Of a DNA stretch of 64,000 nucleotides, positions 1 through 64,000 are shown piece after piece. Position 1 is the stretch's first letter. Each line of letters starts with the position of its first letter. This DNA comes from Chitinophagales bacterium (GTDB lineage: Bacteria > Bacteroidota > Bacteroidia > Chitinophagales > Chitinophagaceae), in NCBI GenBank assembly GCA_017303395.1, contig JAFLBN010000003.1, positions 186,001-250,000 on the forward strand. Direction: 5' to 3'. The notes beneath the pieces were generated by a model. That model was not told where the DNA came from. It was given only the letters and a program-made list of their open reading frames with translations, and did not search any database. The translations under genes were made by a program, and so were the position numbers.

Positions 1-1798
1 CAGTTCCTGATCCAATCGCTATACCTACATCGGCTTGGGCCAGGGCAGGAGCATCATTAACACCATCGCCGGTCATGGCAACAATTTCACCTCTATCCTG
101 AAATTCCTTAAGCTTTTCCTGTTTTTGATGCGGCAGTACATTTGCGAAGTATCCGTCCATATTCAATTGCTCTGCCACGGATTTGGCGATATTTTCATTA
201 TCTCCCGTAAGGAGAAATGACCGTATTCCCATTTCTTTCAAAGCGTGTATTGAATGCGCTGCACTTTCTCTTATCGCATCAGCAAGGGTAATGATACCCA
301 CGGTCTCATCATCAATTAATATAAAACTGACTGTTTCTGTTTTTTGATCAACTTTCTCAGGTATTTTCGGGATTGTTTTACCTAATTGTTTATAGTGATT
401 AGGTCCGCCTACAATAACGTGTTTCCCGTTTATTGTAGCAGAAACGCCTATCCCTTGCTGATACTCAAAGTTTTCGGATTTCCATAAAGATAGGTTTTGC
501 TCTTTGAGCTTTCTAAGCATGCCTTGGGCAAGGTAGTGTTCGGAATTCTGTTGTGCGGCAGCTGCATATTGAAGTATCTCGTCTACAGGGTATTTATCGG
601 ATAAGGAAATTATTTTTTGTACCTCATGCATCCCTTTGGTAAGTGTTCCGGTTTTATCAAAAATAATGGTAGTGAGGTTTCTTGATTGCTCAAAAGCCGT
701 TCTGTTTCTTATCAGCAGTCCACTAACGGCAGCTTTTGTAGTGGATATAGCTACTACTAGTGGAATAGCTACCCCTAATGCATGTGGACAGGCAGTAACC
801 ATAACAGTAACAAGTCGTTCCAGGGCAAAATAAAGGTCATTTTGGGTGTTGTACCAGTAAATAAAAGTGGTAACGCCTACGAGTATTGATATTATGGTAA
901 GCCATTTTGCTACCTTATCAGCCAGGTTTTGGGTGTTTGATTTAGCATTTTGGGCTGATTGGACCATGGTAATTACTTTGCTCAAATAGCTATCACTGCC
1001 CGTACCGGTTACTTTTACCTTTAGGGCACCATCGCCGTTAACCGCACCACCGATCAGCTTTGCATCTTTTCCCTTTTTAACCGGGGTACTTTCGCCAGTA
1101 AGCATGCTTTCATTTACATAGCTATTACCCTCTAAAACAATCCCATCAGCTGCTACCTTTTCACCGGGTTTTATTAAAATGATGTCGTTAGTTTTTAAAT
1201 CTTTCAATTCAATATCCTGTACTTCCCCCGCTCTTTCTACATGGACTTTTGAAGGGAGTAATGCTACTAAGCTTTCTAATGCCCTTGAAGCAGCCATTTG
1301 AGAACGCATTTCCAGCCAGTGCCCCAGCAGCATAATATCAATTAAAGTGGCTAACTCCCAAAAGAAATCCATACCCTGTAAACCGAAGACAACGCCTACA
1401 CTATATATATATGCCACAGAGATAGCTATTGCAACGAGCGTCATCATCCCGATAGCCTTGCCCTTTATTTCCCTTACCAAACCAATTAGAAAAGGCCAGC
1501 CCCCATAGAAATAAATGATACTACTTAGAGCGAGTAAAATATACCTATCACCATAGAACTTTAATTCAAATCCAATCCATTGCTGTATCATATGAGACAA
1601 CAACAAGACTGGGAGAGTAAGAGTAAGGCAAATCCAGAATCGCTTCAAAAAATCTTCGGTATGATGTCCTGCGTGTTTATCATACATATCGTGCCCCGTA
1701 TCATGCTTATGAACGCTCGCTGTACCGGTTCCCCTATGTTCAACGGGAGGCAAAGAAGTTCCTCTTCCAGGATGATTGTGATGATGTTCATGTTCCAT
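1..1798 (-). CDS. copB: CopB-type copper/silver P1B-ATPase, C-terminus cut by window edge
   Basis: Heavy-metal P-type ATPase that exports Cu or Ag ions across the inner membrane using ATP. The ATG at 1798 opens a His-rich N-terminus (MEHEHHHNHPGRG) instead of an HMA domain. The TGES actuator loop, the membrane ion motif CPH at about residue 337 and the phosphorylation motif DKTGT (Asp about 381) are present, and the frame reaches the hinge MTGDGVNDAPAL at the window start. CPH rather than CPC, plus the His-rich tail, is typical of the P1B-3 (CopB) group. It is the last visible gene of a long minus-strand run that also holds the Cus-type pump, 111 bp after the P2 ATPase. About 599 codons are visible, so only the last part of the P domain and the final helices are missing. 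Exact metal is inferred. Confidence 0.93.
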   Translation of the reverse strand, partial: MEHEHHHNHPGRGTSLPPVEHRGTGTASVHKHDTGHDMYDKHAGHHTEDFLKRFWICLTLTLPVLLLSHMIQQWIGFELKFYGDRYILLALSSIIYFYGGWPFLIGLVREIKGKAIGMMTLVAIAISVAYIYSVGVVFGLQGMDFFWELATLIDIMLLGHWLEMRSQMAASRALESLVALLPSKVHVERAGEVQDIELKDLKTNDIILIKPGEKVAADGIVLEGNSYVNESMLTGESTPVKKGKDAKLIGGAVNGDGALKVKVTGTGSDSYLSKVITMVQSAQNAKSNTQNLADKVAKWLTIISILVGVTTFIYWYNTQNDLYFALERLVTVMVTACPHALGVAIPLVVAISTTKAAVSGLLIRNRTAFEQSRNLTTIIFDKTGTLTKGMHEVQKIISLSDKYPVDEILQYAAAAQQNSEHYLAQGMLRKLKEQNLSLWKSENFEYQQGIGVSATINGKHVIVGGPNHYKQLGKTIPKIPEKVDQKTETVSFILIDDETVGIITLADAIRESAAHSIHALKEMGIRSFLLTGDNENIAKSVAEQLNMDGYFANVLPHQKQEKLKEFQDRGEIVAMTGDGVNDAPALAQADVGIAIGSGT

Positions 1799-1909
1799 AA
1801 ACCAATAATTTATTAAAATGACATGGGCAATAAGATACAAGCTATTGTTCTTGTTCTTCTGGATGACCGTTTATATATGGCATTTAATAACAGTTGCCAG
1901 CCTGTTTCT

Positions 1910-4603
1910 CTATATGGTTAACTTAAGCTTTTTACTCCATTGAATCAATAATAAAGAACATAATGACGAAATCAATACAATACTCCAGTCCCTCCAGCCA
2001 TAAATAGACACTTCAAGTACCTTTCTCAACGGTAGTATCCAATAAGAGAGCAGAGTGATAACAATGCAACTTATAACTGCATACCATACATATTTGTTTC
2101 TGAAAACTTCTGTTTTATGAAATCTAATGCCTTTTTCAAAGGACATATTAAAAACATGGAATATTTGCGAAAAGATCAAAGAATAAAATAGAATATTATT
2201 ACAGAGCTCTGCATTCCATTTTTCCTCTTTATGTAGCAATTCGTGACTGGCAAACACAGCTCCTATCGTTGTTATCGCAATAATGGCGGAATATGTAAAA
2301 ATGGCATACCACCTTTTTTTGTCAATGACAGGGGTATCTGAAGCATAAGGCTGACGTTGCATGATGTGAGGTGCGGGTTCCGTTACGCCTAAGGCTAAAG
2401 CCGGTAAAACATCCGTCACCAGATTGATAAACAATATCTGTAGCGGTAATAGCTGAAAATGTAAATTCAGTATAGAAGCTGTGGCGATGATCAGTAGTTC
2501 ACTTAGATTACAGGACAACAGAAAGATCACAAATTTGCGGATATTATCAAAGATCACACGACCTTGCTTCACGGCTAGGACTATTGATGAAAATGCGTCA
2601 TCTTTCAGAACCATGTCCGCTACTTCCTGGGCCACCTGTGTACCGCGTTGTCCCATTGCTATGCCGATATCTGCTTTTTTAAGTGCCGGGGCATCATTAA
2701 CGCCATCTCCTGTCATGCCTACAACCATTTTCTTTTCCTGATATAAAGTGACCAGGTCTAGTTTTTGTTCCGGGGACACCCTGGCAAAGACAGCAGCCTG
2801 GAGCCATTGTTCTTTGTCATTTTCAGAGAGTTCCTTATACGGCTTCATGTCCTTACCATGGATCACTTTGTCCCCCAGTTCTGCTAACCCGAGTTGCAGG
2901 GCAATATTTTGCGCTGTAGCAGGGTGATCACCCGTAATCATTACCACTTTTATTCCTGCCGATTTACATTCTGAAATGGCTGCCGGAACCTCCTGTCTGG
3001 GAGGGTCTATAAAACCAATAAGCCCTGCTAAAACAAGATCATTTAAAAAATCTTTCTCCTTAACACTTGTGTTCCTATAAGCAAATGCCAGCATACGAAG
3101 CCCTGATTGTGCTTGTATTTCTGCAAGATTCACCCAATGTTGTTTTTTATCTTCTGTAAGCGGTGTTTCCTGTCCATTTTCTAAAACCCCGGTACAATGA
3201 GCAAATAATTCTTCAGCAGCTCCCTTTGCAGCAATATAATAGCTGCCATTGACTTGCGTGTGAAACGTAGCCATTAGTTTTGTTTCGGAAGAAAAAGGCA
3301 TTTCATCTATCTTAAGGTATTGCTGAGCATAGTTTTCCCTTCGTTTAGCGGATGCGTAAACCATTTTTAACAGCCCAATTTCCAATGGATCACCCGTTTC
3401 TTTTTCCAGCCCATTCTCATTTTGATAGGATGCGGTGTTGCATAAGGCTGATATACGATATAGGTGATCGTAAGCAGCATCCATTGGAACCTGCTCATCA
3501 TCTATCCATTTAGTTGTTCCTGACAGGACGTCTATTGCAATTCTTGAAGCTTTGTCAGAAAGCTGGATATAGCTTGCTTCAATTTTGTTAACCGTGAGTG
3601 TACCTGTCTTGTCTGTGCAAATAACATTTGTTCCCCCAAGCGTTTCCACGGAGGAAAGCTTTTTGACGATTACGTTGTATTTTGCCATCCTCAACATTCC
3701 AAAAGCCAATGCGAGTGTAGAAACTATAGGCAGGCCTTCCGGTATGGCAGCAACGGCAAGAGCAATAGATGTTTCCAGCATAGCAACAAACTTTTGCCCG
3801 TTTAACAGACCTGCGACGAAAATGAGGATGATCAAAGCAACGGTGATCCAGATCAGTTTCTTGCTAAAAACCTCGATTTTCTTTTCTAAAGGCGTGGCAG
3901 CCTGATTAGCACCCTGCACAAGGCGGGCAACAGAGCCAAGCTCAGTATTCATGCCCGTATGTACTACAATTGAACGGCAATTGCCCTTTGCCACAAACGT
4001 GCCTTTAAAAACCATATTGTGTCGCTCGGCCAGGAGCGTATTATTTGCAATTGTTGTTGGGCTTTTTTCAACCGGCAATGATTCCCCGGTAAGTGCGGAT
4101 TCATCTGTTTGTAATTGTGATGCCTGAATGATCCTGGCATCGGCAGTTACCATATCTCCGCCTTCTACGAACATGATATCACCCGGAACCAGATCTTCTG
4201 AAGGAATTTCAACCATCACTCCATCCCGAATGACCTTAGCAGGAACCGATGTCAGTTTTTTTAAGGCTTCCATGGAGCGTTCTGCCTGAAATTCCATGAT
4301 GAAGCCAATAATTGCATTTATTACAATTACTGCTATAATTGCAATACCATCCAGCCATTCATCAAAGAAAAACGACATCCCCGCCGCTATAGCAAGCAAT
4401 AAAACGAATGGGCTTACAAACTGTGATAAAAGAATAGCAAAAAGGCTTGTTTTCTTCTTTGATTCAATTTTATTCAGCCCATATTGTTGCTGTCTTAGTT
4501 CTACAGAAGTAGCTGCAAGCCCTTTTTCAATATCTGTTTGAAGATATTCGACAATAGCCTGTTCAGGAATGGACCAGGCTTCTTTTAAACTATTCGGCTC
4601 CAT
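1910..4603 (-). CDS. P2-type cation-transporting ATPase (Ca2+-ATPase-like)
   Basis: Full-length 897-residue P-type ATPase of the SERCA/PMCA/PacL class, predicted to pump a divalent cation out of the cytoplasm. In order: N-terminal cation-ATPase domain, first TM pair around residues 55-105, actuator TGES at 172-175, the TM4 ion motif PEGLP at 288-292, phosphorylation Asp331 in DKTGTLT, hinge GMTGDGVNDAPAL near residue 640, and a C-terminal block of about six TM helices. The PEGLP motif separates it from the heavy-metal P1B class of its neighbour. It lies 27 bp after a DUF5676-like gene in the metal-resistance gene run. P2 pumps of this kind transport Ca2+ or Mn2+; the substrate here is not visible from sequence. 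Confidence 0.93.
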   Translation of the reverse strand: MEPNSLKEAWSIPEQAIVEYLQTDIEKGLAATSVELRQQQYGLNKIESKKKTSLFAILLSQFVSPFVLLLAIAAGMSFFFDEWLDGIAIIAVIVINAIIGFIMEFQAERSMEALKKLTSVPAKVIRDGVMVEIPSEDLVPGDIMFVEGGDMVTADARIIQASQLQTDESALTGESLPVEKSPTTIANNTLLAERHNMVFKGTFVAKGNCRSIVVHTGMNTELGSVARLVQGANQAATPLEKKIEVFSKKLIWITVALIILIFVAGLLNGQKFVAMLETSIALAVAAIPEGLPIVSTLALAFGMLRMAKYNVIVKKLSSVETLGGTNVICTDKTGTLTVNKIEASYIQLSDKASRIAIDVLSGTTKWIDDEQVPMDAAYDHLYRISALCNTASYQNENGLEKETGDPLEIGLLKMVYASAKRRENYAQQYLKIDEMPFSSETKLMATFHTQVNGSYYIAAKGAAEELFAHCTGVLENGQETPLTEDKKQHWVNLAEIQAQSGLRMLAFAYRNTSVKEKDFLNDLVLAGLIGFIDPPRQEVPAAISECKSAGIKVVMITGDHPATAQNIALQLGLAELGDKVIHGKDMKPYKELSENDKEQWLQAAVFARVSPEQKLDLVTLYQEKKMVVGMTGDGVNDAPALKKADIGIAMGQRGTQVAQEVADMVLKDDAFSSIVLAVKQGRVIFDNIRKFVIFLLSCNLSELLIIATASILNLHFQLLPLQILFINLVTDVLPALALGVTEPAPHIMQRQPYASDTPVIDKKRWYAIFTYSAIIAITTIGAVFASHELLHKEEKWNAELCNNILFYSLIFSQIFHVFNMSFEKGIRFHKTEVFRNKYVWYAVISCIVITLLSYWILPLRKVLEVSIYGWRDWSIVLISSLCSLLLIQWSKKLKLTI

Positions 4604-4630
4604 AAATATTTTTTATCATGTCAACAAATT

Positions 4631-4909
4631 TCATTGTTTTGCCGGGGCTACGGTATTGTAAATTGCAGCAACACTTGCTCCTGCAAGCCAGGCAAAAATA
4701 AAAGTTTGTATCATCCCGCATATTATTTCACCCGCACAAAGATGTGTATGCATCAGATTGCCTGCCTGAAAGCCGTGAAAAAAATGATTGAAAAAACTGA
4801 GTGCTATTTGGGGACTGGTCATTTGCATGACGATAATACAGGCACTGTATATCAGTAATGCCGTCAGCCCAAATGCTAAGCCAAGTGCTTTAATGTGAAT
4901 GCGATTCAT
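4631..4909 (-). CDS. DUF5676-like small membrane protein
   Basis: 92-residue protein with two or three hydrophobic helices and the central stretch SFFNHFFHGFQAGNL, typical of the DUF5676 family. These proteins recur beside heavy-metal transporters in Bacteroidota and Proteobacteria, but no biochemical role is established. Its start overlaps the end of the upstream His-rich gene by 20 bp, which suggests translational coupling, and it precedes the P2 ATPase by 27 bp. A role in metal handling is inferred from context only. Confidence 0.75.
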   Translation of the reverse strand: MNRIHIKALGLAFGLTALLIYSACIIVMQMTSPQIALSFFNHFFHGFQAGNLMHTHLCAGEIICGMIQTFIFAWLAGASVAAIYNTVAPAKQ

Positions 4910-5093
4910 TGTTATCTTTTTTAGGATGATTATGATGATGCATGGGCATAAGTAAATGGCAGGCTAACATGGAAATAAAAAAAATGGCTGTTGACCACTG
5001 TCCCCTGATCCCTAATAAGGGAGCAATAATAATAAAGATCAATGGTAACAGGCAGCCGGCCATTATCATTAAAATATGTTTCCAGTTATGCAT
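4890..5093 (-). CDS. Small membrane protein with His-rich tail (DUF2933-like)
   Basis: 67 residues: two hydrophobic helices (residues about 7-27 and 34-50) followed by a hydrophilic tail containing HHHNH and HSH. The layout resembles DUF2933-type small proteins of copper-resistance loci. The tail could bind metal at the membrane face (inference). The gene overlaps the following DUF5676-like gene by 20 bp, and the upstream MgtC-family gene ends 19 bp before it. Confidence 0.65.
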   Translation of the reverse strand: MHNWKHILMIMAGCLLPLIFIIIAPLLGIRGQWSTAIFFISMLACHLLMPMHHHNHPKKDNNESHSH

Positions 5094-5111
5094 ACAAATA
5101 GTGTTTATTAC

Positions 5112-6404
5112 TTAATTAATGTTGTTTAAAAAGTACCCTTTTGAAAATATATATAGTGCTCCTGTAATAATCATAGTTCCCAACCCATACAGTATCCACT
5201 TACGTTCTTCCCGCGTTCCCTTTGTAGTAGCAATGAGCATTTTTACAATGGTATTACTCAACATGGCAATGACAATCACAATAACCGCTAATTGAAGGCT
5301 GCCACCACGTTTAGCAAAATTTGCCATATTAATAGAAATAGCGTCCACATCAGTAATACCAGATAGCATACCTGACAAATAAAGACCATTGTTACCCCAG
5401 AACTTATTGGCATAAAAAATCATTAAGCCAATGGCGGCAAATAATAATCCGAAAAAAAGTGCATTTTTAATGTCCACAGGATTTCCCAGTTGAATAGCCG
5501 GTGCACTTACAGAAACTTTGTTTTTGCGATAAATAATATACACCCAGACCACACCGGAAAAGGACATCAGCAAACAGGGTAAGACAAGTATTGAAAAAAT
5601 TGCGGGATTAAACAGATAAGTAAGAAGCAGTACTCTTAGGAACATCACGGAGCAAGCGAGGATAATCCCTCCGGCATAAGTGGCAGAGAGCGTGCTGTTT
5701 TCTTTACTCTTAGTACTGAATATCCAGGTTACGGCAGTACTCGAAAATGTTCCGCCTATTAATCCCGTTAATAAAATCCCCCGATTGACACTTCCGAATT
5801 TAATCAACAAATAGCCAATGAAACTGAGTAGGGATGTAAGCACTACTACAAATCCAATAGAACGGGGATTGATAATTCCGTTAGGCCCATAGCCGGTATC
5901 CGGCAAAAATGGTAGGATGAGCAAAGACAGCACAATAAATTTTATAAATGCGTAAAGTTCATCTTGGGTAATCCGGGTAATCAATGATTTGAACTGCTGC
6001 TTGAGGGATAAAATGCTGACGGTTATTACTGATGTTGCCAATGCTTCTTTAATAAAATGCAAAGCAGAAAGGACACCAAGTGCAAAAGTGATTAGTAAAG
6101 ATATCTCCGTTAAGATGCCGAGATTGGCGTTATCCTTTTGTGATTTGATAAAATGAAAAACCGTAATGAAAATACAAAAACCGGGAAGGGCGATAGCCAG
6201 GGTAATTGGCAAAAACTGCTTTGCTAGCACAGTAATAGTATACCCCAGAATACTGGTGAGCGAAAATGTCCTCAGCCCTGCAAAATGTTCATTACCCATA
6301 GCTGCATCAAATTCCCGTTCCAGGCCAATGATAAAACCAATAGCAGTGGCAATTAACAAACCCATTAAATAGGGTCCCAATAGATTGTTTACAAATTCAT
6401 GCAT
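5112..6404 (-). CDS. MgtC/SapB-DUF4010 family membrane protein
   Basis: 430-residue polytopic membrane protein. The first about 150 residues match the MgtC/SapB fold (LIATAIGFIIGLEREFD near the N-terminus, then a GLRTFSLTSILG segment), and the remainder is a DUF4010-type domain with seven or eight helices. MgtC-family proteins are linked to Mg2+ homeostasis and regulation of membrane enzymes; the fused DUF4010 form is uncharacterised. It sits between the CusB adaptors and small membrane proteins in one co-oriented run with gaps under 20 bp, so co-expression with the metal pump is likely. Confidence 0.85.
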   Translation of the reverse strand: MHEFVNNLLGPYLMGLLIATAIGFIIGLEREFDAAMGNEHFAGLRTFSLTSILGYTITVLAKQFLPITLAIALPGFCIFITVFHFIKSQKDNANLGILTEISLLITFALGVLSALHFIKEALATSVITVSILSLKQQFKSLITRITQDELYAFIKFIVLSLLILPFLPDTGYGPNGIINPRSIGFVVVLTSLLSFIGYLLIKFGSVNRGILLTGLIGGTFSSTAVTWIFSTKSKENSTLSATYAGGIILACSVMFLRVLLLTYLFNPAIFSILVLPCLLMSFSGVVWVYIIYRKNKVSVSAPAIQLGNPVDIKNALFFGLLFAAIGLMIFYANKFWGNNGLYLSGMLSGITDVDAISINMANFAKRGGSLQLAVIVIVIAMLSNTIVKMLIATTKGTREERKWILYGLGTMIITGALYIFSKGYFLNNIN

Positions 6405-6420
6405 TGGCGTTGTTAATTTT

Positions 6421-7542
6421 TTACATTTTCATTCCACCCATATCACCCATACCTGCACCTTTTTTAAGGATCAGGGCACTGTTTAGTAAAAAAGCCCCGT
6501 TCGTTACGACAATTTCACCTTCCTGTAAACCACTCAATATCTCTACTTCTTTCTTGTTTTGAACACCTATCTTGACGCTTCTGGGCTCATACATATTGTC
6601 CATCGTTTTAACCCATACAGTTACCATCTCACCCACCAGGATCGAAGTTTTGGGGATCACAAGTGTCTGCCGTTCATTCCTTTTAACATGAACATAGCCC
6701 ATCATTCCGGGTTTAATCCGATCTTTTCGATTGTCTATGAGAAACCTTATCAGGCTTATTTTCTGGTCGGTTTCCAATGCCGGGTTTTCAAACACAGGTT
6801 TTGCACCCAACAATTCTCCGGGATAAGCATCAAACTCAATTTGCACTCGTGGTTTCTCTTTCAGCCATTGTAATTCGTTTGTGTAAACCTGAGCCTCCAC
6901 CCAAAGCTCGGAAAGGTCTGCAATGCGGTATAGCGCTGTACCTGCTTCTACGTATTGCCCTTCGCTTACGGACAGCTCCACGAGCGTGCCTGAAACAGGG
7001 CTATAGAAATCTACAAGTGGTGCAATTTTTTTTGTTTTTTCAATTGTTGCAATCTGTTCCGGGGACAAGCCCCACAATAATAGTTTCTTCCTGGCTCCGG
7101 CGATCAATTCATCAATCACCTGTTTTATGCTACTAAACTTTTCCTGCTGCTCCAGCGCACCAACCAGCTCCTTTTCATCTGACAATAATTCCTCGCTGTA
7201 AATAGCATAAAGCGGTTGCCCTTTAGTGACGTACTGTTGTGGCGTTTTGACATATAGTTTTTCAAGCCTACCCCGAAATCTTGCAGTTACTACAGTTATT
7301 TTTTGTTCATCGAATGCGGCTGTGCCTACAATCGATGAAAATTCGGAAATTTCCTTTCTTTTTACTGTGTCCGTTTTAATGCCCGCGTATAATTCCTCTC
7401 GTCCAGTAAACGTAATCATATCCATGGACACCTGTTTACGGTGTGCCTGGTGCATGTCTTTGTTTTCATTGCATGAAACTACAATGAGCCACGACAACAA
7501 AAGGAACCATGAAAAATATACTCCCTTCTTCATTTTATACAT
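6421..7542 (-). CDS. cusB: RND efflux periplasmic adaptor, CusB-like (second copy)
   Basis: 373-residue membrane-fusion protein that would bridge the CusA pump and the outer-membrane channel. It begins with a lipoprotein signal (IVVSC, Cys24), then a barrel-sandwich/lipoyl half (GRLEKLYVKTPQQYVTKG), an alpha-helical hairpin (residues about 125-170), the second lipoyl half (YSPVSGTLVELSVSEGQYV) and beta-barrel domains. The C-terminus is Met-rich (GAGMGDMGGMKM), fitting a Cu(I)/Ag(I) ligand. It starts directly after the stop codon of the other adaptor; an alternative in-frame ATG lies at 7533. Two different adaptors beside one pump is common in Bacteroidota Cus systems. Confidence 0.9.
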   Translation of the reverse strand: MYKMKKGVYFSWFLLLSWLIVVSCNENKDMHQAHRKQVSMDMITFTGREELYAGIKTDTVKRKEISEFSSIVGTAAFDEQKITVVTARFRGRLEKLYVKTPQQYVTKGQPLYAIYSEELLSDEKELVGALEQQEKFSSIKQVIDELIAGARKKLLLWGLSPEQIATIEKTKKIAPLVDFYSPVSGTLVELSVSEGQYVEAGTALYRIADLSELWVEAQVYTNELQWLKEKPRVQIEFDAYPGELLGAKPVFENPALETDQKISLIRFLIDNRKDRIKPGMMGYVHVKRNERQTLVIPKTSILVGEMVTVWVKTMDNMYEPRSVKIGVQNKKEVEILSGLQEGEIVVTNGAFLLNSALILKKGAGMGDMGGMKM

Positions 7543-8748
7543 TTAATATTTAATAATCGTTTCACTATCCGCCATGTAACCTGCATCTTTCGCTATGCTA
7601 TCCTGTGTAGATAAGCCTTCCAATATTGCAACTGAATTTGCATCTCGATAACCAGTTTTCACTTCCCTTGCTTCAAAAATGCCGCTACCGTCCTTAGTTG
7701 TTCCTTTCTTTATCCAAACAATAGCTACTCTTCCCACATAATATACACTGCTTGCAGGGACCATTAAAGCATCGGATTGCACATAAGCTGTACCTGTTAT
7801 TAGCGAATTTTGCTTTAGCAGTCCTTTGTTTTCCAGGTAAACACGGGCTTGCGTAAATTTTTGATTTTCTCCATAAACCTGTTCTATCAGCTGAACCTTG
7901 GTAGCAATCGTATCAGTTTGTAATTCACTTTTAATTTTCACAGGCATTCCTTTATGCAGGTATTTTTCATTCTCTTTACCGAATGCAATCAATCCCCATA
8001 CCTGTCGAAAGTCGTTGACCCAAAATAAAGTCTGATTCTTAGACACATACATACCTTCCCGGATACTGTTATCTGCTAATGAGCTGCCCTGCAATACAGT
8101 TCCAGACCGATCATTCCCTCCCATTCCTTGTCCCATAGTGGATGGAGAAGCTTTCCCCATATTACCGGCAGTTTCGGAAGGATTAAACAAGACGTAGCCA
8201 GTGTATGGACTATATAATGGGATTGTTTGTGCCACCACACCCGTGCGGGATATCTGGTTGATCTGCACATCGCTTAAGCCTAAGAGCGACAGTTTTTCAT
8301 GTGCTTTTTGTTTCAGTTCCGCATCTGCATTGGTTCTGTTGAGATAGTTGTATTCCTCCAGGTAAGTATTGAGTTCCGGACTATAGATATCCAGTATTTT
8401 ATCGCCTTTTTTTACGTACTGAAAATTGTATTTCACATACAATCTTTCTATACGGCCTCCGACTCTTACGGCAAGCTTTCTATTTCTTTGCACATCAAAG
8501 CTGATGTACCCGCTTCCTGAAATAGGTAGTTTGACCTGAGCTAAAGTTGGGGTCACCGTTTTTTGTTTTGCGATTACAGTCTGGTTAGCGGGTAGCGTAT
8601 TCCACTTTACTTCTTTATTAAACCTGTCGCTGTTAACAGGTGCTTGTTCCTGGCGCCCGGATTGACAGCTTATCATAGAAAAGGATAGAAGCAGCATTAA
8701 GTATTTAATACTACTGTCCATATCACTATTATATCTATTTTGTGCCAT
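7543..8748 (-). CDS. cusB: RND efflux periplasmic adaptor, CusB-like (first copy)
   Basis: 401-residue membrane-fusion lipoprotein (SMISC, Cys28). The lipoyl half GGRIERLYVKYNFQYVKKGD, a helical hairpin, the second lipoyl half (YSPYTGYVLF) and beta-barrel segments follow in the order expected for CusB. A Gly/Met-rich insertion (MGKASPSTMGQGMGG, residues about 195-210) sits inside the barrel region and could bind soft metals. The start overlaps the stop of the TolC-like gene by one base; an alternative ATG is at 8721. It is paralogous to, but clearly diverged from, the next adaptor gene. Confidence 0.9.
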   Translation of the reverse strand: MAQNRYNSDMDSSIKYLMLLLSFSMISCQSGRQEQAPVNSDRFNKEVKWNTLPANQTVIAKQKTVTPTLAQVKLPISGSGYISFDVQRNRKLAVRVGGRIERLYVKYNFQYVKKGDKILDIYSPELNTYLEEYNYLNRTNADAELKQKAHEKLSLLGLSDVQINQISRTGVVAQTIPLYSPYTGYVLFNPSETAGNMGKASPSTMGQGMGGNDRSGTVLQGSSLADNSIREGMYVSKNQTLFWVNDFRQVWGLIAFGKENEKYLHKGMPVKIKSELQTDTIATKVQLIEQVYGENQKFTQARVYLENKGLLKQNSLITGTAYVQSDALMVPASSVYYVGRVAIVWIKKGTTKDGSGIFEAREVKTGYRDANSVAILEGLSTQDSIAKDAGYMADSETIIKY

Positions 8749-10037
8749 TATCTTAATTCCCTTTGATATTCATAGTCAGATTGTATGAGAAATACCTGTC
8801 CCAGTTTATCAACCCGTTCCAGTTCTTTCATCAGTAACATATTCCACGCATCCAGTAATACAAAAAAGTTCCCGGTATTTTGCCTGTAGGCAAGCAGGTT
8901 TGTTTCCAGATTCTTTTTATAGGATGGCAGTACATTTTTATCATAGTTATCCAACTGCTTCTTTTCATAATGGAGCATTGTGATCTTTTCCCGAAGCATT
9001 TGGCCGGCCATCAGTTGCATCGTTTCCTTTTCCCGCTGCATAGCCTCAATCTCAAAACCCATTGATCGTACTTCTGATTTATACATTTTTGAAGACCATG
9101 GGGCAATAGGTATAGTAACCATACCCATCAAGGAAAAACGGTTGGGCATAGCGAACATTTGTCCATGGCTATACTGAACCCCGAATTCAGGCTTAGCCGC
9201 CGTTGCCGCATATTTCCTGTTTAGCTCCATTGAGCGTATTTGATTTTGGACGGACAAAATATCACTTCGTTTAAAAACAGAACTATCGAATCGCAGGCTC
9301 GTATCCCTGATAATAAAATAATCCGTATCATAATTCTTAACTACAAGGAATGTATCAATTGTAAAAGGCGTATTTACTTCCCGGTTAAGCAGGGTATTGA
9401 TGCCGATGCTGCCCTCTGCAATCTGTGAAAGCAACATATATTCCATGTTATTTAATTCGCTCAGCGCAGCTTCAGCTTTAAAAATAGTTCCCAGGTCAGC
9501 TTGGTTATAGGTATATTTCTCTTTAGCATTTTTAATAAGCAGGTTGAGCAACTCTTTATATTCTCTAAGCAGTTTCAGCTTTGTTTCTCCTGTATACCGT
9601 CGATAATAATAAACCCTGGCTGTATAATAGAGGAAGTTCTTTTGCCAGTTCAGGTTGTTTTGTTGAACGGTACTTAATGATGAAAGATAATTTTTGTGTG
9701 CATTAAGCCTTGCCGGGTTTGGGATCATCTGCTGTACTGAAAACATAAAGCCGGCCTGGTTTTCAACTGTCTGGTCTTTAACCATGGAAATCCTATAGGG
9801 GAACTGGTCAAATGCTGCGCCTACCGTAGGTGGCATCCAGGCTTTGGCGCCTGCAACCATAGCACGAAGTGATTGTATCCTTGCCTCATAATATTTTAGT
9901 TGAGGATAATTGTTATCTATCTGTACATATATTGTACTCAGGTTTAAATGAGCAGTATCTTGCGCAACAAGTGTATCAACTGTCGTGATAAAAATTATCG
10001 CTATAAGAATTAATATCTTTTTCATTTCTTTATTCAT
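8748..10037 (-). CDS. TolC/CusC-family outer membrane efflux channel
   Basis: About 429-residue outer-membrane factor for the CusA-type pump. A signal peptide (MKKILILIAIIFITTV...VAQ) precedes two TolC-like repeats rich in long amphipathic helices, for example YYTARVYYYRRYTGETKLK and LRSMVAGAKAWMPP-type segments. The ATG at 10037 overlaps the stop of the CusA C-terminal frame by 8 bp; a TTG at 10040 and an ATG at 10025 are alternatives. It completes a tripartite system with the adaptors that follow it. Confidence 0.88.
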   Translation of the reverse strand: MNKEMKKILILIAIIFITTVDTLVAQDTAHLNLSTIYVQIDNNYPQLKYYEARIQSLRAMVAGAKAWMPPTVGAAFDQFPYRISMVKDQTVENQAGFMFSVQQMIPNPARLNAHKNYLSSLSTVQQNNLNWQKNFLYYTARVYYYRRYTGETKLKLLREYKELLNLLIKNAKEKYTYNQADLGTIFKAEAALSELNNMEYMLLSQIAEGSIGINTLLNREVNTPFTIDTFLVVKNYDTDYFIIRDTSLRFDSSVFKRSDILSVQNQIRSMELNRKYAATAAKPEFGVQYSHGQMFAMPNRFSLMGMVTIPIAPWSSKMYKSEVRSMGFEIEAMQREKETMQLMAGQMLREKITMLHYEKKQLDNYDKNVLPSYKKNLETNLLAYRQNTGNFFVLLDAWNMLLMKELERVDKLGQVFLIQSDYEYQRELR

Positions 10038-11955
10038 CAATTTCTAAAACGATCAGTTTTCCATATTTTTTAAGTTCCCATTCTTTCAGCAGGTTAAATA
10101 CCACAGGCAGCACCACCAACACAAAAAGAGTAGACGTAATAAGTCCAAAAACGAATGGAATGGCTATTGGCTTCATCACATCACTACCTGTTCCGGTCGA
10201 TGCCATTACCGGTATTAAGCCAATAATATTCGCAAGTACCGTCATCAGCAAAGGGCGCACACGCTGCGTAGCACCAAATAAAATGGTTTCTTTGAGGGCA
10301 TCCAGTTGAATGGCTTCCCTGCTATTGCCTTTTTCCAATACCATTTTTCTGATCGTATCATTCATATAAGCAATCATTAACACCCCCGTCTCAACAGCTA
10401 CCCCGAAAAGCGCTATAAAGCCAACAGCAACAGCTACAGAAAAGTTAACATGATAAAAATAAAGGGAATAAACACCACCCATCAGCGCAACAGGAATACT
10501 TACAAATACTACAAGTACTTCTTTAAGTGAATGAAAGGTCATGTAAAGAATAAAACCGATAATCAACATCACAATAGGAATAATGATCTTTAGTCGTTGC
10601 TGGGCACGGACCTGATTTTCATATTGCCCACTCCAGTTAATATAATACCCCTGGGGAAGTTGTTTAAAGGCTTTTTCAATTTTGTCTTTGGCTTCATTTA
10701 CCACACTGCCCATGTCTCTGCCCCGAACATTGAAAAGAACGGTGCCCCGGAGCATGGCGTTTTCAGAGTTGATCATTGGAGGCCCCTCGGTAACCTTAAT
10801 ATCAGCGACAGCAGATAGTGGCAATACGCCATACTTCATGGATTGGACAGGAATTCTTCTTATTTCATCAAGATCGTTACGATACTCCTGGGCCAGACGC
10901 AGGCTTATATTAAACCGTTCCCTGCCCTCTACGGTATTTGACAATATCATTCCCCCAAGAGCACTCTCAATGACCATGTTGACATCATCAATATTCAATC
11001 CATATCGTTTGGCATCCTTTCTTCTTATTTTTATATCCAAATACTTACCACCAGTTAGCTGCTCAACATATAAATCTTCAAGACCATTAATCCCTTTCAG
11101 GCTCGCCTCTACTTTCCTGGATATCTGATAAATGCTGTCCAGGTTCTTTCCATAGATCTTTACCCCTACATCAGTTCTGATACCAGTGGAAAGCATATTA
11201 ATCCGGTTGATGATAGGTTGCGTCCATCCAACTACAACACCGGGAATTTGGACGCTCTCATTCATCTCCTTTATCAGCTTCTCCTTGGTCATCCCATCTC
11301 TCCAGTATTTTTTAGGTTTAAGGACAATGATGGTCTCAATCATACTTATGGGGGCATTGTCCGTGGCAGTATAAGCACGGCCAGCCTTACCCAGTACATT
11401 TTCAACTTCAGGAAAATTTTTAATGATTTTATCCTGAAGCTGCGTTATGCGCTTTGCTTCTGAATTTGACACATCCGGTAAGGTAACAGGCATAAGCAGC
11501 AAAGAGCCTTCGTCCAAAGGAGGCATAAACTCTGTTCCCAGGTTCATAACAAGGGGAATACTGCCTATGATTATGGCAAAACAGATTAGTAAAACAGTTT
11601 TACGGAATTTTAGACACCACCTGGCTACAGGTCGATAGATAGTCACGAAGAAATTAGAAACAGGATTTCGGCTTTCGGGGATAAGCTTACCTTTCATGAA
11701 TGACCGGGTGAGCATAGGAGATACTGTTATGGCGAGTATGGCTGCACCTATCAGGGAAAAGGTCTTTGTAAGCACCAAGGGAGAAAACAGTTTCTTTTCC
11801 TGCCCGGTAAGAAATAATACTGGGGCAAATGAAATAATCATGATGATCACAGAAAAGAAAACGGATCTTGCCAGCGTCCGCGAGGAGTTTTCTATGATCT
11901 TTACACGTTCTTCTTCGGATATTTCGTTAGTATGTCCAATCCTCTCTTTATTCAT
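10030..11955 (-). CDS. cusA: CusA/CzcA heavy-metal RND pump, C-terminal part (split gene)
   Basis: 641 residues matching the second 60 percent of a CusA/CzcA pump: it begins in the cytoplasmic linker just before TM5 (TLARSVFFSVIIMIISFAPV), continues with the periplasmic loop (GTEFMPPLDEGSLLLMP, a family hallmark), then the TM7-TM12 block ending LVVLPVVFNLLKEWELKKYG. Its ATG overlaps the end of the N-terminal part by 8 bp in another frame, and together the two parts total 1070 codons, about one normal CusA. Either a single frameshift has broken the gene or two coupled polypeptides assemble. Homologous full-length proteins carry Cu(I)/Ag(I), Zn or Co out through the periplasm. Confidence 0.88.
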   Translation of the reverse strand: MNKERIGHTNEISEEERVKIIENSSRTLARSVFFSVIIMIISFAPVLFLTGQEKKLFSPLVLTKTFSLIGAAILAITVSPMLTRSFMKGKLIPESRNPVSNFFVTIYRPVARWCLKFRKTVLLICFAIIIGSIPLVMNLGTEFMPPLDEGSLLLMPVTLPDVSNSEAKRITQLQDKIIKNFPEVENVLGKAGRAYTATDNAPISMIETIIVLKPKKYWRDGMTKEKLIKEMNESVQIPGVVVGWTQPIINRINMLSTGIRTDVGVKIYGKNLDSIYQISRKVEASLKGINGLEDLYVEQLTGGKYLDIKIRRKDAKRYGLNIDDVNMVIESALGGMILSNTVEGRERFNISLRLAQEYRNDLDEIRRIPVQSMKYGVLPLSAVADIKVTEGPPMINSENAMLRGTVLFNVRGRDMGSVVNEAKDKIEKAFKQLPQGYYINWSGQYENQVRAQQRLKIIIPIVMLIIGFILYMTFHSLKEVLVVFVSIPVALMGGVYSLYFYHVNFSVAVAVGFIALFGVAVETGVLMIAYMNDTIRKMVLEKGNSREAIQLDALKETILFGATQRVRPLLMTVLANIIGLIPVMASTGTGSDVMKPIAIPFVFGLITSTLFVLVVLPVVFNLLKEWELKKYGKLIVLEIDE

Positions 11956-13237
11956 CTGAACTGCTTTTATTGTTATCTAATACCCGGTTGGTTAAAGCCC
12001 GGTAAGCATTTTCAGCCATAACGATACCCGGATCTACTACATCGCCAATCGCTAATGCAATGCCCCCAAGCGACATTATATTGGAGGTAACGCCCAAAAG
12101 TCTCATAAGGATAAAACCGATTAAGACTGATAAGAGGATGGATATGATCGCCACCATACCGCTTCGTATGCTGAAAAGAAACAAAATGACTACTACACAG
12201 ACAATTAATATCTCTTGCCATAGCGCATCCTTTAAGGTGGCTATAGCGGCCTCTATTAAATCGCTTCTGTCGTAGGCCGATTTTAATTTTACCCCTGTTG
12301 GCAGCCCTTTCTCGATGTCTTTTATCCTTGTCTTAACGCGTTCAATGACATCTTTGGCATTTTCACCATAACGCATCACTACAATTCCGCCTACGACTTC
12401 CCCTTCACCATTTTCATCTACTATTCCTAACCTGATATCCGGACTCATCTGTACTTGCGCAATATCACCGACAGTAACAGGAATAGATTTATAAGTTCCA
12501 ATAGGAATGTCTCGTATGTCTTCCAGACTTGTGATGTATCCTTGCCCCCTTATGAGATAACCTGTTGCATTCATTTCGTAAAGACTTCCGCCTACATCTT
12601 TGTTGTTTGCGCTTATTGCGCGGGTTACATCCATTAACGGGATACCGAAATATACTAGTTTATGAGGGTCTATAGTTACCTGGTACTGCTTTTGAAAACC
12701 TCCGAATGATGCTACTTCACTAACACCTTCTACATTCTGAAGGGCAAATTTTACGTACCAATCCTGCAATGCTCTTAACTCACCTAAATTATAGCCATTA
12801 CCGTGAAGGGTATACCAATAAACATGCCCCAGTCCTGTACCATCAGGCCCCAAACTAGGCGTGATGCCTTGAGGTAAAAATTTCTGAGCATAATTAAGTC
12901 TTTCTAAAACCCTTGTGCGTGCCCAGTACACATCAACGTCATCTTTAAAAACAACGAAAATGAAGCTCATCCCAAACATAGATGCAGCCCTGATCGATTT
13001 AATTTTTGGAATACCCTGGAGATTAGAAACGAGAGGATAAGTAACCTGGTCTTCGATGATTTTCGGATTACGCCCCATGTACTCGGTAAAAATGATTACC
13101 TGGTTCTCGCTCAGATCAGGCAACGCATCTATTGGGGTTTCTTTAATGGAATAGAATCCCCCGACTGCAATAAGTATGATACCTATCCAGACAAAAAAAC
13201 GGTTATGAATTGACCAGGATACTATTTTTTCAATCAT
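11948..13237 (-). CDS. cusA: CusA/CzcA heavy-metal RND pump, N-terminal part (split gene)
   Basis: 429 residues covering TM1 (WSIHNRFFVWIGIILIAVGG), the first periplasmic porter domain (GLGHVYWYTLHG and NVEGVSEVASFGG are typical) and TM2-TM4. TM4 holds VVDPGIVMAENAYRAL, with the Asp that relays protons in this family. The frame then stops after a short polar stretch (NNKSSSDE) inside the cytoplasmic loop, exactly where the C-terminal frame begins. The start at 13237 is 56 bp after the ArsR stop. An A-run (AATAAAA) just before the break is a plausible slippage or sequencing-error site. Confidence 0.88.
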   Translation of the reverse strand: MIEKIVSWSIHNRFFVWIGIILIAVGGFYSIKETPIDALPDLSENQVIIFTEYMGRNPKIIEDQVTYPLVSNLQGIPKIKSIRAASMFGMSFIFVVFKDDVDVYWARTRVLERLNYAQKFLPQGITPSLGPDGTGLGHVYWYTLHGNGYNLGELRALQDWYVKFALQNVEGVSEVASFGGFQKQYQVTIDPHKLVYFGIPLMDVTRAISANNKDVGGSLYEMNATGYLIRGQGYITSLEDIRDIPIGTYKSIPVTVGDIAQVQMSPDIRLGIVDENGEGEVVGGIVVMRYGENAKDVIERVKTRIKDIEKGLPTGVKLKSAYDRSDLIEAAIATLKDALWQEILIVCVVVILFLFSIRSGMVAIISILLSVLIGFILMRLLGVTSNIMSLGGIALAIGDVVDPGIVMAENAYRALTNRVLDNNKSSSDE

Positions 13238-13293
13238 CGTAATCTTTTATGCCATTTAATTATTCATATAGTTGCATATACTTACTCAAAAAG

Positions 13294-13587
13294 TTAAAGA
13301 ATGCATTTGGGCAAACAAAGTAAAGTCTTGCTATCAAAGCAGGGGCAGTAATATATCTTTTGCCCTTCCTGTTCCCGCCTTACCACTCCTGCCGATCTAA
13401 GTATACCCAGGTGTCTTGAAACCACAGATTGCTGTAATCGCAACCGTTCATAAATACCTTTTACAGCTATTCTTTTCTCCTGGTAAATTATTTGCATTAT
13501 ACCCAAACGTTCCGGATGAGCAATTGCTTTTAAAATGCCAGCCATTTCATTGAGTTGTTTTAAATCTGGTGTAACAAGCTTTCCCAT
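13294..13587 (-). CDS. ArsR/SmtB-family transcriptional regulator
   Basis: 97-residue winged-helix repressor. HTH region: AVKGIYERLRLQQSVVSRHLGILRSAGVV, then the wing REQEGQKIYYCP. Cysteines cluster at the C-terminus (YYCPC...LLCLPKCIL), a likely soft-metal site, although the classic alpha-3 ELCVCDL motif is absent. I start it at ATG 13587 rather than the TTG at 13611, because the protein then begins at the conserved pre-helix. It is the first gene before the pump operon and is co-oriented with it, so it probably controls arsR-cusA onward. A 16-bp perfect inverted repeat 51 bp upstream could be its operator or the terminator of the gene before it. Confidence 0.87.
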   Translation of the reverse strand: MGKLVTPDLKQLNEMAGILKAIAHPERLGIMQIIYQEKRIAVKGIYERLRLQQSVVSRHLGILRSAGVVRREQEGQKIYYCPCFDSKTLLCLPKCIL

Positions 13588-13637
13588 AGTTTCAACCAAA
13601 AGTCTAAACAATCAAAACAAACTTTGCTGATTATGCT

Positions 13638-13673
13638 CAATCGAAAACATGATCATAATCATGTTTTCGATTG
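13638..13673. promoter_or_regulatory. Perfect 16-bp inverted repeat upstream of arsR
   Basis: Arms 13638-13653 and 13658-13673 are perfectly complementary around a 4-nt CATA loop. The repeat contains the stop codon of the PRPP-synthetase-like gene and ends 51 bp before the arsR start. No long T-tract follows on the minus strand, so a dyad operator for ArsR is as likely as an intrinsic terminator. Confidence 0.6.
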
Positions 13674-14546
13674 CAGTGCTGTCAGTAATAATTCTTCTAT
13701 AAAAATCTTATTTGTTTCATGCGGTATCGTATTTACGGTTATTATTTGAGCTGCACCACTTTGCCTCAATAATAAATAGGCATCTTCTGCGAATATTCCA
13801 TGAACGCCAATACATACGGGAGCATTGAAGTTTGCATTTTTCAGATGACCTATTGTTTCTATCATTGTCCTTGCTGTACTAATAATATCGTCTACCAAAA
13901 CAGGCGTCTTATCTGCTTTGCCATCAAGATGTGGTACAGAAACCTGTACGTCTTTATCTCCTTTTCTCGTTTTCTCCAAGACAACATAAGGTACATCGGC
14001 AGCGTTGGCAACTTCCGAGACCCATTGTTCGCTTTCGGAATCCGGCCCAATCAGGACAGCATTTGGAATATTTGCTTTTATCCAGGATGAAAGCAAAGGT
14101 GCAGCATGTAAAATATGGGTAGGGATAGAATATATTTCCGCAAGATTGCTTTTTCGATGCAAATGGGGATCTATAGTTATCAGCTCATCTACAAAAGAAG
14201 AAAGCAGTTTTGCAAACCATTCCGAGGTAATGCTTTCTCCATGTTGAAACCGCGTGTCCTGGCGCATATACGCCAGATAGGGCGCAACAAGCGTAATCCT
14301 AATAGCGCCAAATTCCTTCAAAGTCTTTGCCAGAAAATACAAGGGTAGAAGTTTATCATCCGGTTGATGCAAAGTGCAAATCAATAATACTTCCTTGCCT
14401 GCAACCTGGCTGTCTATTTTAATATAAGTTTCTCCATCCGGAAACCTTCTCATCGTTAGTTTCCCCCGCTCAACGTTCGCTTTCTCAGACAAAGTGCCTG
14501 CTAACAACTCGTTCCCTGGTAAACAAAATATAATCTTCTGCTTCAT
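13659..14546 (-). CDS. Ribose-phosphate pyrophosphokinase (PRPP synthetase)-like enzyme
   Basis: 295 residues, slightly shorter than housekeeping Prs (about 310). Family features: RRFPDGETYIKI near residue 34, PYLAYMRQDTRF (89-100), ITIDPHLH (123-130) and the PRPP-binding loop VLVDDIISTARTM (217-229). A catalytic-loop equivalent, EKTRKGDKDV (191-200), is present but diverged. It overlaps the preceding phosphorylase stop by one base, so the two are translationally coupled. This accessory paralogue recurs beside AMP-phosphorylase-like and beta-CASP genes in stress islands, so I infer a role in recycling ribose phosphates rather than bulk PRPP supply. Confidence 0.88.
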   Translation of the reverse strand: MKQKIIFCLPGNELLAGTLSEKANVERGKLTMRRFPDGETYIKIDSQVAGKEVLLICTLHQPDDKLLPLYFLAKTLKEFGAIRITLVAPYLAYMRQDTRFQHGESITSEWFAKLLSSFVDELITIDPHLHRKSNLAEIYSIPTHILHAAPLLSSWIKANIPNAVLIGPDSESEQWVSEVANAADVPYVVLEKTRKGDKDVQVSVPHLDGKADKTPVLVDDIISTARTMIETIGHLKNANFNAPVCIGVHGIFAEDAYLLLRQSGAAQIITVNTIPHETNKIFIEELLLTALQSKT

Positions 14547-16051
14547 CAGTTAATTTGAATTATTTGTCCTTGATTAGTTTTAAAATATTCCATGGCATAG
14601 TTAAGCTCTCCTTTGGAACCTGCATAAATGGTAAACAGCTCATCACCCGCCTTGATAGTTTGTCCCAACTTCACTTTAAAATCCAATCCTGCTTCAGGAG
14701 TATCCGGCGCTCCGGCGAGCTTTGCAAGCCTGGCGACTTTTCTATTGTCTATTTTTGTTACTATCCCTTCATTTCCGGCAGTAATCTTTTCTGAGAGATT
14801 TGCTTGTTTCGGCTCTTTAAAGCCACCCTGAGCCTCGCAAATAGCTAGTAATTTATTGTATGCTGCTCCATTTTCTAACTGGCTAGCTACAAGCATATTT
14901 GCTTCCAGCTCTGATTTGCCCAATGTTAGTTGCACAATGGTACTTGCCAGCACCAATGCCCTGTTTTTAAGATCCTGTGGAGCATCGCTGTCATTACGCA
15001 ATACTTTTAAAACATCCCTTGCCTCCAGGGAAGGGCCTATACCTTCGCCAACAGGTTGATTACCATCAGAAAAAAGAATTCTTATTTTAAGTCCAACGTA
15101 TTTTGCAACGGCTTCCATTTGTGCAGCCAACTGTTTCGCGCTTTCCATGTTCCGTACTTTCGCTGTACTGCCAACAGGAATGTCAATCACACAATGGGTT
15201 GATCCCGCAGCTATTTTTTTAGATAGTATTGAAGCTATCATCTGCCCCTCACTGTCAATATCTAAGGCACGTTCTATTCTTATTATAATATCATCGGCGG
15301 GACTCAGCTTTACAGCACCTCCCCAGGCAATGCAGCCGTTTTCCTTCGCAACAATAGCGTGTAATGCTGCTATATCCAGCGTTACATTCGTCAATACTTC
15401 CATGGTATCGGCAGTACCGGCAGGAGACGTAATGGCACGGGAAGAAGTTTTAGGAATCGGAATGTTTAATGACGCTATTATCGGAACTACAATCATGGTC
15501 GTCCTATTTCCCGGTAACCCTCCAATGCAATGTTTGTCTGCAATAATTTCTTTATCCCAAGCAATTTTATTACCGACATTGATCATTGCCCTGGTCAGGT
15601 AACATATTTCCTCCAAGCTCATATTATGACCTGAACAGGCAGCAAGGAAGGCAGTAATGAATACATTGGAGTATTTCTCATCTACAATATCTCGTATAAT
15701 TTCGTCATAAGCAGTTTGGTCTAATGCATTCCCATATAGCTTAGCCCTGATATAGGCTATTGACTGCAATGGCTCTGCATGCTTTACGTTCAGTAAATCG
15801 CCGTTTTGAACATTTAGCTTCTTTTTAGCACTTAATGAAAGAGCCACTTCGCCGTCTCCCAGCAATCCGTCCTGCGTAATGTTTAAAGCAGCTATAATAC
15901 TTTTTTTTTTAAACCACACTTCAACTCTTGTCAATGCCTGAAAACCTTCCGATTTACAAACGTGACAGCTTTCAGGCATATAAATAACGAGTTCCTGGTT
16001 GGTATCGATCCAAATATCTTTGTAACGAAGATCGTCCTTATGATTATGCAT
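14546..16051 (-). CDS. Thymidine/AMP phosphorylase family protein
   Basis: About 501 residues in the long form shared with archaeal AMP phosphorylases (N-terminal extra domain, then the nucleoside-phosphorylase alpha and alpha/beta domains). Landmarks: IRAKLYGNALDQTAYDEIIRDI, the phosphate-site segment KHCIGGLPGNRTTM, TSRAITSPAGTADTMEVLT, and a C-terminal barrel-sandwich domain. Family members split NMPs with phosphate into a base and ribose-1,5-bisphosphate. I choose ATG 16051, which overlaps the preceding stop by 8 bp; an in-frame upstream start at 16090 would lie inside the previous gene. Part of a coupled module with a PRPP-synthetase-like and an MBL/beta-CASP enzyme. Confidence 0.87.
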   Translation of the reverse strand: MHNHKDDLRYKDIWIDTNQELVIYMPESCHVCKSEGFQALTRVEVWFKKKSIIAALNITQDGLLGDGEVALSLSAKKKLNVQNGDLLNVKHAEPLQSIAYIRAKLYGNALDQTAYDEIIRDIVDEKYSNVFITAFLAACSGHNMSLEEICYLTRAMINVGNKIAWDKEIIADKHCIGGLPGNRTTMIVVPIIASLNIPIPKTSSRAITSPAGTADTMEVLTNVTLDIAALHAIVAKENGCIAWGGAVKLSPADDIIIRIERALDIDSEGQMIASILSKKIAAGSTHCVIDIPVGSTAKVRNMESAKQLAAQMEAVAKYVGLKIRILFSDGNQPVGEGIGPSLEARDVLKVLRNDSDAPQDLKNRALVLASTIVQLTLGKSELEANMLVASQLENGAAYNKLLAICEAQGGFKEPKQANLSEKITAGNEGIVTKIDNRKVARLAKLAGAPDTPEAGLDFKVKLGQTIKAGDELFTIYAGSKGELNYAMEYFKTNQGQIIQIN

Positions 16052-17441
16052 GTGCAGGTTCTTTAATTTCAAAAAGCACGGACTCTTCATTCTCTTTTGG
16101 AATTTTCACTTTCCATTTGAACTCATACTCTATCTTAAGTTTGAATGCCGCTTGAGAAGCAGGTTCTCCATGAACCAAAAAAACCTGAGTGGGTCTTTTT
16201 TCAAATTGCTTTAACCATAGCAATAGTTCTTTTTGGTCAGCATGCCCCGACAGGCCTGTTATTTCAACAACTTTGCACCGAATAGGTACGTATGCACCCC
16301 GTATTTTTAATTCGTGAGCATTATTTTGAAGTGCCCGGCCGCGTGTACCCTCAGCCTGGTAACCGATAAGTAAAACTGTATTTTTCTTAACGGGTGCCAG
16401 GAACTTCATATATTCCAGAATTCTTCCGCCCGTGAGCATGCCACTTGCCGAAATAATGATCTTAGGTCCCTTTTTTTCAATGATATTCCTTGTATTATGG
16501 AAATCTCTGTTGATGACTACGTCATTACAAACGCTATTGCATTCTTCTTTTGTTAGCTTGTGCCATTTCGGGTATTTACACAAAATGTCGGTAGCATTTG
16601 CGGCCATTGGACTATCCAGGAAAACAGGTATCCAGGAAGGTATCGTTCCTTCTTTTTTTAACAGATTTATTAAGTGCATGATCTCCTGCGCTCTTCCTAC
16701 CGCAAAACTGGGAATAATCACAGCTCCATGGTCTTCAATTGCCTCATTGATGACTTTGGCAAGCTGGTCCAGAGGATCCATGTCCGGATGGAGCCTATCA
16801 CCGTAAGTAGATTCCATAATAACATAATCAGCGCCTTCTAAAGCTGCCGGGGGCAATAGAAACCTGGAATTATTTCTTCCGATATCTCCGGAAAAAACTA
16901 TTTGCTTATCATAGCAAGTCATTTGTATGCTACAACTCCCAAGAATATGCCCATTCTTCCTGAACTGAAAGCTCACGTTATTTGATAATTGGACGACCTC
17001 GCTATGTTCTACTATCACGAATCGGGGAAGAGCCCTTTCTACATCTTCGGTCGTGTACAAAGGAAGTGCAGGCTTATGTTTAGAATAACCTCCTTCATTA
17101 GCAAATTGAGCTTCCTCCTCCTGAATTTTTGCACTGTCTCTTAGTATTATTTCAGTCAGATCCATAGTGGGAGCAGTCACATATATTTTGCCTGTAAATC
17201 CATTTTTTACCAGTAAAGGAATATAACCACAGTGGTCAAGGTGAGCATGCGTAAGAAGTAGCACATCAATTTTTGCTGCATCAACGGGTAATGCCTCTCG
17301 GTTCTTATTTCTTAGTGTTTTTAATCCCTGGAAAAGTCCACAGTCGATGAGCACTGTAACTTCGGGAGTTGCTAGAAGATGTTTAGAACCCGTCACAGTT
17401 CCCGCCGCTCCTAATGATTTAATTGTAATTTGGTTGTTCAT
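16044..17441 (-). CDS. MBL-fold/beta-CASP metallo-hydrolase (RNase-like)
   Basis: 465 residues. The metallo-beta-lactamase core has THAHLDHCG (His65, His67, Asp69, His70) and a later FSGDIGR Asp motif; the beta-CASP region has ESTYGDR, SASGMLTGGRILEYM and GLSGHADQKELL, ending in an RMMBL-type segment (QVFLVHGEP). This architecture is shared by CPSF73-like and bacterial RNA exonucleases, so RNA is the probable substrate. It overlaps the genes on both sides, consistent with an operon that might feed NMPs to the phosphorylase (inference). Confidence 0.9.
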   Translation of the reverse strand: MNNQITIKSLGAAGTVTGSKHLLATPEVTVLIDCGLFQGLKTLRNKNREALPVDAAKIDVLLLTHAHLDHCGYIPLLVKNGFTGKIYVTAPTMDLTEIILRDSAKIQEEEAQFANEGGYSKHKPALPLYTTEDVERALPRFVIVEHSEVVQLSNNVSFQFRKNGHILGSCSIQMTCYDKQIVFSGDIGRNNSRFLLPPAALEGADYVIMESTYGDRLHPDMDPLDQLAKVINEAIEDHGAVIIPSFAVGRAQEIMHLINLLKKEGTIPSWIPVFLDSPMAANATDILCKYPKWHKLTKEECNSVCNDVVINRDFHNTRNIIEKKGPKIIISASGMLTGGRILEYMKFLAPVKKNTVLLIGYQAEGTRGRALQNNAHELKIRGAYVPIRCKVVEITGLSGHADQKELLLWLKQFEKRPTQVFLVHGEPASQAAFKLKIEYEFKWKVKIPKENEESVLFEIKEPAHA

Positions 17442-17973
17442 TTGTACTTTCTTTTAAACTCATTTCTTCAATTTCATCTGAGTCATCATTTCGGGCTCCT
17501 TTCAGACGCTCCTCTGTATCCTGAAGCATATTTTCCACACACCACTTGCAGTACCAGTCGGCTAAAAGGACACTAAGCAGCCGGTTAAAAATACCTTCAG
17601 GTCGCTCATAAGCAATGGACAGTTTTACCATGGCATGCTGTCCATATTGCTCAACCTTTAAGTCCATTCTGAACCATGACATAATTATCATTCTGGCATT
17701 TTTTTCGGTTTGCCAAGATTTTTCTACCCCCATGACCCATTTAGTAACGGTCACTGTGAAATCGAGGGTCATCCAAAGCACTTTACCGGTCCAACGATAT
17801 CTTGTGCCTGCGCCGGTATGCTTCTCAGTTAGAAACTGAAAATCCATCTTTCCTCCCATCATAGGCATTGACGATTTGGTCATATGCATGCCTGTAACAC
17901 CCAGATCGTCCAGGCAACTAAAAACCCTTTCAGCATAAGCGGTGTACGTTCGTGTCTTTTCAACTATTTTCAT
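17419..17973 (-). CDS. SRPBCC-fold protein
   Basis: 184 residues. The first about 150 fit a START/SRPBCC ligand-binding fold: alternating beta strands (GTRYRWTGKVLWMTLDFTVT, ARMIIMSWFRMDLKVEQYG) and a long C-terminal helix (GIFNRLLSVLLADWYCKWC). No signal peptide, so cytosolic. The ligand is unknown. The start has only a short spacer after the SHOCT gene, and the end overlaps the MBL gene by 23 bp, placing it in the same transcript. Confidence 0.75.
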   Translation of the reverse strand: MKIVEKTRTYTAYAERVFSCLDDLGVTGMHMTKSSMPMMGGKMDFQFLTEKHTGAGTRYRWTGKVLWMTLDFTVTVTKWVMGVEKSWQTEKNARMIIMSWFRMDLKVEQYGQHAMVKLSIAYERPEGIFNRLLSVLLADWYCKWCVENMLQDTEERLKGARNDDSDEIEEMSLKESTNEQPNYN

Positions 17974-18008
17974 AGAGCATTTTTATGTTATTGGAGCGTT
18001 GTAAAAAA

Positions 18009-18227
18009 TTATTTGTCTTGCTCAAGGAGTTTTTTTTTCTCCTCATATTCTTCAGTCGAAATTTCTCCTGCAGCCAATCTCCTTTTTAAAATATCGAGTG
18101 GAGAGTCTTTCTTTATTTTCCTTTTGGGTACTGGCTCGAACCATCCAAAAAGTGAACTGAGTAATACTATCCAAAAAAACCACCATAACAGGTGCATTCC
18201 CCAGAAATGATATCCGTCGTAAAACAT
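18009..18227 (-). CDS. Small membrane protein with SHOCT domain
   Basis: 72 residues: one hydrophobic helix (LLWWFFWIVLLSSLFGWF), a basic stretch, then a C-terminal SHOCT motif (SPLDILKRRLAAGEISTEEYEEKKKLL). SHOCT domains are short helical modules of unclear function, often on membrane proteins of stress loci. It probably leads the module running down to the PRPP-synthetase-like gene. Confidence 0.8.
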   Translation of the reverse strand: MFYDGYHFWGMHLLWWFFWIVLLSSLFGWFEPVPKRKIKKDSPLDILKRRLAAGEISTEEYEEKKKLLEQDK

Positions 18228-18298
18228 AATTATTGATTTTTTTAAGTGAATAATTTATGCATTAAAAACTATAACCAGGTTATGATAACAGCATTGCA

Positions 18299-18931
18299 TT
18301 ATTTGATTCTATGAGAACGTTTAATCATTGGTTTTATTGGGAATTCATTAATTATTCTATGAACAGCGGGATGTAAGTTCTTTTTGATTACTGATGCGTC
18401 ATAAATATTCCCTTCGGCTGTTCCTGACCAAATTAACTTCTTGCTTGCCCTGTCAATGATATTCAAGGAAATAGAACCTCGTACATAGTCAATGGTCTGT
18501 TTGCTTAGTCTTTCTCCACCGCTGTAGTAGAAATCGTAATAGACACCGTCGAGATAATAATAGTTAAAGCGGTAAGGATTATAATAGTGACTGCCGTAAT
18601 AGTAGGGGCGATAATAGGTAGAGGGTGAATACTCATAGATCACCTTGTTTTTCTTAGCATTTGAAATAATAAGCTGCAATAAAATGTCCGGAGTTTTAGG
18701 GTCAAATGTTAACCCTCTATCGGAAAGACATAATCCATAATAGTTTCGAATATTATTTCTAATTACCTCATTATTATAGGGAGAGTTTGACGTATCGGCA
18801 TCGTCATATAGCCAGGCAAACGTCTTGTACTTTACAAAATCAATTTGATCATCATAGCTTATTGATGTTACTTTGTAGATATTGGTACAACCGCATAAAA
18901 GCAAACTTACAAGCATCCAGACTTTCAGCAT
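18299..18931 (-). CDS. DUF4136 lipoprotein
   Basis: 210 residues with a lipoprotein signal (LVSLLLCGC, Cys15). The DUF4136 pattern is clear: FVKYKTFAWLYD early, RNNIRNYYGLCLSDRGLTF, then a Tyr-rich segment (residues about 103-140) and a C-terminal strand/helix block with SISLNIIDRASKKLIWSG. Function unknown; probably anchored in the outer or inner membrane facing the periplasm. It stands alone, 71 bp upstream of the SHOCT gene. Confidence 0.85.
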   Translation of the reverse strand: MLKVWMLVSLLLCGCTNIYKVTSISYDDQIDFVKYKTFAWLYDDADTSNSPYNNEVIRNNIRNYYGLCLSDRGLTFDPKTPDILLQLIISNAKKNKVIYEYSPSTYYRPYYYGSHYYNPYRFNYYYLDGVYYDFYYSGGERLSKQTIDYVRGSISLNIIDRASKKLIWSGTAEGNIYDASVIKKNLHPAVHRIINEFPIKPMIKRSHRIK

Positions 18932-19171
18932 GGTGTAAAGTATTTCAATAAAGAGACGAATTTTGCTTGATGAAAGCTATGAGCATAGTCAGTCAATTTT
19001 ATGATTTTAATCACTAAATATCATCTTATCAATTCATTCCCTCATAGCGCTTTCAAAACAATCATTATTGATCGCGGCTTATGCTATGTTTGCTAACGTA
19101 TTTTAAATCAAGAAAGTATCCTTTTTCTCTAAAGATATTTGTAAACTAAAAGAAGAATGTTCGTTTTAACA

Positions 19172-19768
19172 TCAAGATTGTTCGAAATCTTGTGGCAAAA
19201 GCTTATCCCATGCTTTCCTAGGAGGATTCGGATTTAACTTAAAAGCACCTGGCGTAAGACCGGTGACCTTTTTGAATTGTGTACTAAAGGTCTGTGAACT
19301 TGTATAACCTAACTGCCATCCAATTGAAGATAACGAAAGCTTATCTTCTAATATTAGTTCCTTCGCTTTCTCCATTTTCAATGCCAAAAAGTATTTCTCA
19401 ATCGTTAAGCCCGTCTCAGAAGAAAAGGTTTTACTCAAGTGGTAATAGCTACGATGTAAATTGCTTTCGATATAAGTTGACAATTTTTGCATCTTACCGG
19501 AATTATTAACTATTGCCCTAACATATTCACACAATAATGCTTGAATTTGAACAACCGTTTTTGCGGCAGGTTTGTCGACCAAACTAAAACCACACCTTAC
19601 CAGTGAGTCATTTATTCTATTAATTTCAATCTCCGAGATTTCTTCTTCTACGCGAATTTCACCAATCTTTACTTCCGAAAATGGCTGTCCTATTTCAGTT
19701 AAAATATTTTCTATTGTCGCAACACAACGTTCACAACACATATTTTTAATGAATAATATCCTCCCCAT
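19172..19768 (-). CDS. HMA-like domain fused to AraC-type HTH regulator
   Basis: 198 residues. The N-terminus has a ferredoxin-like heavy-metal domain with KNMCCERCVATIENIL (Cys11, Cys12, Cys15), and residues about 95-185 are an AraC HTH pair (YYHLSKTFSSETGLTIEKY and LSSIGWQLGYTSSQTFSTQFKKVTGLTPGAFK). The design suggests direct metal sensing coupled to DNA binding. Such HMA-AraC proteins occur next to copper genes in Bacteroidota. It is transcribed toward the DUF4136 and stress-module genes and probably regulates the island. Metal identity is inferred as Cu/Ag. Confidence 0.85.
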   Translation of the reverse strand: MGRILFIKNMCCERCVATIENILTEIGQPFSEVKIGEIRVEEEISEIEINRINDSLVRCGFSLVDKPAAKTVVQIQALLCEYVRAIVNNSGKMQKLSTYIESNLHRSYYHLSKTFSSETGLTIEKYFLALKMEKAKELILEDKLSLSSIGWQLGYTSSQTFSTQFKKVTGLTPGAFKLNPNPPRKAWDKLLPQDFEQS

Positions 19769-20024
19769 ATAAAACCTTGTTCTTTATTGTTTACTAAATT
19801 TTTCCTATTTAATTATTCAACTTCCAGAAACAATCTGATAGAAGTAAAGACCGGTTGATAAATTTGAGATATCTAATTAACAATAGCACCTTTTCTGTTA
19901 TTGAAGTATATTTCATGATCTACCTACCCATAACTACTACGTGCGGCATTTCGGAACCTAACCATCCGAAACCCGCTACTGTAGCCACTTTCTGGGCAAA
20001 AAAAATGTGCTTTTATTTTATTCT

Positions 20025-20330
20025 TTAATCTTTTATTTTACCCCCTATAAGAGTATGTAATTTAATTTGTAGATCAGAATTGTGATCTAGTATTATCTTT
20101 ACTTCACATCTTACAGTTCCATCTCACATACGGCATTTTCCCGGTTTGTCTAAGGCTTTTTCTTGTTCACATTTCATGGAGCAAGATACTTGCTGTATTT
20201 TTTTACTGTGCGTGCTGCCATAGGAACAGAGAGCAATAATGCTAGTGCTATTAAATAAATATTTTAAAAATATCTTTTTTATTGAGTAATGTTGAAAGAA
20301 TGCGTAACGCACAACTAGCAGTGAACCCAT
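20025..20330 (-). pseudogene. Heavy-metal-binding (HMBD-like) lipoprotein, interrupted by UGA
   Basis: The frame from 20330 carries a degenerate signal (IKKIFLKYLFNSTSIIALC), then SCSMKCEQEKALDKPGKC, which matches the heavy-metal-binding motif xxCPMKCEG...DKPGKCPxC seen in copper proteins. The codon where the second Cys of the final CxxC should lie is TGA (20124-20126), and the same frame then stays open for 32 more codons to 20025. A single Cys-to-stop substitution explains this. Upstream extent is uncertain. It lies between the AraC regulator and the HYC_CC_PP gene. Confidence 0.5.
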
Positions 20331-20361
20331 TGGGTTAAGGCTAAAACATTTCTACTTCAGA

Positions 20362-20751
20362 TCAAATAAGGAAAACCTCATTCAGGATATACAGAGGTGG
20401 GTAATAAACATCTGGCGGAGAATTATTGTTTATATTCTTCTCTGCTACTTTATAAACTCTAGTCGTATTAACAGGAAAGCCGCAGGGTGCAGGAAGGTCA
20501 GCTAGAAGAATAGTTTGAAAACTGAGTTCCGACTGCTTACCTAAAAAATCACTACCGCTTTTTTTGAACTTGACCTGGCTGTCTTTGCAGCAACCTGGGG
20601 GCATGACCTTTTTTTTACAACATTTTTTCTTTTGATTGTCCTTAAGGGTGACATACTTAAGATGCCCACTGCAATGATGAAAATTAATACTAACGCCAAA
20701 CGCACAAAGCGTATAACTGATTAAGAGTAGTATGACGAGAGCTTTTTTCAA
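20362..20751 (-). CDS. HYC_CC_PP family protein
   Basis: 129-residue secreted protein with a signal peptide (MKKALVILLLISYTLCAFG). It has the three family signatures in order: FHHCSGHLKY (HYC region), KKCCKKK and PPGCC (CC), and PPDVYYPPLYILNEVF (PP) at the C-terminus. The family is found in Bacteroidota next to heavy-metal and copper genes; the conserved Cys/His residues suggest periplasmic metal binding. Intact, unlike its neighbours on both sides. Confidence 0.85.
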   Translation of the reverse strand: MKKALVILLLISYTLCAFGVSINFHHCSGHLKYVTLKDNQKKKCCKKKVMPPGCCKDSQVKFKKSGSDFLGKQSELSFQTILLADLPAPCGFPVNTTRVYKVAEKNINNNSPPDVYYPPLYILNEVFLI

Positions 20752-21056
20752 TTAACCGACTATATATAAATTTACATAAAGTTTGACAATATTGCTAATA
20801 CACACATGAGCGTTGACAAAAATATGACAACATACAACAAAAAATGTGTTATACCAGTATACTTATATAAAGCGTTTTGTATTTAGTTCCTGGAATCTCA
20901 TATATGTAAGTATTCTGGTAAATAACAATAATCTCCTTGTCTTATTCTTATTGGCTGTAATTAGTTTTATATACCTCCTACATTTATTATTTATTCAATA
21001 ATTACCAGCTATAGTTTATTAATAAGAAAATCAACTTCACTCAAATCTTTTTTGTT

Positions 21057-21353
21057 ATGAACAATACAACATTAATAGATTAGATAGCTAAAGATATCTG
21101 TACCACCAAAGTACAGGCAGGTAATGTACTTGACTCATTTAAAGATGCAGTAATTGGTTCACTGAAAAAAGGCGACACAGCATAACTTGTCGACCTTTGC
21201 AATTTTACTGTCACCAAACGTGCAGCAAGTAATAGCCGTAACTCGCAAACCCGAGTCATCAGTATATAATCAAAGCAACCAAATTTAAAGCTTGTAATAA
21301 CTTCAGCACACAAATCGCACAAGCCAGAATACCTAAGAAATAATGTTCAATAA
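21057..21353 (+). pseudogene. HU-family DNA-binding protein, three in-frame stops
   Basis: Reading from ATG 21057 in one frame gives MNNTTLID, stop, IAKDICTTKVQAGNVLDSF, KDAVIGSLKKGDTA, stop, LVDLCNFTVTKRAASNSRN, SQTRVISI, stop, then a C-terminal tail to TAA 21351-21353. This follows the HU/IHF pattern (IAKxxGISKxxAxxAL, LKKGDxVxLxGFGTF, RAARxGRNPQTG) over its whole length. Stops are at 21081 (TAG), 21183 (TAA) and 21267 (TAA). No frameshift has occurred, so it decayed by point mutation. HU paralogues often accompany DUF4248 genes, which lie just downstream. Confidence 0.8.
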
Positions 21354-21389
21354 ACATGAATGCCGCTTTATAAAGCGGCATTCATGTTT
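21352..21389 (+). terminator. 19-bp perfect palindromic terminator
   Basis: A fully self-complementary 38-bp palindrome, followed on the plus strand by T residues and preceded by A residues, so it could act in both directions. It begins at the last base of the HU pseudogene and is its presumed intrinsic terminator, still intact although the gene is not. Confidence 0.8.
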
Positions 21390-21473
21390 TACAACTAGCA
21401 GATCAATGTATTTGATCCTTACCTGCATTACAGTTAATGCAATTTATATTTTCGTTTCTATACGCTGAGTTAT

Positions 21474-21659
21474 TTAACTCCTCATTCGCATTTCAGCTCT
21501 ACTGAAAAGATCACTTTTACGCACATGTAATAATCTGCAACCTATTTTGTAATGAATAACGTTATTCGCAGAGTTTCAATAAAGATAACTTTCTCAATAC
21601 ACACTTGAAAAGTATCTTTTTTGCTTTTTGACGTTAGAAGGCGTATAAAATGTAGCCAT
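21474..21659 (-). pseudogene. Remnant of an excisionase-like (HTH_17) gene
   Basis: In the frame from ATG 21659 the end reads NSANNVIHYKIGCRLLHVRK then SDLFSRAEM, which fits the conserved second half of HTH_17/excisionase proteins (R-x-N-x-x-I-x-x-x-K-I-G-x-x-x-x-x-x-x-x-D). Two in-frame stops interrupt the helix region before it. Homology is judged by eye over about 30 residues, so confidence is limited. Such genes are normal near element ends. Confidence 0.35.
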
Positions 21660-22047
21660 CCTAATTTAATTGTATACAGATGCTGACAAATTTAGCTTGT
21701 AAATAGACCAATGTAATTTACTCATGGCATTAATACAGCAACTGAATGAGATAGGACGCCTTTGTTCCAGAGAAATTGAGCAAGATTTCATATAACAATC
21801 CGTATATCAGACACCGTTTTGATTCTACTCCCATTACAAACACTGTTTTTTTGAGGATAACCCTAAAACTTGTACACCCTAAATCTTAGTTCCGGCATTC
21901 TAGCTTGCTAAGTGATATGGTTTTTTGTAACAACCATGGCCAAAAACTCTATTTGTAACAACTTTCATTACAACGGGTGCTAGGTCCTGTAAGGGATCTT
22001 AAGATTACAAGATTTTTACTGGTATTTCCGTATCAAACCCTCTCAAA

Positions 22048-22069
22048 TCTGTAATGATTTCATTACAGA
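22048..22069. repeat. 10-bp inverted repeat downstream of DUF4248 gene
   Basis: Arms TCTGTAATGA and TCATTACAGA are perfect with a 2-bp spacer, 38 bp after the stop of the minus-strand DUF4248 gene. A further partial copy (TTACAGATTGTAATG) overlaps its right arm. It could be a terminator or a protein-binding dyad. I see no gene in 21660-22047. Confidence 0.5.
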
Positions 22070-22106
22070 TTGTAATGTGTGAGCCTTACTAAAGCTTCAT
22101 AAACAT

Positions 22107-22310
22107 TTATGGTTCTCCTAATAAGGCAGTAATTCTCCTCACTTCTATCTCAGTTAAGTATTTACGGTGCGATAATAATTGTAGTAATGCAGAACCAATA
22201 GGCTTTTCTTTTAACAACCGTCTAAAATTTTGACTGGCTGCCTTTGGTGTATTGTCAGGGAAATATAGCAACGCTAGCTCCTTGCGAGAATATGATCTCA
22301 ACTCAAACAT
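22107..22310 (-). CDS. DUF4248 protein (copy 1)
   Basis: 67 residues matching DUF4248: FELRSYSRKELALLYFPDNT at the start, a central FRRLL helix and the terminal ITALLGEP. The family is small, restricted to Bacteroidota, and often encoded near HU-type proteins and mobile elements; no function is known. It is divergent from the second copy across a 286-bp intergenic stretch (22311-22596) in which I see no other gene. Confidence 0.8.
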   Translation of the reverse strand: MFELRSYSRKELALLYFPDNTPKAASQNFRRLLKEKPIGSALLQLLSHRKYLTEIEVRRITALLGEP

Positions 22311-22596
22311 GATAGGTATTTCGGCAAAAGTATCAGATAGCTCCTATCAACGGTTAGTTTGTCTAATATATTAGAAGGATTTTTTTGCACATCGATTTTC
22401 GATTTCTAAAATTATGTTAAAGGGCGTCATTGCCTAGCATAGAGCCACAAAGAGCTTCAACCCTATTTTGATTGGTTCTAAGTTTGTTCCCTCAATTACT
22501 TTTTCTTGAATGATTTTAGGTCTTAAGACATCAATATCCGTCTGTTGACCTTACGACAAGAATGAGTAATTACAGGACACTCTAAAATAACATAGA

Positions 22597-22830
22597 ATGC
22601 AAAAAAAAACGAACAATGCAACAACTCATTTTGAACTAAAATCGTATTCTCGCAAGGAACTTGCACAGATGTATTTTCCTGACAGTTCTGCTGATAATGC
22701 CGCACAAAATTTCAGGCGATGGTTGAACTTGCATACCAATCATCAGCAGTTCCTAAAAAGTATTCACAGAAGACGTTATCTGCTAAAATCAGAAGTAAGT
22801 ATGATTGTCGAATTATTAGGGGAGCCGTAA
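22597..22830 (+). CDS. DUF4248 protein (copy 2)
   Basis: 77 residues, clearly paralogous to the divergent copy 1: HFELKSYSRKELAQMYFPDS, AAQNFRRWL and the identical end ELLGEP. The N-terminus has an extra QKKTNNATT tail. Likely cytosolic. Together with the HU pseudogene it suggests a DNA-architecture theme for this part of the element (inference). Confidence 0.8.
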   Translation: MQKKTNNATTHFELKSYSRKELAQMYFPDSSADNAAQNFRRWLNLHTNHQQFLKSIHRRRYLLKSEVSMIVELLGEP

Positions 22831-22920
22831 CAAGTCCATTATGTTTCAAGCATTCATATGACTGAGTTGGCATTCATATCGCTTTTCTTCTACAAAAAAA
22901 CTCACTACAATTTTCAAACT

Positions 22921-23130
22921 ATGAATAGAACAATCAAAATACCACTTGCAGCACTCCCTGTTATTTCTGACTTAATCATCGACAATGACCTGCAACACGA
23001 AATTATTGCTTCAAACAATGCAGAACCATCCGTTACACTGGATCTTACATACGATAAATCTGAACGTTCTATCGTCCATATGATTCATGACTGTATAGAT
23101 GACTATTTGGAAGGAATGCCAGCTAATTAA
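22921..23130 (+). CDS. Hypothetical small protein
   Basis: 69 residues if started at ATG 22921 (MNRTIKIPLAALPVISDLI); the frame stays open back to 22858 but the longer form adds a low-quality N-terminus. Acidic and mostly helical by eye, with IVHMIHDCIDDYLEGM at the end. Not recognised. It follows DUF4248 copy 2 by 90 bp and may be co-transcribed. Confidence 0.5.
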   Translation: MNRTIKIPLAALPVISDLIIDNDLQHEIIASNNAEPSVTLDLTYDKSERSIVHMIHDCIDDYLEGMPAN

Positions 23131-23316
23131 CTCACAGCTTCCTTCAACTGTCAGGGACATTCATTTGGCTATGACAGGGTTTAGCAGTTATCTGAAAAGA
23201 ATCTTCTTTTTCCATACTTCAAACCATTTAAATACTACCTATTAGGCAACAAGCATATACAGACGGTATACAGAACAGATATACCAAATTCCTCATTACA
23301 AAATCACTCTAGTTCT

Positions 23317-23499
23317 ATGCAGACACCAAACAAGCCTACTGTTACTGACAGTAGCCAATCCGGATATACCCCGGATTGGCTACGTTCTTTTAAAGGGTGT
23401 TCCCATTATAATGACGAACAAGCCTTTGAGATTATCAACAGCCTTAAAACCCTTGCTAAAATACTGGCAAACAATATTCATAAAAATATAAAATATTGA
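23317..23499 (+). CDS. Hypothetical small protein upstream of the recombinase
   Basis: 60 residues containing GYTPDWLRSFKGC and a helical C-terminus (AFEIINSLKTLAKILANNI). Similar short ORFs sit directly before large serine recombinases in Bacteroidota elements, where a recombination-directionality role is conceivable but unproven. A 13-bp inverted repeat lies inside its coding sequence. The recombinase starts 46 bp downstream. Confidence 0.55.
   Translation: MQTPNKPTVTDSSQSGYTPDWLRSFKGCSHYNDEQAFEIINSLKTLAKILANNIHKNIKY
23351..23383. repeat. 13-bp perfect inverted repeat inside a small ORF
   Basis: Arms GTAGCCAATCCGG (23351-23363) and CCGGATTGGCTAC (23371-23383) flank a 7-nt spacer. The hairpin is GC-richer than its surroundings and lies about 160 bp before the recombinase start, so a role in recombinase regulation or binding is possible. 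Confidence 0.7.
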
Positions 23500-23545
23500 T
23501 TATCAATTAGTTGTATATTTACAATGAACACAAAAACAAACACTT

Positions 23546-25246
23546 ATGAACACATTGTCAGGTTTTGCAAATTTTGCAAAACAGGGGAAAAATATAATAA
23601 ATAATGGCGGAACCAAAGTAGCTATTGTATATACAAGGGTATCCAGCAAAGAACAGGCTGATACTAATTTATCCTTGGATTTTCAGCGAAAAGCTATTGA
23701 GGAACATGCATTAAGAGGTGACATACAAATCCTGGAATATTTTGGGGGTACTTATGAAAGTGCCAAAACCGATGGACGTAAAGAATTTCAGCGTATGCTG
23801 GATTTTATTAAAAAGAACAAGGGCATAATAACCCATATCCTTGTTTATATGCTGGACCGTTTCAGCCGCACCGGTGGTGCTGCTATTAAACTGGCTGAGG
23901 AACTAAGAAGCAAATACGGGGTTGAAATCTTTGCAGTTTCACAGCCAACAGATACATCTAATCCAAGCGGAATATTCCAGCAAAATATTCAGTTCCTGTT
24001 CTCACACTATGATAATGAGCTCAGAAAGCAACGTTCTATTGCAGGAATGAAGGAGAAGTTTAAACGTGGGATATGGGTGGCAAAGCCTCCGATTGGTTAT
24101 GATATTGTCAAAACGAATGGTGTAAGGAAAATAGTGATCAATAGTATTGGCAAAAAAATAAAAAAAGCATTCGTCTGGAAAAGTGAGGGCATGAAAAATG
24201 AGGCTATTCTGGAACGATTGCGCGGTTTGGGAATAAAGCTGAACAAGCAGCATCTTACCAAAATATTCAAGAACCCTTTTTATTGTGGTTTGCTAAGCCA
24301 TAGTATGTTGGAAGGACAACTTGTGGAGGGTACGCATGAGATACTGGTTTCCAAAGCACTGTTTTTACAGGTCAATGAGATCCATCGGCATAATCCGGGG
24401 TATGGGGTGCCTCATAAGAAATTACAGGATGAGGTTCCTTTAAAGGTATTCATTCGATGCAGTGATTGTAACCAACCTTTTACCGGTTATATCGTTAAAG
24501 CAAAGCGGTTGTGGTATTATAAATGCAGGACTAAGGGTTGTAAATGCAACCAAAGTGCTATCAGGTTGCATAAGCAGTTTATCGGACTGATGGAACAATA
24601 TTGTATTCGTACAGAACTGAAAGCGCCTTTACTCGCCATGATGGAATCTGTTTGGATGGATATTAATAAGGAGCGTATTGAACTGGAAAAAGAGTATAAA
24701 AAACAATTAGCCGTACTTGAGGAAAAACTCGAAAGTATAGAGGAAAGCTATTTTATCAATAAGGAAATGTCAAAGGGAACTTATGAGAAATTTCGTTCTA
24801 AATTCATGATTCAGCATCAAGAAATAGCTTCACAATTATCTAAAACAGAAAATAAGGTTTCGAACCCAATTGCTGTTCTCGAAAAGGCGTTGGATATTTC
24901 TATGAACCTCGCTACTGAATGGGATTCTGCGAATATAGAACATAAAGAAAAACTGCAAAAACTGGTATTCCCAGAAGGAATCATGTTTGACAAGAAAACA
25001 GGTGTGCTTCGAACCGATAGCGTGAATGCTATTTTTGAGCTAATAGCGAACCTGTCAGGCAATACAGCCGATAATGAAAAAAGACAAACAGGGGATGATG
25101 CCTGTTTGTCTCCTTTAGTGCGGCAAAGGAGATTCGAACTCCCACACCCTTTCGGGCGCTACCACCTCAAAGTAGTGCGTCTACCAGTTTCGCCATCGCC
25201 GCATCTTTTGAAGGACTGCAAATGTAAATGGAAAACTCAAAAATGA
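23546..25246 (+). CDS. Large serine recombinase; C-terminus reads through tRNA-Leu
   Basis: 566 residues. The resolvase N-domain has YTRVSSKEQ (nucleophile Ser33), LDRFSRTGG and GIFQQNIQFLFSHYDNELRKQRS; a recombinase domain (GIWVAKPPIGYDI), a zinc-ribbon (IRCSDCNQPFTGY...CRTKGCKC) and a coiled coil (residues about 375-440) follow. It would catalyse integration and excision of the element. The last about 50 codons (from RQTGDDACLS) are encoded by the tRNA terminator and the antisense strand of tRNA-Leu, so the native protein probably diverges near codon 510. This is the expected layout when an element has inserted at that tRNA. Confidence 0.9.
   Translation: MNTLSGFANFAKQGKNIINNGGTKVAIVYTRVSSKEQADTNLSLDFQRKAIEEHALRGDIQILEYFGGTYESAKTDGRKEFQRMLDFIKKNKGIITHILVYMLDRFSRTGGAAIKLAEELRSKYGVEIFAVSQPTDTSNPSGIFQQNIQFLFSHYDNELRKQRSIAGMKEKFKRGIWVAKPPIGYDIVKTNGVRKIVINSIGKKIKKAFVWKSEGMKNEAILERLRGLGIKLNKQHLTKIFKNPFYCGLLSHSMLEGQLVEGTHEILVSKALFLQVNEIHRHNPGYGVPHKKLQDEVPLKVFIRCSDCNQPFTGYIVKAKRLWYYKCRTKGCKCNQSAIRLHKQFIGLMEQYCIRTELKAPLLAMMESVWMDINKERIELEKEYKKQLAVLEEKLESIEESYFINKEMSKGTYEKFRSKFMIQHQEIASQLSKTENKVSNPIAVLEKALDISMNLATEWDSANIEHKEKLQKLVFPEGIMFDKKTGVLRTDSVNAIFELIANLSGNTADNEKRQTGDDACLSPLVRQRRFELPHPFGRYHLKVVRLPVSPSPHLLKDCKCKWKTQK
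25077..25110 (-). terminator. Intrinsic terminator of tRNA-Leu
   Basis: On the minus strand a 10-bp perfect stem (arms 25101-25110 and 25083-25092) with an 8-nt loop is followed by six T residues. It begins 8 bp after the tRNA 3' end. It also lies inside the recombinase frame. Confidence 0.75.
25119..25202 (-). tRNA. tRNA-Leu (GAG)
   Basis: 84-nt type II tRNA. Acceptor GCGGCGA pairs with TTGCCGC, discriminator A at 25119, D-arm GGCGAAACTGGTAGACGC, anticodon stem CTACT/GGTAG with loop TTGAGGT (anticodon GAG), a variable arm CGCCCGAAAGGGTG, and a T-arm with GTTCGAATC. CCA is not encoded. It marks the boundary between the metal island (left, beyond its 3' end) and chromosomal genes (right), as expected for a tRNA 3'-end attachment site. 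Confidence 0.95.
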
Positions 25247-25266
25247 AAAATGTAAATAAAAAAATA

Positions 25267-26403
25267 TTAACGCCTAAGCAAGATTCTGAAGGTAGTACCC
25301 TTACCCAATTCTGACTGCTTAACAAAAAGCGATCCATGGTGATACTTTTCTATAATGCGTTTAGATAAAGACAAACCAAGCCCCCACCCTCTTTTCTTGG
25401 TGGTAAAGCCTGGGTCAAAAATCTTTTTTATCTGATGCTTCAAAATCCCTTTACCAGTGTCAGACACATCTACTATTACCTGTTGTTTGTTATCCTGTAT
25501 ACGCACTTCTATTTCACCTTTGCCATCCATGGCATCCAACGCATTGCGCATCAGGTTTTCTATTACCCAGTCAAACAATGGGCCACTGATGTTTACAGGC
25601 ACATCGCTAACGTTCGTTGTCAGGCCAATGGATACCTTGCTAGGTGCACGCTTCTGCATGTAGTCTACCATATTCTGCAGGCGTATAATAAGATTCTCCT
25701 CCTCTAGCTGAGGCGCACTACCTACTTTACCAAAGCGGTCTGCCACCAGCTTCAGCCTGTCAAGGTCTTTCTGCATTTCACTAACAGCCTCTGCATTTTC
25801 TTCGCTGTCTTTCAGCAATTCCAGCCAACCTTCTATAGAGCTTAACGGTGTGCCTAACTGATGGGCTGTTTCCTTAGACAAGCCAACCCATACCTGATTT
25901 TGCAATGACCTGTGTGCAGATGTTAGTGCTATCAACACTATTACCAGAAACAGTACAATAATGGTAAGCTGTATGTAAGGATAATAACGGAGTTGAGTCA
26001 AAAGGTTAGATTCTCCGTAATACACATGTTGCTTGCCACCACTGTACTCAAACACAATCGGTAAATGCAGCTCTTTGAATCTGGCTAACATGTCGTTTGT
26101 ATAAGCAGGAGTCTTCTTTACCTCATTTGAATCAAGATTAATACTACTTACAATGAGGCCCTTATCGTCTGTCAATATCAACGGTATAGTTTTATTCTGC
26201 TCTATTACCAGACTTGCCAATTGCAAGGCTGTGGGGTCTTCCGTAGTATTTAGAATCTTAAGTGCTTCTACCAGTTGCCCAATATTCTTACGTTCTTCGT
26301 CAGCCAGTTTTGCTGCCAATTGGTTGGTATAGTAAAGAGATGCCCCCACTATACACATAGCAGCAATTATCAGATATGTTTTCCAGTTAAAATATTGGCG
26401 CAT
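25267..26403 (-). CDS. Sensor histidine kinase
   Basis: 378 residues from ATG 26403 (MRQYFNWKTYLI); the frame is open further upstream but would overlap the divergent gene. Two TM helices flank an extracytoplasmic domain of about 110 residues; the H-box is KETAHQLGTPLSSIEGW (phospho-His about 181), followed by N-box NLMRNALDAM, G1 DVSDTGKGI and G2 GWGLGLSLSKRI. No cognate response regulator is adjacent, so it is an orphan kinase. It is the first chromosomal protein gene after the tRNA. Confidence 0.9.
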   Translation of the reverse strand: MRQYFNWKTYLIIAAMCIVGASLYYTNQLAAKLADEERKNIGQLVEALKILNTTEDPTALQLASLVIEQNKTIPLILTDDKGLIVSSINLDSNEVKKTPAYTNDMLARFKELHLPIVFEYSGGKQHVYYGESNLLTQLRYYPYIQLTIIVLFLVIVLIALTSAHRSLQNQVWVGLSKETAHQLGTPLSSIEGWLELLKDSEENAEAVSEMQKDLDRLKLVADRFGKVGSAPQLEEENLIIRLQNMVDYMQKRAPSKVSIGLTTNVSDVPVNISGPLFDWVIENLMRNALDAMDGKGEIEVRIQDNKQQVIVDVSDTGKGILKHQIKKIFDPGFTTKKRGWGLGLSLSKRIIEKYHHGSLFVKQSELGKGTTFRILLRR

Positions 26404-26445
26404 AATGGCTTTTAAAAAACGAAATCGTGGTAAAAATATTATGAT

Positions 26446-26470
26446 TTTGACCGAATAACTATTATTTTTG
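26446..26470 (+). promoter_or_regulatory. Possible Bacteroidota-type promoter
   Basis: A TATTTTTG box (26463-26470) fits the TAnnTTTG -7 consensus and lies 27 bp before the start of the small membrane protein gene. A TTTG at 26446-26449 is a candidate -33 box, but the 13-bp spacing is shorter than usual, so the upstream element is uncertain. Confidence 0.3.
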
Positions 26471-26496
26471 TCAGCGAAAATTACTTTCTTTTCAAA

Positions 26497-26730
26497 ATGC
26501 AACACAACCAGGAACATACACACGACGCACATGTAGATTTGGACAACCCGGCTGACATTGAACTTAGTAAGCCGTCTAAATCACGCTTTTTATTCCTGCT
26601 GTTTTTCTTCGGCATATTTATTTTCTCATGGGCCGGCTGCTACAACTTGTACGAACATAAGTTCGTAAACAACAAAGATGAAGCTGCTAAAGCACCTGAA
26701 AATACTTTGTACGATCCTAAGTACAAATAA
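26497..26730 (+). CDS. Hypothetical small single-pass membrane protein
   Basis: 77 residues: a His/Asp-rich N-terminus (HNQEHTHDAHVDLD), one strongly hydrophobic helix (FLFLLFFFGIFIFSWAGC), then a charged tail. Not recognised. Divergent from the histidine kinase and 16 bp upstream of the glycosyltransferase; a hairpin bridges the two genes. Confidence 0.65.
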   Translation: MQHNQEHTHDAHVDLDNPADIELSKPSKSRFLFLLFFFGIFIFSWAGCYNLYEHKFVNNKDEAAKAPENTLYDPKYK

Positions 26731-26757
26731 TCATTAGCACCACGCAATGATTATTTG
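26724..26757 (+). promoter_or_regulatory. 12-bp hairpin occluding glycosyltransferase start codon
   Basis: Arms 26724-26735 and 26746-26757 are perfectly complementary with a 10-nt loop. The left arm contains the stop codon of the small membrane protein gene and the right arm contains the ATG (26747) of the glycosyltransferase. Translation arriving from upstream could open it, giving coupling (inference). Confidence 0.5.
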
Positions 26758-27796
26758 CCAGCAAGATACCGCTGTTGTCATACTTAGCTATAATGGCAGA
26801 AAATGGCATGAGCAGTTTCTTCCACTTATTGTATCAGAAGCACATACAGGGTATGATGTAATAGTTGTAGATAATGCATCTACAGATGATACATATCAGT
26901 ACCTGAAAGATAATTACCCCTCTGTACAAACACTGCAAATAGGTGTTAACAGAGGGTTTTCTAATGGCTATGCAGAAGCCCTCAAACAAATACAGGCCAA
27001 ATACTACATTCTGCTAAGCTCCGATTTTGAAGTAACGCAAGGTTGGTATCCCCCACTGTTGCATGCTATGCAACGCTATCAGGGATTAGCCGCCTGCCAG
27101 CCTAAAATCAGATACTGGAGAGAGCGTGAGTACTTTGAGTATGCTGGCGCAGGTGGTGGTTTTATGGACAATCTTGGCTACCTCTTCTGCCGTGGCCGCA
27201 TCTTCAATACATTAGAAAAAGACGAAGGGCAGTATAACGATGATATAGAAGTTTTTTGGGCTTCTGGCGGATGCCTGATGGTGCGTGCAGACCTGTATCA
27301 CAAAGCAGGGGGCTTGGACCATGACCTATATGCGCACATGGAGGAAGTAGACCTCTGCTGGAGGCTTAAAAACATGGGGTACAAGATTGGTTATATTGGT
27401 CAATCTACAGTGTATCACGTAGGTGGCAGTGTTATCAGCTATGGCAGCCCGCAAAAGCTGTATTACAACTTCCGAAACAGCCTTATTCTGCTTACCAAAA
27501 ACGAACGTACCTCGAAACTGCTATGGCTATTCCCGCTGCGACTGGTACTGGATGGTGTAGCAGGACTGCAGATGATGGCAGGGGGCAAATTCAAAGAAAC
27601 CTTTACTATCGTCAAAGCGCATTTCCACTTCTATGGCAGTATAGGCAAATGGCTGCAACGCCGCAAAGAAGCAAAAAAGCTGATAACCCACCGCAATATG
27701 AGCGGCATCTATGGCAAAAGCATTGTTTGGCAGTATTTTGCCTTGCGGAAAAAGACTTTTTCTAAGCTGAATTGGACTCCTGATAAACTTAGTTAA
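26747..27796 (+). CDS. Family 2 glycosyltransferase
   Basis: 349 residues with a GT-A fold: TAVVILSYNGRKW, VIVVDNASTDDTYQYL, a modified DxD (SSDFEVTQGW) and acceptor-side motifs EVFWASGGCLMVRADLY and HMEEVDLCWRLKNMGYKIGY. This pattern fits the rhamnosyl/galactofuranosyl-type GT2 enzymes that act on membrane-associated glycans. The C-terminus has an amphipathic, basic region (residues about 245-300) likely to contact the membrane. Sugar and acceptor are unknown. The start codon sits inside a hairpin. Confidence 0.9.
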   Translation: MIICQQDTAVVILSYNGRKWHEQFLPLIVSEAHTGYDVIVVDNASTDDTYQYLKDNYPSVQTLQIGVNRGFSNGYAEALKQIQAKYYILLSSDFEVTQGWYPPLLHAMQRYQGLAACQPKIRYWREREYFEYAGAGGGFMDNLGYLFCRGRIFNTLEKDEGQYNDDIEVFWASGGCLMVRADLYHKAGGLDHDLYAHMEEVDLCWRLKNMGYKIGYIGQSTVYHVGGSVISYGSPQKLYYNFRNSLILLTKNERTSKLLWLFPLRLVLDGVAGLQMMAGGKFKETFTIVKAHFHFYGSIGKWLQRRKEAKKLITHRNMSGIYGKSIVWQYFALRKKTFSKLNWTPDKLS

Positions 27797-27916
27797 TCAT
27801 TTCCATTATCTTTTACCGACTAATCGGGGACGTTTACCGACAAACACATCTTTTTAGCCTAATAGGGCTTTACATAGCTATTCAGGGAATATACTTTTAC
27901 ATCATAAATACGATTT

Positions 27917-28675
27917 GTGATGAAACATAATATTCAGGACTGGAAACAATATGACAATATGGGGCGCTACCGTCGTCCTCGCCACAATGGCGATAAAGTA
28001 TGGTTCGGTGTAGCAATCGCCTTGTTCGGTGTTTTACTTTTCGCAAAAAAAGTTCTCGGCCTTTATTTTGACTGGCATACGCTGTGGCCTGTAGTGCTGA
28101 TAGCTGTAGGTATGCTGATTGGTATCAAGAAGCGCTTTCAGGGGCATGCATGGTGGATATTATCGCTGATAGGTGGCGCACACCTGATACCTGAGTTTAT
28201 GATCGGGGAAACCAACTCATCAAACTTAGTGCTGCCGCTCGCACTGATAATTGGTGGTGTGGTAATGGTGCTGAACAGCAGAAAAAAAAACACTGCATAC
28301 AAAAACCATATGCAGGTAGTTACCAATAACGAAAATGAGCTGAACATAGAAGTAACATTTGCGGGAAGAAAGGAAATAGTAACATCTAAAGATTTTAAGG
28401 GCGGCAACATCAGTGCTACGTTTGGCGGAGTTGAGGTAAATATGGTACAGGCAGACGGTACAGGTACAATGGCACTGAATTGTAATGTGGCTTTTGGCGG
28501 AGTAGAATTGATAGTACCTTCTCACTGGGAAATAAAGAATGAGATTCAGCCAACACTAGGCAGTGTAGAAGACCGTAGGGCAATGAGGATGAATACATCT
28601 GCATCTGAAGAAAAGAAAGTACTTGTGTTGAGAGGTTCGTGCAGCTTTGGCAGCATTGAAATTAAATCTTACTAA
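27917..28675 (+). CDS. LiaF-like membrane protein
   Basis: 252 residues. Three or four TM helices in the first about 125 residues (VWFGVAIALFGVLLFAKKVL, LWPVVLIAVGMLIG, LALIIGGVVMVLNS), then a soluble beta domain with repeated GGVEVN and GGVELIVP motifs as in LiaF C-terminal domains. Relatives tune envelope-stress two-component systems. It is followed at once by a terminator and then by a DUF4288/LytS/LytTR cluster it might feed into (inference). Confidence 0.82.
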   Translation: MMKHNIQDWKQYDNMGRYRRPRHNGDKVWFGVAIALFGVLLFAKKVLGLYFDWHTLWPVVLIAVGMLIGIKKRFQGHAWWILSLIGGAHLIPEFMIGETNSSNLVLPLALIIGGVVMVLNSRKKNTAYKNHMQVVTNNENELNIEVTFAGRKEIVTSKDFKGGNISATFGGVEVNMVQADGTGTMALNCNVAFGGVELIVPSHWEIKNEIQPTLGSVEDRRAMRMNTSASEEKKVLVLRGSCSFGSIEIKSY

Positions 28676-28681
28676 AACACC

Positions 28682-28709
28682 ACACCCGATGCTTGTTTCG
28701 GGTGTTTTT
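28682..28709 (+). terminator. Intrinsic terminator after LiaF-like gene
   Basis: Stem ACACCCGA/TCGGGTGT with an 8-nt loop followed by TTTT, located 6 bp after the LiaF-like stop codon. Confidence 0.75.
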
Positions 28710-28723
28710 AATACACACGGGTT

Positions 28724-29059
28724 ATGAAAGCCTATACTGCACAGATTATTTACAGAATTAAATGCGACGGCGTTTCGACCGAGCAATATGAAGAACAATG
28801 GAGGCTAGTGTTTGCCGATGAAATAAGAGAAGCACTATTTCAGGCAAGGGTTGTGGGAAAAGAAGAAGAAGCAACATTTGTAGACAGGCATGGCCGTACC
28901 GTATCTTGGGAACTGGTGGCGGTAAAAGACCTGCAGGAAGTAGATGTAAAACACGGTAGCCTGCTATTCTCTTCTGTAAGAGAAGTAGAGCCCATAGCTT
29001 CTCCCCTGTGGTCTGAACCTGAAATAGCTAAAAACAAAAAAGCGGATACTTGGCATTAA
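28724..29059 (+). CDS. DUF4288 protein
   Basis: 111 residues matching DUF4288 (AQIIYRIKCDG at the start, EQWRLVFADEIREALFQA, WELVAVKDLQEV). Small cytosolic alpha/beta protein with no known activity. Its last 10 bp overlap the start of the LytS-like kinase gene, so the two are co-translated. Confidence 0.8.
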   Translation: MKAYTAQIIYRIKCDGVSTEQYEEQWRLVFADEIREALFQARVVGKEEEATFVDRHGRTVSWELVAVKDLQEVDVKHGSLLFSSVREVEPIASPLWSEPEIAKNKKADTWH

Positions 29060-30084
29060 TCAACAAACATCTGCGTTGGTTACTACCCTTGCTGGCATTC
29101 ATTATCTGGTGCCTGCAGGCAGGGTATCTATTTTACTATGAGGGCCTCGGCCTCAATGTAGCCCTGATAGACAGCTCTGTAAACATGGGGATACTGGCAT
29201 TAGCTATATGGGGTATGCTGCTGGTGGTAAATGCCTACCCTACCCGCGTTGGTGTTACACTGTATGCATTGCTGATAGGCACTTTCTTTGCTATAGCAGG
29301 TGGATTCACCACATGGATGATATTGAAGCTAATTTTTAAAAACCCAGTACATCATTATCTTGATTGGCTGGCTTATAGCATGCCTGTTAGGTATTTCTCT
29401 AATTGGCTGATATGTGGATGGATAGCTACTTACAGCGCCATTGTAAAAGAAGCTGAAACAATTGAGAAGAAATTCCTAAAACAAAACGACCTTACCAACC
29501 TGCACCGCGAGGCAGAGCTATATAAGCTACGTCAGCAATTACAACCACACTTTCTATACAACAGCCTCAACTCTATCAGTGCATTAACAATGATTGAGCC
29601 TTCTAAGGCACAGGATATGATAGGTAAGCTTTCAGACTTTTTGCGCCGCTCGGTGAAGCGCGATGGGCAGGAGCGCATACCACTGACTGAAGAGTTAGAA
29701 TATATAGAAGCTTACCTGTCGATAGAATCGGTACGCTTTGGCGACAGGCTTAAAATTGTTTACAACAAAAGCTTTGACCCAAGAGCAGAGATACCGCCTT
29801 TCATACTACAACCTGTAATGGAAAATGCCATTAAATTTGGCTTGTATGGAAAAACTGGTGAAGTAACAATTAGTGTAGACATCAGCCAGAAAGATTCAAT
29901 GCTGATAGTCAATGTTACCAATCCGTACGACAAAGACAATCAGCCAAGCCGTGGTACAGGTTTCGGCTTGGAGGGCATAAAACGAAGGCTGTACCTGTTA
30001 TTTACCCGTACAGACTTACTGGATGTAAGTAAGACAGAAACAGAATTCACCACAACACTAAGCATACCGCAGACATATGCATAA
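29050..30084 (+). CDS. LytS/YehU-type sensor histidine kinase
   Basis: 344 residues. About four TM helices in residues 8-130, then the His_kinase domain with QLQPHFLYNSLNSISAL (phospho-His167) and an HATPase segment (QPVMENAIKFGLYG, GTGFGLEGIKRRL). No ATG lies near the N-terminus, so TTG 29050 is the likely start; it overlaps DUF4288 by 10 bp. The 8-bp overlap with the LytTR regulator downstream marks a classic kinase/regulator pair at the membrane. Confidence 0.9.
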   Translation: MALINKHLRWLLPLLAFIIWCLQAGYLFYYEGLGLNVALIDSSVNMGILALAIWGMLLVVNAYPTRVGVTLYALLIGTFFAIAGGFTTWMILKLIFKNPVHHYLDWLAYSMPVRYFSNWLICGWIATYSAIVKEAETIEKKFLKQNDLTNLHREAELYKLRQQLQPHFLYNSLNSISALTMIEPSKAQDMIGKLSDFLRRSVKRDGQERIPLTEELEYIEAYLSIESVRFGDRLKIVYNKSFDPRAEIPPFILQPVMENAIKFGLYGKTGEVTISVDISQKDSMLIVNVTNPYDKDNQPSRGTGFGLEGIKRRLYLLFTRTDLLDVSKTETEFTTTLSIPQTYA

Positions 30085-30814
30085 GGTAATTATCATTGAC
30101 GACGAACCATTGGCAAGGCAACTAGTACGTGCCTTCCTTCAACAGCATACAGGTTTTGAAATAGCTGCCGAGTGCGGCGATGGATTTGAAGGCTTCAAAG
30201 CCATACAAGAGCATACACCTGATCTGATATTTCTGGATGTGCAGATGCCAAAGCTGAACGGTTTTGAAATGCTGGAATTGCTGGATGAAAAGCCGTCTGT
30301 GATATTTACAACAGCTTTTGATGAGTATGCCATGAAGGCATTTGAGGCGAATGCTATTGACTATTTACTGAAGCCTATAGCTAAAGAACGCTTTGATAAA
30401 GCTGTCTCCAAATGGCAGGCATCTGCAACTGCAAGTCAAAAACAAAGCATAGAACAACTACAGGTTAGCAATGTGTACGAAGGCTACCAACACCGTATCG
30501 TGGTAAAAGATAATGGGCTGATACGCATTATACCTGCAGACGATATTGAATTCATAGAGGCTAATGATGACTATATAAAAATAGTAACCAAAGACGCTAG
30601 CTACCTGAAGAAAAGCACGCTAAGCCAGGTAGAGCAAAGCCTAAATCCGCAACACTTTGTGCGTGTACACCGTTCATACATCATACCAATATCCCAACTG
30701 GTACGTATAGAACCGTACGAAAAAGAAAGCCACATTGCATTGCTGCAATGTGGCGCTAAAATTCCTGTTAGTAAAAGCGGAATGACTAAACTAAAAACTA
30801 CCCTCGGGTGGTAA
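30077..30814 (+). CDS. LytTR-family response regulator
   Basis: 245 residues. Receiver domain with IDDEP and phospho-acceptor Asp54 (LIFLDVQMPKLNG), Thr and Lys switch residues (FTTAFDEYA, LLKPI), then a LytTR DNA-binding domain (residues about 145-245) with FIEANDDYIKI and FVRVHRSYIIPISQLVRIEPY. Partner of the overlapping LytS-type kinase. An 11-bp perfect inverted repeat lies near its 3' end (30729-30754). Confidence 0.92.
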   Translation: MHKVIIIDDEPLARQLVRAFLQQHTGFEIAAECGDGFEGFKAIQEHTPDLIFLDVQMPKLNGFEMLELLDEKPSVIFTTAFDEYAMKAFEANAIDYLLKPIAKERFDKAVSKWQASATASQKQSIEQLQVSNVYEGYQHRIVVKDNGLIRIIPADDIEFIEANDDYIKIVTKDASYLKKSTLSQVEQSLNPQHFVRVHRSYIIPISQLVRIEPYEKESHIALLQCGAKIPVSKSGMTKLKTTLGW

Positions 30815-30815
30815 G

Positions 30816-31115
30816 TTAGTCTGCCTTTGTAGGATTTATCTTTTTATCTATCACATACCTTACCAACAGTCCACCTCCTACTTCCATTGCATAGAATGTA
30901 AGCACTTTAACAGGATTATTGAAAAGATAAGTCTGTATGCTATTCATATCCAAAGCTCCTCTATAACCAAGCACCGCAAAGAAAGAGCCAATAAACATGC
31001 CTCCAACTATTGCCGCTATGGTAATCAATATCCAGTTTGTTCTGTTAAGACCTTTCTTTCTGGCAAGATTTCCGTTGGTAAAACAGAAGACGAAAATTAT
31101 AAGTACATCCAGCAT
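30816..31115 (-). CDS. Hypothetical small membrane protein
   Basis: 99 residues with three likely TM helices (LDVLIIFVFCF, WILITIAAIVGGMFIGSFFAVLG, VLTFYAMEVGGGLLVRYV). Not recognised. It ends 1 bp from the LytTR stop on the opposite strand and follows the ColD-like gene by 8 bp, so it is probably co-transcribed with it. Confidence 0.65.
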   Translation of the reverse strand: MLDVLIIFVFCFTNGNLARKKGLNRTNWILITIAAIVGGMFIGSFFAVLGYRGALDMNSIQTYLFNNPVKVLTFYAMEVGGGLLVRYVIDKKINPTKAD

Positions 31116-31123
31116 TATATAAC

Positions 31124-32329
31124 TTAGATATTCTTCATAAACTCAGTCACACTTTCCATTACATGGCTTATCTGAGCATCATTCAGACCATGATGACAAG
31201 CCAGTAACATACCACCACGCATCACTTTGTCAGCCTCAGGATAGCCACCACTCGCAGCTTTGTGCTCATAGTTTTTGAAGCCCGGTTGACGCAGAATGTT
31301 TCCTGTGAATACTGTACGTGTTTGTATGTTCCTCTTCTCAAGGAATATCTGCATATCTCTGCGGATGAACGGAGCACTTTCGCGAACTGTTGTAGCGAAT
31401 GCCAACCAACCAGTACGAGAGTCAGGCAATTGCTTAGGTAGAATGAAGTGCTCTTCATATTGGGCAAAGAACTCGCGCATGCGGCGATAGTTCTCTGTAC
31501 GCGTGTTTATATTATGAGCCAGATCATCCAATTGTACATTACCGAAAGCAGCACCAAGTTCAGATGGCTCTATATTGTAGCCAGGTTCTTCAAATACAAA
31601 CTTGGCATCGTATGGGATACCTTCAATTTCTACATTGAAACGGTTTTCAATTTTTTCACTTTCTACAAACAGAGAAGAGCTACGGCCCCAGCTACGCAAC
31701 AAACGGCCACGGTCATAGAATGCCTCTGTGTTTACGCAAAGCATACCACCATTACCCGCACAGTTAATGATGTGAGAACCATAGAAACTGGTAGTACTCA
31801 TATCTGTAAAACGTCCTGAAGATGCGCCACCTATTTCTGCCCCCAGCGTATCAGCAGAATCTTCCAGTACAAACAGATTGTACTTATCTGCCAGCTCACG
31901 CAGTTTTTGCCAGTCAGGCAGGTTACCTATCAGGTTAGGGATAATCATAGCCTTCGTTTTAGGCGTAATCATCTCCTCTACCTTATTTACATCAATATTA
32001 TAAGTACCCTCTTCAACATCTACAAACGCAGGCACCCAACCTTTCTTAACGATTGGTGCGACTGTTGTAGAGAAAGTAAGTGTAGGTGTGATGATTTCTG
32101 AACCGGGTTCAAAATCCAAGAGGTCGGCAGCAAGATACAGAGCAGATGAACCGCTGTTTACCATGATACCATATTTTTTGGCATACAATGCCGCTACACG
32201 CTCTTCCATTCTGCGCACATGCTTGCCCATTTGGGTACTGCTGCGCAAAACCTGCATTACTGCATCAATTTCTTTTTCTCCGTATACTGCTTTGCCGTAC
32301 GGAACGTGCACATAATCCGTTTGTACCAT
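31124..32329 (-). CDS. ColD/RfbH-type PLP-dependent sugar 3-dehydratase
   Basis: 401 residues of the DegT/DnrJ/EryC1/StrS fold: NSGSSALYLA, TPTLTFSTTVAPIVKKGW, LEDSADTLG. At the position of the PLP-binding Lys in aminotransferases the sequence reads SFYGSHIINC, with His186. A His there is the mark of ColD and RfbH/E1, which remove the 3-hydroxyl of a 4-keto-6-deoxy sugar rather than transaminate. I therefore call it a 3-dehydratase for 3,6-dideoxyhexose synthesis. No other dideoxysugar genes are nearby. Confidence 0.85.
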   Translation of the reverse strand: MVQTDYVHVPYGKAVYGEKEIDAVMQVLRSSTQMGKHVRRMEERVAALYAKKYGIMVNSGSSALYLAADLLDFEPGSEIITPTLTFSTTVAPIVKKGWVPAFVDVEEGTYNIDVNKVEEMITPKTKAMIIPNLIGNLPDWQKLRELADKYNLFVLEDSADTLGAEIGGASSGRFTDMSTTSFYGSHIINCAGNGGMLCVNTEAFYDRGRLLRSWGRSSSLFVESEKIENRFNVEIEGIPYDAKFVFEEPGYNIEPSELGAAFGNVQLDDLAHNINTRTENYRRMREFFAQYEEHFILPKQLPDSRTGWLAFATTVRESAPFIRRDMQIFLEKRNIQTRTVFTGNILRQPGFKNYEHKAASGGYPEADKVMRGGMLLACHHGLNDAQISHVMESVTEFMKNI

Positions 32330-32415
32330 ATTTATAGATTAGATTGCGAATGTAATAGTAAACCCACAAAATATATAATTAACGCGTTGCGAAAATGATT
32401 GTTTAAGAAATGTTT

Positions 32416-32449
32416 AATAAAAAAGCCCCCATTAGGAGGCTTTTTTATT
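32416..32449 (-). terminator. Bidirectional intrinsic terminator
   Basis: Stem AATAAAAAAGCC/GGCTTTTTTATT with an inner CC/GG extension across one mismatch and a 4-nt loop. It lies 16 bp after the M16 peptidase stop. A- and T-runs on both sides allow function on either strand. Confidence 0.8.
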
Positions 32450-32464
32450 AATTGACAATTATTT

Positions 32465-35314
32465 CTATTTAATAGGATTACCATCCCTATCCAGTTCCAC
32501 AACCTCAAATCCACAGTTTTTAATACCTTCAAAGACTTTTGCCTTATCACCTACCAACACAATATTCACTTTATCTATGGCCGGCAACTTCTCTGTGCTA
32601 TACAGTTTCAAATCTCCTGCTTTCATATTCATCAGGATATCATTCTGTTTTTTGGTATAGTCTGATGGTAGGTTGTATTCAATAATACGAGACAGGAAGC
32701 CTGCTTTCTGCATTTGCGACTCGTATTTACGAGCATCACTCTGTACCATTGAGCTTTTTGTAAATGCCAATTCTTCTTCTGTAACACCGCCGTTCTTAAA
32801 CTCTTTCCACAATTTTACGATATCGTTCAGCGCACTATCTGTAGCTACTGCTTTGATACCTGCACTGAAAGTATATGTACCTGTATATTTATCGCCGTTG
32901 AAAGAAGACCTTGCACCATATGTCCAACCACGTTCTTCACGCAGGTCGAGGTTCAAACGGCTATTAAATGCACCACCAAAAGGGAAGTTCATAATGCTTG
33001 ATTTATAATAATCATCAAACGCATCATAACGCATACCTGTTACAGAACCTATCCTAAATTCTGTTTGTGCAGCTTTCGGAACATCGACAAAATATATTTT
33101 AGTCTTCCCTATTGCCGGTGTTGCAGATGGCAATTGAGGAAGTTGTACCGGCTTATCATTCAGCTTGTTGATGAAATTGATTTTGCTCAGTATTTCATCT
33201 TTATTCACATCACCTACCACTATCACCTCAGCACCATTACGTGTAAAATAGCTGTCGTAGTAAGCCTGCATGTCGCTCAACTGTATGTTGTTGATAGTTT
33301 TCTCTGTTCCACTTGATGGCCAACCCAGTACATTATCATTGCCGTATGATATCTTATCGTAGATAACACTTGCTATATAGTTAGGGCGAACCATAGCATT
33401 TTTGATGCCCTCGATATTGCGCTTTTTGATGTTGGCAAAAGCTTCTTCCGTAAACTTAGGGTTCAACAAACGTTCTTCTAACAGTGACAATGTTTTATCA
33501 AGGTTTTTGCGTAAAGATCGAACGCTAACATTAATACCGTCAAAATCTGCCCCTACGCTGATGCTGCTACCAAGTTTATCCAACTCTACACTGAATGCTT
33601 CTGCTGTGTAGTTTTTAGTATCCTCGTCCATCATATCAGCAAACATGGACACCAAACCAGCTTTGTCAGGTGTTTTAGCCTCCAGCATTCTGCCGCCATC
33701 AAAGTGCATCAATATAGTCACCACTGGTATTTCGTCTGATTTTGCACCTATAACTTTTATGTTTGCAGGCAGGCTTTCTGTCCAGTAATCAGGTACTTTT
33801 ACAACAGGGTTCGGACCATTACCCGGTATCTTGCTACGGTCGAAGTTATCTTTTGCTTTATTATACTTCAGGCCATTGTAGCCATAATCAGGAGACTTGT
33901 AAGACGGATCTTTTTTAGCTTCGTAATTATCGGCAAGTGCTTTATTTGCTTCGTCGCCTTTGGTTACTACGCTCACTATCAGTGCATGTTTGCCTTTTAT
34001 GTATTTGTTATATACACGCATTACGTCTTCTTTGGTAACGCTTGTATAACGCTTCAGTTCTTTGCCAATATAGTTTGCATCGCCTGTGAAGGTATAGTAT
34101 GCTGCCAATTGAGAAACTTTGCGTGAAACACTTTCAAGGCCATTAATAGTACTGCTTTCCGCACTATTGCGGAATTTTTCAATATCCTCATCTGTCACAC
34201 CACGTTTTTCAAACTCTGCCAACGACTCTCTTACCAGCTTTTCCATGTCTGCCAGTTTTTGTCCCGGGAATGGTATTACGCTGAAAGAGAATTCACCTGC
34301 GAGCTCACTACTGCTATTAAACGCAGATGCACTCGATGCTTTCTGTGTTTTTACCAGATTTTTATAGAGTATAGAATTTTTACCCTGTCCTATTATCTCT
34401 GCGAGACAGTCTAACGCTGCCTCATCATTGTTGTAGGTAGGCACACTTGGGTAAGTGATACGCAACATTGGCGTCTTTGCATAGTTATCGAGCATTGACA
34501 CATACCTGTCTTTCTCCAAATTTACAGATGGTACTTTTACAGGCTTAACCTCTGGCCCTTTAGGAATAGAGCCAAAATATTTCTCTACCAGTTTCACAAC
34601 ATCTTCGGTGTTTACATCACCACCTACTGTTACTACAGCATTGTTAGGGCCATACCAGCGCAGGAAGAAGTTTTTCAGGTCGTTTACGTTCACTGAATTC
34701 AGGTCTTCTATATAGCCGATAGTGAGCCAAGAATACGGGTGCCCGTAAGGATAGAAGTTTTTAGACGAAAACTCACCAACCAACCCGTATGGCCTGTTGT
34801 CGTAGTTTTGTCCGCGTTCGTTTTTAACGGTTGCACGCTGCACTTCAAATTTCTTTTGCGTAACTGCATCCAGTAAGAAACCCATACGGTCAGCTTCCAG
34901 CCACAGCATTTTTTCAAGCTGGTTGCTTGGTACGGTTTCAAAGTAGTTAGTACGGTCGCGATTGGTAGTACCATTGAGTGTACCACCTGCTTCTGTTATT
35001 ATTTTAAAGTGTTGTTCATCAGCTACGTTATCAGAGCCTTGGAACATCATATGCTCGAAGAAGTGAGCGAAGCCTGATTTACCGATTTCTTCCCTTGCAC
35101 TACCTACGTGATACGTAACATCTACGTGTACAATAGGGTCCGAGTGGTCTTCATGTACTATAAGTGTCAAACCATTCGGCAATACATACTTTTTATAAGG
35201 TATTACCACCTCATTGCCTTTTTTCGCAACGGTTTCTACAAGTTTAGCTTGTGCGTATGCACCGTTTATGCTCAATACTGCAACGGCACACAACGACAAT
35301 AGGATACGTTTCAT
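32465..35314 (-). CDS. M16-family zinc metallopeptidase (two-domain)
   Basis: 949-residue secreted peptidase with a signal peptide (MKRILLSLCAVAVLSINGAYA). The first half carries the inverted zinc motif HFFEH (His84, Glu87, His88) with downstream NERGQNYDNRPYG; the second half is a catalytically silent M16_C-type repeat (LNLDLREERGWTYGARSSF). Relatives are pitrilysin-like and act in the periplasm, often on small peptides. It stands as a single gene with its own terminator. Length is normal for fused M16A/M16B forms. Confidence 0.93.
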   Translation of the reverse strand: MKRILLSLCAVAVLSINGAYAQAKLVETVAKKGNEVVIPYKKYVLPNGLTLIVHEDHSDPIVHVDVTYHVGSAREEIGKSGFAHFFEHMMFQGSDNVADEQHFKIITEAGGTLNGTTNRDRTNYFETVPSNQLEKMLWLEADRMGFLLDAVTQKKFEVQRATVKNERGQNYDNRPYGLVGEFSSKNFYPYGHPYSWLTIGYIEDLNSVNVNDLKNFFLRWYGPNNAVVTVGGDVNTEDVVKLVEKYFGSIPKGPEVKPVKVPSVNLEKDRYVSMLDNYAKTPMLRITYPSVPTYNNDEAALDCLAEIIGQGKNSILYKNLVKTQKASSASAFNSSSELAGEFSFSVIPFPGQKLADMEKLVRESLAEFEKRGVTDEDIEKFRNSAESSTINGLESVSRKVSQLAAYYTFTGDANYIGKELKRYTSVTKEDVMRVYNKYIKGKHALIVSVVTKGDEANKALADNYEAKKDPSYKSPDYGYNGLKYNKAKDNFDRSKIPGNGPNPVVKVPDYWTESLPANIKVIGAKSDEIPVVTILMHFDGGRMLEAKTPDKAGLVSMFADMMDEDTKNYTAEAFSVELDKLGSSISVGADFDGINVSVRSLRKNLDKTLSLLEERLLNPKFTEEAFANIKKRNIEGIKNAMVRPNYIASVIYDKISYGNDNVLGWPSSGTEKTINNIQLSDMQAYYDSYFTRNGAEVIVVGDVNKDEILSKINFINKLNDKPVQLPQLPSATPAIGKTKIYFVDVPKAAQTEFRIGSVTGMRYDAFDDYYKSSIMNFPFGGAFNSRLNLDLREERGWTYGARSSFNGDKYTGTYTFSAGIKAVATDSALNDIVKLWKEFKNGGVTEEELAFTKSSMVQSDARKYESQMQKAGFLSRIIEYNLPSDYTKKQNDILMNMKAGDLKLYSTEKLPAIDKVNIVLVGDKAKVFEGIKNCGFEVVELDRDGNPIK

Positions 35315-35366
35315 ATCTGTCTGTGTATTTGTGTAAATATAATTGTAAATGCTGTAGAATACTACC

Positions 35367-35867
35367 CTATTGTTGGGTAAGGGTAAAGACTACCCCAAGT
35401 ATATAATTGCCACCACTGTAACTAAAGCCGGGGTCTAAACGAGTATCAATGTCAAATGTATTACCGTTTGTAGTTGCAGGTCCTCTATTGCCAGTCTTTA
35501 ATGTTTGACCATTTACCGACAGTGGTGTAAAACTGGTATAACCGTTGCGCCTGATAGCCAATATACTGGAAGGCATATCTGCACTTGCCCCCATGCTCAT
35601 AGGTGTAAAAGTAGCGCTTTGAGACGCTACACTTACCTGCCAGTTAACATTGCTCTTTACTGCTATTGTAGCCGAATTATTTACCGTGATACCATTAAAG
35701 TAATCATTAGGGGTATTAAATGATATTACTCCTGTAAGATTGGTAAAATTGATACTCAAAACCGAATACACCCCAATAGTACCTGAAGAACTGCCATTAA
35801 ACGACTTTGATTGTGCCATAGCTGCACAAGACAATAGGAGTAATATGGCGGATAACAAAAGCCTCAT
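35367..35867 (-). CDS. Secreted beta-rich protein (pilin/WxL-like?), copy 1
   Basis: 166 residues: signal peptide (MRLLLSAILLLLSCAAMA), then mostly predicted beta strands rich in Ser, Thr and Asn, ending YILGVVFTLTQQ. The end resembles that of the gene that overlaps it upstream (SFTILYTMTQP), so the two are probably diverged paralogues. Function unknown; an assembled surface or adhesin subunit is suggested by the PapD-like chaperone encoded divergently next to them (inference). Confidence 0.6.
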   Translation of the reverse strand: MRLLLSAILLLLSCAAMAQSKSFNGSSSGTIGVYSVLSINFTNLTGVISFNTPNDYFNGITVNNSATIAVKSNVNWQVSVASQSATFTPMSMGASADMPSSILAIRRNGYTSFTPLSVNGQTLKTGNRGPATTNGNTFDIDTRLDPGFSYSGGNYILGVVFTLTQQ

Positions 35868-36337
35868 GGTTGTGTCATTGTGTACAGAATGGTAAAACTA
35901 TATTGCCCAATAGGGTAGGTATAACCCAAAGCCTTCAACCTCAGATTATAATAATAATTGAATACAGAGTTTGAGCTATATTGTCTGAATATCAACTGAT
36001 CTGATGTAGTTAGTGACAAAGGAGCATTTACAATGCCATATGCTCTGCTAGAATTGGTAGATGTGTAAACCAGTTGTATAGGATACGGGAACGCCATATA
36101 GCCTGAAGGCCCTGTATAACTGCTAAGCTTGGCATATACTGAACAGTTATTATTTCTGGACCTTACCCTAATTGTGATAGCCCCGTTTATTGTCTGGTCA
36201 TTCTCCAGAGTTTCAGGGGAATTGCAGTTAAAATTGAGGCTGGTATTGGTAATTACCTCCAAATAGTTGTTCCCGTTCTGGGCCTGAGCCTCGGAAACAA
36301 ATAAAAGTAATAGGTATGTGATTAGAAATAACCGCAT
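35864..36337 (-). CDS. Secreted beta-rich protein (pilin/WxL-like?), copy 2
   Basis: 157 residues from ATG 36337 (a TTG at 36346 is also possible). Signal peptide MRLFLITYLLLLFVSEAQA, then a beta-rich body with two Cys (NFNCNS and NNNCSV) that could form a disulfide, and the end YPIGQYSFTILYTMTQP. It overlaps the following gene by 4 bp (ATGA), which shows tight coupling. Divergent from a PapD-like chaperone across a short promoter region. Confidence 0.6.
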   Translation of the reverse strand: MRLFLITYLLLLFVSEAQAQNGNNYLEVITNTSLNFNCNSPETLENDQTINGAITIRVRSRNNNCSVYAKLSSYTGPSGYMAFPYPIQLVYTSTNSSRAYGIVNAPLSLTTSDQLIFRQYSSNSVFNYYYNLRLKALGYTYPIGQYSFTILYTMTQP

Positions 36338-36363
36338 TAGATGCAAGTTAATTGATAGTTTGT

Positions 36364-36392
36364 TTTGCTTTTGTTAAGTAAAAATACTTTTT
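36364..36392 (+). promoter_or_regulatory. Possible promoter of the chaperone gene
   Basis: TTTG (36364-36367) and TACTTTTT (from 36385) are separated by 17 bp and resemble the Bacteroidota TTTG/TAnnTTTG pair. The ATG follows 25 bp later. Confidence 0.3.
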
Positions 36393-36416
36393 TTGTGTAA
36401 CTATTTTAATACATAT

Positions 36417-37223
36417 ATGAGGCGATATTGCTTTCCCATCGTATTCGCAGCATTATTGTTTTGTTTACCATTCCTTTCAGTGGCGCAAAACCTTGGTGCT
36501 TATCCTACTACTCTTGACTTTAAACTCGGCGCCGGACAGGGCGAGTCGCAAGTCATTAACATTTCTAACGGTTCTAACAAAAAAGTACAGTTCAGGGTTT
36601 ACCTCAACGACTGGGTACGCGACAGTACAGGCGGGCACATTTACTATCGTGCCGATACATTGTCTCGCTCTTGCTCTAAATGGGTAACGTTTGATAAGAA
36701 CTTTCTGGAACTGGAACCGGGACAGTTTTCTCAGTTGACGGTAAAGTTGCAAATGCCGGAAGACCCTAATGCGGTAAAAGAAATGAAATGGGCAATGCTC
36801 TTCATTGAAACTGTAGAGGAAGCCAATGCTGCAAAAGCGGCATCTACACAAGCCAGTGTAAGAAATCTGCTGCGTCTTGGTGTACACATTTACCAGACAC
36901 CTCCAACACTTTCAAGCAAAGAAGTAAAAGTACTGGACCTTGTTCCTTCAAAAGAAGCAGTGAATACTTATAACCTGATATGCCAAAACACTGGCGATGT
37001 AATGCTGGAGTGTAAATCGTATTTGGAGCTGTCATCACTGGCAGATGGTGCAAAAACAAAATTGGACCCTATTGAATACCCAATGTTCCCGGGTCAAAAA
37101 CGCTATGTAACATTCGAATTGCCAAAGAATCTTGCAAAAGGGAAATACTCCGTACTGGCAGTAGCAGATGGTGGCGAGGATATGTCGCTGGAAGCTATCG
37201 AAAGCCAGGTAGAGGTTAAATAA
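36417..37223 (+). CDS. PapD-like periplasmic chaperone
   Basis: 268 residues from ATG 36417. Signal peptide MRRYCFPIVFAALLFCLPF...VAQ, then an Ig-like N-domain with PTTLDFKLGAGQGESQVINI (donor-strand face) and VQFRVYLNDWV, and a second beta domain (YPMFPGQKRYVTFELPKNL). This matches PapD/DUF916-like two-domain chaperones that cap secreted beta subunits. The two divergent secreted proteins are natural client candidates. No usher gene is visible in the window. The upstream TTG at 36393 is less likely to be used. Confidence 0.72.
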   Translation: MRRYCFPIVFAALLFCLPFLSVAQNLGAYPTTLDFKLGAGQGESQVINISNGSNKKVQFRVYLNDWVRDSTGGHIYYRADTLSRSCSKWVTFDKNFLELEPGQFSQLTVKLQMPEDPNAVKEMKWAMLFIETVEEANAAKAASTQASVRNLLRLGVHIYQTPPTLSSKEVKVLDLVPSKEAVNTYNLICQNTGDVMLECKSYLELSSLADGAKTKLDPIEYPMFPGQKRYVTFELPKNLAKGKYSVLAVADGGEDMSLEAIESQVEVK

Positions 37224-37244
37224 TATTCACCTTATGCTATATAT

Positions 37245-37270
37245 AGCCTGCACAATGTGCGGGCTTTTTT
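37245..37270 (+). terminator. Intrinsic terminator after chaperone gene
   Basis: Stem AGCCTGCAC/GTGCGGGCT (one G-T pair) with a 3-nt loop, followed by a run of T, 21 bp after the stop codon. Confidence 0.85.
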
Positions 37271-37352
37271 ATTTACATACCTTGAACTAACAGTATAATA
37301 TAAAAGGGACAACCTTTCAGTTATCCCTTTACTTGTTTATCGTTGTTAGTTG

Positions 37353-38114
37353 TTATTTTATTCTGGTAAGTGTTGATGAACAGGTATCATCTACAGTAAA
37401 GCCTTTTACTCTGTAATTAATCTTCATCTCATCATCATCGTAGGTACCTGTGCCGTTTATGGTAACACCATTTAATGTTTGTGCAGGTATCGTAAGTGTT
37501 TTATTCGTAGTATTCATAAAGGCATCTACAGCATTGCTCCATACCCCACTCCAGAAACCTTTGATACGTATTTTATTTACAAATGTCTCATCTTTTACAA
37601 CATCCACTGTATCTCCTACAATACCTCCCTGAGAGCAAAGGCCTTGTTCTTTAAACAAGCCTACCTGCCCGTCAGCAGCATTGGCGTATGGCAGTATAGT
37701 TACTTTCATTTTTACATCTGTAAAGCCTGACGTCTGACTAGAACCACGAACCGTAATTTCATAAGTACCTTCTTTAACACGTGTAGACTTCACAGTCATT
37801 GTACTATTGAAAGATGGCAGACTGATATTTGGCGTAAATGTAACGCTAAGCCCTTGTGGCAGATTGATTGCAGTAAGCATCACGTTTTCTATCTTACCCT
37901 CTTGACGGTTGATGTATATATTGACATTTGCACTACCGATACGTTCCATCGATACATCCTTTACACCTTGTATCAGGTATTTCAGATTGCCATAGGTAGG
38001 TTCATAATATGGCTCCAAATCCGGCTCGCTTTTTCTGCAACTTAATGAAGCCATAGCGAACAAGGGTATCAACAGGTATTTTAGTCTTGCAAAGTTGTAC
38101 ACTCTTCTAAACAT
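37353..38114 (-). CDS. Hypothetical lipoprotein
   Basis: 253 residues from ATG 38114. Lipoprotein signal ending MASLSC, then a beta-rich body of unknown family; EGTYEITVRGSSQTSGF and a C-terminal domain with GTGTYDDDEMKINYRV are visible, the latter resembling lipocalin-like or adhesin-repeat strands. Two Cys (GLCSQGG and DDTCSS) may pair. Found as a single gene between convergent terminators; no function can be assigned. Confidence 0.65.
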   Translation of the reverse strand: MFRRVYNFARLKYLLIPLFAMASLSCRKSEPDLEPYYEPTYGNLKYLIQGVKDVSMERIGSANVNIYINRQEGKIENVMLTAINLPQGLSVTFTPNISLPSFNSTMTVKSTRVKEGTYEITVRGSSQTSGFTDVKMKVTILPYANAADGQVGLFKEQGLCSQGGIVGDTVDVVKDETFVNKIRIKGFWSGVWSNAVDAFMNTTNKTLTIPAQTLNGVTINGTGTYDDDEMKINYRVKGFTVDDTCSSTLTRIK

Positions 38115-38179
38115 AGCACTAATATACGCATTACTTGCCTTATTCAGCACCAAAATACCCTGCAAAAAACTTCATATAA

Positions 38180-39055
38180 CTATTGGTTTATAAGTATAGA
38201 ACGCATAGATATAGAACCTGCATCCATCTTATCATTAAAATAGCTGATGTGGTCTTTCTTATACTGCAGCCCGAGTGTGTACATCAGTGGCAGATAGTGG
38301 TCATTGGTTGGTACTGCATAGCGCGCTATTGTACCCAACTTGTCATATCGTATCACACTTTCATGGTCGCCTTTGTCTATGAAACTCTTTATTTTTTCAT
38401 CAAACTCATACGCCCATTCAAACCTCGTTTTGTTTTCAAAATCTATCATCCCCAAATTGTGAACAATATTGCCACTACCCATTATCAGTACGCCTTTCCT
38501 TCTCAATTCTTTCAGCTGCTTTGCCAATTCGTAATGATATTGCGGTGGCTTGCTATAGTCTATGCTTAACTGCAATACAGGTATATCCGCCTGCGGATAC
38601 ATGGGCAACAACACAGACCATGTACCATGGTCTAGCCCCCACTGATAGTCATCTTTTACATCAGTGGTTTTCACAACCAATCCTACCTGCTTAGCCAGTT
38701 CAGGAGAACCGGGAGCAGGATATTGCTGTTCAAACAACTCTCTTGGGAAACCGCCAAAATCATGTATGGTTTTCGGTTTTTCCATTGCTGTAACATACGT
38801 ACCATTGGTAAGCCAGTGTGCCGATACACAGATAATAGCTTTGGGCTTGGGCAACTGGCTACCCAATTTATTCCATGTTTTGGTAAACTCATTTTGCATG
38901 ATGGCGTTCATAGGATTACCGTGTCCTACAAACATAACAGGCATCATATCTGTATGCGGCTGTTCATCAGCCCAGCTCTTTAACGCTTGCAGCTTCATAG
39001 CAAATGGTGCAATTATGGTTGCACCACCCAGTTTTAAGAATGTACTTCTTTTCAT
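38180..39055 (-). CDS. ygiD: YgiD-type extradiol dioxygenase (LigB fold)
   Basis: 291 residues. A Tat-like or lipid-export leader (KRSTFLKLGGATIIAPFAM) precedes a LigB/DODA domain with metal ligands in GHGNPMNAI, SAHWLTNG, DFGGFP and LDHGTWSVLLPMYP and GNIVHNLG. Relatives open the ring of catechols such as DOPA with Fe(II) or Zn(II). The leader is unusual for the normally cytosolic YgiD. Single-gene context. Confidence 0.88.
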   Translation of the reverse strand: MKRSTFLKLGGATIIAPFAMKLQALKSWADEQPHTDMMPVMFVGHGNPMNAIMQNEFTKTWNKLGSQLPKPKAIICVSAHWLTNGTYVTAMEKPKTIHDFGGFPRELFEQQYPAPGSPELAKQVGLVVKTTDVKDDYQWGLDHGTWSVLLPMYPQADIPVLQLSIDYSKPPQYHYELAKQLKELRRKGVLIMGSGNIVHNLGMIDFENKTRFEWAYEFDEKIKSFIDKGDHESVIRYDKLGTIARYAVPTNDHYLPLMYTLGLQYKKDHISYFNDKMDAGSISMRSILINQ

Positions 39056-39191
39056 TTTTCAATTCCTAATACAAAATTACCCATCACAGGCATCGGCAAT
39101 TATAAGGTTTTACCATGCAAATATATGTACATACATTCAATTTAGTGTAAAATATAAGAGAAGAGTTCTATCTCTTCTCTTTAAACATAAA

Positions 39192-39440
39192 TTATTTAAT
39201 ACCCTTACGTATACTGTCTTCTGTATTCATTGTATTAGCACGCATACCTGTATCATATGCTCCCTGTGTTTTGGGAGAATCAGGATTGGCAGGATCAATC
39301 GGACCATATTTAACAGGCGCATCTCCATAAAGATTAGTAGAATCTACCGGGGTACTACTCGGTGTGTTTTCAAGGTTAGAACCACAACTTGTAAACATCA
39401 CTGCTATTGCTGCAAATGCAACCAAGATTATCTTTTTCAT
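39192..39440 (-). CDS. Hypothetical small lipoprotein
   Basis: 82 residues from ATG 39440. Lipobox MFTSC, then a Pro/Asp/Ser-rich disordered tail (PIDPANPDSPKTQGAYD). Not recognised; Bacteroidota genomes hold many such short lipoproteins. Nothing else is seen in the flanking 39056-39191 and 39441-39650 gaps. Confidence 0.6.
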   Translation of the reverse strand: MKKIILVAFAAIAVMFTSCGSNLENTPSSTPVDSTNLYGDAPVKYGPIDPANPDSPKTQGAYDTGMRANTMNTEDSIRKGIK

Positions 39441-39650
39441 AAACAATGGTTTTAAAGTGTGAAAAATGTTGTCAGTGTAACTATCTGCATGAAGGTAGCA
39501 TAGTATTGCGCATATACATGATAATTATTGTTAAAGCTTCCCTATGGCATTGTTAAGGTAAAATGAAAGAAATTCTACAAGATTATATATCAGCAGAATA
39601 CCCATACAAAAGAAAATAGTTATATTAGTACAAATCAAAAAACCCGGTTT

Positions 39651-39980
39651 ATGGAACAAAGTATAACCATACAGCAAAGGGCAAAGACCTGGCTGGATAA
39701 CGGGCTGAATGATCAGCAAATAGAAAATGAACTGTTGGCTGCTGGCACAGATGCAAGGCATATACCCGATATGCTCAAGGAGATTAAGAAACTGCGTAAT
39801 GCTCGCAAAACATCTTCAGGGCTTATCTACATACTGATAGGTGCTGTAGTATGCCTGCTTAGCTGCGTACTTACCATGACATCAACCTATTCTCACAGCA
39901 ATTTCTCACTTGTGCTATACGGCTTTACCACTATTGGTATTATAGTAGTGTTTATCGGGCTGATGAAGATATTTAATTAA
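39651..39980 (+). CDS. Hypothetical two-helix membrane protein
   Basis: 109 residues: a helical cytosolic N-part (AKTWLDNGLNDQQIENELLA, similar to a UBA/helical recognition motif) and two TM helices (LIYILIGAVVCLLSCVLTM and LYGFTTIGIIVVFIGLMKI). No known family. Followed directly by a terminator. Confidence 0.65.
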   Translation: MEQSITIQQRAKTWLDNGLNDQQIENELLAAGTDARHIPDMLKEIKKLRNARKTSSGLIYILIGAVVCLLSCVLTMTSTYSHSNFSLVLYGFTTIGIIVVFIGLMKIFN

Positions 39981-39982
39981 AA

Positions 39983-40009
39983 AAACGCAAGCCATGATGA
40001 CTTGCGTTT
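39983..40009 (+). terminator. Intrinsic terminator between convergent genes
   Basis: Stem AAACGCAAG/CTTGCGTTT with a 9-nt loop and flanking A and T runs, placed between the membrane protein gene and the convergent secreted-protein gene, so it may serve both. Confidence 0.75.
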
Positions 40010-40031
40010 AGTTTTGTTGAATAGCCTTCAC

Positions 40032-40580
40032 TTACATTCCACAGACACAGGTAGTATTTGTGTTTTCTGTATAGCTACTACGCCTGCCTGCACTACCATC
40101 TTCATTAATACCGGTAACTGTTACAGATGAGTCGAATACGATTTTTACATACGGATAATCATTGATGACTTTATTCAAAGTAGCTGCACTGATTTTTACA
40201 CAGTTTGTTTCATTCGCATAGGCACGCATGTAATTATTTACATCATTTTCGCCATTACCTGCATCTGTATAGCTTCCCTTTCCTGCAAGGCTTGCAGGAG
40301 GAAACTCGCACGACGGGGGACATACGCCTGAACCAACCTGACGATACACTTGTCCGCCTGCGGTAGAAAAATCAGCTTCTGCAGGAACAACAACATAACT
40401 GGCTACACCATTGTTGTCTTTAGCCATATACACTTTGATGTTTGTCGCACCATTATGCAGCATATAGCTGATAACTGAAGCATCTATCAAAAAACCTTTG
40501 GAACCTGCATTGGCAGATGTAGAAAATAAAAATAGCATTACAGCTATCATACCGGCAATCTTTGCGTTTACATACTTCAT
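40032..40580 (-). CDS. Hypothetical secreted protein
   Basis: 182 residues from ATG 40580. Signal peptide MKYVNAKIAGMIAVMLFLFSTSANA; the mature part has three Cys-rich spots (SGVCPPSCEFPP, ETNCVKIS, TTCVCGM) that could form disulfides or bind metal. Not recognised. Confidence 0.6.
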   Translation of the reverse strand: MKYVNAKIAGMIAVMLFLFSTSANAGSKGFLIDASVISYMLHNGATNIKVYMAKDNNGVASYVVVPAEADFSTAGGQVYRQVGSGVCPPSCEFPPASLAGKGSYTDAGNGENDVNNYMRAYANETNCVKISAATLNKVINDYPYVKIVFDSSVTVTGINEDGSAGRRSSYTENTNTTCVCGM

Positions 40581-40695
40581 AGAGGATTTTTTTATTTGTT
40601 TGTAATTCCAATAAAAATATAAATAAATATTAGAATACAATAATGTATTACCAACTTGTTTTTATATATTGTACACTATCAATCTATCTCTATAT

Positions 40696-42483
40696 ATGCT
40701 ACGCTGCAGAATATTATCAGCTGCTCTTTTTCTGCTTTTAGTAATAAATCCGCTATTCGTTTCCGGAGACATAAAAGAACTATGGCACAACTATACCCAA
40801 ACAAAAAATGCAGGGGATAAGGTAAACTACCTGGTATCTATTGCTGATGCCATGGATAAAGCAAATGAATATGGCGAAATAGACAGTGTACTGGATATGG
40901 CTGTGGAAACAGCAGTGCTCAGCGGTTCTGATACATTGATGGTGAAAGCATATAAATGGTACTTCAAACTGGATAATACGGACGATGCAGAGGAAGCGAA
41001 AGAATATGCCAATGCCCTGCTCTCTCTGGCAAAAAGCCACGACAACAACGAATGGTATTACTATGCCTATACCGCCGCTACCAAAACCGATATGGCTGTT
41101 GGCAATACAGAAAAAGCCATAGAAAATGTAAACAAAGCTTTCTACTATGCAGGCCTTACAGGAAACGACACGCTGAAAGGGGAATGTTTTATGCAATGGG
41201 GCAAATGCCTGGAGCAAACCAACAACAAGCTGGATGCTTTCAGAAATTACCTGAATGCACTTACAATAGCTCAAAAACAGCAAAACATACAGGCAGTATT
41301 TGACTGTTATAATAATCTATCCTTCTTCTACCTGCTGATTGGCAACTATGCACAGGCAAGAGATTATAAGTTGAAACAGATAGCACTGATACCCAGACTA
41401 CATATAACAGACTCTACCATCATCATGAACCTGCAGTGCGATTTGTCTGAAAAATACTATTACAACAAAGAACGCAGCAATGCCGAAAAGCTGACAAAAA
41501 GAATAATTGCATACGCAGAAAGGCACAATAATAAACGCTTGTATAAAAATGCCATCAACAACCACAGCACTTATCTGTTACAAAACGGCATGTTTGCAGA
41601 GCTGGCAGACTACTATGTAAATCAATACCCTGCAGAGCTACAGGAAATGCAACAAAAAGACAGTATTTCATACTACAGGCTGATGGCTTATGTGCATGAA
41701 AACAACAACGATATACCTGCTGCAACCGCAGCCTATGCAACTGCTGAGAGTATAGTACTAAGAAAATTAGGCGGGCAAAAAATCTATCTGTCCAACTTCC
41801 TGAAGCGCTATGCACAGTTTTTACTGCGGAACAATGATTCCAAACTTGCAACCACAAAAATGGAGCAGGCATTTAATGCCGCTAAAGATGCCGACTACCT
41901 GCCATACCTGATAGAAAGCAGCAGGTATCTGGACTCGCTATACTATGCGCAGGGTAACATAACAAAAGCCTATACCTATGCAAGACTTAATAAGCAATAC
42001 GCAGACGAACAACAGGCTGTTACCAAGCAAGACGCTATGTTGCAAATGGAGATAGATAATGAAACTAAACAAAGACAGATACTGGCAGAACTAGAAGAAA
42101 AACAAACAGAACGCAGACACAATCTGCAATACATGGGTATCATAATAGGCATTATTTCCTGCTTTATACTCCTTACGATGTTAGGCTCATTTAAAGTCTC
42201 GAAGATTATCATCAAATCGCTGGGCTTCTTCTCATTCATCTTCTTTTTCGAGTTCATCATACTGCTGGCAGACCATAAGATAATGGAGATAACACATCAT
42301 GAACCTTGGAAAATGCTCGGCATAAAAATCATCATCATCAGTATGTTGCTGCCTTTCCATCATTGGCTGGAACATAAAGTAATACACTACCTGACAGAGC
42401 ATAAAATAATAGACACGTCAAAACTATCCCGTTTCAACCCCATTAACCGAAAGGCAAAAATTGAAACAAAAAAAGAAGTGTGA
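40696..42483 (+). CDS. TPR-containing membrane protein
   Basis: 595 residues from ATG 40696. Signal peptide, then TPR-like helical repeats across residues about 30-430 (NTEKAIENVNKAFYYAGL, NKLDAFRNYLNALTIAQ), a coiled coil (KQRQILAELEEKQTERRH) and three or four C-terminal TM helices. The layout copies Bacteroidota TPR sensor proteins, but the usual LuxR-type HTH or kinase domain is replaced by membrane helices, so it may be a membrane scaffold. Confidence 0.8.
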   Translation: MLRCRILSAALFLLLVINPLFVSGDIKELWHNYTQTKNAGDKVNYLVSIADAMDKANEYGEIDSVLDMAVETAVLSGSDTLMVKAYKWYFKLDNTDDAEEAKEYANALLSLAKSHDNNEWYYYAYTAATKTDMAVGNTEKAIENVNKAFYYAGLTGNDTLKGECFMQWGKCLEQTNNKLDAFRNYLNALTIAQKQQNIQAVFDCYNNLSFFYLLIGNYAQARDYKLKQIALIPRLHITDSTIIMNLQCDLSEKYYYNKERSNAEKLTKRIIAYAERHNNKRLYKNAINNHSTYLLQNGMFAELADYYVNQYPAELQEMQQKDSISYYRLMAYVHENNNDIPAATAAYATAESIVLRKLGGQKIYLSNFLKRYAQFLLRNNDSKLATTKMEQAFNAAKDADYLPYLIESSRYLDSLYYAQGNITKAYTYARLNKQYADEQQAVTKQDAMLQMEIDNETKQRQILAELEEKQTERRHNLQYMGIIIGIISCFILLTMLGSFKVSKIIIKSLGFFSFIFFFEFIILLADHKIMEITHHEPWKMLGIKIIIISMLLPFHHWLEHKVIHYLTEHKIIDTSKLSRFNPINRKAKIETKKEV

Positions 42484-42544
42484 CAAAAGTCACAAAAACT
42501 CTTTATACGAATTGCTAACTTAGTAGAAATTAAAGCGAATATTT

Positions 42545-43318
42545 ATGAAAACTACGCTTAGCAAATACAGTCTGATACTTGCAGCTACTGCTATTTTAGG
42601 ACTAGATTCTTGCAAAAGAGACAAAGACCCTGAACCCGGACCAATTGTACCGGTATATGGTAGTGTTAACGGAAAAATAAATTATGTGTTTGGTGCAGAC
42701 ATGGTGCCTTGGCAACTGAACAAACTATATGTGCATCCTAAAACAGGCGACTCACTGACGTTTACCAACTTCAGATTTTTCATATCCAACTTCAAGCTGA
42801 AAAAAGCAGACGGTACTTGGTGGACACAACCAGAAAGCTACTACCTGATAGATGCTAAAACTGCTGCAGAATCTTCTTTCTCTATCCCTAATGTACCGGA
42901 AGGGGAATACACAGCAGTGGAATATACAATGGGCATAGACAGCCTGCACAATGTAAGTGGTGCACAAACAGGCGCGCTGACACTTTCTTCAGGCATGTTC
43001 TGGGACTGGAATAGTGGCTACATCATGCTGAAGGCTGAGGGTGACTCACCCAATTCATCGACAGGCAAGTTTGCACTGCATCTGGGTGGTTTCAGTGGCA
43101 CAAACAATATAGTAACCGTAAGAACGGCAGAGTTTGGCAAAACTGTGAAAGTGACAAATGGCACCACACCTACTATGACGTTTACAGTAAACCCCGCAAG
43201 GCTTTGGCACACATCACCTGGCTTGGCCACCATCAGTGTAATACATATGCCGGGTGCAGAAGCTGTTACAATGGCAAAAGATTTTTACAACAACGTAACA
43301 CTTAGCAGTGTTCAATAA
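42545..43318 (+). CDS. MbnP-like copper-binding lipoprotein
   Basis: 257 residues. Lipobox LGLDSC (Cys23), then a beta-rich body with the MbnP landmarks TFTNFRFFISNFKL, ESYYLID, GIDSLHNVSG and MFWDWNSGYIMLKAEG. MbnP proteins bind copper at an oxidised Trp made by a partner di-heme peroxidase (MbnH); several Trp (FWDW, LWHTS) are candidates. The MbnH-like gene follows 22 bp later. Confidence 0.87.
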   Translation: MKTTLSKYSLILAATAILGLDSCKRDKDPEPGPIVPVYGSVNGKINYVFGADMVPWQLNKLYVHPKTGDSLTFTNFRFFISNFKLKKADGTWWTQPESYYLIDAKTAAESSFSIPNVPEGEYTAVEYTMGIDSLHNVSGAQTGALTLSSGMFWDWNSGYIMLKAEGDSPNSSTGKFALHLGGFSGTNNIVTVRTAEFGKTVKVTNGTTPTMTFTVNPARLWHTSPGLATISVIHMPGAEAVTMAKDFYNNVTLSSVQ

Positions 43319-43340
43319 CATATAATCAGTACAGGCATTT

Positions 43341-44372
43341 ATGCGCAGGCAATCCTACATATTATTATTAGCAGGGTTGGCAGGCATAAGTGCCTGTAAA
43401 CCTGATGCAGACTTTCGTACCCCTGCTGCTAATTATACTCCCGAACGCCCCGCACATTTTCCACCTGCACATTATACACACGACAAGAATAAGTACAGCC
43501 AAGCTGGTTTTGAATTAGGTAGAAAGCTTTTCTTCGACCCCATATTGTCTGCCAATAATACCATATCATGTGGTAGCTGCCATAAGCAAGAACATGCTTT
43601 TGCAGACGTAAACATTCGCCTCAGCAAAGGCATAGACGGCAAAACAGGCATTCGGCATACGCCTGCCATTTTCAATATGGCATGGAATACCAGTTTTATG
43701 TGGGATGGCGGTGTGAATCAAATAGAAGTAATGCCACTAACACCACTAACAAACAAGGTAGAAATGGCAGAGACCATATCCAACATTGTATATAAACTTA
43801 ACAGGCATAAAGAATACCCTACTCTTTTCAAAAATGTATTTCACAGAGATAGTATAGACGACCAGCAAATGTTTTGGGCATTGGCTCAATACATGAGCAA
43901 TCTGGTTTCAGCATCTTCAAAATACGATGATGTATATACCGGCAAAACAACCTATACAAAAGACCAGCAGGATGGTTACAATCTCTTTAAACAAAACTGT
44001 AGTGCCTGCCACACCGAACCATTACTAACAGATTATAGCTTTAAAAACAACGGTCTGGATTATCAGTTTACCGATTCGGGCAGGTATCGCATTACTCGTC
44101 GGGAAGAAGATTGGGGAGCTTTTAAAGTGCCGACACTACGCAATATAGCTGTCACTTCACCATATATGCACGATGGCAGATTTACTACCCTTGAACAAGT
44201 ACTACACCACTATGCAGACAGTGTTAAACAAACACCATCTTTATCTCCACTATTAGTAAAAAATGGCAAGCCGGGCTTACACCTAACGGCAGATGAACAA
44301 AGAAAAATCATTTTATTTCTGCGCACACTTACAGATACTAAGTTCTTAACCAAAGCAGGCTTAACAGAATAA
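43341..44372 (+). CDS. MbnH/CcpA-like di-heme cytochrome c peroxidase
   Basis: 343 residues. Lipobox GISAC, first heme site CGSCH (77-81), later NCSACHTEP, and family motifs GRKLFFDPILSANNTISC, RHTPAIFNMAWN, FMWDGG and PYMHDGRFTTLEQV. It would oxidise its protein partner in the periplasm. Linked tightly to the MbnP-like gene, so a copper-uptake role is inferred; alternatively a generic peroxidase. Confidence 0.9.
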   Translation: MRRQSYILLLAGLAGISACKPDADFRTPAANYTPERPAHFPPAHYTHDKNKYSQAGFELGRKLFFDPILSANNTISCGSCHKQEHAFADVNIRLSKGIDGKTGIRHTPAIFNMAWNTSFMWDGGVNQIEVMPLTPLTNKVEMAETISNIVYKLNRHKEYPTLFKNVFHRDSIDDQQMFWALAQYMSNLVSASSKYDDVYTGKTTYTKDQQDGYNLFKQNCSACHTEPLLTDYSFKNNGLDYQFTDSGRYRITRREEDWGAFKVPTLRNIAVTSPYMHDGRFTTLEQVLHHYADSVKQTPSLSPLLVKNGKPGLHLTADEQRKIILFLRTLTDTKFLTKAGLTE

Positions 44373-44373
44373 G

Positions 44374-45438
44374 CTATTGCTTAAACTCAGGATTGTTTAT
44401 AAACTCTTCGTCAGTCAGTGCCTTCAGGAAAGCTATCAGCTGTTGTTTTTCAATTTCTGTAAGATGCAAACCACCATTTAGTTTTGCGGGTTTCACCATT
44501 ACAGGGTCTATGTTTTTTACACCTATATGCACTTGGTGATCATAAAAATTCACAACTTCTTCAAGCGTCTTAAACCTGCCATCGTGCATAAACTCTGTAC
44601 GCAATGCCACATTCCGAAGGTTTGGTGTACGAAAAACACCCAAATCTGCAGGGTTACCAGTTGCATTAAAACGACCTTTGTCAATATCCTTCGCATACAG
44701 GCTATCGAGACCATTGTTGTGGAAAGCATTATCTGTTGTCAAAAGCTGCACATGGCAGTGCATACAATCGCCTTTCTCAGAGAAAAATATTTTTGAACCT
44801 TCCTCTTCATTATAAGTCAGTTTGCCTTCTCCCAACAAATACAAATCATACTTATTTTTCTTAGAAACCAATACACGCATAAATTGTGCTAACGGTTTAG
44901 CCATCAGTTCAGGCGTAATATTGTCTGTACCATAGTATTTGCAAAACAGGTCTTTATATTCCTGTATGGCGTTTATTTTGGTAAAGTCTGTACTGAAGCG
45001 CTTTGTAAGCTCGGCATACATCACATCTTCAAGCGTACCAACTATACGGCCACTCCACATAAAATTCTTGTACCATGCCAGGTTGACCAATGGCATTTTC
45101 TGCAACCCTTTGTCAAACGTAGAAACATCGCTTGCGGAGAAACCCATACTTTGTTTATGGCATGTTTCGCAAGACTCTCCGTTGTTGGAAAGACGGGCAT
45201 CATAAAAGAGCTTCTTACCCAGATTGATACGCTCTACATACATGACATTATCGGCAGGAATATCAGCTATAGGGAAACGAACAGGGTTCACCCAAGTGTA
45301 TGGCGTCATTTCTACCTGTTGGCATCCGGTTGTGCCACCACCACCATTACTATCATCTGTAGGTTTCTTACAAGATATGGCAGTGCTGAGCAATCCTACA
45401 GTTACGGCAATGAAGTATGTTTTGTTGCGGAGTTTCAT
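44374..45438 (-). CDS. Second di-heme cytochrome c peroxidase
   Basis: 354 residues with lipobox TAISC, heme sites CETCHKQSMGFS and CMHCHVQLL, and motifs GKKLFYDARLSNNGESC, FMWSGR, FMHDGRFKTLEEV. A paralogue of the gene it meets head-on (1-bp gap), but diverged over much of its length. Shared distance suggests related roles in one locus rather than recent duplication. Confidence 0.9.
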   Translation of the reverse strand: MKLRNKTYFIAVTVGLLSTAISCKKPTDDSNGGGGTTGCQQVEMTPYTWVNPVRFPIADIPADNVMYVERINLGKKLFYDARLSNNGESCETCHKQSMGFSASDVSTFDKGLQKMPLVNLAWYKNFMWSGRIVGTLEDVMYAELTKRFSTDFTKINAIQEYKDLFCKYYGTDNITPELMAKPLAQFMRVLVSKKNKYDLYLLGEGKLTYNEEEGSKIFFSEKGDCMHCHVQLLTTDNAFHNNGLDSLYAKDIDKGRFNATGNPADLGVFRTPNLRNVALRTEFMHDGRFKTLEEVVNFYDHQVHIGVKNIDPVMVKPAKLNGGLHLTEIEKQQLIAFLKALTDEEFINNPEFKQ

Positions 45439-45599
45439 AGTATAAACTTTACGTCATTCTAAGTTAGCATAGTATATATACAATATTAATGACCTGTGTC
45501 ATCATCCTTAAAACGACATTGTTAAAGTTACCTCTAAATAACATGTAGAGGCTATCGCGGTTTGCAGAAGGCTACTGTTTTAATCAGATTTTAAAACCA

Positions 45600-46736
45600 T
45601 CAAAGCGTACTATTAACTGCGGGTAAATCATTGTCGTACATAATACCCGTTATCCTCCATCTGTAGTATTCATAGTCTCCACTTTTTAGCTTCCACGTAG
45701 CGCTACCTGTTACAGGTATCGTAATACCGTGTACTATCTGCCATTCTGTACAAGGTATCACCCAGTCTTCTAAAGTCGATTTACCATTCAATGTCATATA
45801 GCGTTTGGCAGTGGTTGTAACCAACCTACCTTGTGCATCGAAGGTAAAAACTGCAGATACCGACTTGCCGTTGTAACTGAGTGTTGCCTCTGCACTATTA
45901 GCATCTACCTGCTTCCAACTGATGTATGGTTGCAATGCTGCAGAAGGGAACCAACATATTTCGCCCAGATATCGTAGCATGGTACCCTGATCTATATACT
46001 CACCTTTTGCATCAACAACACTAAAAAGCCCATGCAGTTTGATGAGCATATTCCCCTGTGCGTGTTGCAGTTTATCCCTGCCCGTCATGGTAATACCCGG
46101 CATCATCTGCACTTTTACCGTCCATATAAAAGAGGGATTATCGATATTAAAAAACTGTTCGGCTTTAACAGGCATCCATTTACCACCGGGCTTTATACAC
46201 ATTTCCCCTGTTTGTGTCAGGTAGGCTTTGTGTACCATCTCTTTGCCTACTACACCACTTGCATTCAGCCATCTTTGTACAGGCTCGGGAAGATGCGTCA
46301 GCATATCCTGCGTAACAACTATATGCGGTTTGACAGGTTGGTGCAGTATGCTCACTGTTTCATTATCTGCAAGACGAAAGAACGCCACTGATGAAGCGGC
46401 AAATATTACTACCACAACAACTATCACATTGGCAATAGTACCTGCTTTGGCATCGGGCCAATAGAGAATAACCAACAACTGTGACAACACCAAAGCAACC
46501 ACTGCGGGCATATACCATGTATGCTTGCCCAACAGATAGCCTATGGTTGAAAAAAGGAATAATACACATACAAGCAACCATGCAAAGGGCATCATCTTTT
46601 CTGCACTATAACTCAGTGCAATGATGGATTTACCCGAATACCCCTTCACTTTGGCAATACCCAAACCCGTAAAGAAACCTATCAGGTGTATCAACCCATG
46701 TATGACCAATAATGCCGATAAGAGCAATTTTTGCAT
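45600..46736 (-). CDS. DUF6544/DUF6920-like membrane protein
   Basis: 378 residues. Four N-terminal TM helices (IHGLIHLIGFFTGLG, FAWLLVCVLFLFSTIGYLLG and two more), then a soluble domain of about 260 residues with LPEPVQRWLNASGVVG and LGEICWFPSAALQPYISW, hallmarks of the DUF6544/6920 family. No reaction is known. The following 45439-45599 gap shows nothing. Confidence 0.75.
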   Translation of the reverse strand: MQKLLLSALLVIHGLIHLIGFFTGLGIAKVKGYSGKSIIALSYSAEKMMPFAWLLVCVLFLFSTIGYLLGKHTWYMPAVVALVLSQLLVILYWPDAKAGTIANVIVVVVVIFAASSVAFFRLADNETVSILHQPVKPHIVVTQDMLTHLPEPVQRWLNASGVVGKEMVHKAYLTQTGEMCIKPGGKWMPVKAEQFFNIDNPSFIWTVKVQMMPGITMTGRDKLQHAQGNMLIKLHGLFSVVDAKGEYIDQGTMLRYLGEICWFPSAALQPYISWKQVDANSAEATLSYNGKSVSAVFTFDAQGRLVTTTAKRYMTLNGKSTLEDWVIPCTEWQIVHGITIPVTGSATWKLKSGDYEYYRWRITGIMYDNDLPAVNSTL

Positions 46737-46867
46737 AACGTATGTATTAAGCGATGCTAAGCTACCATATATGCCATCAGGCTTTTATGATTGCACTCAA
46801 TACCCTATATGACAGTCATCATATCAACAGGCATTTCTATAAATTCCATACACTATATTTACATACT

Positions 46868-47851
46868 GTGCGAAACAATACATCGACCATACAACGTCTC
46901 ACGGCTCTCTGGGCACTTTGCGAAAGCGGCCTCGGCGGGTGGATGCATGCGCTGAAGATACCCCTGACGGGCTTTTTTGTAGGTGGTTTTGCAGTGGTTA
47001 TCATAGGGCTACTGGCACACTATACCCGCAACAACGTGCGGCAGATGCTGCAAGCAACCCTGTTGGTAATACTGGTAAAGGCCGCGGTGAGTCCGCAATC
47101 GGGCATACCTGCTTATGTGGCAGTGGGCTTTCAGGGCTTGGTGGGTGCGCTTATGTATCGTGCCATACCCAACTATACCATCGCATCAGTACTGTTTGCC
47201 ATTATAGCCATGCTGGAGAGCGCCTTTCAGATGTTGCTGATGATGACGATAGTTTTTGGTAAATCGCTGTGGGAAGCGGTAGATAAATTCTTTCAAAACC
47301 TGCTCAGCAGTTTTCACCTACCAGCGGACACATCTTACAGCTTCTGGATAATAGCCATCTATGGCAGTATATACACCCTTTGGGGGCTTGTTCTTGGTAT
47401 ATGGATAGCTCGCCTGCCCAAACGGATAGAAGCTGTAGGTAAGCTGCAACTTATTACAGACCATGATGTAGCTACACCAACAGGCAAGAAGAAAAGCCCT
47501 GCACGCAAACTGGTATTCCTGTTATCTACACTGGTATTTATAGCAGTGGTATTTGCATTTAGTGGTAGCATGAGCAAAGCCATGTATGCAGTGCTACGCA
47601 CATTGGCGGTACTGCTACTGATATTCGGCATAGTAGCACCGTTTATGAAATGGGCTATGCAACGATGGATAAACAGCAGCCGCAGCAAACACGGCGAGCA
47701 ACTGCAACCCATACTGGATATGATGCCGCAGATGCGCAGCTACATACGCCCCGCTTATCAGCTGGCTACAGCGCAATACAAGGGCTACCGCAAATACACG
47801 GGCTTTCTTTTTATACTGATAGTAGCAAGCTTGCAGGGCAATGGAGAATAA
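46868..47851 (+). CDS. Polytopic membrane protein of Mo-cofactor operon
   Basis: About 328 residues from GTG 46868 (VRNNTSTIQRL); an ATG at 46754 extends the frame with a low-quality N-terminus. Six or more TM helices, with GLGGWMHALKIPLTGFFVGG and GIPAYVAVGFQGLVGA early. It resembles S-components of vitamin/metal ECF transporters by layout only. Overlaps the NTPase gene by 11 bp and leads an operon with MobA, so a role in molybdate, cofactor precursor or nucleotide handling is conceivable. Confidence 0.7.
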   Translation: MRNNTSTIQRLTALWALCESGLGGWMHALKIPLTGFFVGGFAVVIIGLLAHYTRNNVRQMLQATLLVILVKAAVSPQSGIPAYVAVGFQGLVGALMYRAIPNYTIASVLFAIIAMLESAFQMLLMMTIVFGKSLWEAVDKFFQNLLSSFHLPADTSYSFWIIAIYGSIYTLWGLVLGIWIARLPKRIEAVGKLQLITDHDVATPTGKKKSPARKLVFLLSTLVFIAVVFAFSGSMSKAMYAVLRTLAVLLLIFGIVAPFMKWAMQRWINSSRSKHGEQLQPILDMMPQMRSYIRPAYQLATAQYKGYRKYTGFLFILIVASLQGNGE

Positions 47852-48338
47852 CAACATCTACATTCTGAGCCAGCCTATTCACAGCGGCAAAACCACCCTG
47901 CTGATGAACTGGTTGCAACGTACACCCCATGTTGCAGGCATACTAACGCCCGATGTAGATAAATGGCGCATGCTATACGATGTAGCCAACAAAACATACC
48001 ACCCCTTGCAGGTGCGTGCCAGCCATCCTGTCAACGACCTGACGATGATTGGCAAATTCCGCTTCAGTAAAACAGGCTTTCACCTGGCGCAGCAGATACT
48101 GCAACGCAGTGCCCACAGCAATGCCGACTGGGTGATAGTGGACGAAGTAGGGCTACTGGAAATAAAACAGGGTGCAGGACTGGAACCTTTACTGTCTGAT
48201 ATCATATATTTGTATAAATCCCGAAAGGATTCACAAAACAAACTCCTCTTAGTAATACGCGATTACCTGCTCGACGAAGCCAGGGTTCATTACGGAATAG
48301 AAAACGCAACAATACTCGATAAATCGTTTTTTGAATGA
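47841..48338 (+). CDS. THEP1-like nucleoside-triphosphatase
   Basis: 165 residues with P-loop SQPIHSGKTTLL, in which the first Gly of GxxxxGKT is Gln, and a Walker B/THEP1 motif WVIVDEVGLLEIKQGAG. RSHP-type and KTGFHLAQQIL segments complete the small NTPase fold. THEP1 proteins hydrolyse NTPs; here it overlaps both neighbours and precedes MobA, pointing to molybdopterin-cofactor biosynthesis (inference). Confidence 0.8.
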   Translation: MENNNIYILSQPIHSGKTTLLMNWLQRTPHVAGILTPDVDKWRMLYDVANKTYHPLQVRASHPVNDLTMIGKFRFSKTGFHLAQQILQRSAHSNADWVIVDEVGLLEIKQGAGLEPLLSDIIYLYKSRKDSQNKLLLVIRDYLLDEARVHYGIENATILDKSFFE

Positions 48339-48922
48339 GTGTATTACACGGCCTTGTGGTGTGCGGAGGACAAAGCACACGCATGGGGATGGATAAGAGC
48401 CAGCTACAATATCATGGTGTGCCACAACGCGAATGGCTGTATGAACTACTGCAACCATTGTGCGAGGATGTATATATTTCCTGCAATGCAGAGCAGGCAG
48501 CAGAGATTGGCGATAGCTACCAAACCATTACAGATGCTACTATATACAGAAATATAGGGCCGATGGCGGCATTGTTATCGGCATACAGAATGTTTCCCGA
48601 TGATAGCTTTTTGCTGATGGGTTGCGACTACCCCTACATAAAACGCGGCGATATACAAAAGCTGGTACGCGAGTATAACGGGCGCACTACTGTGTATTTT
48701 AATGATGAGGAGAATGTGTACGAACCACTACTGGGCATCTACACACCCGAGATACGCGATATAATACAGTCTCAGCACGATATGGGGCAATACTCGCTGC
48801 AATGGATACTGAAACAAGCCAATGCACAGAAGATAATACCCGAAGACACAAGCATACTGCAAAGCGTAGATACCCGCATAGGCTATATGGAAGCACTGAT
48901 AAAGCTATCGCAGATATACTAA
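48335..48922 (+). CDS. mobA: MobA-like molybdenum cofactor guanylyltransferase
   Basis: 195 residues. N-terminal nucleotide-binding loop [17 protein letters not shown], followed by [11 protein letters not shown] and [10 protein letters not shown], the MobA order. It transfers GMP (or CMP) to molybdopterin so that formate-dehydrogenase-type enzymes can load bis-MGD cofactor. Starts 4 bp inside the NTPase gene and ends 4 bp inside a convergent DUF2200 gene. The FdhD/FdhF genes 3.7 kb downstream are its likely clients. Confidence 0.88.
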
Positions 48923-49272
48923 GCCCTCAGTATCTTTTCCATCGCTTTGCCTTTTGCCAGCTCGTCTATCAGCTTATCCAGATAGCGCACTTTTTGTATT
49001 AGGGGGTCTGCAATATCCTCTACCCTGTAGCCGCAGATAACACCTGATATCTTCCCAGCATTGGGGTTGAATTTGGGTGCCTGTGCAAAGAAGTTTTCAA
49101 AATCGGTTTTGTTATCTATTTGCTGTTGCAGTGTTGTTGCATCATAGGCCGTCAGCCAGTAGATGATGGTATCTACTTCTTCTTTGGTACGCCCTTTCTT
49201 CTCAGCCTTTTGTATATACAGTGGATAGACGCTTGCAAATGACATCCTGTAAACACGTTGAGTATTGTCCAT
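48919..49272 (-). CDS. DUF2200 protein
   Basis: 117 residues matching DUF2200 ([73 protein letters not shown]). Small helical cytosolic protein of unknown role, common in bacteria. Convergent with mobA, sharing 4 bp at the ends. Confidence 0.88.
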
Positions 49273-49287
49273 AGCTGTGGCAGATGA

Positions 49288-49770
49288 TTAGCGGGTGTTT
49301 TTATACGTTTCAATAATTACGGCTGTCTGGCCGTTTTTCACTTCCGTATGCTTCAGTTTCAGATGGGTAGATGCTATCTCTACAATATCAGACACAGCCG
49401 TGCTACTGCCTGTGCTACGTATTTTCGCACCACCCGTTAATGTTATCTTCAGCTTGCTGTCATTGTCCTGCAATTCCCATTCAAAGTCTGTAACCTGCGC
49501 ATCTTCAGGGCATTTATTACTGTTCTCATTACTAGTGCCCTTGCCCTTGTCGCCAAACTCTATATAATCGTCCTGTTCGCATGCAAGCCAACCGCTGTAG
49601 TAATCGATGGTAGTATCTTTGCCATTATAGCCGGTAGTAAGCGAGGCTGCAGATATCTGCCATCTGCCCGCTTTCAGCTTATTGCCTGTTACAGAATTGT
49701 TTTTGTCTTTCTTACATCCTGCAAACAGCAATGTCAATAATACTGTCGGGAATATCAGTAGCGGTTTCAT
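49288..49770 (-). CDS. Lipocalin-like small lipoprotein
   Basis: 160 residues from ATG 49770. Lipobox LFAGC, then beta strands resembling lipocalin-like DUF families (KLKAGRWQISAASLT, DDYIEFGDKGKG, FEWELQDNDSKLKI). Two Cys (LACEQ, NKCPED) may pair. The sequence upstream (beyond 49771) turns into an intergenic hairpin, which supports this start over the much earlier in-frame one at 49863. Confidence 0.7.
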   Translation of the reverse strand: MKPLLIFPTVLLTLLFAGCKKDKNNSVTGNKLKAGRWQISAASLTTGYNGKDTTIDYYSGWLACEQDDYIEFGDKGKGTSNENSNKCPEDAQVTDFEWELQDNDSKLKITLTGGAKIRSTGSSTAVSDIVEIASTHLKLKHTEVKNGQTAVIIETYKNTR

Positions 49771-49820
49771 AAGATTGCTTTGTATAAAAATATAATACAT
49801 ACTGTTCACAAACAACAAAG

Positions 49821-49870
49821 GTGTTCGAGTGTTCGGATTTCGAACACCTGAACACCTGAACACCTGAACA
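49821..49870. repeat. Hairpin repeat of GTGTTCG/GAACACCT units
   Basis: Left arm with two GTGTTCG units 8 bp apart, then three perfect 8-bp GAACACCT units (49842-49865) and a partial fourth. The arms pair with one another, making a hairpin whose right arm is expanded. The first 34 bp recur exactly at 50294-50327. Confidence 0.85.
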
Positions 49871-49894
49871 ATTTATATTACTACAACTGCCTTA

Positions 49895-50086
49895 CTAAAT
49901 CCCACCAGGGTTTGTCGGGTTGGTGGGTGCTGGCATTGGTGGCATTTCGGGCTTGCTTGGGGGTTGTTGAGGTTCCGTATCGGGTTTTACCTCAGGCGGA
50001 GAAGGTTGTTGAGAAGGCTCGTTGGGTTGTTGTATTGGTTCGTGTGGCTGCTGTGGCACTTCGGGTATCTCTTTCGGCGTTGACAT
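49895..50086 (-). CDS. Proline-rich small protein
   Basis: 63 residues, almost entirely Pro, Gln, Glu and Ser (PQQPHEPIQQPNEPSQQP), with no signal peptide or TM helix. ATG start and stop are clean, but low-complexity composition keeps confidence moderate. It could be an intrinsically disordered peptide or a chance ORF beside the repeat field. Confidence 0.45.
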   Translation of the reverse strand: MSTPKEIPEVPQQPHEPIQQPNEPSQQPSPPEVKPDTEPQQPPSKPEMPPMPAPTNPTNPGGI

Positions 50087-50163
50087 GATGTTGCACAGCT
50101 TGTTTAATAACTGCTTATTAAAGGTACACCTATTACAATTGCCGTCTTAAAATGATATCGGGG

Positions 50164-50263
50164 GTGTACGAAAGTGTACGAGTGTACAGGTGTACGAGTT
50201 CGTACAGTGGGACATTTTTGTACAGGCTGTCCCATTTGTCCCATTGGAACAGTGGGACAAAAA
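50164..50263. repeat. Compound hairpin: GTGTACG and TGTCCCA unit arrays
   Basis: Four GTGTACG units at 8-10 bp steps run into TGTACGAG/CGTACA pairing, followed by a second hairpin of TGTCCCA units against TGGGACA units. The two chemistries of unit (TAC core and CCC core) are joined without a spacer. Confidence 0.8.
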
Positions 50264-50293
50264 CACCTATTCAGATTACATTATAGTTTTTTA

Positions 50294-50372
50294 GTGTTCG
50301 AGTGTTCGGATTTCGAACACCTGAACAAATTCCAGAAATTCCAAGATTCCAATTTTCTAGAATTCTGGAATT
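50294..50372. repeat. Second copy of the 34-bp hairpin plus TTCCAGA-unit hairpin
   Basis: Positions 50294-50327 repeat 49821-49854 exactly. They pass directly into a further hairpin with units ATTCCAGA, ATTCCAAG, ATTCCAA on the left and TTCTGGAA, TTGGAAT on the right. Same design with a different 8-mer. Confidence 0.8.
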
Positions 50373-50383
50373 GGAATATTTCA

Positions 50384-50432
50384 AGGTGTCCCAACTGTCC
50401 CATTTGTCCCATTGGGACAGTGGGACAAAAAC
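50384..50432. repeat. TGTCCCA/TGGGACA unit hairpin
   Basis: Three TGTCCCA units at 9-bp steps (left arm) face two TGGGACA units (right arm), ending in AAAAACG. The right end lies 22 bp from the 3' end of the ApeA-like gene, so it may also serve as its terminator. Confidence 0.8.
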
Positions 50433-50453
50433 GAGTATAATAAATACAAGAAT

Positions 50454-51920
50454 CTAAACTTCCTTAAAATTACCAATATCATCTTGGTAATTTATCACTT
50501 CATAATACATATCTCGAAATGCAGAATAATCTTTTAATTTATCTGAGATGTTTTTAACCTGCAAGATTTTTAAAACGCATACAGTTAATATCATTTTTGC
50601 AACTAGATAATTAATACGAAAATCATCACCTAATGATGTTTGTTGATTAATTCCATGAGATAAATCATTTCTATAAGAAACTGTCTTTTTCAAAAACTCG
50701 TCAAATTTAACTTCTGGCATTGCAACAGAAATAACATCATAAATATCATTAAAAACTTCTTCAATCTTGGTTCTTAAATTATCCTTTATCTTATAAACAA
50801 ATCTATCATTAAACCACTTTTTGAGTTCACTCTTTGGCGGCAAAAAATTCATTATTTCCATTTTTTTTCTATAAAAATCATCTATACTTTTTTTATTATC
50901 AATTCCATTTTTTATTCTTTTTCTATGGTAATCCTCTATTGACTGTATTATATTGAGGAATCTATTATTAAACATGACATTTGTTAATCTAACATCACTG
51001 TCTTGAAACCAATTGTTAGAATCAATAAAATTGTCAATTATCACTTCATATTCTTCTACACAGGAAAACCATAATTTTATTATATCATGTAATTCATTTT
51101 TATCACAGTTCCAATTACTAAAAAGCATACCCCACCGACTTAATGAATTAGTAATATCATTCTGATTAAGCGTGAAATTTGTAACACTCGTTCTAGATAT
51201 ATCACTGCTAATACTACTATCAACATTAAACTTAGAATCATGCATTACATAAAGTATTTTTAAGCTTAATGGCTTACCTGCACTGATTTCAAGTAACTTT
51301 TTAAAACGAATTGCATTCATAATCGAATCCTTAAATTCAACTCCATTTTTATACTCAAATATTATTGACTTTTGATAATACGTTTTAATACTAGTGTTGA
51401 AATCAAGATGTTCCTTTAAAATTTCATCATGAAATATTAGGGTCATGTTATCTGATACAACTAAAGACTCTGTTTTTAGTGTACTCACCCTTTCTTCTTT
51501 ACCATTGCGCCAAATACCACCTCTTCCATTAAGTTTATAATTTACATCATTACCGTCATACCAATTTTGTAATTCACTTATCAAAAAAGATGTTGCTTTG
51601 ATTTTAAAATCTTTTATGTTGTTTACGTGTACCCCATTCAGGTAATACGATATCTTATATCTCAATTTATATAACTCTTCTCCTATCTTCTCCCAACCTT
51701 TGTAATAACATTGATATAAAGTGCAATAGTCCCCATATATTACATGATGGTACCTTTGCATTTTATTAAATTGATTAGGCTTGATATCTATACCATCCAA
51801 ATATTTACTAGTATATAGCGTTAAGTCTATTTCTTTATCAATATGGTTAATAGACAACTCACCGTAAGACTTAATACCATCTGGAAGCCACCATTGTCCA
51901 TGGATTATCTGGGGTTTCAT
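50454..51920 (-). CDS. ApeA-like HEPN protein, candidate anti-phage factor
   Basis: 488 residues, AT-rich compared with neighbours. N-terminus HGQWWLPD followed by GELSINHIDKEIDLTL fits the ApeA N-terminal domain 1; a middle region of unknown fold follows; the C-terminal third is HEPN-like with the RNase motif RNDLSH (Arg417, His422) between long helices. ApeA is a single-gene defence factor of the HEPN superfamily thought to act by RNA cleavage on infection. No partner genes are adjacent. Flanked on both sides by hairpin repeats and placed inside a molybdoenzyme locus, so it looks recently acquired. Confidence 0.72.
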   Translation of the reverse strand: MKPQIIHGQWWLPDGIKSYGELSINHIDKEIDLTLYTSKYLDGIDIKPNQFNKMQRYHHVIYGDYCTLYQCYYKGWEKIGEELYKLRYKISYYLNGVHVNNIKDFKIKATSFLISELQNWYDGNDVNYKLNGRGGIWRNGKEERVSTLKTESLVVSDNMTLIFHDEILKEHLDFNTSIKTYYQKSIIFEYKNGVEFKDSIMNAIRFKKLLEISAGKPLSLKILYVMHDSKFNVDSSISSDISRTSVTNFTLNQNDITNSLSRWGMLFSNWNCDKNELHDIIKLWFSCVEEYEVIIDNFIDSNNWFQDSDVRLTNVMFNNRFLNIIQSIEDYHRKRIKNGIDNKKSIDDFYRKKMEIMNFLPPKSELKKWFNDRFVYKIKDNLRTKIEEVFNDIYDVISVAMPEVKFDEFLKKTVSYRNDLSHGINQQTSLGDDFRINYLVAKMILTVCVLKILQVKNISDKLKDYSAFRDMYYEVINYQDDIGNFKEV

Positions 51921-52005
51921 TAAATTAGTTTTAACTAGAATTTAAATTAGCTATTAGTTTTCTTATTTCCCCAAATGGGAAATGGTATACACGCAAAAAA
52001 CATAC

Positions 52006-52104
52006 TATTCCAACTTTCTAGAATTCTGGAAAATGAGAATTTTGGAATTTCTTAGAAACTGTTCAGGTGTTCACTGTTCGGAACATGAACAGGTGAACAG
52101 GTAC
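52006..52104. repeat. Left part of repeat block upstream of the ApeA-like gene
   Basis: Contains a TTCCAACTTTCTAGAATTCT-type TTC/GAA hairpin (same units as 50328-50372) and then a hairpin of TGTTCAGG/GAACAGGT units (52059-52104). Together with the copies on the other side of the gene, the ApeA-like ORF is bracketed by the same unit types. A BIME-like ATTGC...GCAAT palindrome follows at about 52113-52138. Confidence 0.75.
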
Positions 52105-52154
52105 GTATTGTGACTAGATTGCTTCGTTCCTCGCAATGACGTGAGAGATAGAGC

Positions 52155-52256
52155 GTTTTTGTCCCACTGTCCAACATTGGACACTTGGGACACCCCGAAC
52201 ACAAACTGTTCAGGTGTTCAGGTGTTCGAAATCCGAACAGGTGAACAGTCGAACAC
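52155..52256. repeat. Long direct repeat, copy A (102 bp)
   Basis: Made of a GTCCCACTGTCCAACATTGG hairpin half, an ACCCCGAACAC joint and a TGTTCAGG/GAACAGGT hairpin. It recurs at 52482-52591 with two substitutions and one extra 8-bp unit, so both copies are clearly related. Confidence 0.85.
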
Positions 52257-52261
52257 CACAC

Positions 52262-52410
52262 AAAGCTCCCCTCCTGTTTTTAGGAGGGGATATTGGCGGA
52301 GAGATGCGAAGCATGTCGTTGCCAATCGGGGTGGTTGGCTCGTGGCGAGTGTTAACCTCCTCCCCCTCGCTTCTCTCGGGTACTCCTCCTAAAAACAGGA
52401 GGAGAGCTTT
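52262..52410. repeat. MITE-like inverted-repeat element
   Basis: Ends (52262-52289 and 52382-52410) are inverted copies of an approximately 28-bp sequence around CCTCCTGTTTTTAGGAGG, itself a hairpin, differing at two or three positions. The 90-bp interior has no ORF of note. It sits between the two long direct repeats. Confidence 0.65.
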
Positions 52411-52481
52411 ACATGCCTTGAGATTGCCACGCTATCGCTAGCCCCGATGTATCGAGATGTAACACAATGATGCGAGAGGAT

Positions 52482-52591
52482 GTTTTTGTCCCACTGTCCA
52501 ACATTGGACACTTGGACACTTGGGACACCCCGAACACAAATTGTTCAGGTGTTCAGCTGTTCGAAATCCGAACAGGTGAACAGTCGAACAC
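52482..52591. repeat. Long direct repeat, copy B (110 bp)
   Basis: Copy of 52155-52256 with one additional CTTGGACA unit. It ends 63 bp before the fdhD start, so it also forms part of the fdhD upstream region. No other promoter signal is obvious between 51921 and 52654, a stretch otherwise filled by repeats. Confidence 0.85.
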
Positions 52592-52654
52592 TCTATTTAC
52601 CAATCAGCAAATCAACCAATCAACAAGTCAACTAAACACCGTAAATTAGTGGTA

Positions 52655-53476
52655 ATGAATACCTCAGTATCACATATTGCCATCAGAAAGGTAAGTGCAG
52701 ATAGCATTGCCGATGTAGATGATGTACTGGCAACGGAAGAACCGTTGGAGATACGCATCAACTATGGCAAGGCAGATGCACGTATTCAGAAAAACCTATC
52801 GGTAACCATGCGCACCCCCGGTGCCGATACCGAACTTGCAGTGGGCTTTCTGTTTACAGAGGGTATCATCAGGCAATACAGCGATGTGAAGGGGGCTTTT
52901 ACCATCCCTGATAATATAGTGCAGGTAGTGCTGAAGGAAGATGTAGAGCTGGACCTTGCCAAGCTGGAAAGGCATTTTTACACCACATCCAGCTGCGGTG
53001 TATGCGGCAAGTCCTCTATCAGTGCCATACAAACAGTGTGCAATGTAGATGCAGGTAGTGATGAACTGCTTATCCCCTCATCACTCATCTACAAGCTACC
53101 CGATATGCTGCGTCAGCAACAGGCGGTTTTCGACAGTACAGGCGGCCTGCACGCCTCTGCTTTGTTTGATACCGCAGGAAGTTTAATTTTATTGAGAGAA
53201 GACGTAGGCCGTCACAATGCGCTTGATAAACTGATAGGTGCAGCGCTGCAAGCAGGCATAGTACCGATGGATAATCACGTACTTTTGCTCAGTGGGCGTG
53301 CCAGTTTCGAACTGATACAGAAAGCAGCCATGGCGGGCATCCGCATAGTGGCGGCGGTGGGTGCACCATCCAGTCTTGCAGCACAAACAGCGGCAGAGTT
53401 TGGTATGACGCTTATCGGTTTTCTGCGTGGCGAACGTTTTAATATTTATACAGGCAATCAACGGATAGCAGTATGA
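52655..53476 (+). CDS. fdhD: Formate dehydrogenase accessory sulfurtransferase FdhD
   Basis: 273 residues from ATG 52655; an in-frame GTG two codons earlier is less likely. FdhD signatures: RTPGADTELAVGFLFTEGII, catalytic TSSCGVCGKSSI, FDSTGGLHASALFD and REDVGRHNALDKLIGAAL. It passes sulfur from IscS to the Mo-bis-MGD cofactor of formate-dehydrogenase-like enzymes. Overlaps DUF7009 by 4 bp; the oxidoreductase follows after another 4-bp overlap. Confidence 0.94.
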   Translation: MNTSVSHIAIRKVSADSIADVDDVLATEEPLEIRINYGKADARIQKNLSVTMRTPGADTELAVGFLFTEGIIRQYSDVKGAFTIPDNIVQVVLKEDVELDLAKLERHFYTTSSCGVCGKSSISAIQTVCNVDAGSDELLIPSSLIYKLPDMLRQQQAVFDSTGGLHASALFDTAGSLILLREDVGRHNALDKLIGAALQAGIVPMDNHVLLLSGRASFELIQKAAMAGIRIVAAVGAPSSLAAQTAAEFGMTLIGFLRGERFNIYTGNQRIAV

Positions 53477-53856
53477 AACTAAGAATCAAAGGAAGCTCCA
53501 TCAGGATGCGTGTTACGAAGAGTGAAATGGACAGGTTTGCCACTGAAGGCTACCTGGAGGAGCGTACAGAGTTTGGCAATACCTCATTTATATATGCATT
53601 GCAACGCTACGATGCCGATGTAATGGCAGCATCGTTTGCAGATAATACTATTACGGTTTTTATGCCTGCTGACAAAGCACATGAATGGGCTAACAGCAAT
53701 AAAGTTGGCTACGAACACAATGTGGATTTGGGCAATGGCAAAAAGCTATACCTGTTGTTGGAAAAAGACTTCAAGTGCCTGGACGAAACACACGAGAACC
53801 AGGACGACAACTACGACAACCCTGCGGCCATACTCTATAACATGCAAAAGAAATGA
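53473..53856 (+). CDS. DUF7009 protein
   Basis: 127 residues matching the DUF7009 pattern (MKLRIKGSSIRMRVTKSEM, FIYALQRYDADVMAASF, LYLLLEKDFKCLDETHENQDD). Cytosolic, Asp-rich near the end. The family is linked to FdhD/FdhF operons in Bacteroidota, but its role is unknown. The 4-bp overlaps on both sides show strict coupling. Confidence 0.82.
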   Translation: MKLRIKGSSIRMRVTKSEMDRFATEGYLEERTEFGNTSFIYALQRYDADVMAASFADNTITVFMPADKAHEWANSNKVGYEHNVDLGNGKKLYLLLEKDFKCLDETHENQDDNYDNPAAILYNMQKK

Positions 53857-56177
53857 GCGAAGATATCAACAAGCAAGACCAGCCCAATGCGGAGAACCCC
53901 GAAGAATTTACGGGGATAAAATTCACGCATGTACACGATGCTGCCGCGGGCATACCTGCTGTTATATCCAGCATCAAGCATGTGTTTGGGGAGATGAGTT
54001 TAGGGCGTGGTTTCAAAGCACTGGCAAAGCTGAACCAGAAAGATGGTTTCGACTGCCCCGGTTGTGCATGGCCCGACCCTGACGGACACCGCTCTCCTAT
54101 TGCAGAGTATTGCGAGAATGGCGCCAAAGCCATTGCCGAAGAAGCAACCACTAAAAAACTACATGCCGATTTCTTTGCCAAATATTCTGTACAGGAACTG
54201 GCAGAGAACGACGACTATCGTATAGGTAAAAAAGGCCGTGTGGCAGAGCCTATGTATCTGCCCAAAGGTGCTACACATTACCAACCCATCAGTTGGGACA
54301 ATGCTTTTAAGAAAATAGCCGAACACCTGAACGCGTTGGACAGTCCCGACGAGGCTGTGTTCTACACATCAGGACGTACCAGCAACGAGGCTGCATATTT
54401 ATATCAACTCTTTGTACGCGAATACGGCACCAACAACCTGCCCGACTGTTCGAACATGTGCCACGAGAGCAGTGGCGTAGCGTTGAATGAAAGTCTGGGT
54501 ATAGGTAAAGGCTCTGTAACACTTGAGGATTTTTACAAGGCAGAAGTCATTATCATATTAGGGCAAAACCCCGGCACCAACCACCCGCGCATGCTCAGTG
54601 CTTTGCAAAAAGCCAAAGAGAACGGGTGTACCATTATATCTGTAAATCCGCTACCCGAAACGGGGCTGATGGGTTTCAGCAATCCGCAAACAGTAAAGGG
54701 CGCGTTGGGTATCAAAGCAAGGTTGACAGACATATTCCTGCAGGTAAAACTGAACGGAGATATGGCACTGCTCAAAGCAATTACCAAGCTGCTGATGGAG
54801 GAAGAAGCGAAAGCACCGGGTATGGTTTTCGACCTCGACTTCATTGCAAAAAACACTACAGGCTACGAAGATTATCTGAATAACGTCAGCAAGTATAATC
54901 TGAATGAACTGGCAGATGCATGTGGTATATCGCTGGAGCAGATAAAACAAACAGCCGAAATATTTAAGAACAAAAGCAAGATAATAGCCTGCTGGGCAAT
55001 GGGCCTCACACAGCACAAAAACGCTGTTGATACCATTAAAGAAGTAGTGAACCTGCTGCTGCTGAAAGGCAGTATCGGTAAAGAAGGTGCTGGTACCTGC
55101 CCCGTACGCGGGCACAGCAATGTGCAGGGCGACAGGACGATGGGCATCTACGAAAAACCACCAAAGCCTTTCCTCGATAAGCTGCAACAAGTATATGGTT
55201 TTGAACCGCCACGCAATCATGGGTATGATGTGGTAGATTGTATACATGCCATGCACAAAGGCAAGGCTAAAGTGTTTATTGCCATGGGTGGCAACTTCCT
55301 TTCTGCTACACCCGATACGGAATACACCGCAGAGGCATTGCGCCGTACCAAACTAACGGTGCATGTATCTACCAAGCTGAACCGCAGCCACCTGATAACG
55401 GGTGAAGAAGCATTGATACTACCCTGCCTCGGACGTAGCGATAAAGATGTGTTGAATGGTGAGGAGCAATTCATCAGTTGCGAAAACTCGATGGGTGTAG
55501 TGCAAATGAGCAAGGGCGGATTGAAACCCGTATCTGACCAACTACTAAGCGAACCTGTAATAGTAGCCAAACTGGCGAAGGCAACACTCGGCAACCGCAG
55601 CAAGATAAACTGGGATTTGTATCTGGAACATTACGACTATATCCGCAACGATATAGAACTGGTAATACCAGGCTTTGATAGTTACAACCAACGTGTGCGC
55701 CAACTGGGTGGCTTCTACCTACCCAACAATGCACGTAATGGTAAATTCAATGTGCTGACAACGGGCAAGGCTCACTTCAACGTGGCCGATGTAATATTCC
55801 CTAAGCTGGAAGATGGCGAGTACATGATGATGACCATCCGCAGCCACGACCAGTTTAATACTACCATCTACGGGTTGGACGACCGTTACCGTGGCATCCT
55901 CAACGAGCGCCGTGTCATCTTCATGAATGAGAAAGACATACAGAAGGCAGGCTATAAGGCCAACGATGTGGTAGACCTCTACAATTATCACGAAGGGGTG
56001 GAACGTGTTGCACGCAAATTCATTATCATACCATTCAGTATACCGGAGCGTTGTACGGCTACCTACTTCCCCGAAACCAATGTACTGGTACCGATAGGCA
56101 GCGTGGCAGACAAGAGCAATACTCCCACATCAAAGATGGTAATATTAAGAATACGTCCGCATCAGGCACAAGCGTAG
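53853..56177 (+). CDS. FdhF/YdeP-family molybdopterin oxidoreductase
   Basis: 774 residues, alpha-subunit type. An N-terminal DCPGCAWPDP then EYCENGAKA gives three Cys of a likely Fe-S site; the Mo-bis-MGD region has TSGRTSNEAAYLYQLFVREY, NMCHESSG and LGQNPGTNHPRMLSAL, and the C-terminal domain ends with ETNVLVPIGSVADKSNTPTSK. Similar to YdeP, whose substrate is unknown. No selenocysteine codon and no electron-transfer subunit are seen nearby, so a diffusible partner is probable. Third gene of the FdhD operon. Confidence 0.92.
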   Translation: MSEDINKQDQPNAENPEEFTGIKFTHVHDAAAGIPAVISSIKHVFGEMSLGRGFKALAKLNQKDGFDCPGCAWPDPDGHRSPIAEYCENGAKAIAEEATTKKLHADFFAKYSVQELAENDDYRIGKKGRVAEPMYLPKGATHYQPISWDNAFKKIAEHLNALDSPDEAVFYTSGRTSNEAAYLYQLFVREYGTNNLPDCSNMCHESSGVALNESLGIGKGSVTLEDFYKAEVIIILGQNPGTNHPRMLSALQKAKENGCTIISVNPLPETGLMGFSNPQTVKGALGIKARLTDIFLQVKLNGDMALLKAITKLLMEEEAKAPGMVFDLDFIAKNTTGYEDYLNNVSKYNLNELADACGISLEQIKQTAEIFKNKSKIIACWAMGLTQHKNAVDTIKEVVNLLLLKGSIGKEGAGTCPVRGHSNVQGDRTMGIYEKPPKPFLDKLQQVYGFEPPRNHGYDVVDCIHAMHKGKAKVFIAMGGNFLSATPDTEYTAEALRRTKLTVHVSTKLNRSHLITGEEALILPCLGRSDKDVLNGEEQFISCENSMGVVQMSKGGLKPVSDQLLSEPVIVAKLAKATLGNRSKINWDLYLEHYDYIRNDIELVIPGFDSYNQRVRQLGGFYLPNNARNGKFNVLTTGKAHFNVADVIFPKLEDGEYMMMTIRSHDQFNTTIYGLDDRYRGILNERRVIFMNEKDIQKAGYKANDVVDLYNYHEGVERVARKFIIIPFSIPERCTATYFPETNVLVPIGSVADKSNTPTSKMVILRIRPHQAQA

Positions 56178-56221
56178 GGGTAAATCGCCTTTTGCGTGTT
56201 ATATTTGTAGGGTTACAAATA

Positions 56222-57115
56222 TTGAAAAAAACCTATCTTTTGGCTTTAGTATATTATATAGCATTACCGTTCATCTACCTGATATCGATATTGCCATTCA
56301 GGGTACTCTACATGGTATCCAACTTTTTCTATATACTCCTGTATCATATACTCGGGTATCGCAAAGAGGTCGTGCATTCCAACCTGCGCAATTCATTTCC
56401 TGAAAAAAGCGAAGCAGAAATAAAAGCCATCGGCAAGCGTTATTATAAATACTTGTGCGATCTGTTTCTGGAAACCTTCAAGACACTGACCATCAGCAAG
56501 GAAGCTATGCAAAAACATTGCTACTTCCACCCCAGTGCAAAGGAGCTGTTTGATAAACTGGCAGCTGAAAACAAAAGCATTGTATTGGTGATGGGCCACC
56601 TAGGCAACTGGGAATGGGCAGGAAATACCTTCAGCCTTCAACTAAAACAGCAATTGTATGTTATATACCATCCTATCAGGAATAAATACTTTGATTGGCT
56701 GATGTATAAAATGCGTACACGCTTTGGCACTAAACTGATAGCTATGAAAGATACTTTCAGAGAAATGCTGGAGAATAAAAATGAACTGAATGCTACTGCC
56801 TTCATTGCAGACCAGACACCTGCACCTGAAAGTGCATACTGGACAAAATTCATGAATCAGGATACACCCATATTTCGTGGTACAGAACTGATAGCAAGAA
56901 AAATAAACTACCCTATCGTATATGCAACCGTAAAGCGTGTGAAGCGTGGTGAATATGTGATGTATGCAGAACTGCTTTGCGAAACTCCGAAAGCAACCAG
57001 CGAGGGAGAAATATCTGAAATGCATACACGCAAACTGGAGCGTGATATTATAGAACAACCTGAAGTATGGCTTTGGTCGCACCGCAGATGGAAACACAAA
57101 AAACCAACAGCATAA
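56222..57115 (+). CDS. HtrB/LpxL-like lipid acyltransferase
   Basis: 297 residues, starting at TTG 56222 (LKKTYLLALVYYIALPF), since upstream in-frame codons lie in the oxidoreductase gene. N-terminal TM helix, then HTrB family motifs: VHSNLRNSFPEKSE, VMGHLGNWEWAG (catalytic HxxxxxE), ADQTPAP and PIFRGTELIARKINYPIVYA, and PEVWLWSHRRWKHKKP. It would transfer a fatty acyl chain to lipid A or another membrane lipid. Overlaps the desaturase start by one base. Confidence 0.88.
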   Translation: MKKTYLLALVYYIALPFIYLISILPFRVLYMVSNFFYILLYHILGYRKEVVHSNLRNSFPEKSEAEIKAIGKRYYKYLCDLFLETFKTLTISKEAMQKHCYFHPSAKELFDKLAAENKSIVLVMGHLGNWEWAGNTFSLQLKQQLYVIYHPIRNKYFDWLMYKMRTRFGTKLIAMKDTFREMLENKNELNATAFIADQTPAPESAYWTKFMNQDTPIFRGTELIARKINYPIVYATVKRVKRGEYVMYAELLCETPKATSEGEISEMHTRKLERDIIEQPEVWLWSHRRWKHKKPTA

Positions 57116-58101
57116 TGCGCACAGGCAGAGAACTGATACTGGCTACCAAGCCATATACAAAAGAAGACCGTACCAAAAGCTGGATGCTGCTGGTATCTAC
57201 TCTTTTGCTGCTTGCTACCGCACTTAGTGGGGCATTCTTTATACCATATACAGTATTGCGCCTGGTATGCAGCCTTTTGGCAGGCTTGCTGATGGTACGT
57301 ATGTTTATCATCTACCACGATTTTCAGCACCATGCCATACTGCACCGTTCCGTATTGGCAGATGTTATCATGACCACGTACGGATGGTATGTACTGGTAC
57401 CTGCAAGCATCTGGAAACGCTCGCACGACTATCATCACGCACATAATTCAAAACTATTCAGTGCCAGCATAGGTTCTTACCCTATAGCTACCAAAGGCAA
57501 ATACCTGAGCATGACCAAAGGCGAAAGGCGTATGTATCTTTTCATCCGTCATCCGCTCACGATCATCATGGGTTATTTTACCATGTTCATCATCGGTATG
57601 TGCATCAGCTCTTTTGTCAGCGCTCCTAAAAAACACTACGATTCGCTGATAGCATTAGTACTGCACGGCCTGCTCAACTGGTTCATTTTCACCACATTCG
57701 GTTGGGAAACCTGGTTGTTCTTTGTGTTCATTCCCATCTTCCTTGCATCGGCAATGGGTGCATATCTATTCTACGCTCAGCACAATTTTCCTGATACTAA
57801 GTTTTGCGACAAGGAAGACTGGAAATACGAAATGGCTGCATTGGAATCATCGAGCTACATGGTTATGAACCCTTTCATGCAATTCATGACAGGCAATATC
57901 GGTTTCCATCATATACACCACCTCAATTCACGCATACCTTTCTACAGATTGCCCGAGGTGTATAAAGACTTTCCTGAACTGCAGGATGCAAGAACAACAA
58001 CGTTGAAACCGAAAGATATTATAGCTTGTTTCAGACTGAAAGTCTGGGACCCCGAATCAAATAAAATGATTGGATTCAAAGAGCTAAATGCCTTAAATTA
58101 G
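57115..58101 (+). CDS. Membrane fatty-acid desaturase
   Basis: 328 residues from ATG 57115 (TAATG junction with the acyltransferase). Three His boxes in order, HDFQHH, HDYHHAH and HHIHHLN, define a di-iron desaturase/hydroxylase; four TM helices surround them. Coupling to the HtrB-like gene suggests both tailor membrane lipids, perhaps acyl-chain modification of lipid A or ornithine lipids (inference). Confidence 0.9.
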   Translation: MRTGRELILATKPYTKEDRTKSWMLLVSTLLLLATALSGAFFIPYTVLRLVCSLLAGLLMVRMFIIYHDFQHHAILHRSVLADVIMTTYGWYVLVPASIWKRSHDYHHAHNSKLFSASIGSYPIATKGKYLSMTKGERRMYLFIRHPLTIIMGYFTMFIIGMCISSFVSAPKKHYDSLIALVLHGLLNWFIFTTFGWETWLFFVFIPIFLASAMGAYLFYAQHNFPDTKFCDKEDWKYEMAALESSSYMVMNPFMQFMTGNIGFHHIHHLNSRIPFYRLPEVYKDFPELQDARTTTLKPKDIIACFRLKVWDPESNKMIGFKELNALN

Positions 58102-58135
58102 TATATCAATCCGTTTCACAAACACTAACTGAGCC

Positions 58136-58402
58136 ATGCTGGATATACACGATATCACAGAATACCTTGCAGGCGATACGCCTATCAGCGAGTTTGCAAA
58201 TGCAGAGATCAAGCGCATCATTACGCATATACAGCAGCAACTGGCTGTGGTAGAAACAGGTGATGAAGACTACGAACTGTATCTGAAAGGCAATCCCAAT
58301 GCACTGATTGAAAAACATCAGATAGACATCAACTGGGAAACAGACACAGAAGCATTTGACGAAAGAATTAAAGAACTGATAGTAGAGGCATCTAATCAGT
58401 AA
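58136..58402 (+). CDS. Hypothetical acidic small protein
   Basis: 88 residues, highly acidic and probably all-helical (IKRIITHIQQQLAVVETGDE, TEAFDERIKELIVEA). Not recognised. Follows the desaturase by 34 bp and ends 22 bp from the convergent TonB receptor gene. Confidence 0.6.
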   Translation: MLDIHDITEYLAGDTPISEFANAEIKRIITHIQQQLAVVETGDEDYELYLKGNPNALIEKHQIDINWETDTEAFDERIKELIVEASNQ

Positions 58403-58424
58403 ATAGCTTGGGGTCTGTAGCGGG

Positions 58425-60602
58425 CTAAAACTTTACACCTGCTGTAATGTAAAAACCTCTGCCATCGCCGGGTATAATGCCCGGACCGGGATAACCTGTT
58501 GCCCTGCGTGTGAAGTATGGCACATTGGCAAGATTATTCACTGTACCCTCAAGCGATAACCACTTCCAGCTATACCCTGCAGATAAATCCATCAGGTAGT
58601 ATGTTGGCACCAATCCGTTGACACCGCTGTATCCGCCTTTCTCTGCATTGGTAGCATCTGCATACTGTTCGCTCAGGTAGCTGAATTGATACGTTAGCTT
58701 GAACTTTTTGTAGTTTGCCTGCACCCCTGCCTTCCAATTAATAAACGGTACATATTCTACACGCTTGCCTTCTATGTTCCTTACAGGGCTTTTTGTGTAG
58801 GTAGCTTCTGTCAGCGCAAGGTTTGAATAGATGGTAGTACCCCATTTCTCAGGGTTAATATTCCATAGCTTTAACACATCCAATTCCAGAAAAGACTCTA
58901 GACCGTATATCTGTGCCACACCAACATTGCCACGCTTACGTATCACCTGTGTATTGTTCTTTACTGCAAAATACTCACCAATACGGTTACCGTAATACAG
59001 ATAAAACACATTTGCATCAAAACGAAAATAGTCCTTAATATTACCTCGCACACCCAAATCACTGCTCCACCCTTTTTCATCCTGAATATTAGGATCTATT
59101 TCGAACGACGGATTTATAACACGTATATCATTGAACGTTACCGAACGATAGTTTTGAGAATAGTTGCCATAAGCCTCAATAGCATCGTTGAACTTATAAC
59201 TGGTACCAACCGCAGCCAATACAAATGTGCGAGGCAATTCGCGTTTTTCATATGTCACCACATCACTAATGATGCTATCACGCAGATCTAATACTCTGTC
59301 ATGATACAGGCCATCTGCCTTTGTTTTAATATGCTCTATCCTTATACCGGGCGTCACATTCCATTTGGGTGTGATGCGCACTATCTGCTCTGCAAATGCA
59401 GCATAGTTAGTATTAGGGAAAGAATAATCAGACAACACTTCTTTCTCTTCATTTATGAAACTGAAATCTGCACCTGCCCCATTGTTCACGTAGCCTTGTT
59501 TATTGGTACTGTATCCATTATATGCACGTACACCAACCAACAACACCTGCCCTGCACCTGCAATAGTATAGCGATGCAGAAAACGTGATTCCATGGCAAT
59601 GTTCTGAAACGTGCCTTTCAGCAAGTCTCTTGCACCACCATTATCGGGCTGCGACGGGCGATTGGGACGAAACCCTATTGCGTCTCTGGAAGCCATTAAA
59701 CCATATACTTTGGTAAGTAAACGGGTACGCGATGATATTGTATAATCCCACTCAACATCGGCAAGATTCCACTGCACGGCAAACCAGTTACGTGTACGGT
59801 TACTTTGCTTAGGGTCTTTATCAAACATATTATCATCCAGCCCGCCCGGTTGTTGTGCCAGATACTGCAAGCGTGTGTATTCAAAACCCAGCCTGTGTTT
59901 GTCGTTTATCTGATAATGAATATCCGCAAATGCATTCAGCGATTCAAATTTACTGTTTGGCCTCCAGCCGTCACCGCGTTTATAGTGTATATATGCGTAG
60001 TAGCTCAGCTTACCTTTCGTACCACTGATGCTGTTATAAGAACCAAAGAAGTTCCATGAACCAAATGTTTGCTTGCTTTCAACAGACAGTGCTTTGTCTG
60101 CACCTGGATGTTTCATTTCAAAGTTCAGCAAGCCACCAAACTGTGTACCATATTGCAATCCTGCCGCACCTTTAATGATTTCTATACGCTTCAATGCTTC
60201 GGCAGGTGGTGTATAATAGCTCTCGGGATATCCCAATGCATCGGCACTTATATCATAACCATTTTGGCGAACGTTGAAATTAGACGTGCGGTTAGGGTCC
60301 AATCCTCTGCCACCTATACTTAGCTGCAGTCCGCTACCATCATTTTCAAATATATTCAGGCCTGCTACTTTAGCATATACCTGCCTTGTGTTGTTGGTTG
60401 CTTTGTTTACAGTTAGTTGTTCTACAAGTATTACTTCCGACTTCTTACCCGCAGTCAGTTTCATACCATCTACCTGACGCAGACTGCCAAAGTTGCCCGA
60501 CTTTACCTCGCGCACTTCTACTTCTTTCAGCTTTTTTGTGCTGTCCTGTGCATTTACAATCGTTGCACTCAACATCAGTATGAACAATAACCTATAAACC
60601 AT
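58425..60602 (-). CDS. TonB-dependent outer membrane receptor (FecA-like)
   Basis: 725 residues from ATG 60602. Signal peptide MVYRLLFILMLSATIVNA, plug domain with VNKATNNTRQVYAKVAGLNI and GLQLSIGGRGLDPNRTSNF and RIEIIKGAAGLQYG, then a barrel with TonB-receptor patterns (NFEMKHPGADKALSVESK, GIRIEHIKTKADG) ending in GVKF with terminal Phe. Closest in layout to iron-dicitrate-type FecA receptors. Overlaps the HTTM stop by 11 bp, being the last gene of the iron-type operon. Confidence 0.9.
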   Translation of the reverse strand: MVYRLLFILMLSATIVNAQDSTKKLKEVEVREVKSGNFGSLRQVDGMKLTAGKKSEVILVEQLTVNKATNNTRQVYAKVAGLNIFENDGSGLQLSIGGRGLDPNRTSNFNVRQNGYDISADALGYPESYYTPPAEALKRIEIIKGAAGLQYGTQFGGLLNFEMKHPGADKALSVESKQTFGSWNFFGSYNSISGTKGKLSYYAYIHYKRGDGWRPNSKFESLNAFADIHYQINDKHRLGFEYTRLQYLAQQPGGLDDNMFDKDPKQSNRTRNWFAVQWNLADVEWDYTISSRTRLLTKVYGLMASRDAIGFRPNRPSQPDNGGARDLLKGTFQNIAMESRFLHRYTIAGAGQVLLVGVRAYNGYSTNKQGYVNNGAGADFSFINEEKEVLSDYSFPNTNYAAFAEQIVRITPKWNVTPGIRIEHIKTKADGLYHDRVLDLRDSIISDVVTYEKRELPRTFVLAAVGTSYKFNDAIEAYGNYSQNYRSVTFNDIRVINPSFEIDPNIQDEKGWSSDLGVRGNIKDYFRFDANVFYLYYGNRIGEYFAVKNNTQVIRKRGNVGVAQIYGLESFLELDVLKLWNINPEKWGTTIYSNLALTEATYTKSPVRNIEGKRVEYVPFINWKAGVQANYKKFKLTYQFSYLSEQYADATNAEKGGYSGVNGLVPTYYLMDLSAGYSWKWLSLEGTVNNLANVPYFTRRATGYPGPGIIPGDGRGFYITAGVKF

Positions 60603-61968
60603 AAATCTTATCACTAAATGGCATCAGCCAGGTTTTGTGTTTTAATCCGTCTTTTTCATTTGCAAGGTTTACAGATGTATCGGTGTATAATCTGCTACGC
60701 CTTCCATTGAGCCCTACATATACTGTCGCATACACTTCAGGATGCTGCACTCCGTTTTTTTCATAGTGCTGCTTCAGTATCTGCGCATATTGCAAGATGA
60801 AATCGCTTTGTGTTGCCATCATCTTTTCCTGGTTCTTCGTCAGGAATTCGTTGTTATTTACAGCAATACGCTCACCCGTTACACCATCTTTTACAACAAA
60901 CTGTGCATAGCCCATTTTTTCCATCAGCATCACCCTCCACGAAAAACGATAACCTTCTTCTGTCCAGAAAAGTTCGCCTTTGTACAACAGATATCTCCAT
61001 GGTAAGAGAATCTGCAACAAAAAGAAACCACTCAACATCCACAAAACACCTTTTTCTCTGAGGCGCGCAAAGGTATATACATTATCAGATATTGCGATGG
61101 GTAATGAATGTAATATTTGTTTTATTCTCATTAATAACCTGTCAGCATCTGTAGAATCGAAAAACACGAGTGCAGAAACTATCATCACATACGGGAACAT
61201 CCCAATAGGAAACAGTATAGATGTAAGCACGTGAAACACTATCACAGCCAGATATGCGTAGGGCCTTGTTTTGCGATTGATAAGAAAGAAAGGTATCGTG
61301 AGGTCGTAAATAGCACCAAACCAGCTGAAGGCATACGCTATCCATACGTGATTGAATAAGGCACCTATAACGGGTGTATCATTTTGTGCAGGCAACCACA
61401 AACGCAGCGGCATAGCCTCCAACAACCAATCCGAATTTAGTTTTGCCAAGCCTGCATAAACATACAGGATGCCCATCATCAAGCGGATACTGCCAACTGT
61501 CCAAAGGGGTACAAAGCGGTTTAGTAATGCAGGCTTGCGTTTTGCATCCATAGATATGTTGCTGTTGGCAGGCAACCATATCATCAGAAACAACACAAGA
61601 CTTACAAAGTAGTAGTGATTCAGGTAATTGGTTTTATCCATCAGCTCTATGTAGGTAAAACTGAGGAACAGTAATATAGCCGCAATACGATACCACAAAC
61701 CCAATGCAAACATCAGTGCACTGATGCCACACAATGCAAACAATGCATAGGTGTATTGCCCTATGGGTTTTACCCATTCAAAACCATAATAGTGAAAAAA
61801 GTATTGAGGTTTGATGTACAATTCATCAATCCACCCTTTTAGCCAAAAACGAACGGTACTACCAAAAATCATCAATCCGAACACTATCCTGAAAACAGCT
61901 AAGGAAGCTGAATAAATCGGCTTCCTTATGTATGCTTGAAATGATATGCGTAAAGACGGATGATTCAT
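60592..61968 (-). CDS. HTTM-domain (vitamin K-dependent carboxylase-like) membrane protein
   Basis: 458 residues. Eight or more TM helices with the HTTM hallmarks ASLAVFRIVFGLMIFGSTV, TNYLNHYYFVSLVLFLM and MGILYVYAGLAKLNSDWLL; the C-terminal 130 residues are soluble. HTTM proteins are related to gamma-glutamyl carboxylases, but in Bacteroidota they recur beside imelysin and TonB genes. Starts 3 bp after the imelysin-like stop. Confidence 0.88.
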   Translation of the reverse strand: MNHPSLRISFQAYIRKPIYSASLAVFRIVFGLMIFGSTVRFWLKGWIDELYIKPQYFFHYYGFEWVKPIGQYTYALFALCGISALMFALGLWYRIAAILLFLSFTYIELMDKTNYLNHYYFVSLVLFLMIWLPANSNISMDAKRKPALLNRFVPLWTVGSIRLMMGILYVYAGLAKLNSDWLLEAMPLRLWLPAQNDTPVIGALFNHVWIAYAFSWFGAIYDLTIPFFLINRKTRPYAYLAVIVFHVLTSILFPIGMFPYVMIVSALVFFDSTDADRLLMRIKQILHSLPIAISDNVYTFARLREKGVLWMLSGFFLLQILLPWRYLLYKGELFWTEEGYRFSWRVMLMEKMGYAQFVVKDGVTGERIAVNNNEFLTKNQEKMMATQSDFILQYAQILKQHYEKNGVQHPEVYATVYVGLNGRRSRLYTDTSVNLANEKDGLKHKTWLMPFSDKIYGL

Positions 61969-61971
61969 TAT

Positions 61972-63084
61972 TTAGTCGCCGTCGTTATCTGTATATGTAA
62001 TTGATATGCCAAATGCAGATACCATATCTACCTTCAGCAATGGTACACACTGTTGCATATCATCGTATATAGTTAGTACTTCAGGGCGTTTGCTTATTAC
62101 CGCATCTTTTATCGGCGTATTCAACGCCTTCAATCTTGTTTCGGCTTGCTTTAGTTTGCTGACGATAAGGTCAGCCATTGCAGTACCATTATCATCTTTC
62201 GTACCTATGCTTGCCAGATATGTTTTCATAGATGCTCCTGAACCAGTACCATCATAACTCTTACCTTCATAAAACGCTATCGCAGCAGCCATAGCATATT
62301 GCGACAATACATTAGACAATTGCGGTGTGTAGTACGCTTCAGTCAATTCTGGTTTTGCCACACCTGTCATAGCACCAACTGGCAGTCCTACTTTACCTGA
62401 ACGCAGGTAGCGCTCAAAATACAACACATAGGCATTCACCATTTTAGACAATCCGCCATTCACATCTGTGCCTGTTGCCGCAACAAATGTATTGCGGTAA
62501 GAAACCCATGTATTGCTAACGCCTTCTGTTTTCTGCAGCATTTTGTTGACTACAGCCAGCAGGTATTGCTTACGCGCTGCAGACTGTGCATCTGTTGTAA
62601 ACAGTTCTATCGTATTCGCATTGCCATTCAGCAGGTAATCAACAGCAGGAAAACCTTGTGCATCTTTATTACCAAACTGCTCCAAATCATAACCACCATT
62701 CGTTATGTTGCCATTCACCTTCGTTATGGTAACAGGGTATGTATTCATATACATCCTCAGCGAAACATCTTCTGCAGGGCCAAACTCCAACACATCTGTT
62801 TTTTGCCAAGTGATATATGCCGCTTCGAAAGATGATTTTAACTCACTGAGTGTTGCAGCATCCGGGTTGGCAACAAAGGCATCCGTTTTAGCCTTCAGTG
62901 CTTTCAGGTCTTTTACCATTGCAGCATATGCAGGAATTATATAATTATCTGCATAGTTAGTCAGCATAGGTGCTCTGTCAAGTCCGGGTTCTGCTACGGT
63001 GTTATTATCATCTTTTTTACAAGACATAAAACTGAATACCGAAACAAGTACCGAAACCGCAGCAAAAACTAATGTTTTCTTCAT
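61972..63084 (-). CDS. Imelysin-like (M75) lipoprotein
   Basis: 370 residues. Lipobox FSFMSC (Cys22) and an imelysin fold of two four-helix bundles (KSSFEAAYITWQKTDVLEFGP, KQYLLAVVNKMLQKTEG). At the GxHxxE site of imelysins the sequence reads QGFPAVDYLL, so His is Pro and Glu is Asp; peptidase activity is unlikely and an iron or heme-binding role is more plausible. Second gene of the iron-type operon. Confidence 0.85.
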   Translation of the reverse strand: MKKTLVFAAVSVLVSVFSFMSCKKDDNNTVAEPGLDRAPMLTNYADNYIIPAYAAMVKDLKALKAKTDAFVANPDAATLSELKSSFEAAYITWQKTDVLEFGPAEDVSLRMYMNTYPVTITKVNGNITNGGYDLEQFGNKDAQGFPAVDYLLNGNANTIELFTTDAQSAARKQYLLAVVNKMLQKTEGVSNTWVSYRNTFVAATGTDVNGGLSKMVNAYVLYFERYLRSGKVGLPVGAMTGVAKPELTEAYYTPQLSNVLSQYAMAAAIAFYEGKSYDGTGSGASMKTYLASIGTKDDNGTAMADLIVSKLKQAETRLKALNTPIKDAVISKRPEVLTIYDDMQQCVPLLKVDMVSAFGISITYTDNDGD

Positions 63085-63109
63085 TTTTTATCTTCAATCT
63101 TTTTAACGG

Positions 63110-63139
63110 GTAAAGCGATGAACTCAATCACCGCTTTAC
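63110..63139 (-). promoter_or_regulatory. Intergenic hairpin within the iron operon
   Basis: A 12-bp stem with one G-T pair (core GTAAAGCG/CGCTTTAC) sits between the DUF4856 and imelysin-like genes. It lacks a T-run, so processing or attenuation is more likely than termination. Confidence 0.4.
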
Positions 63140-63163
63140 AGAAAAACCAGACCACAATATTGT

Positions 63164-64000
63164 TTAGTGATTTACCACTACATCTTTATTAATACCAAAT
63201 GCTGTGGCTATCTGGTCGCGAACATTGTCTATATCAGCATTCGTCAAAGACCAGAAACCATTTGCTTTGTTTGATAATATACCTAATAATTCATCAGACT
63301 TACTCTTACCAATCTTAGCATTATACGCAAACCTTAATGAGTATATAAAACCGTAACCTTCAGACAATGAGTGGAACTTTGCACCGTCTGTAGTAGCTGT
63401 CTTTGTTTTGTTCAGGTAGCTTACAGCTATGATTGCAATAGCTTTCTCCAAAGATGTACGAACATATGCTATCTGTGCATCGCGTGTTGTCAGGTCTTTA
63501 TTTACAATGGCAGCACGGCCTTTCAGTAATGCCATATATATATCAGCAGCATTTTCACCACCAACTGAAGTACTAACCTGACGAACATAGCTACCCAGAT
63601 AAGTTTCTAACCACTTAGTCGCATCTGCAGGGTCTTTTTTAGGGTACATTTCATTAGCAGTCAGGTAACCATACGCTTCATCCCAATGATGTTCCAACGC
63701 AGTATAGTTTTTACCACTTACGATTGTATTATTATCAGCAGCCTGCTTTTCAGTACCCATGTATATGTTGCTTATCTGGTCGAGCATCATTGCACCTATC
63801 AAGCCTTTTTGTACAAACTGGCCATATTCAAAACCTTTCTCATTTACCAGATACTTACCATCCAGCACACCTGCTTTACCTTGTTCTGCGGTTTGTGCAA
63901 ATGAGTTGTTTGCTGCTTCCAGTTGTGTAAAATATCCGTAAAAACGCTGACGTTCTGCATCAGCATCTACAGTAGCGAAAGACTGTGCTGTTTTTGAAAC
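63164..64000 (-). CDS. DUF4856 protein, N-terminus beyond window
   Basis: Open frame to the window end (279 codons visible). The DUF4856 pattern is seen: RFYGYFTQLEAANNSFAQTA, GFEYGQFVQKGLIGAMMLDQI, ALEHHWDEAYGYL and KFHSLSEGYGFIYSLRF. The family is secreted, helical and tied to imelysin/TonB iron loci. It is the first visible gene of the operon; the signal peptide would lie outside. Confidence 0.87.
   Translation of the reverse strand, partial: VSKTAQSFATVDADAERQRFYGYFTQLEAANNSFAQTAEQGKAGVLDGKYLVNEKGFEYGQFVQKGLIGAMMLDQISNIYMGTEKQAADNNTIVSGKNYTALEHHWDEAYGYLTANEMYPKKDPADATKWLETYLGSYVRQVSTSVGGENAADIYMALLKGRAAIVNKDLTTRDAQIAYVRTSLEKAIAIIAVSYLNKTKTATTDGAKFHSLSEGYGFIYSLRFAYNAKIGKSKSDELLGILSNKANGFWSLTNADIDNVRDQIATAFGINKDVVVNH

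Follow-up and report, generated by a model that had tools for sequence, protein, structure and literature searches.

Integron cassettes are single genes that carry a folding palindrome near their 3′ end and are swapped at a fixed place, and the boxes of their attC sites read RYYYAAC ... GTTRRRY. REP/BIME elements with RAYT are extragenic palindromes near gene ends, the DNA uptake sequences of Neisseria and Haemophilus are short words present in many copies genome-wide, with inverted pairs at gene ends, and cyanobacterial heptanucleotide (STRR-type) repeats, built from 7-base units, form the P6b stem of the trnL intron, a group I intron. According to the excerpt of PMC8649781 drawn on here, Tn7-like transposons carry intergenic inverted-repeat arrays at both ends and cargo enriched in defense genes, the repeats being ~20-base TnsB sites and the transposase genes lying inside. 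Here, we address the open question of how single accessory and defense genes come and go at fixed positions on the chromosome with no mobile-element machinery in sight, by way of a field of short hairpin arrays for which a narrow literature search, confined to open-licence papers, returned no description and thus lends weak support to their absence from print.

The field lies in a 64-kb window, the whole stretch of DNA analysed. A strict scan, in which any 4-base core with at least three different letters had to be present twice at a spacing of 8 or 9 bases, followed by two complement copies, detected 11 arrays in the window, 9 of them within 49,823–52,581 and 2 outside. Dinucleotide shuffles of the whole window yielded 0–2 arrays each (20 shuffles, mean 0.55), and 100 shuffles of the array region gave a mean of 0.04 arrays vs the 9 observed. 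Thus, the short hairpin arrays of 8-letter units, first reported in a preliminary description of this DNA, are real; 3 further arrays, of the GTAC, GTCC, and TTCC types, were seen by eye and do not satisfy the strict rule. The preliminary description held that step and design are constant and that the unit sequence differs between hairpins. The step is 8 (9 for TGTCCCATT), and the units proved to be related, most containing GTTC, GTAC, or GTCC and a few TTCC. Its further claim, that one arm carries the complement of the other, applies to the repeated core, where the arms mainly pair, and not to the linkers between cores, which are often unpaired (e.g., GTTC-ACCT-GTTC ... GAAC-ACCT-GAAC). The shared grammar which it recognized is likewise real; what it missed is that the arrays flank a slot whose cargo is exchangeable.

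This slot, denoted A, is flanked on the left by a DUF2200 gene (48919..49272, minus strand; Pfam DUF2200, 6e-54) and on the right by fdhD (52649..53476, plus strand; FdhD-NarQ, 1.5e-69). Next to the former is a lipocalin-like gene (49288..49770, minus strand; Lipocalin_4, 2.7e-06), the stretch of which is an insertion specific to this genome (G000) among those compared, with no counterpart in the relatives G306 or G307. The outer left border is a GTTC-type array (49823..49870), inside which lies a gene translated as a 63-aa proline-rich protein (49895..50086, minus strand), present in G306, with a similar one in G309, and absent from G307. It is followed by two arrays seen by eye and missed by the strict scan, one of the GTAC type (50165..50206; fold z −2.4) and one of the GTCC type with a 9-base step (50228..50259; fold z −3.65), and by three found by the strict scan, of the GTTC (50293..50327), TTCC (50327..50378), and GTCC (50387..50427) types, the last located 26 bases past the stop codon of the cargo gene. 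On the other side of the cargo, the inner right border is a TTCC-type array seen by eye (52006..52047; fold z −2.0; missed by the strict scan), and the strict scan found five more: GTTC (52060..52102), GTCC (52160..52192), GTTC (52207..52255), GTCC (52487..52526), and, as the outer right border, GTTC (52542..52590). Other repeats, namely a CGTCATTGCGAGG...AAGCAATC repeat and a CTCCTGTTTTTAGGAGG repeat, also occur between the arrays.

The cargo itself (50454..51920, minus strand; 488 aa, G+C 0.28) is ApeA, a predicted HEPN-family anti-phage gene, with an ApeA N-terminal domain (ApeA_NTD1, 1.9e-18, 67.4 bits, cut-off 25.5), an Apea-type HEPN domain (HEPN_Apea, 1.1e-14, 55.5 bits, cut-off 24.4), and a PADLOC match to PDC-S58 (3.8e-26). 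Apart from it and the 63-aa gene, no open reading frame between the borders was taken to be a gene. The idea that ApeA travels with the arrays was discarded: it is encoded in 2 of 394 family genomes, and the second copy is 31% identical.

Genome-wide, GTTC arrays occupy 12 sites in 3.76 Mb, all within two fields of ~3 kb each (control, 0), which contradicts an equal density across the genome, and across the genus GTCC arrays of the 2+2 form were found only in slots A and B. Of 294 genomes of the family, 9 have the 2+2 GTTC pattern, several of them at one isolated site; of 395 genomes of the phylum, 1 has its strict 3+3 form. An assembly artifact was rejected, given that the arrays are also present in G169, a single 3.3-Mb contig. 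Both slots share the same layout: one or more AT-rich accessory genes lie between an array cluster and its inverted counterpart, with a conserved flank on the outer side of each. In slot A, much of the right cluster repeats the left in inverted orientation (the top matches are 67 bases long at 84% and 41 bases long at 93%), and in slot B of G000 the inverted copy extends over 266 bases at 83%. Such inverted matches, i.e., inverted repeats at both ends, were found in 10 of 11 slot fillings; a search of slot B of G265 returned none, and in slot B of G309 and in a third slot, C, the longest match listed between left and right clusters is direct rather than inverted.

Comparison of close relatives shows these loci to be slots with inverted borders and differing cargo, and it is this comparison that demonstrates the exchange. 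The cargo differs in all 4 genomes compared at slot A and all 5 at slot B; among 66 cargo pairs, no within-slot similarity fell below E 0.001 (nearest, 0.006), and the genes found in relatives include SIR2 and FRG+GmrSD_N. When G000 is aligned with G306 or G307, flank pieces of at least 150 bases are 77%–97% identical, and none lies inside the cargo, the G+C of which is 0.26–0.39 across the slots vs 0.41–0.46 for eight loci. The borders of slot B are retained while the orientation of its cargo varies between genomes; two unrelated cargos there share ~30 bases inside the right border, and the cargo edge is thus not always at the arrays. Slot C of G265 contains arrays together with AbiC, and in 13 relatives the two flanking genes are adjacent, with no arrays; the junction is too diverged for a target-site duplication to be read from the empty and filled sites.

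Because mirror-image clusters flank a slot whose contents differ among close relatives, the arrays look like gene-exchange borders. We tentatively favor this reading, to which we give slightly less than an even chance: the field would represent the paired borders of a gene-exchange slot, with the hairpins supplying homology for recombination. Each border would be a cluster of short hairpins of 8-base units, in which the core pairs across the stem and the letters between cores are freer, and between two mutually inverted clusters there would be one or two accessory genes, rich in AT and often directed against phage. The hairpins may be portable border elements that arrive and leave with the cargo, providing homology for the recombination that replaces it and, perhaps, folded or fork-stalling structures as well. 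In favor of this reading are the confinement of GTTC arrays to two slots of the genome and of GTCC arrays to the same slots in the genus, the cargo turnover, the inverted clusters, the array-free empty site of slot C, the low cargo G+C between conserved flanks, and the persistence of the slot B borders despite the change in cargo orientation. Against it are the lack of a recombinase or transposase, none of which was found between the borders or identified elsewhere (the genome-wide profile run being for Y1_Tnp), the exceptional fillings with direct or no inverted matches, the ~30 bases shared in slot B, and the situation outside the genus, where 1 of 10 listed indels of at least 150 bases (22 locus pairs) is near an array; as insertion borders outside the genus, the arrays were accordingly rejected. 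Since several related genomes, the single-contig G169 among them, have borders that the sequence itself suffices to recognize, the question of gene exchange becomes testable.

A possible, if doubtful, alternative is that the arrays are transcription boundaries, i.e., bidirectional terminators or hairpins protecting 3′ ends, which insulate acquired genes while the cargo is swapped by ordinary recombination between the flanks. In distant phyla, the array grammar is patchy and, among the matches listed, resides mostly in short spacers soon after stop codons. At least 118 such loci were chosen by the GTTC pattern, and within 118 of them 142 of the 154 step-8 palindromic arrays listed contain GTTC, the other 12 being at about the control level (direct-repeat control, 24; shuffles, 3–7); GTTC as a mere search artifact was set aside on this count, with the loci themselves GTTC-picked. 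Among the matches listed for Methylomirabilota, 39 of 48 stop-to-array distances measure 4–34 bases, and divergent spacers contain none of the 43 placed arrays, as against 11 of 184 in the control, counts that omit 17 of 64 arrays overlapping a called gene and 4 without a placed neighbor; as for Saprospiraceae, the gene caller was home-made. Of the arrays listed in co-directional spacers, 29 of 38 in Methylomirabilota and 7 of 10 in Saprospiraceae have the stop nearer than the following start. Counting outward from the Methylomirabilota arrays, T accounts for 50%–73% of the letters at positions 3–6 vs 18% further out, and within the genus arrays sit 1–18 bases past the stop of a DUF3987 gene and 4–22 bases past that of a 102-aa gene in 5 of 5 genomes. 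However, the closeness to stops in Methylomirabilota is partly forced, because the arrays occupy much of the short spacers. Furthermore, a scan of the window for intrinsic terminators (GC stem plus T run) returned 3 sites where 2.5 were expected, and no array was among them. The arrays are neither CRISPR nor canonical terminators, and the preliminary description had likewise held that terminators and CRISPR do not explain the grammar. The right cluster of slot A is situated between the divergent 5′ ends of ApeA and fdhD, several slot cargos have their nearest scanned array 82–403 bases past the stop or none at all, and inverted clusters of several kinds are not explained by terminators alone.

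The preliminary description also proposed a process that makes or expands palindromic arrays and looked to unit number for variation among strains. Indeed, the left-most array of slot A contains four GAAC units in G000, three in G307, and two each in G306 and G309, and the core of the array after the DUF3987 stop is GTTC in G000, G306, and G307, GTTCC-like in G265, and GTCC in G309. Outside Bacteroidota, some orthologous arrays are identical and others share little beyond the core, so that some look as if they had been replaced wholesale. The arrays are thus changed or rewritten, and an array-making process is also called for by the recurrence of their grammar in distant phyla, where in some orthologues the core persists and everything else has been rewritten. 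The suggested link to a RAYT found no support in this genome: the Y1_Tnp profile (PF01797), which found matches in 13 of 19 genomes searched, had none in G000 and G306 and 1–3 in four other array-bearing members of the genus. In a more speculative proposal, which we consider rather unlikely, octamer-step palindromic arrays would be an undescribed class of bacterial element that an unseen enzyme writes and rewrites, each time as an entire unit, close to the ends of genes; in this genus they would have become the borders of dedicated slots for swapping single defense and surface genes between strains, a cassette system devoid of integron or transposon machinery.

It is decidedly unlikely that REP- or MITE-like palindromic repeats, or products of slippage, have passively accumulated in acquired, weakly constrained DNA and play no role, as the variable unit number and the other repeats among the arrays might suggest. 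Slippage predicts perfect repeats and pairing, but the last two unit letters of the Methylomirabilota arrays are paired in just 33% and 14% of cases and the GTTC letters agree at 98%–100% between orthologues; neither the inverted order of the clusters nor their confinement to slots would be expected. Also quite improbable is the use of the clusters as ends or sites by a trans-acting site-specific recombinase or transposase (cf. Tn7-like ends and attC hairpins). In its favor, the inverted clusters of repeated words bound single-gene, often defense, cargo, the empty slot C lacks both arrays and cargo, and Tn7-like ends, in the excerpt of PMC8649781, similarly pair inverted-repeat arrays with defense cargo, but no enzyme was found, G000 and G306 lack Y1_Tnp matches, and the core change after DUF3987 is odd for an enzyme binding site. 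An Rfam search returned no match above the gathering score (best, RF02792, 30 bits vs 78 required), and a phage origin was rejected, as the strict 3+3 GTTC and GTCC patterns had 0 matches in viral contigs (control core CTTG, 1).

Returning to gene-exchange borders as the preferred reading, the slot arrays resemble STRR-type repeats in that their arms consist of degenerate short tandem units with the complement on the other arm, but they are 8-base rather than 7-base, intergenic rather than within a group I intron, and flank cargo. With uptake sequences they share a repeated word, inverted pairs, a location at gene ends, and a tie to gene exchange; however, uptake sequences are numerous genome-wide, whereas here 12 GTTC sites fall at two loci. 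Like REP/BIME elements, they are extragenic palindromes close to gene ends, from which they differ by their tandem 8-base arms, the confinement of GTTC and GTCC cores to two slots, and the absence of a Y1_Tnp match in G000. Like integron cassettes, the slots contain single genes with a folding palindrome near the 3′ end at a fixed place; unlike in attC, where the boxes have the opposite polarity, the arrays lead with GTTC and end with GAAC, and the borders lie on both sides in inverted order, no integrase having been found in the loci read. Finally, although their borders are 8-base palindromic units, with no transposase gene and, in slot A, no TnsB-type transposase between them, the slots resemble Tn7-like elements, as these appear in the excerpt of PMC8649781, in having arrays at both ends of an exchangeable and often defensive cargo.

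The preliminary description claimed a field of hairpins built from short tandem units at 49,821-52,591 of the window, and the claim holds. An unbiased scan of the 64 kb, requiring a 4-base core twice, 8 or 9 bases apart, then two copies of its complement, recovered 9 arrays inside the field and 2 outside, against shuffle means of 0.04 (field region) and 0.55 (whole window); 3 additional arrays of the field are visible by eye. RNA folding of 12 segments spanning the field yielded z-scores of -2.0 to -5.9, equalled by 0 to 6 of 200 shuffles. In a wider scan of 20 loci, step-8 self-match covered mostly 70-100% of positions in the arms of island hairpins (exceptions 44-69%) and mostly 20-60% in non-island hairpins (exceptions up to 78%). 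A whole-genome search, as had been proposed, placed GTTC-N4-GTTC...GAAC-N4-GAAC at 12 sites in two places only, namely the window field (C23:235,823-238,581; 4 sites) and a second field (C10:45,464-48,615; 8 sites), with 0 sites for the reversed-pattern control. Rfam RF02792 (archaeal sRNA162) weakly resembles the stretch at window 50286-50434 (E 0.013, 30 bits vs 78 required), probably because of the hairpin there.

In the genus, represented by 15 genomes, comparison shows that specific, inverted border clusters of arrays enclose exchangeable cargo, with a G+C content of 0.26-0.39 versus 0.41-0.46 for eight loci. Slot A, the window field, lies immediately upstream of fdhD, except in G307 (UBA4414), where a cytochrome c gene separates the right border from fdhD. 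Its left flank is DUF2200/mobA in the window's own genome (G000), G306 (Bacteroidetes bacterium UBA1935) and G307; in a further relative, G309, 4 other genes separate mobA from the slot. The cargo in G000 is a 488-aa gene (PADLOC PDC-S58) that encodes ApeA_NTD1 and HEPN_Apea domains; it is a gene without Pfam match in G306 (406 aa) and in G307 (203 aa), and a 420-aa TonB_C gene in G309. PMC3710099 counts ApeA among HEPN-superfamily proteins. A lipocalin-like gene at window 49288-49815 separates DUF2200 from the outer left array; arrays flank it on a single side, and it is missing in G306 and G307.

Slot B, the second field, lies behind two genes, DUF3987 and one of 102 aa, which stand at its left border in G000. 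It carries a 629-aa SIR2 gene in G000 (SIR2_2, 1.1e-23; ThsA-like, 4.2e-25), a TPR gene in G306, FRG and GmrSD_N in G307, a 261-aa TonB_C gene in G309 and a 243-aa PKD lipoprotein in the relative G265. Among 66 cargo protein pairs compared, no within-slot pair fell below E 0.001, and the closest, at E 0.006, joins the slot A cargos of G306 and G309. The TonB_C genes that G309 carries in its two slots are related (E 1e-22). Between G000 and G306 or G307, flanking pieces of at least 150 bases match at 77-97% identity, and no matching piece of that length lies inside the cargo. Defence-type cargo (ApeA, SIR2, FRG+GmrSD_N, AbiC) occupies 4 of 11 slot fillings, the first three backed by PADLOC and the AbiC cargo drawing a weak AbiP match only; the remaining fillings are secreted, TPR, TonB_C, PKD or without family.

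Slot C of G265, between a 218-aa gene and bshB1, consists of 3 arrays, an AbiC-type gene (putAbiC, 3.1e-13) and 1 array. The two flanking genes are adjacent in 13 other genomes of the genus, with no such array within 1.5 kb; the arrays were thus acquired or lost along with the cargo. G169 is rearranged at this site and has arrays flanking a 145-aa gene at a different place. GTTC arrays also stand on either side of a signal peptidase I gene (Peptidase_S26, 3.5e-31; locus L023, 1500-2670) from a different genus of the family.

The inversion of the borders is legible in the cores: in G307 slot A, going inward to the cargo, the order on the left is GTTC, GTAC, GTCC, GTTC, TTCC, and on the right, going outward from the cargo, it is TTCC, GTTC, other repeats, GTCC, GTAC, GTTC. 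The left and right clusters gave inverted matches to each other in 10 of 11 fillings, the longest spanning 266 bases at 83% (slot B, G000) and 202 bases at 76% (slot A, G307); slot B of G265, where a clear right cluster is absent, gave no such match. Direct matches also occur, as expected because the arrays are palindromes; among the matches listed, the longest is inverted in 8 of 10 fillings and direct in slot B of G309 and in slot C. Other repeats are interleaved with the arrays. The CGTCATTGCGAGG...ACGAAGCAATC repeat, at window 52101-52150 and at 7500-7700 and 10160-10620 of L009, the locus carrying slot B, is oppositely oriented to the left and right of slot B. The CTCCTGTTTTTAGGAGG repeat (window 52262-52410), an insertion in the right border, has 26-base inverted arms, 96% complementary and 97 bases apart. 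A hairpin, CTCTCTTTCTTTTTG, lies in opposite orientations at L009 5786-5821 and 14411-14446, with slot B and its neighbours in the roughly 8.6 kb between the two copies, and with matching stretches of about 200 bases in locus L150.

Arrays also follow gene ends. In 5 of 5 genomes, one lies 1-18 bases downstream of the DUF3987 stop codon and another 4-22 bases downstream of that of the 102-aa gene, but the core changes between genomes: three have GTTC, G265 has GTTCC-like and GTAC cores, and G309 has GTCC. For slot cargo, the nearest array in a strict scan, which overlooks some arrays, lies 4-26 bases past the stop in 4 of 11 fillings; the others lie at 82-403 bases or none was found.

Similar arrays are placed at gene ends in distant phyla. 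The strict pattern of three GTTC copies per arm occurs in at least 118 stretches of named contigs, among the matches listed from Methylomirabilota, Saprospiraceae, Acidobacteria including Vicinamibacterales, Planctomycetota, Elusimicrobia, Omnitrophota, WOR-3, Chloroflexi and others; 11 of these genomes hold 3-78 sites each of the two-copy pattern (control: a single site in one genome, none in the rest). The 57 Methylomirabilota loci contain 64 arrays, of which 43 could be assigned to a spacer between called genes (38 co-directional, 5 convergent, 0 divergent), compared with 11 divergent among 184 control spacers of at least 80 bases. The array lies 4-34 bases from the stop in 39 of 48 cases, and in Saprospiraceae (12 of 15 arrays placed, 1 divergent) 0-42 bases from it in 11 of 12; the distance is 1-16 in 4 of 6 Vicinamibacterales cases. 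Short spacers are largely filled by arrays, and among arrays in co-directional spacers 29 of 38 (Methylomirabilota) and 7 of 10 (Saprospiraceae) stand closer to the stop than to the following start. Each Methylomirabilota unit consists of GTTCGR and two free letters; these letters are paired in 33% and 14% of cases. Outward of the arrays, flank positions 3-6 are rich in T. Palindromic arrays with a step of 7 and no GTTC (e.g., GATTGCC/AATCGAA units) occur 23 times in the 118 loci, several resembling a second, seven-base kind and others chance.

Orthologous arrays were compared in 14 pairs, 12 of them within Methylomirabilota and 2 involving an unclassified bacterium, with certain loci entering more than one pair; when pooled, 98-100% of GTTC letters agree. 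In 6 pairs (flank identity 85-95%) the free letters match completely or for the most part; in the other 8 (76-90%) their agreement is close to the non-orthologous level (36% and 28%), for example 17% and 17% at 89% flank identity. Judged from these alignments, a small sample of 14 pairs, whole arrays appear to be replaced rather than gradually changed.

On the favoured reading, the clusters within the genus would serve as recombining borders of the slot. Counting against this are that no enzyme was found, that about 30 bases inside the right border are common to two cargos of slot B, that arrays in other phyla are not insertion borders and that the strict pattern is present in only 1 of 395 genomes of the phylum. 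The strongest alternative is that the arrays insulate acquired genes from neighbouring transcription. The recombining-border and insulating roles may hold simultaneously.
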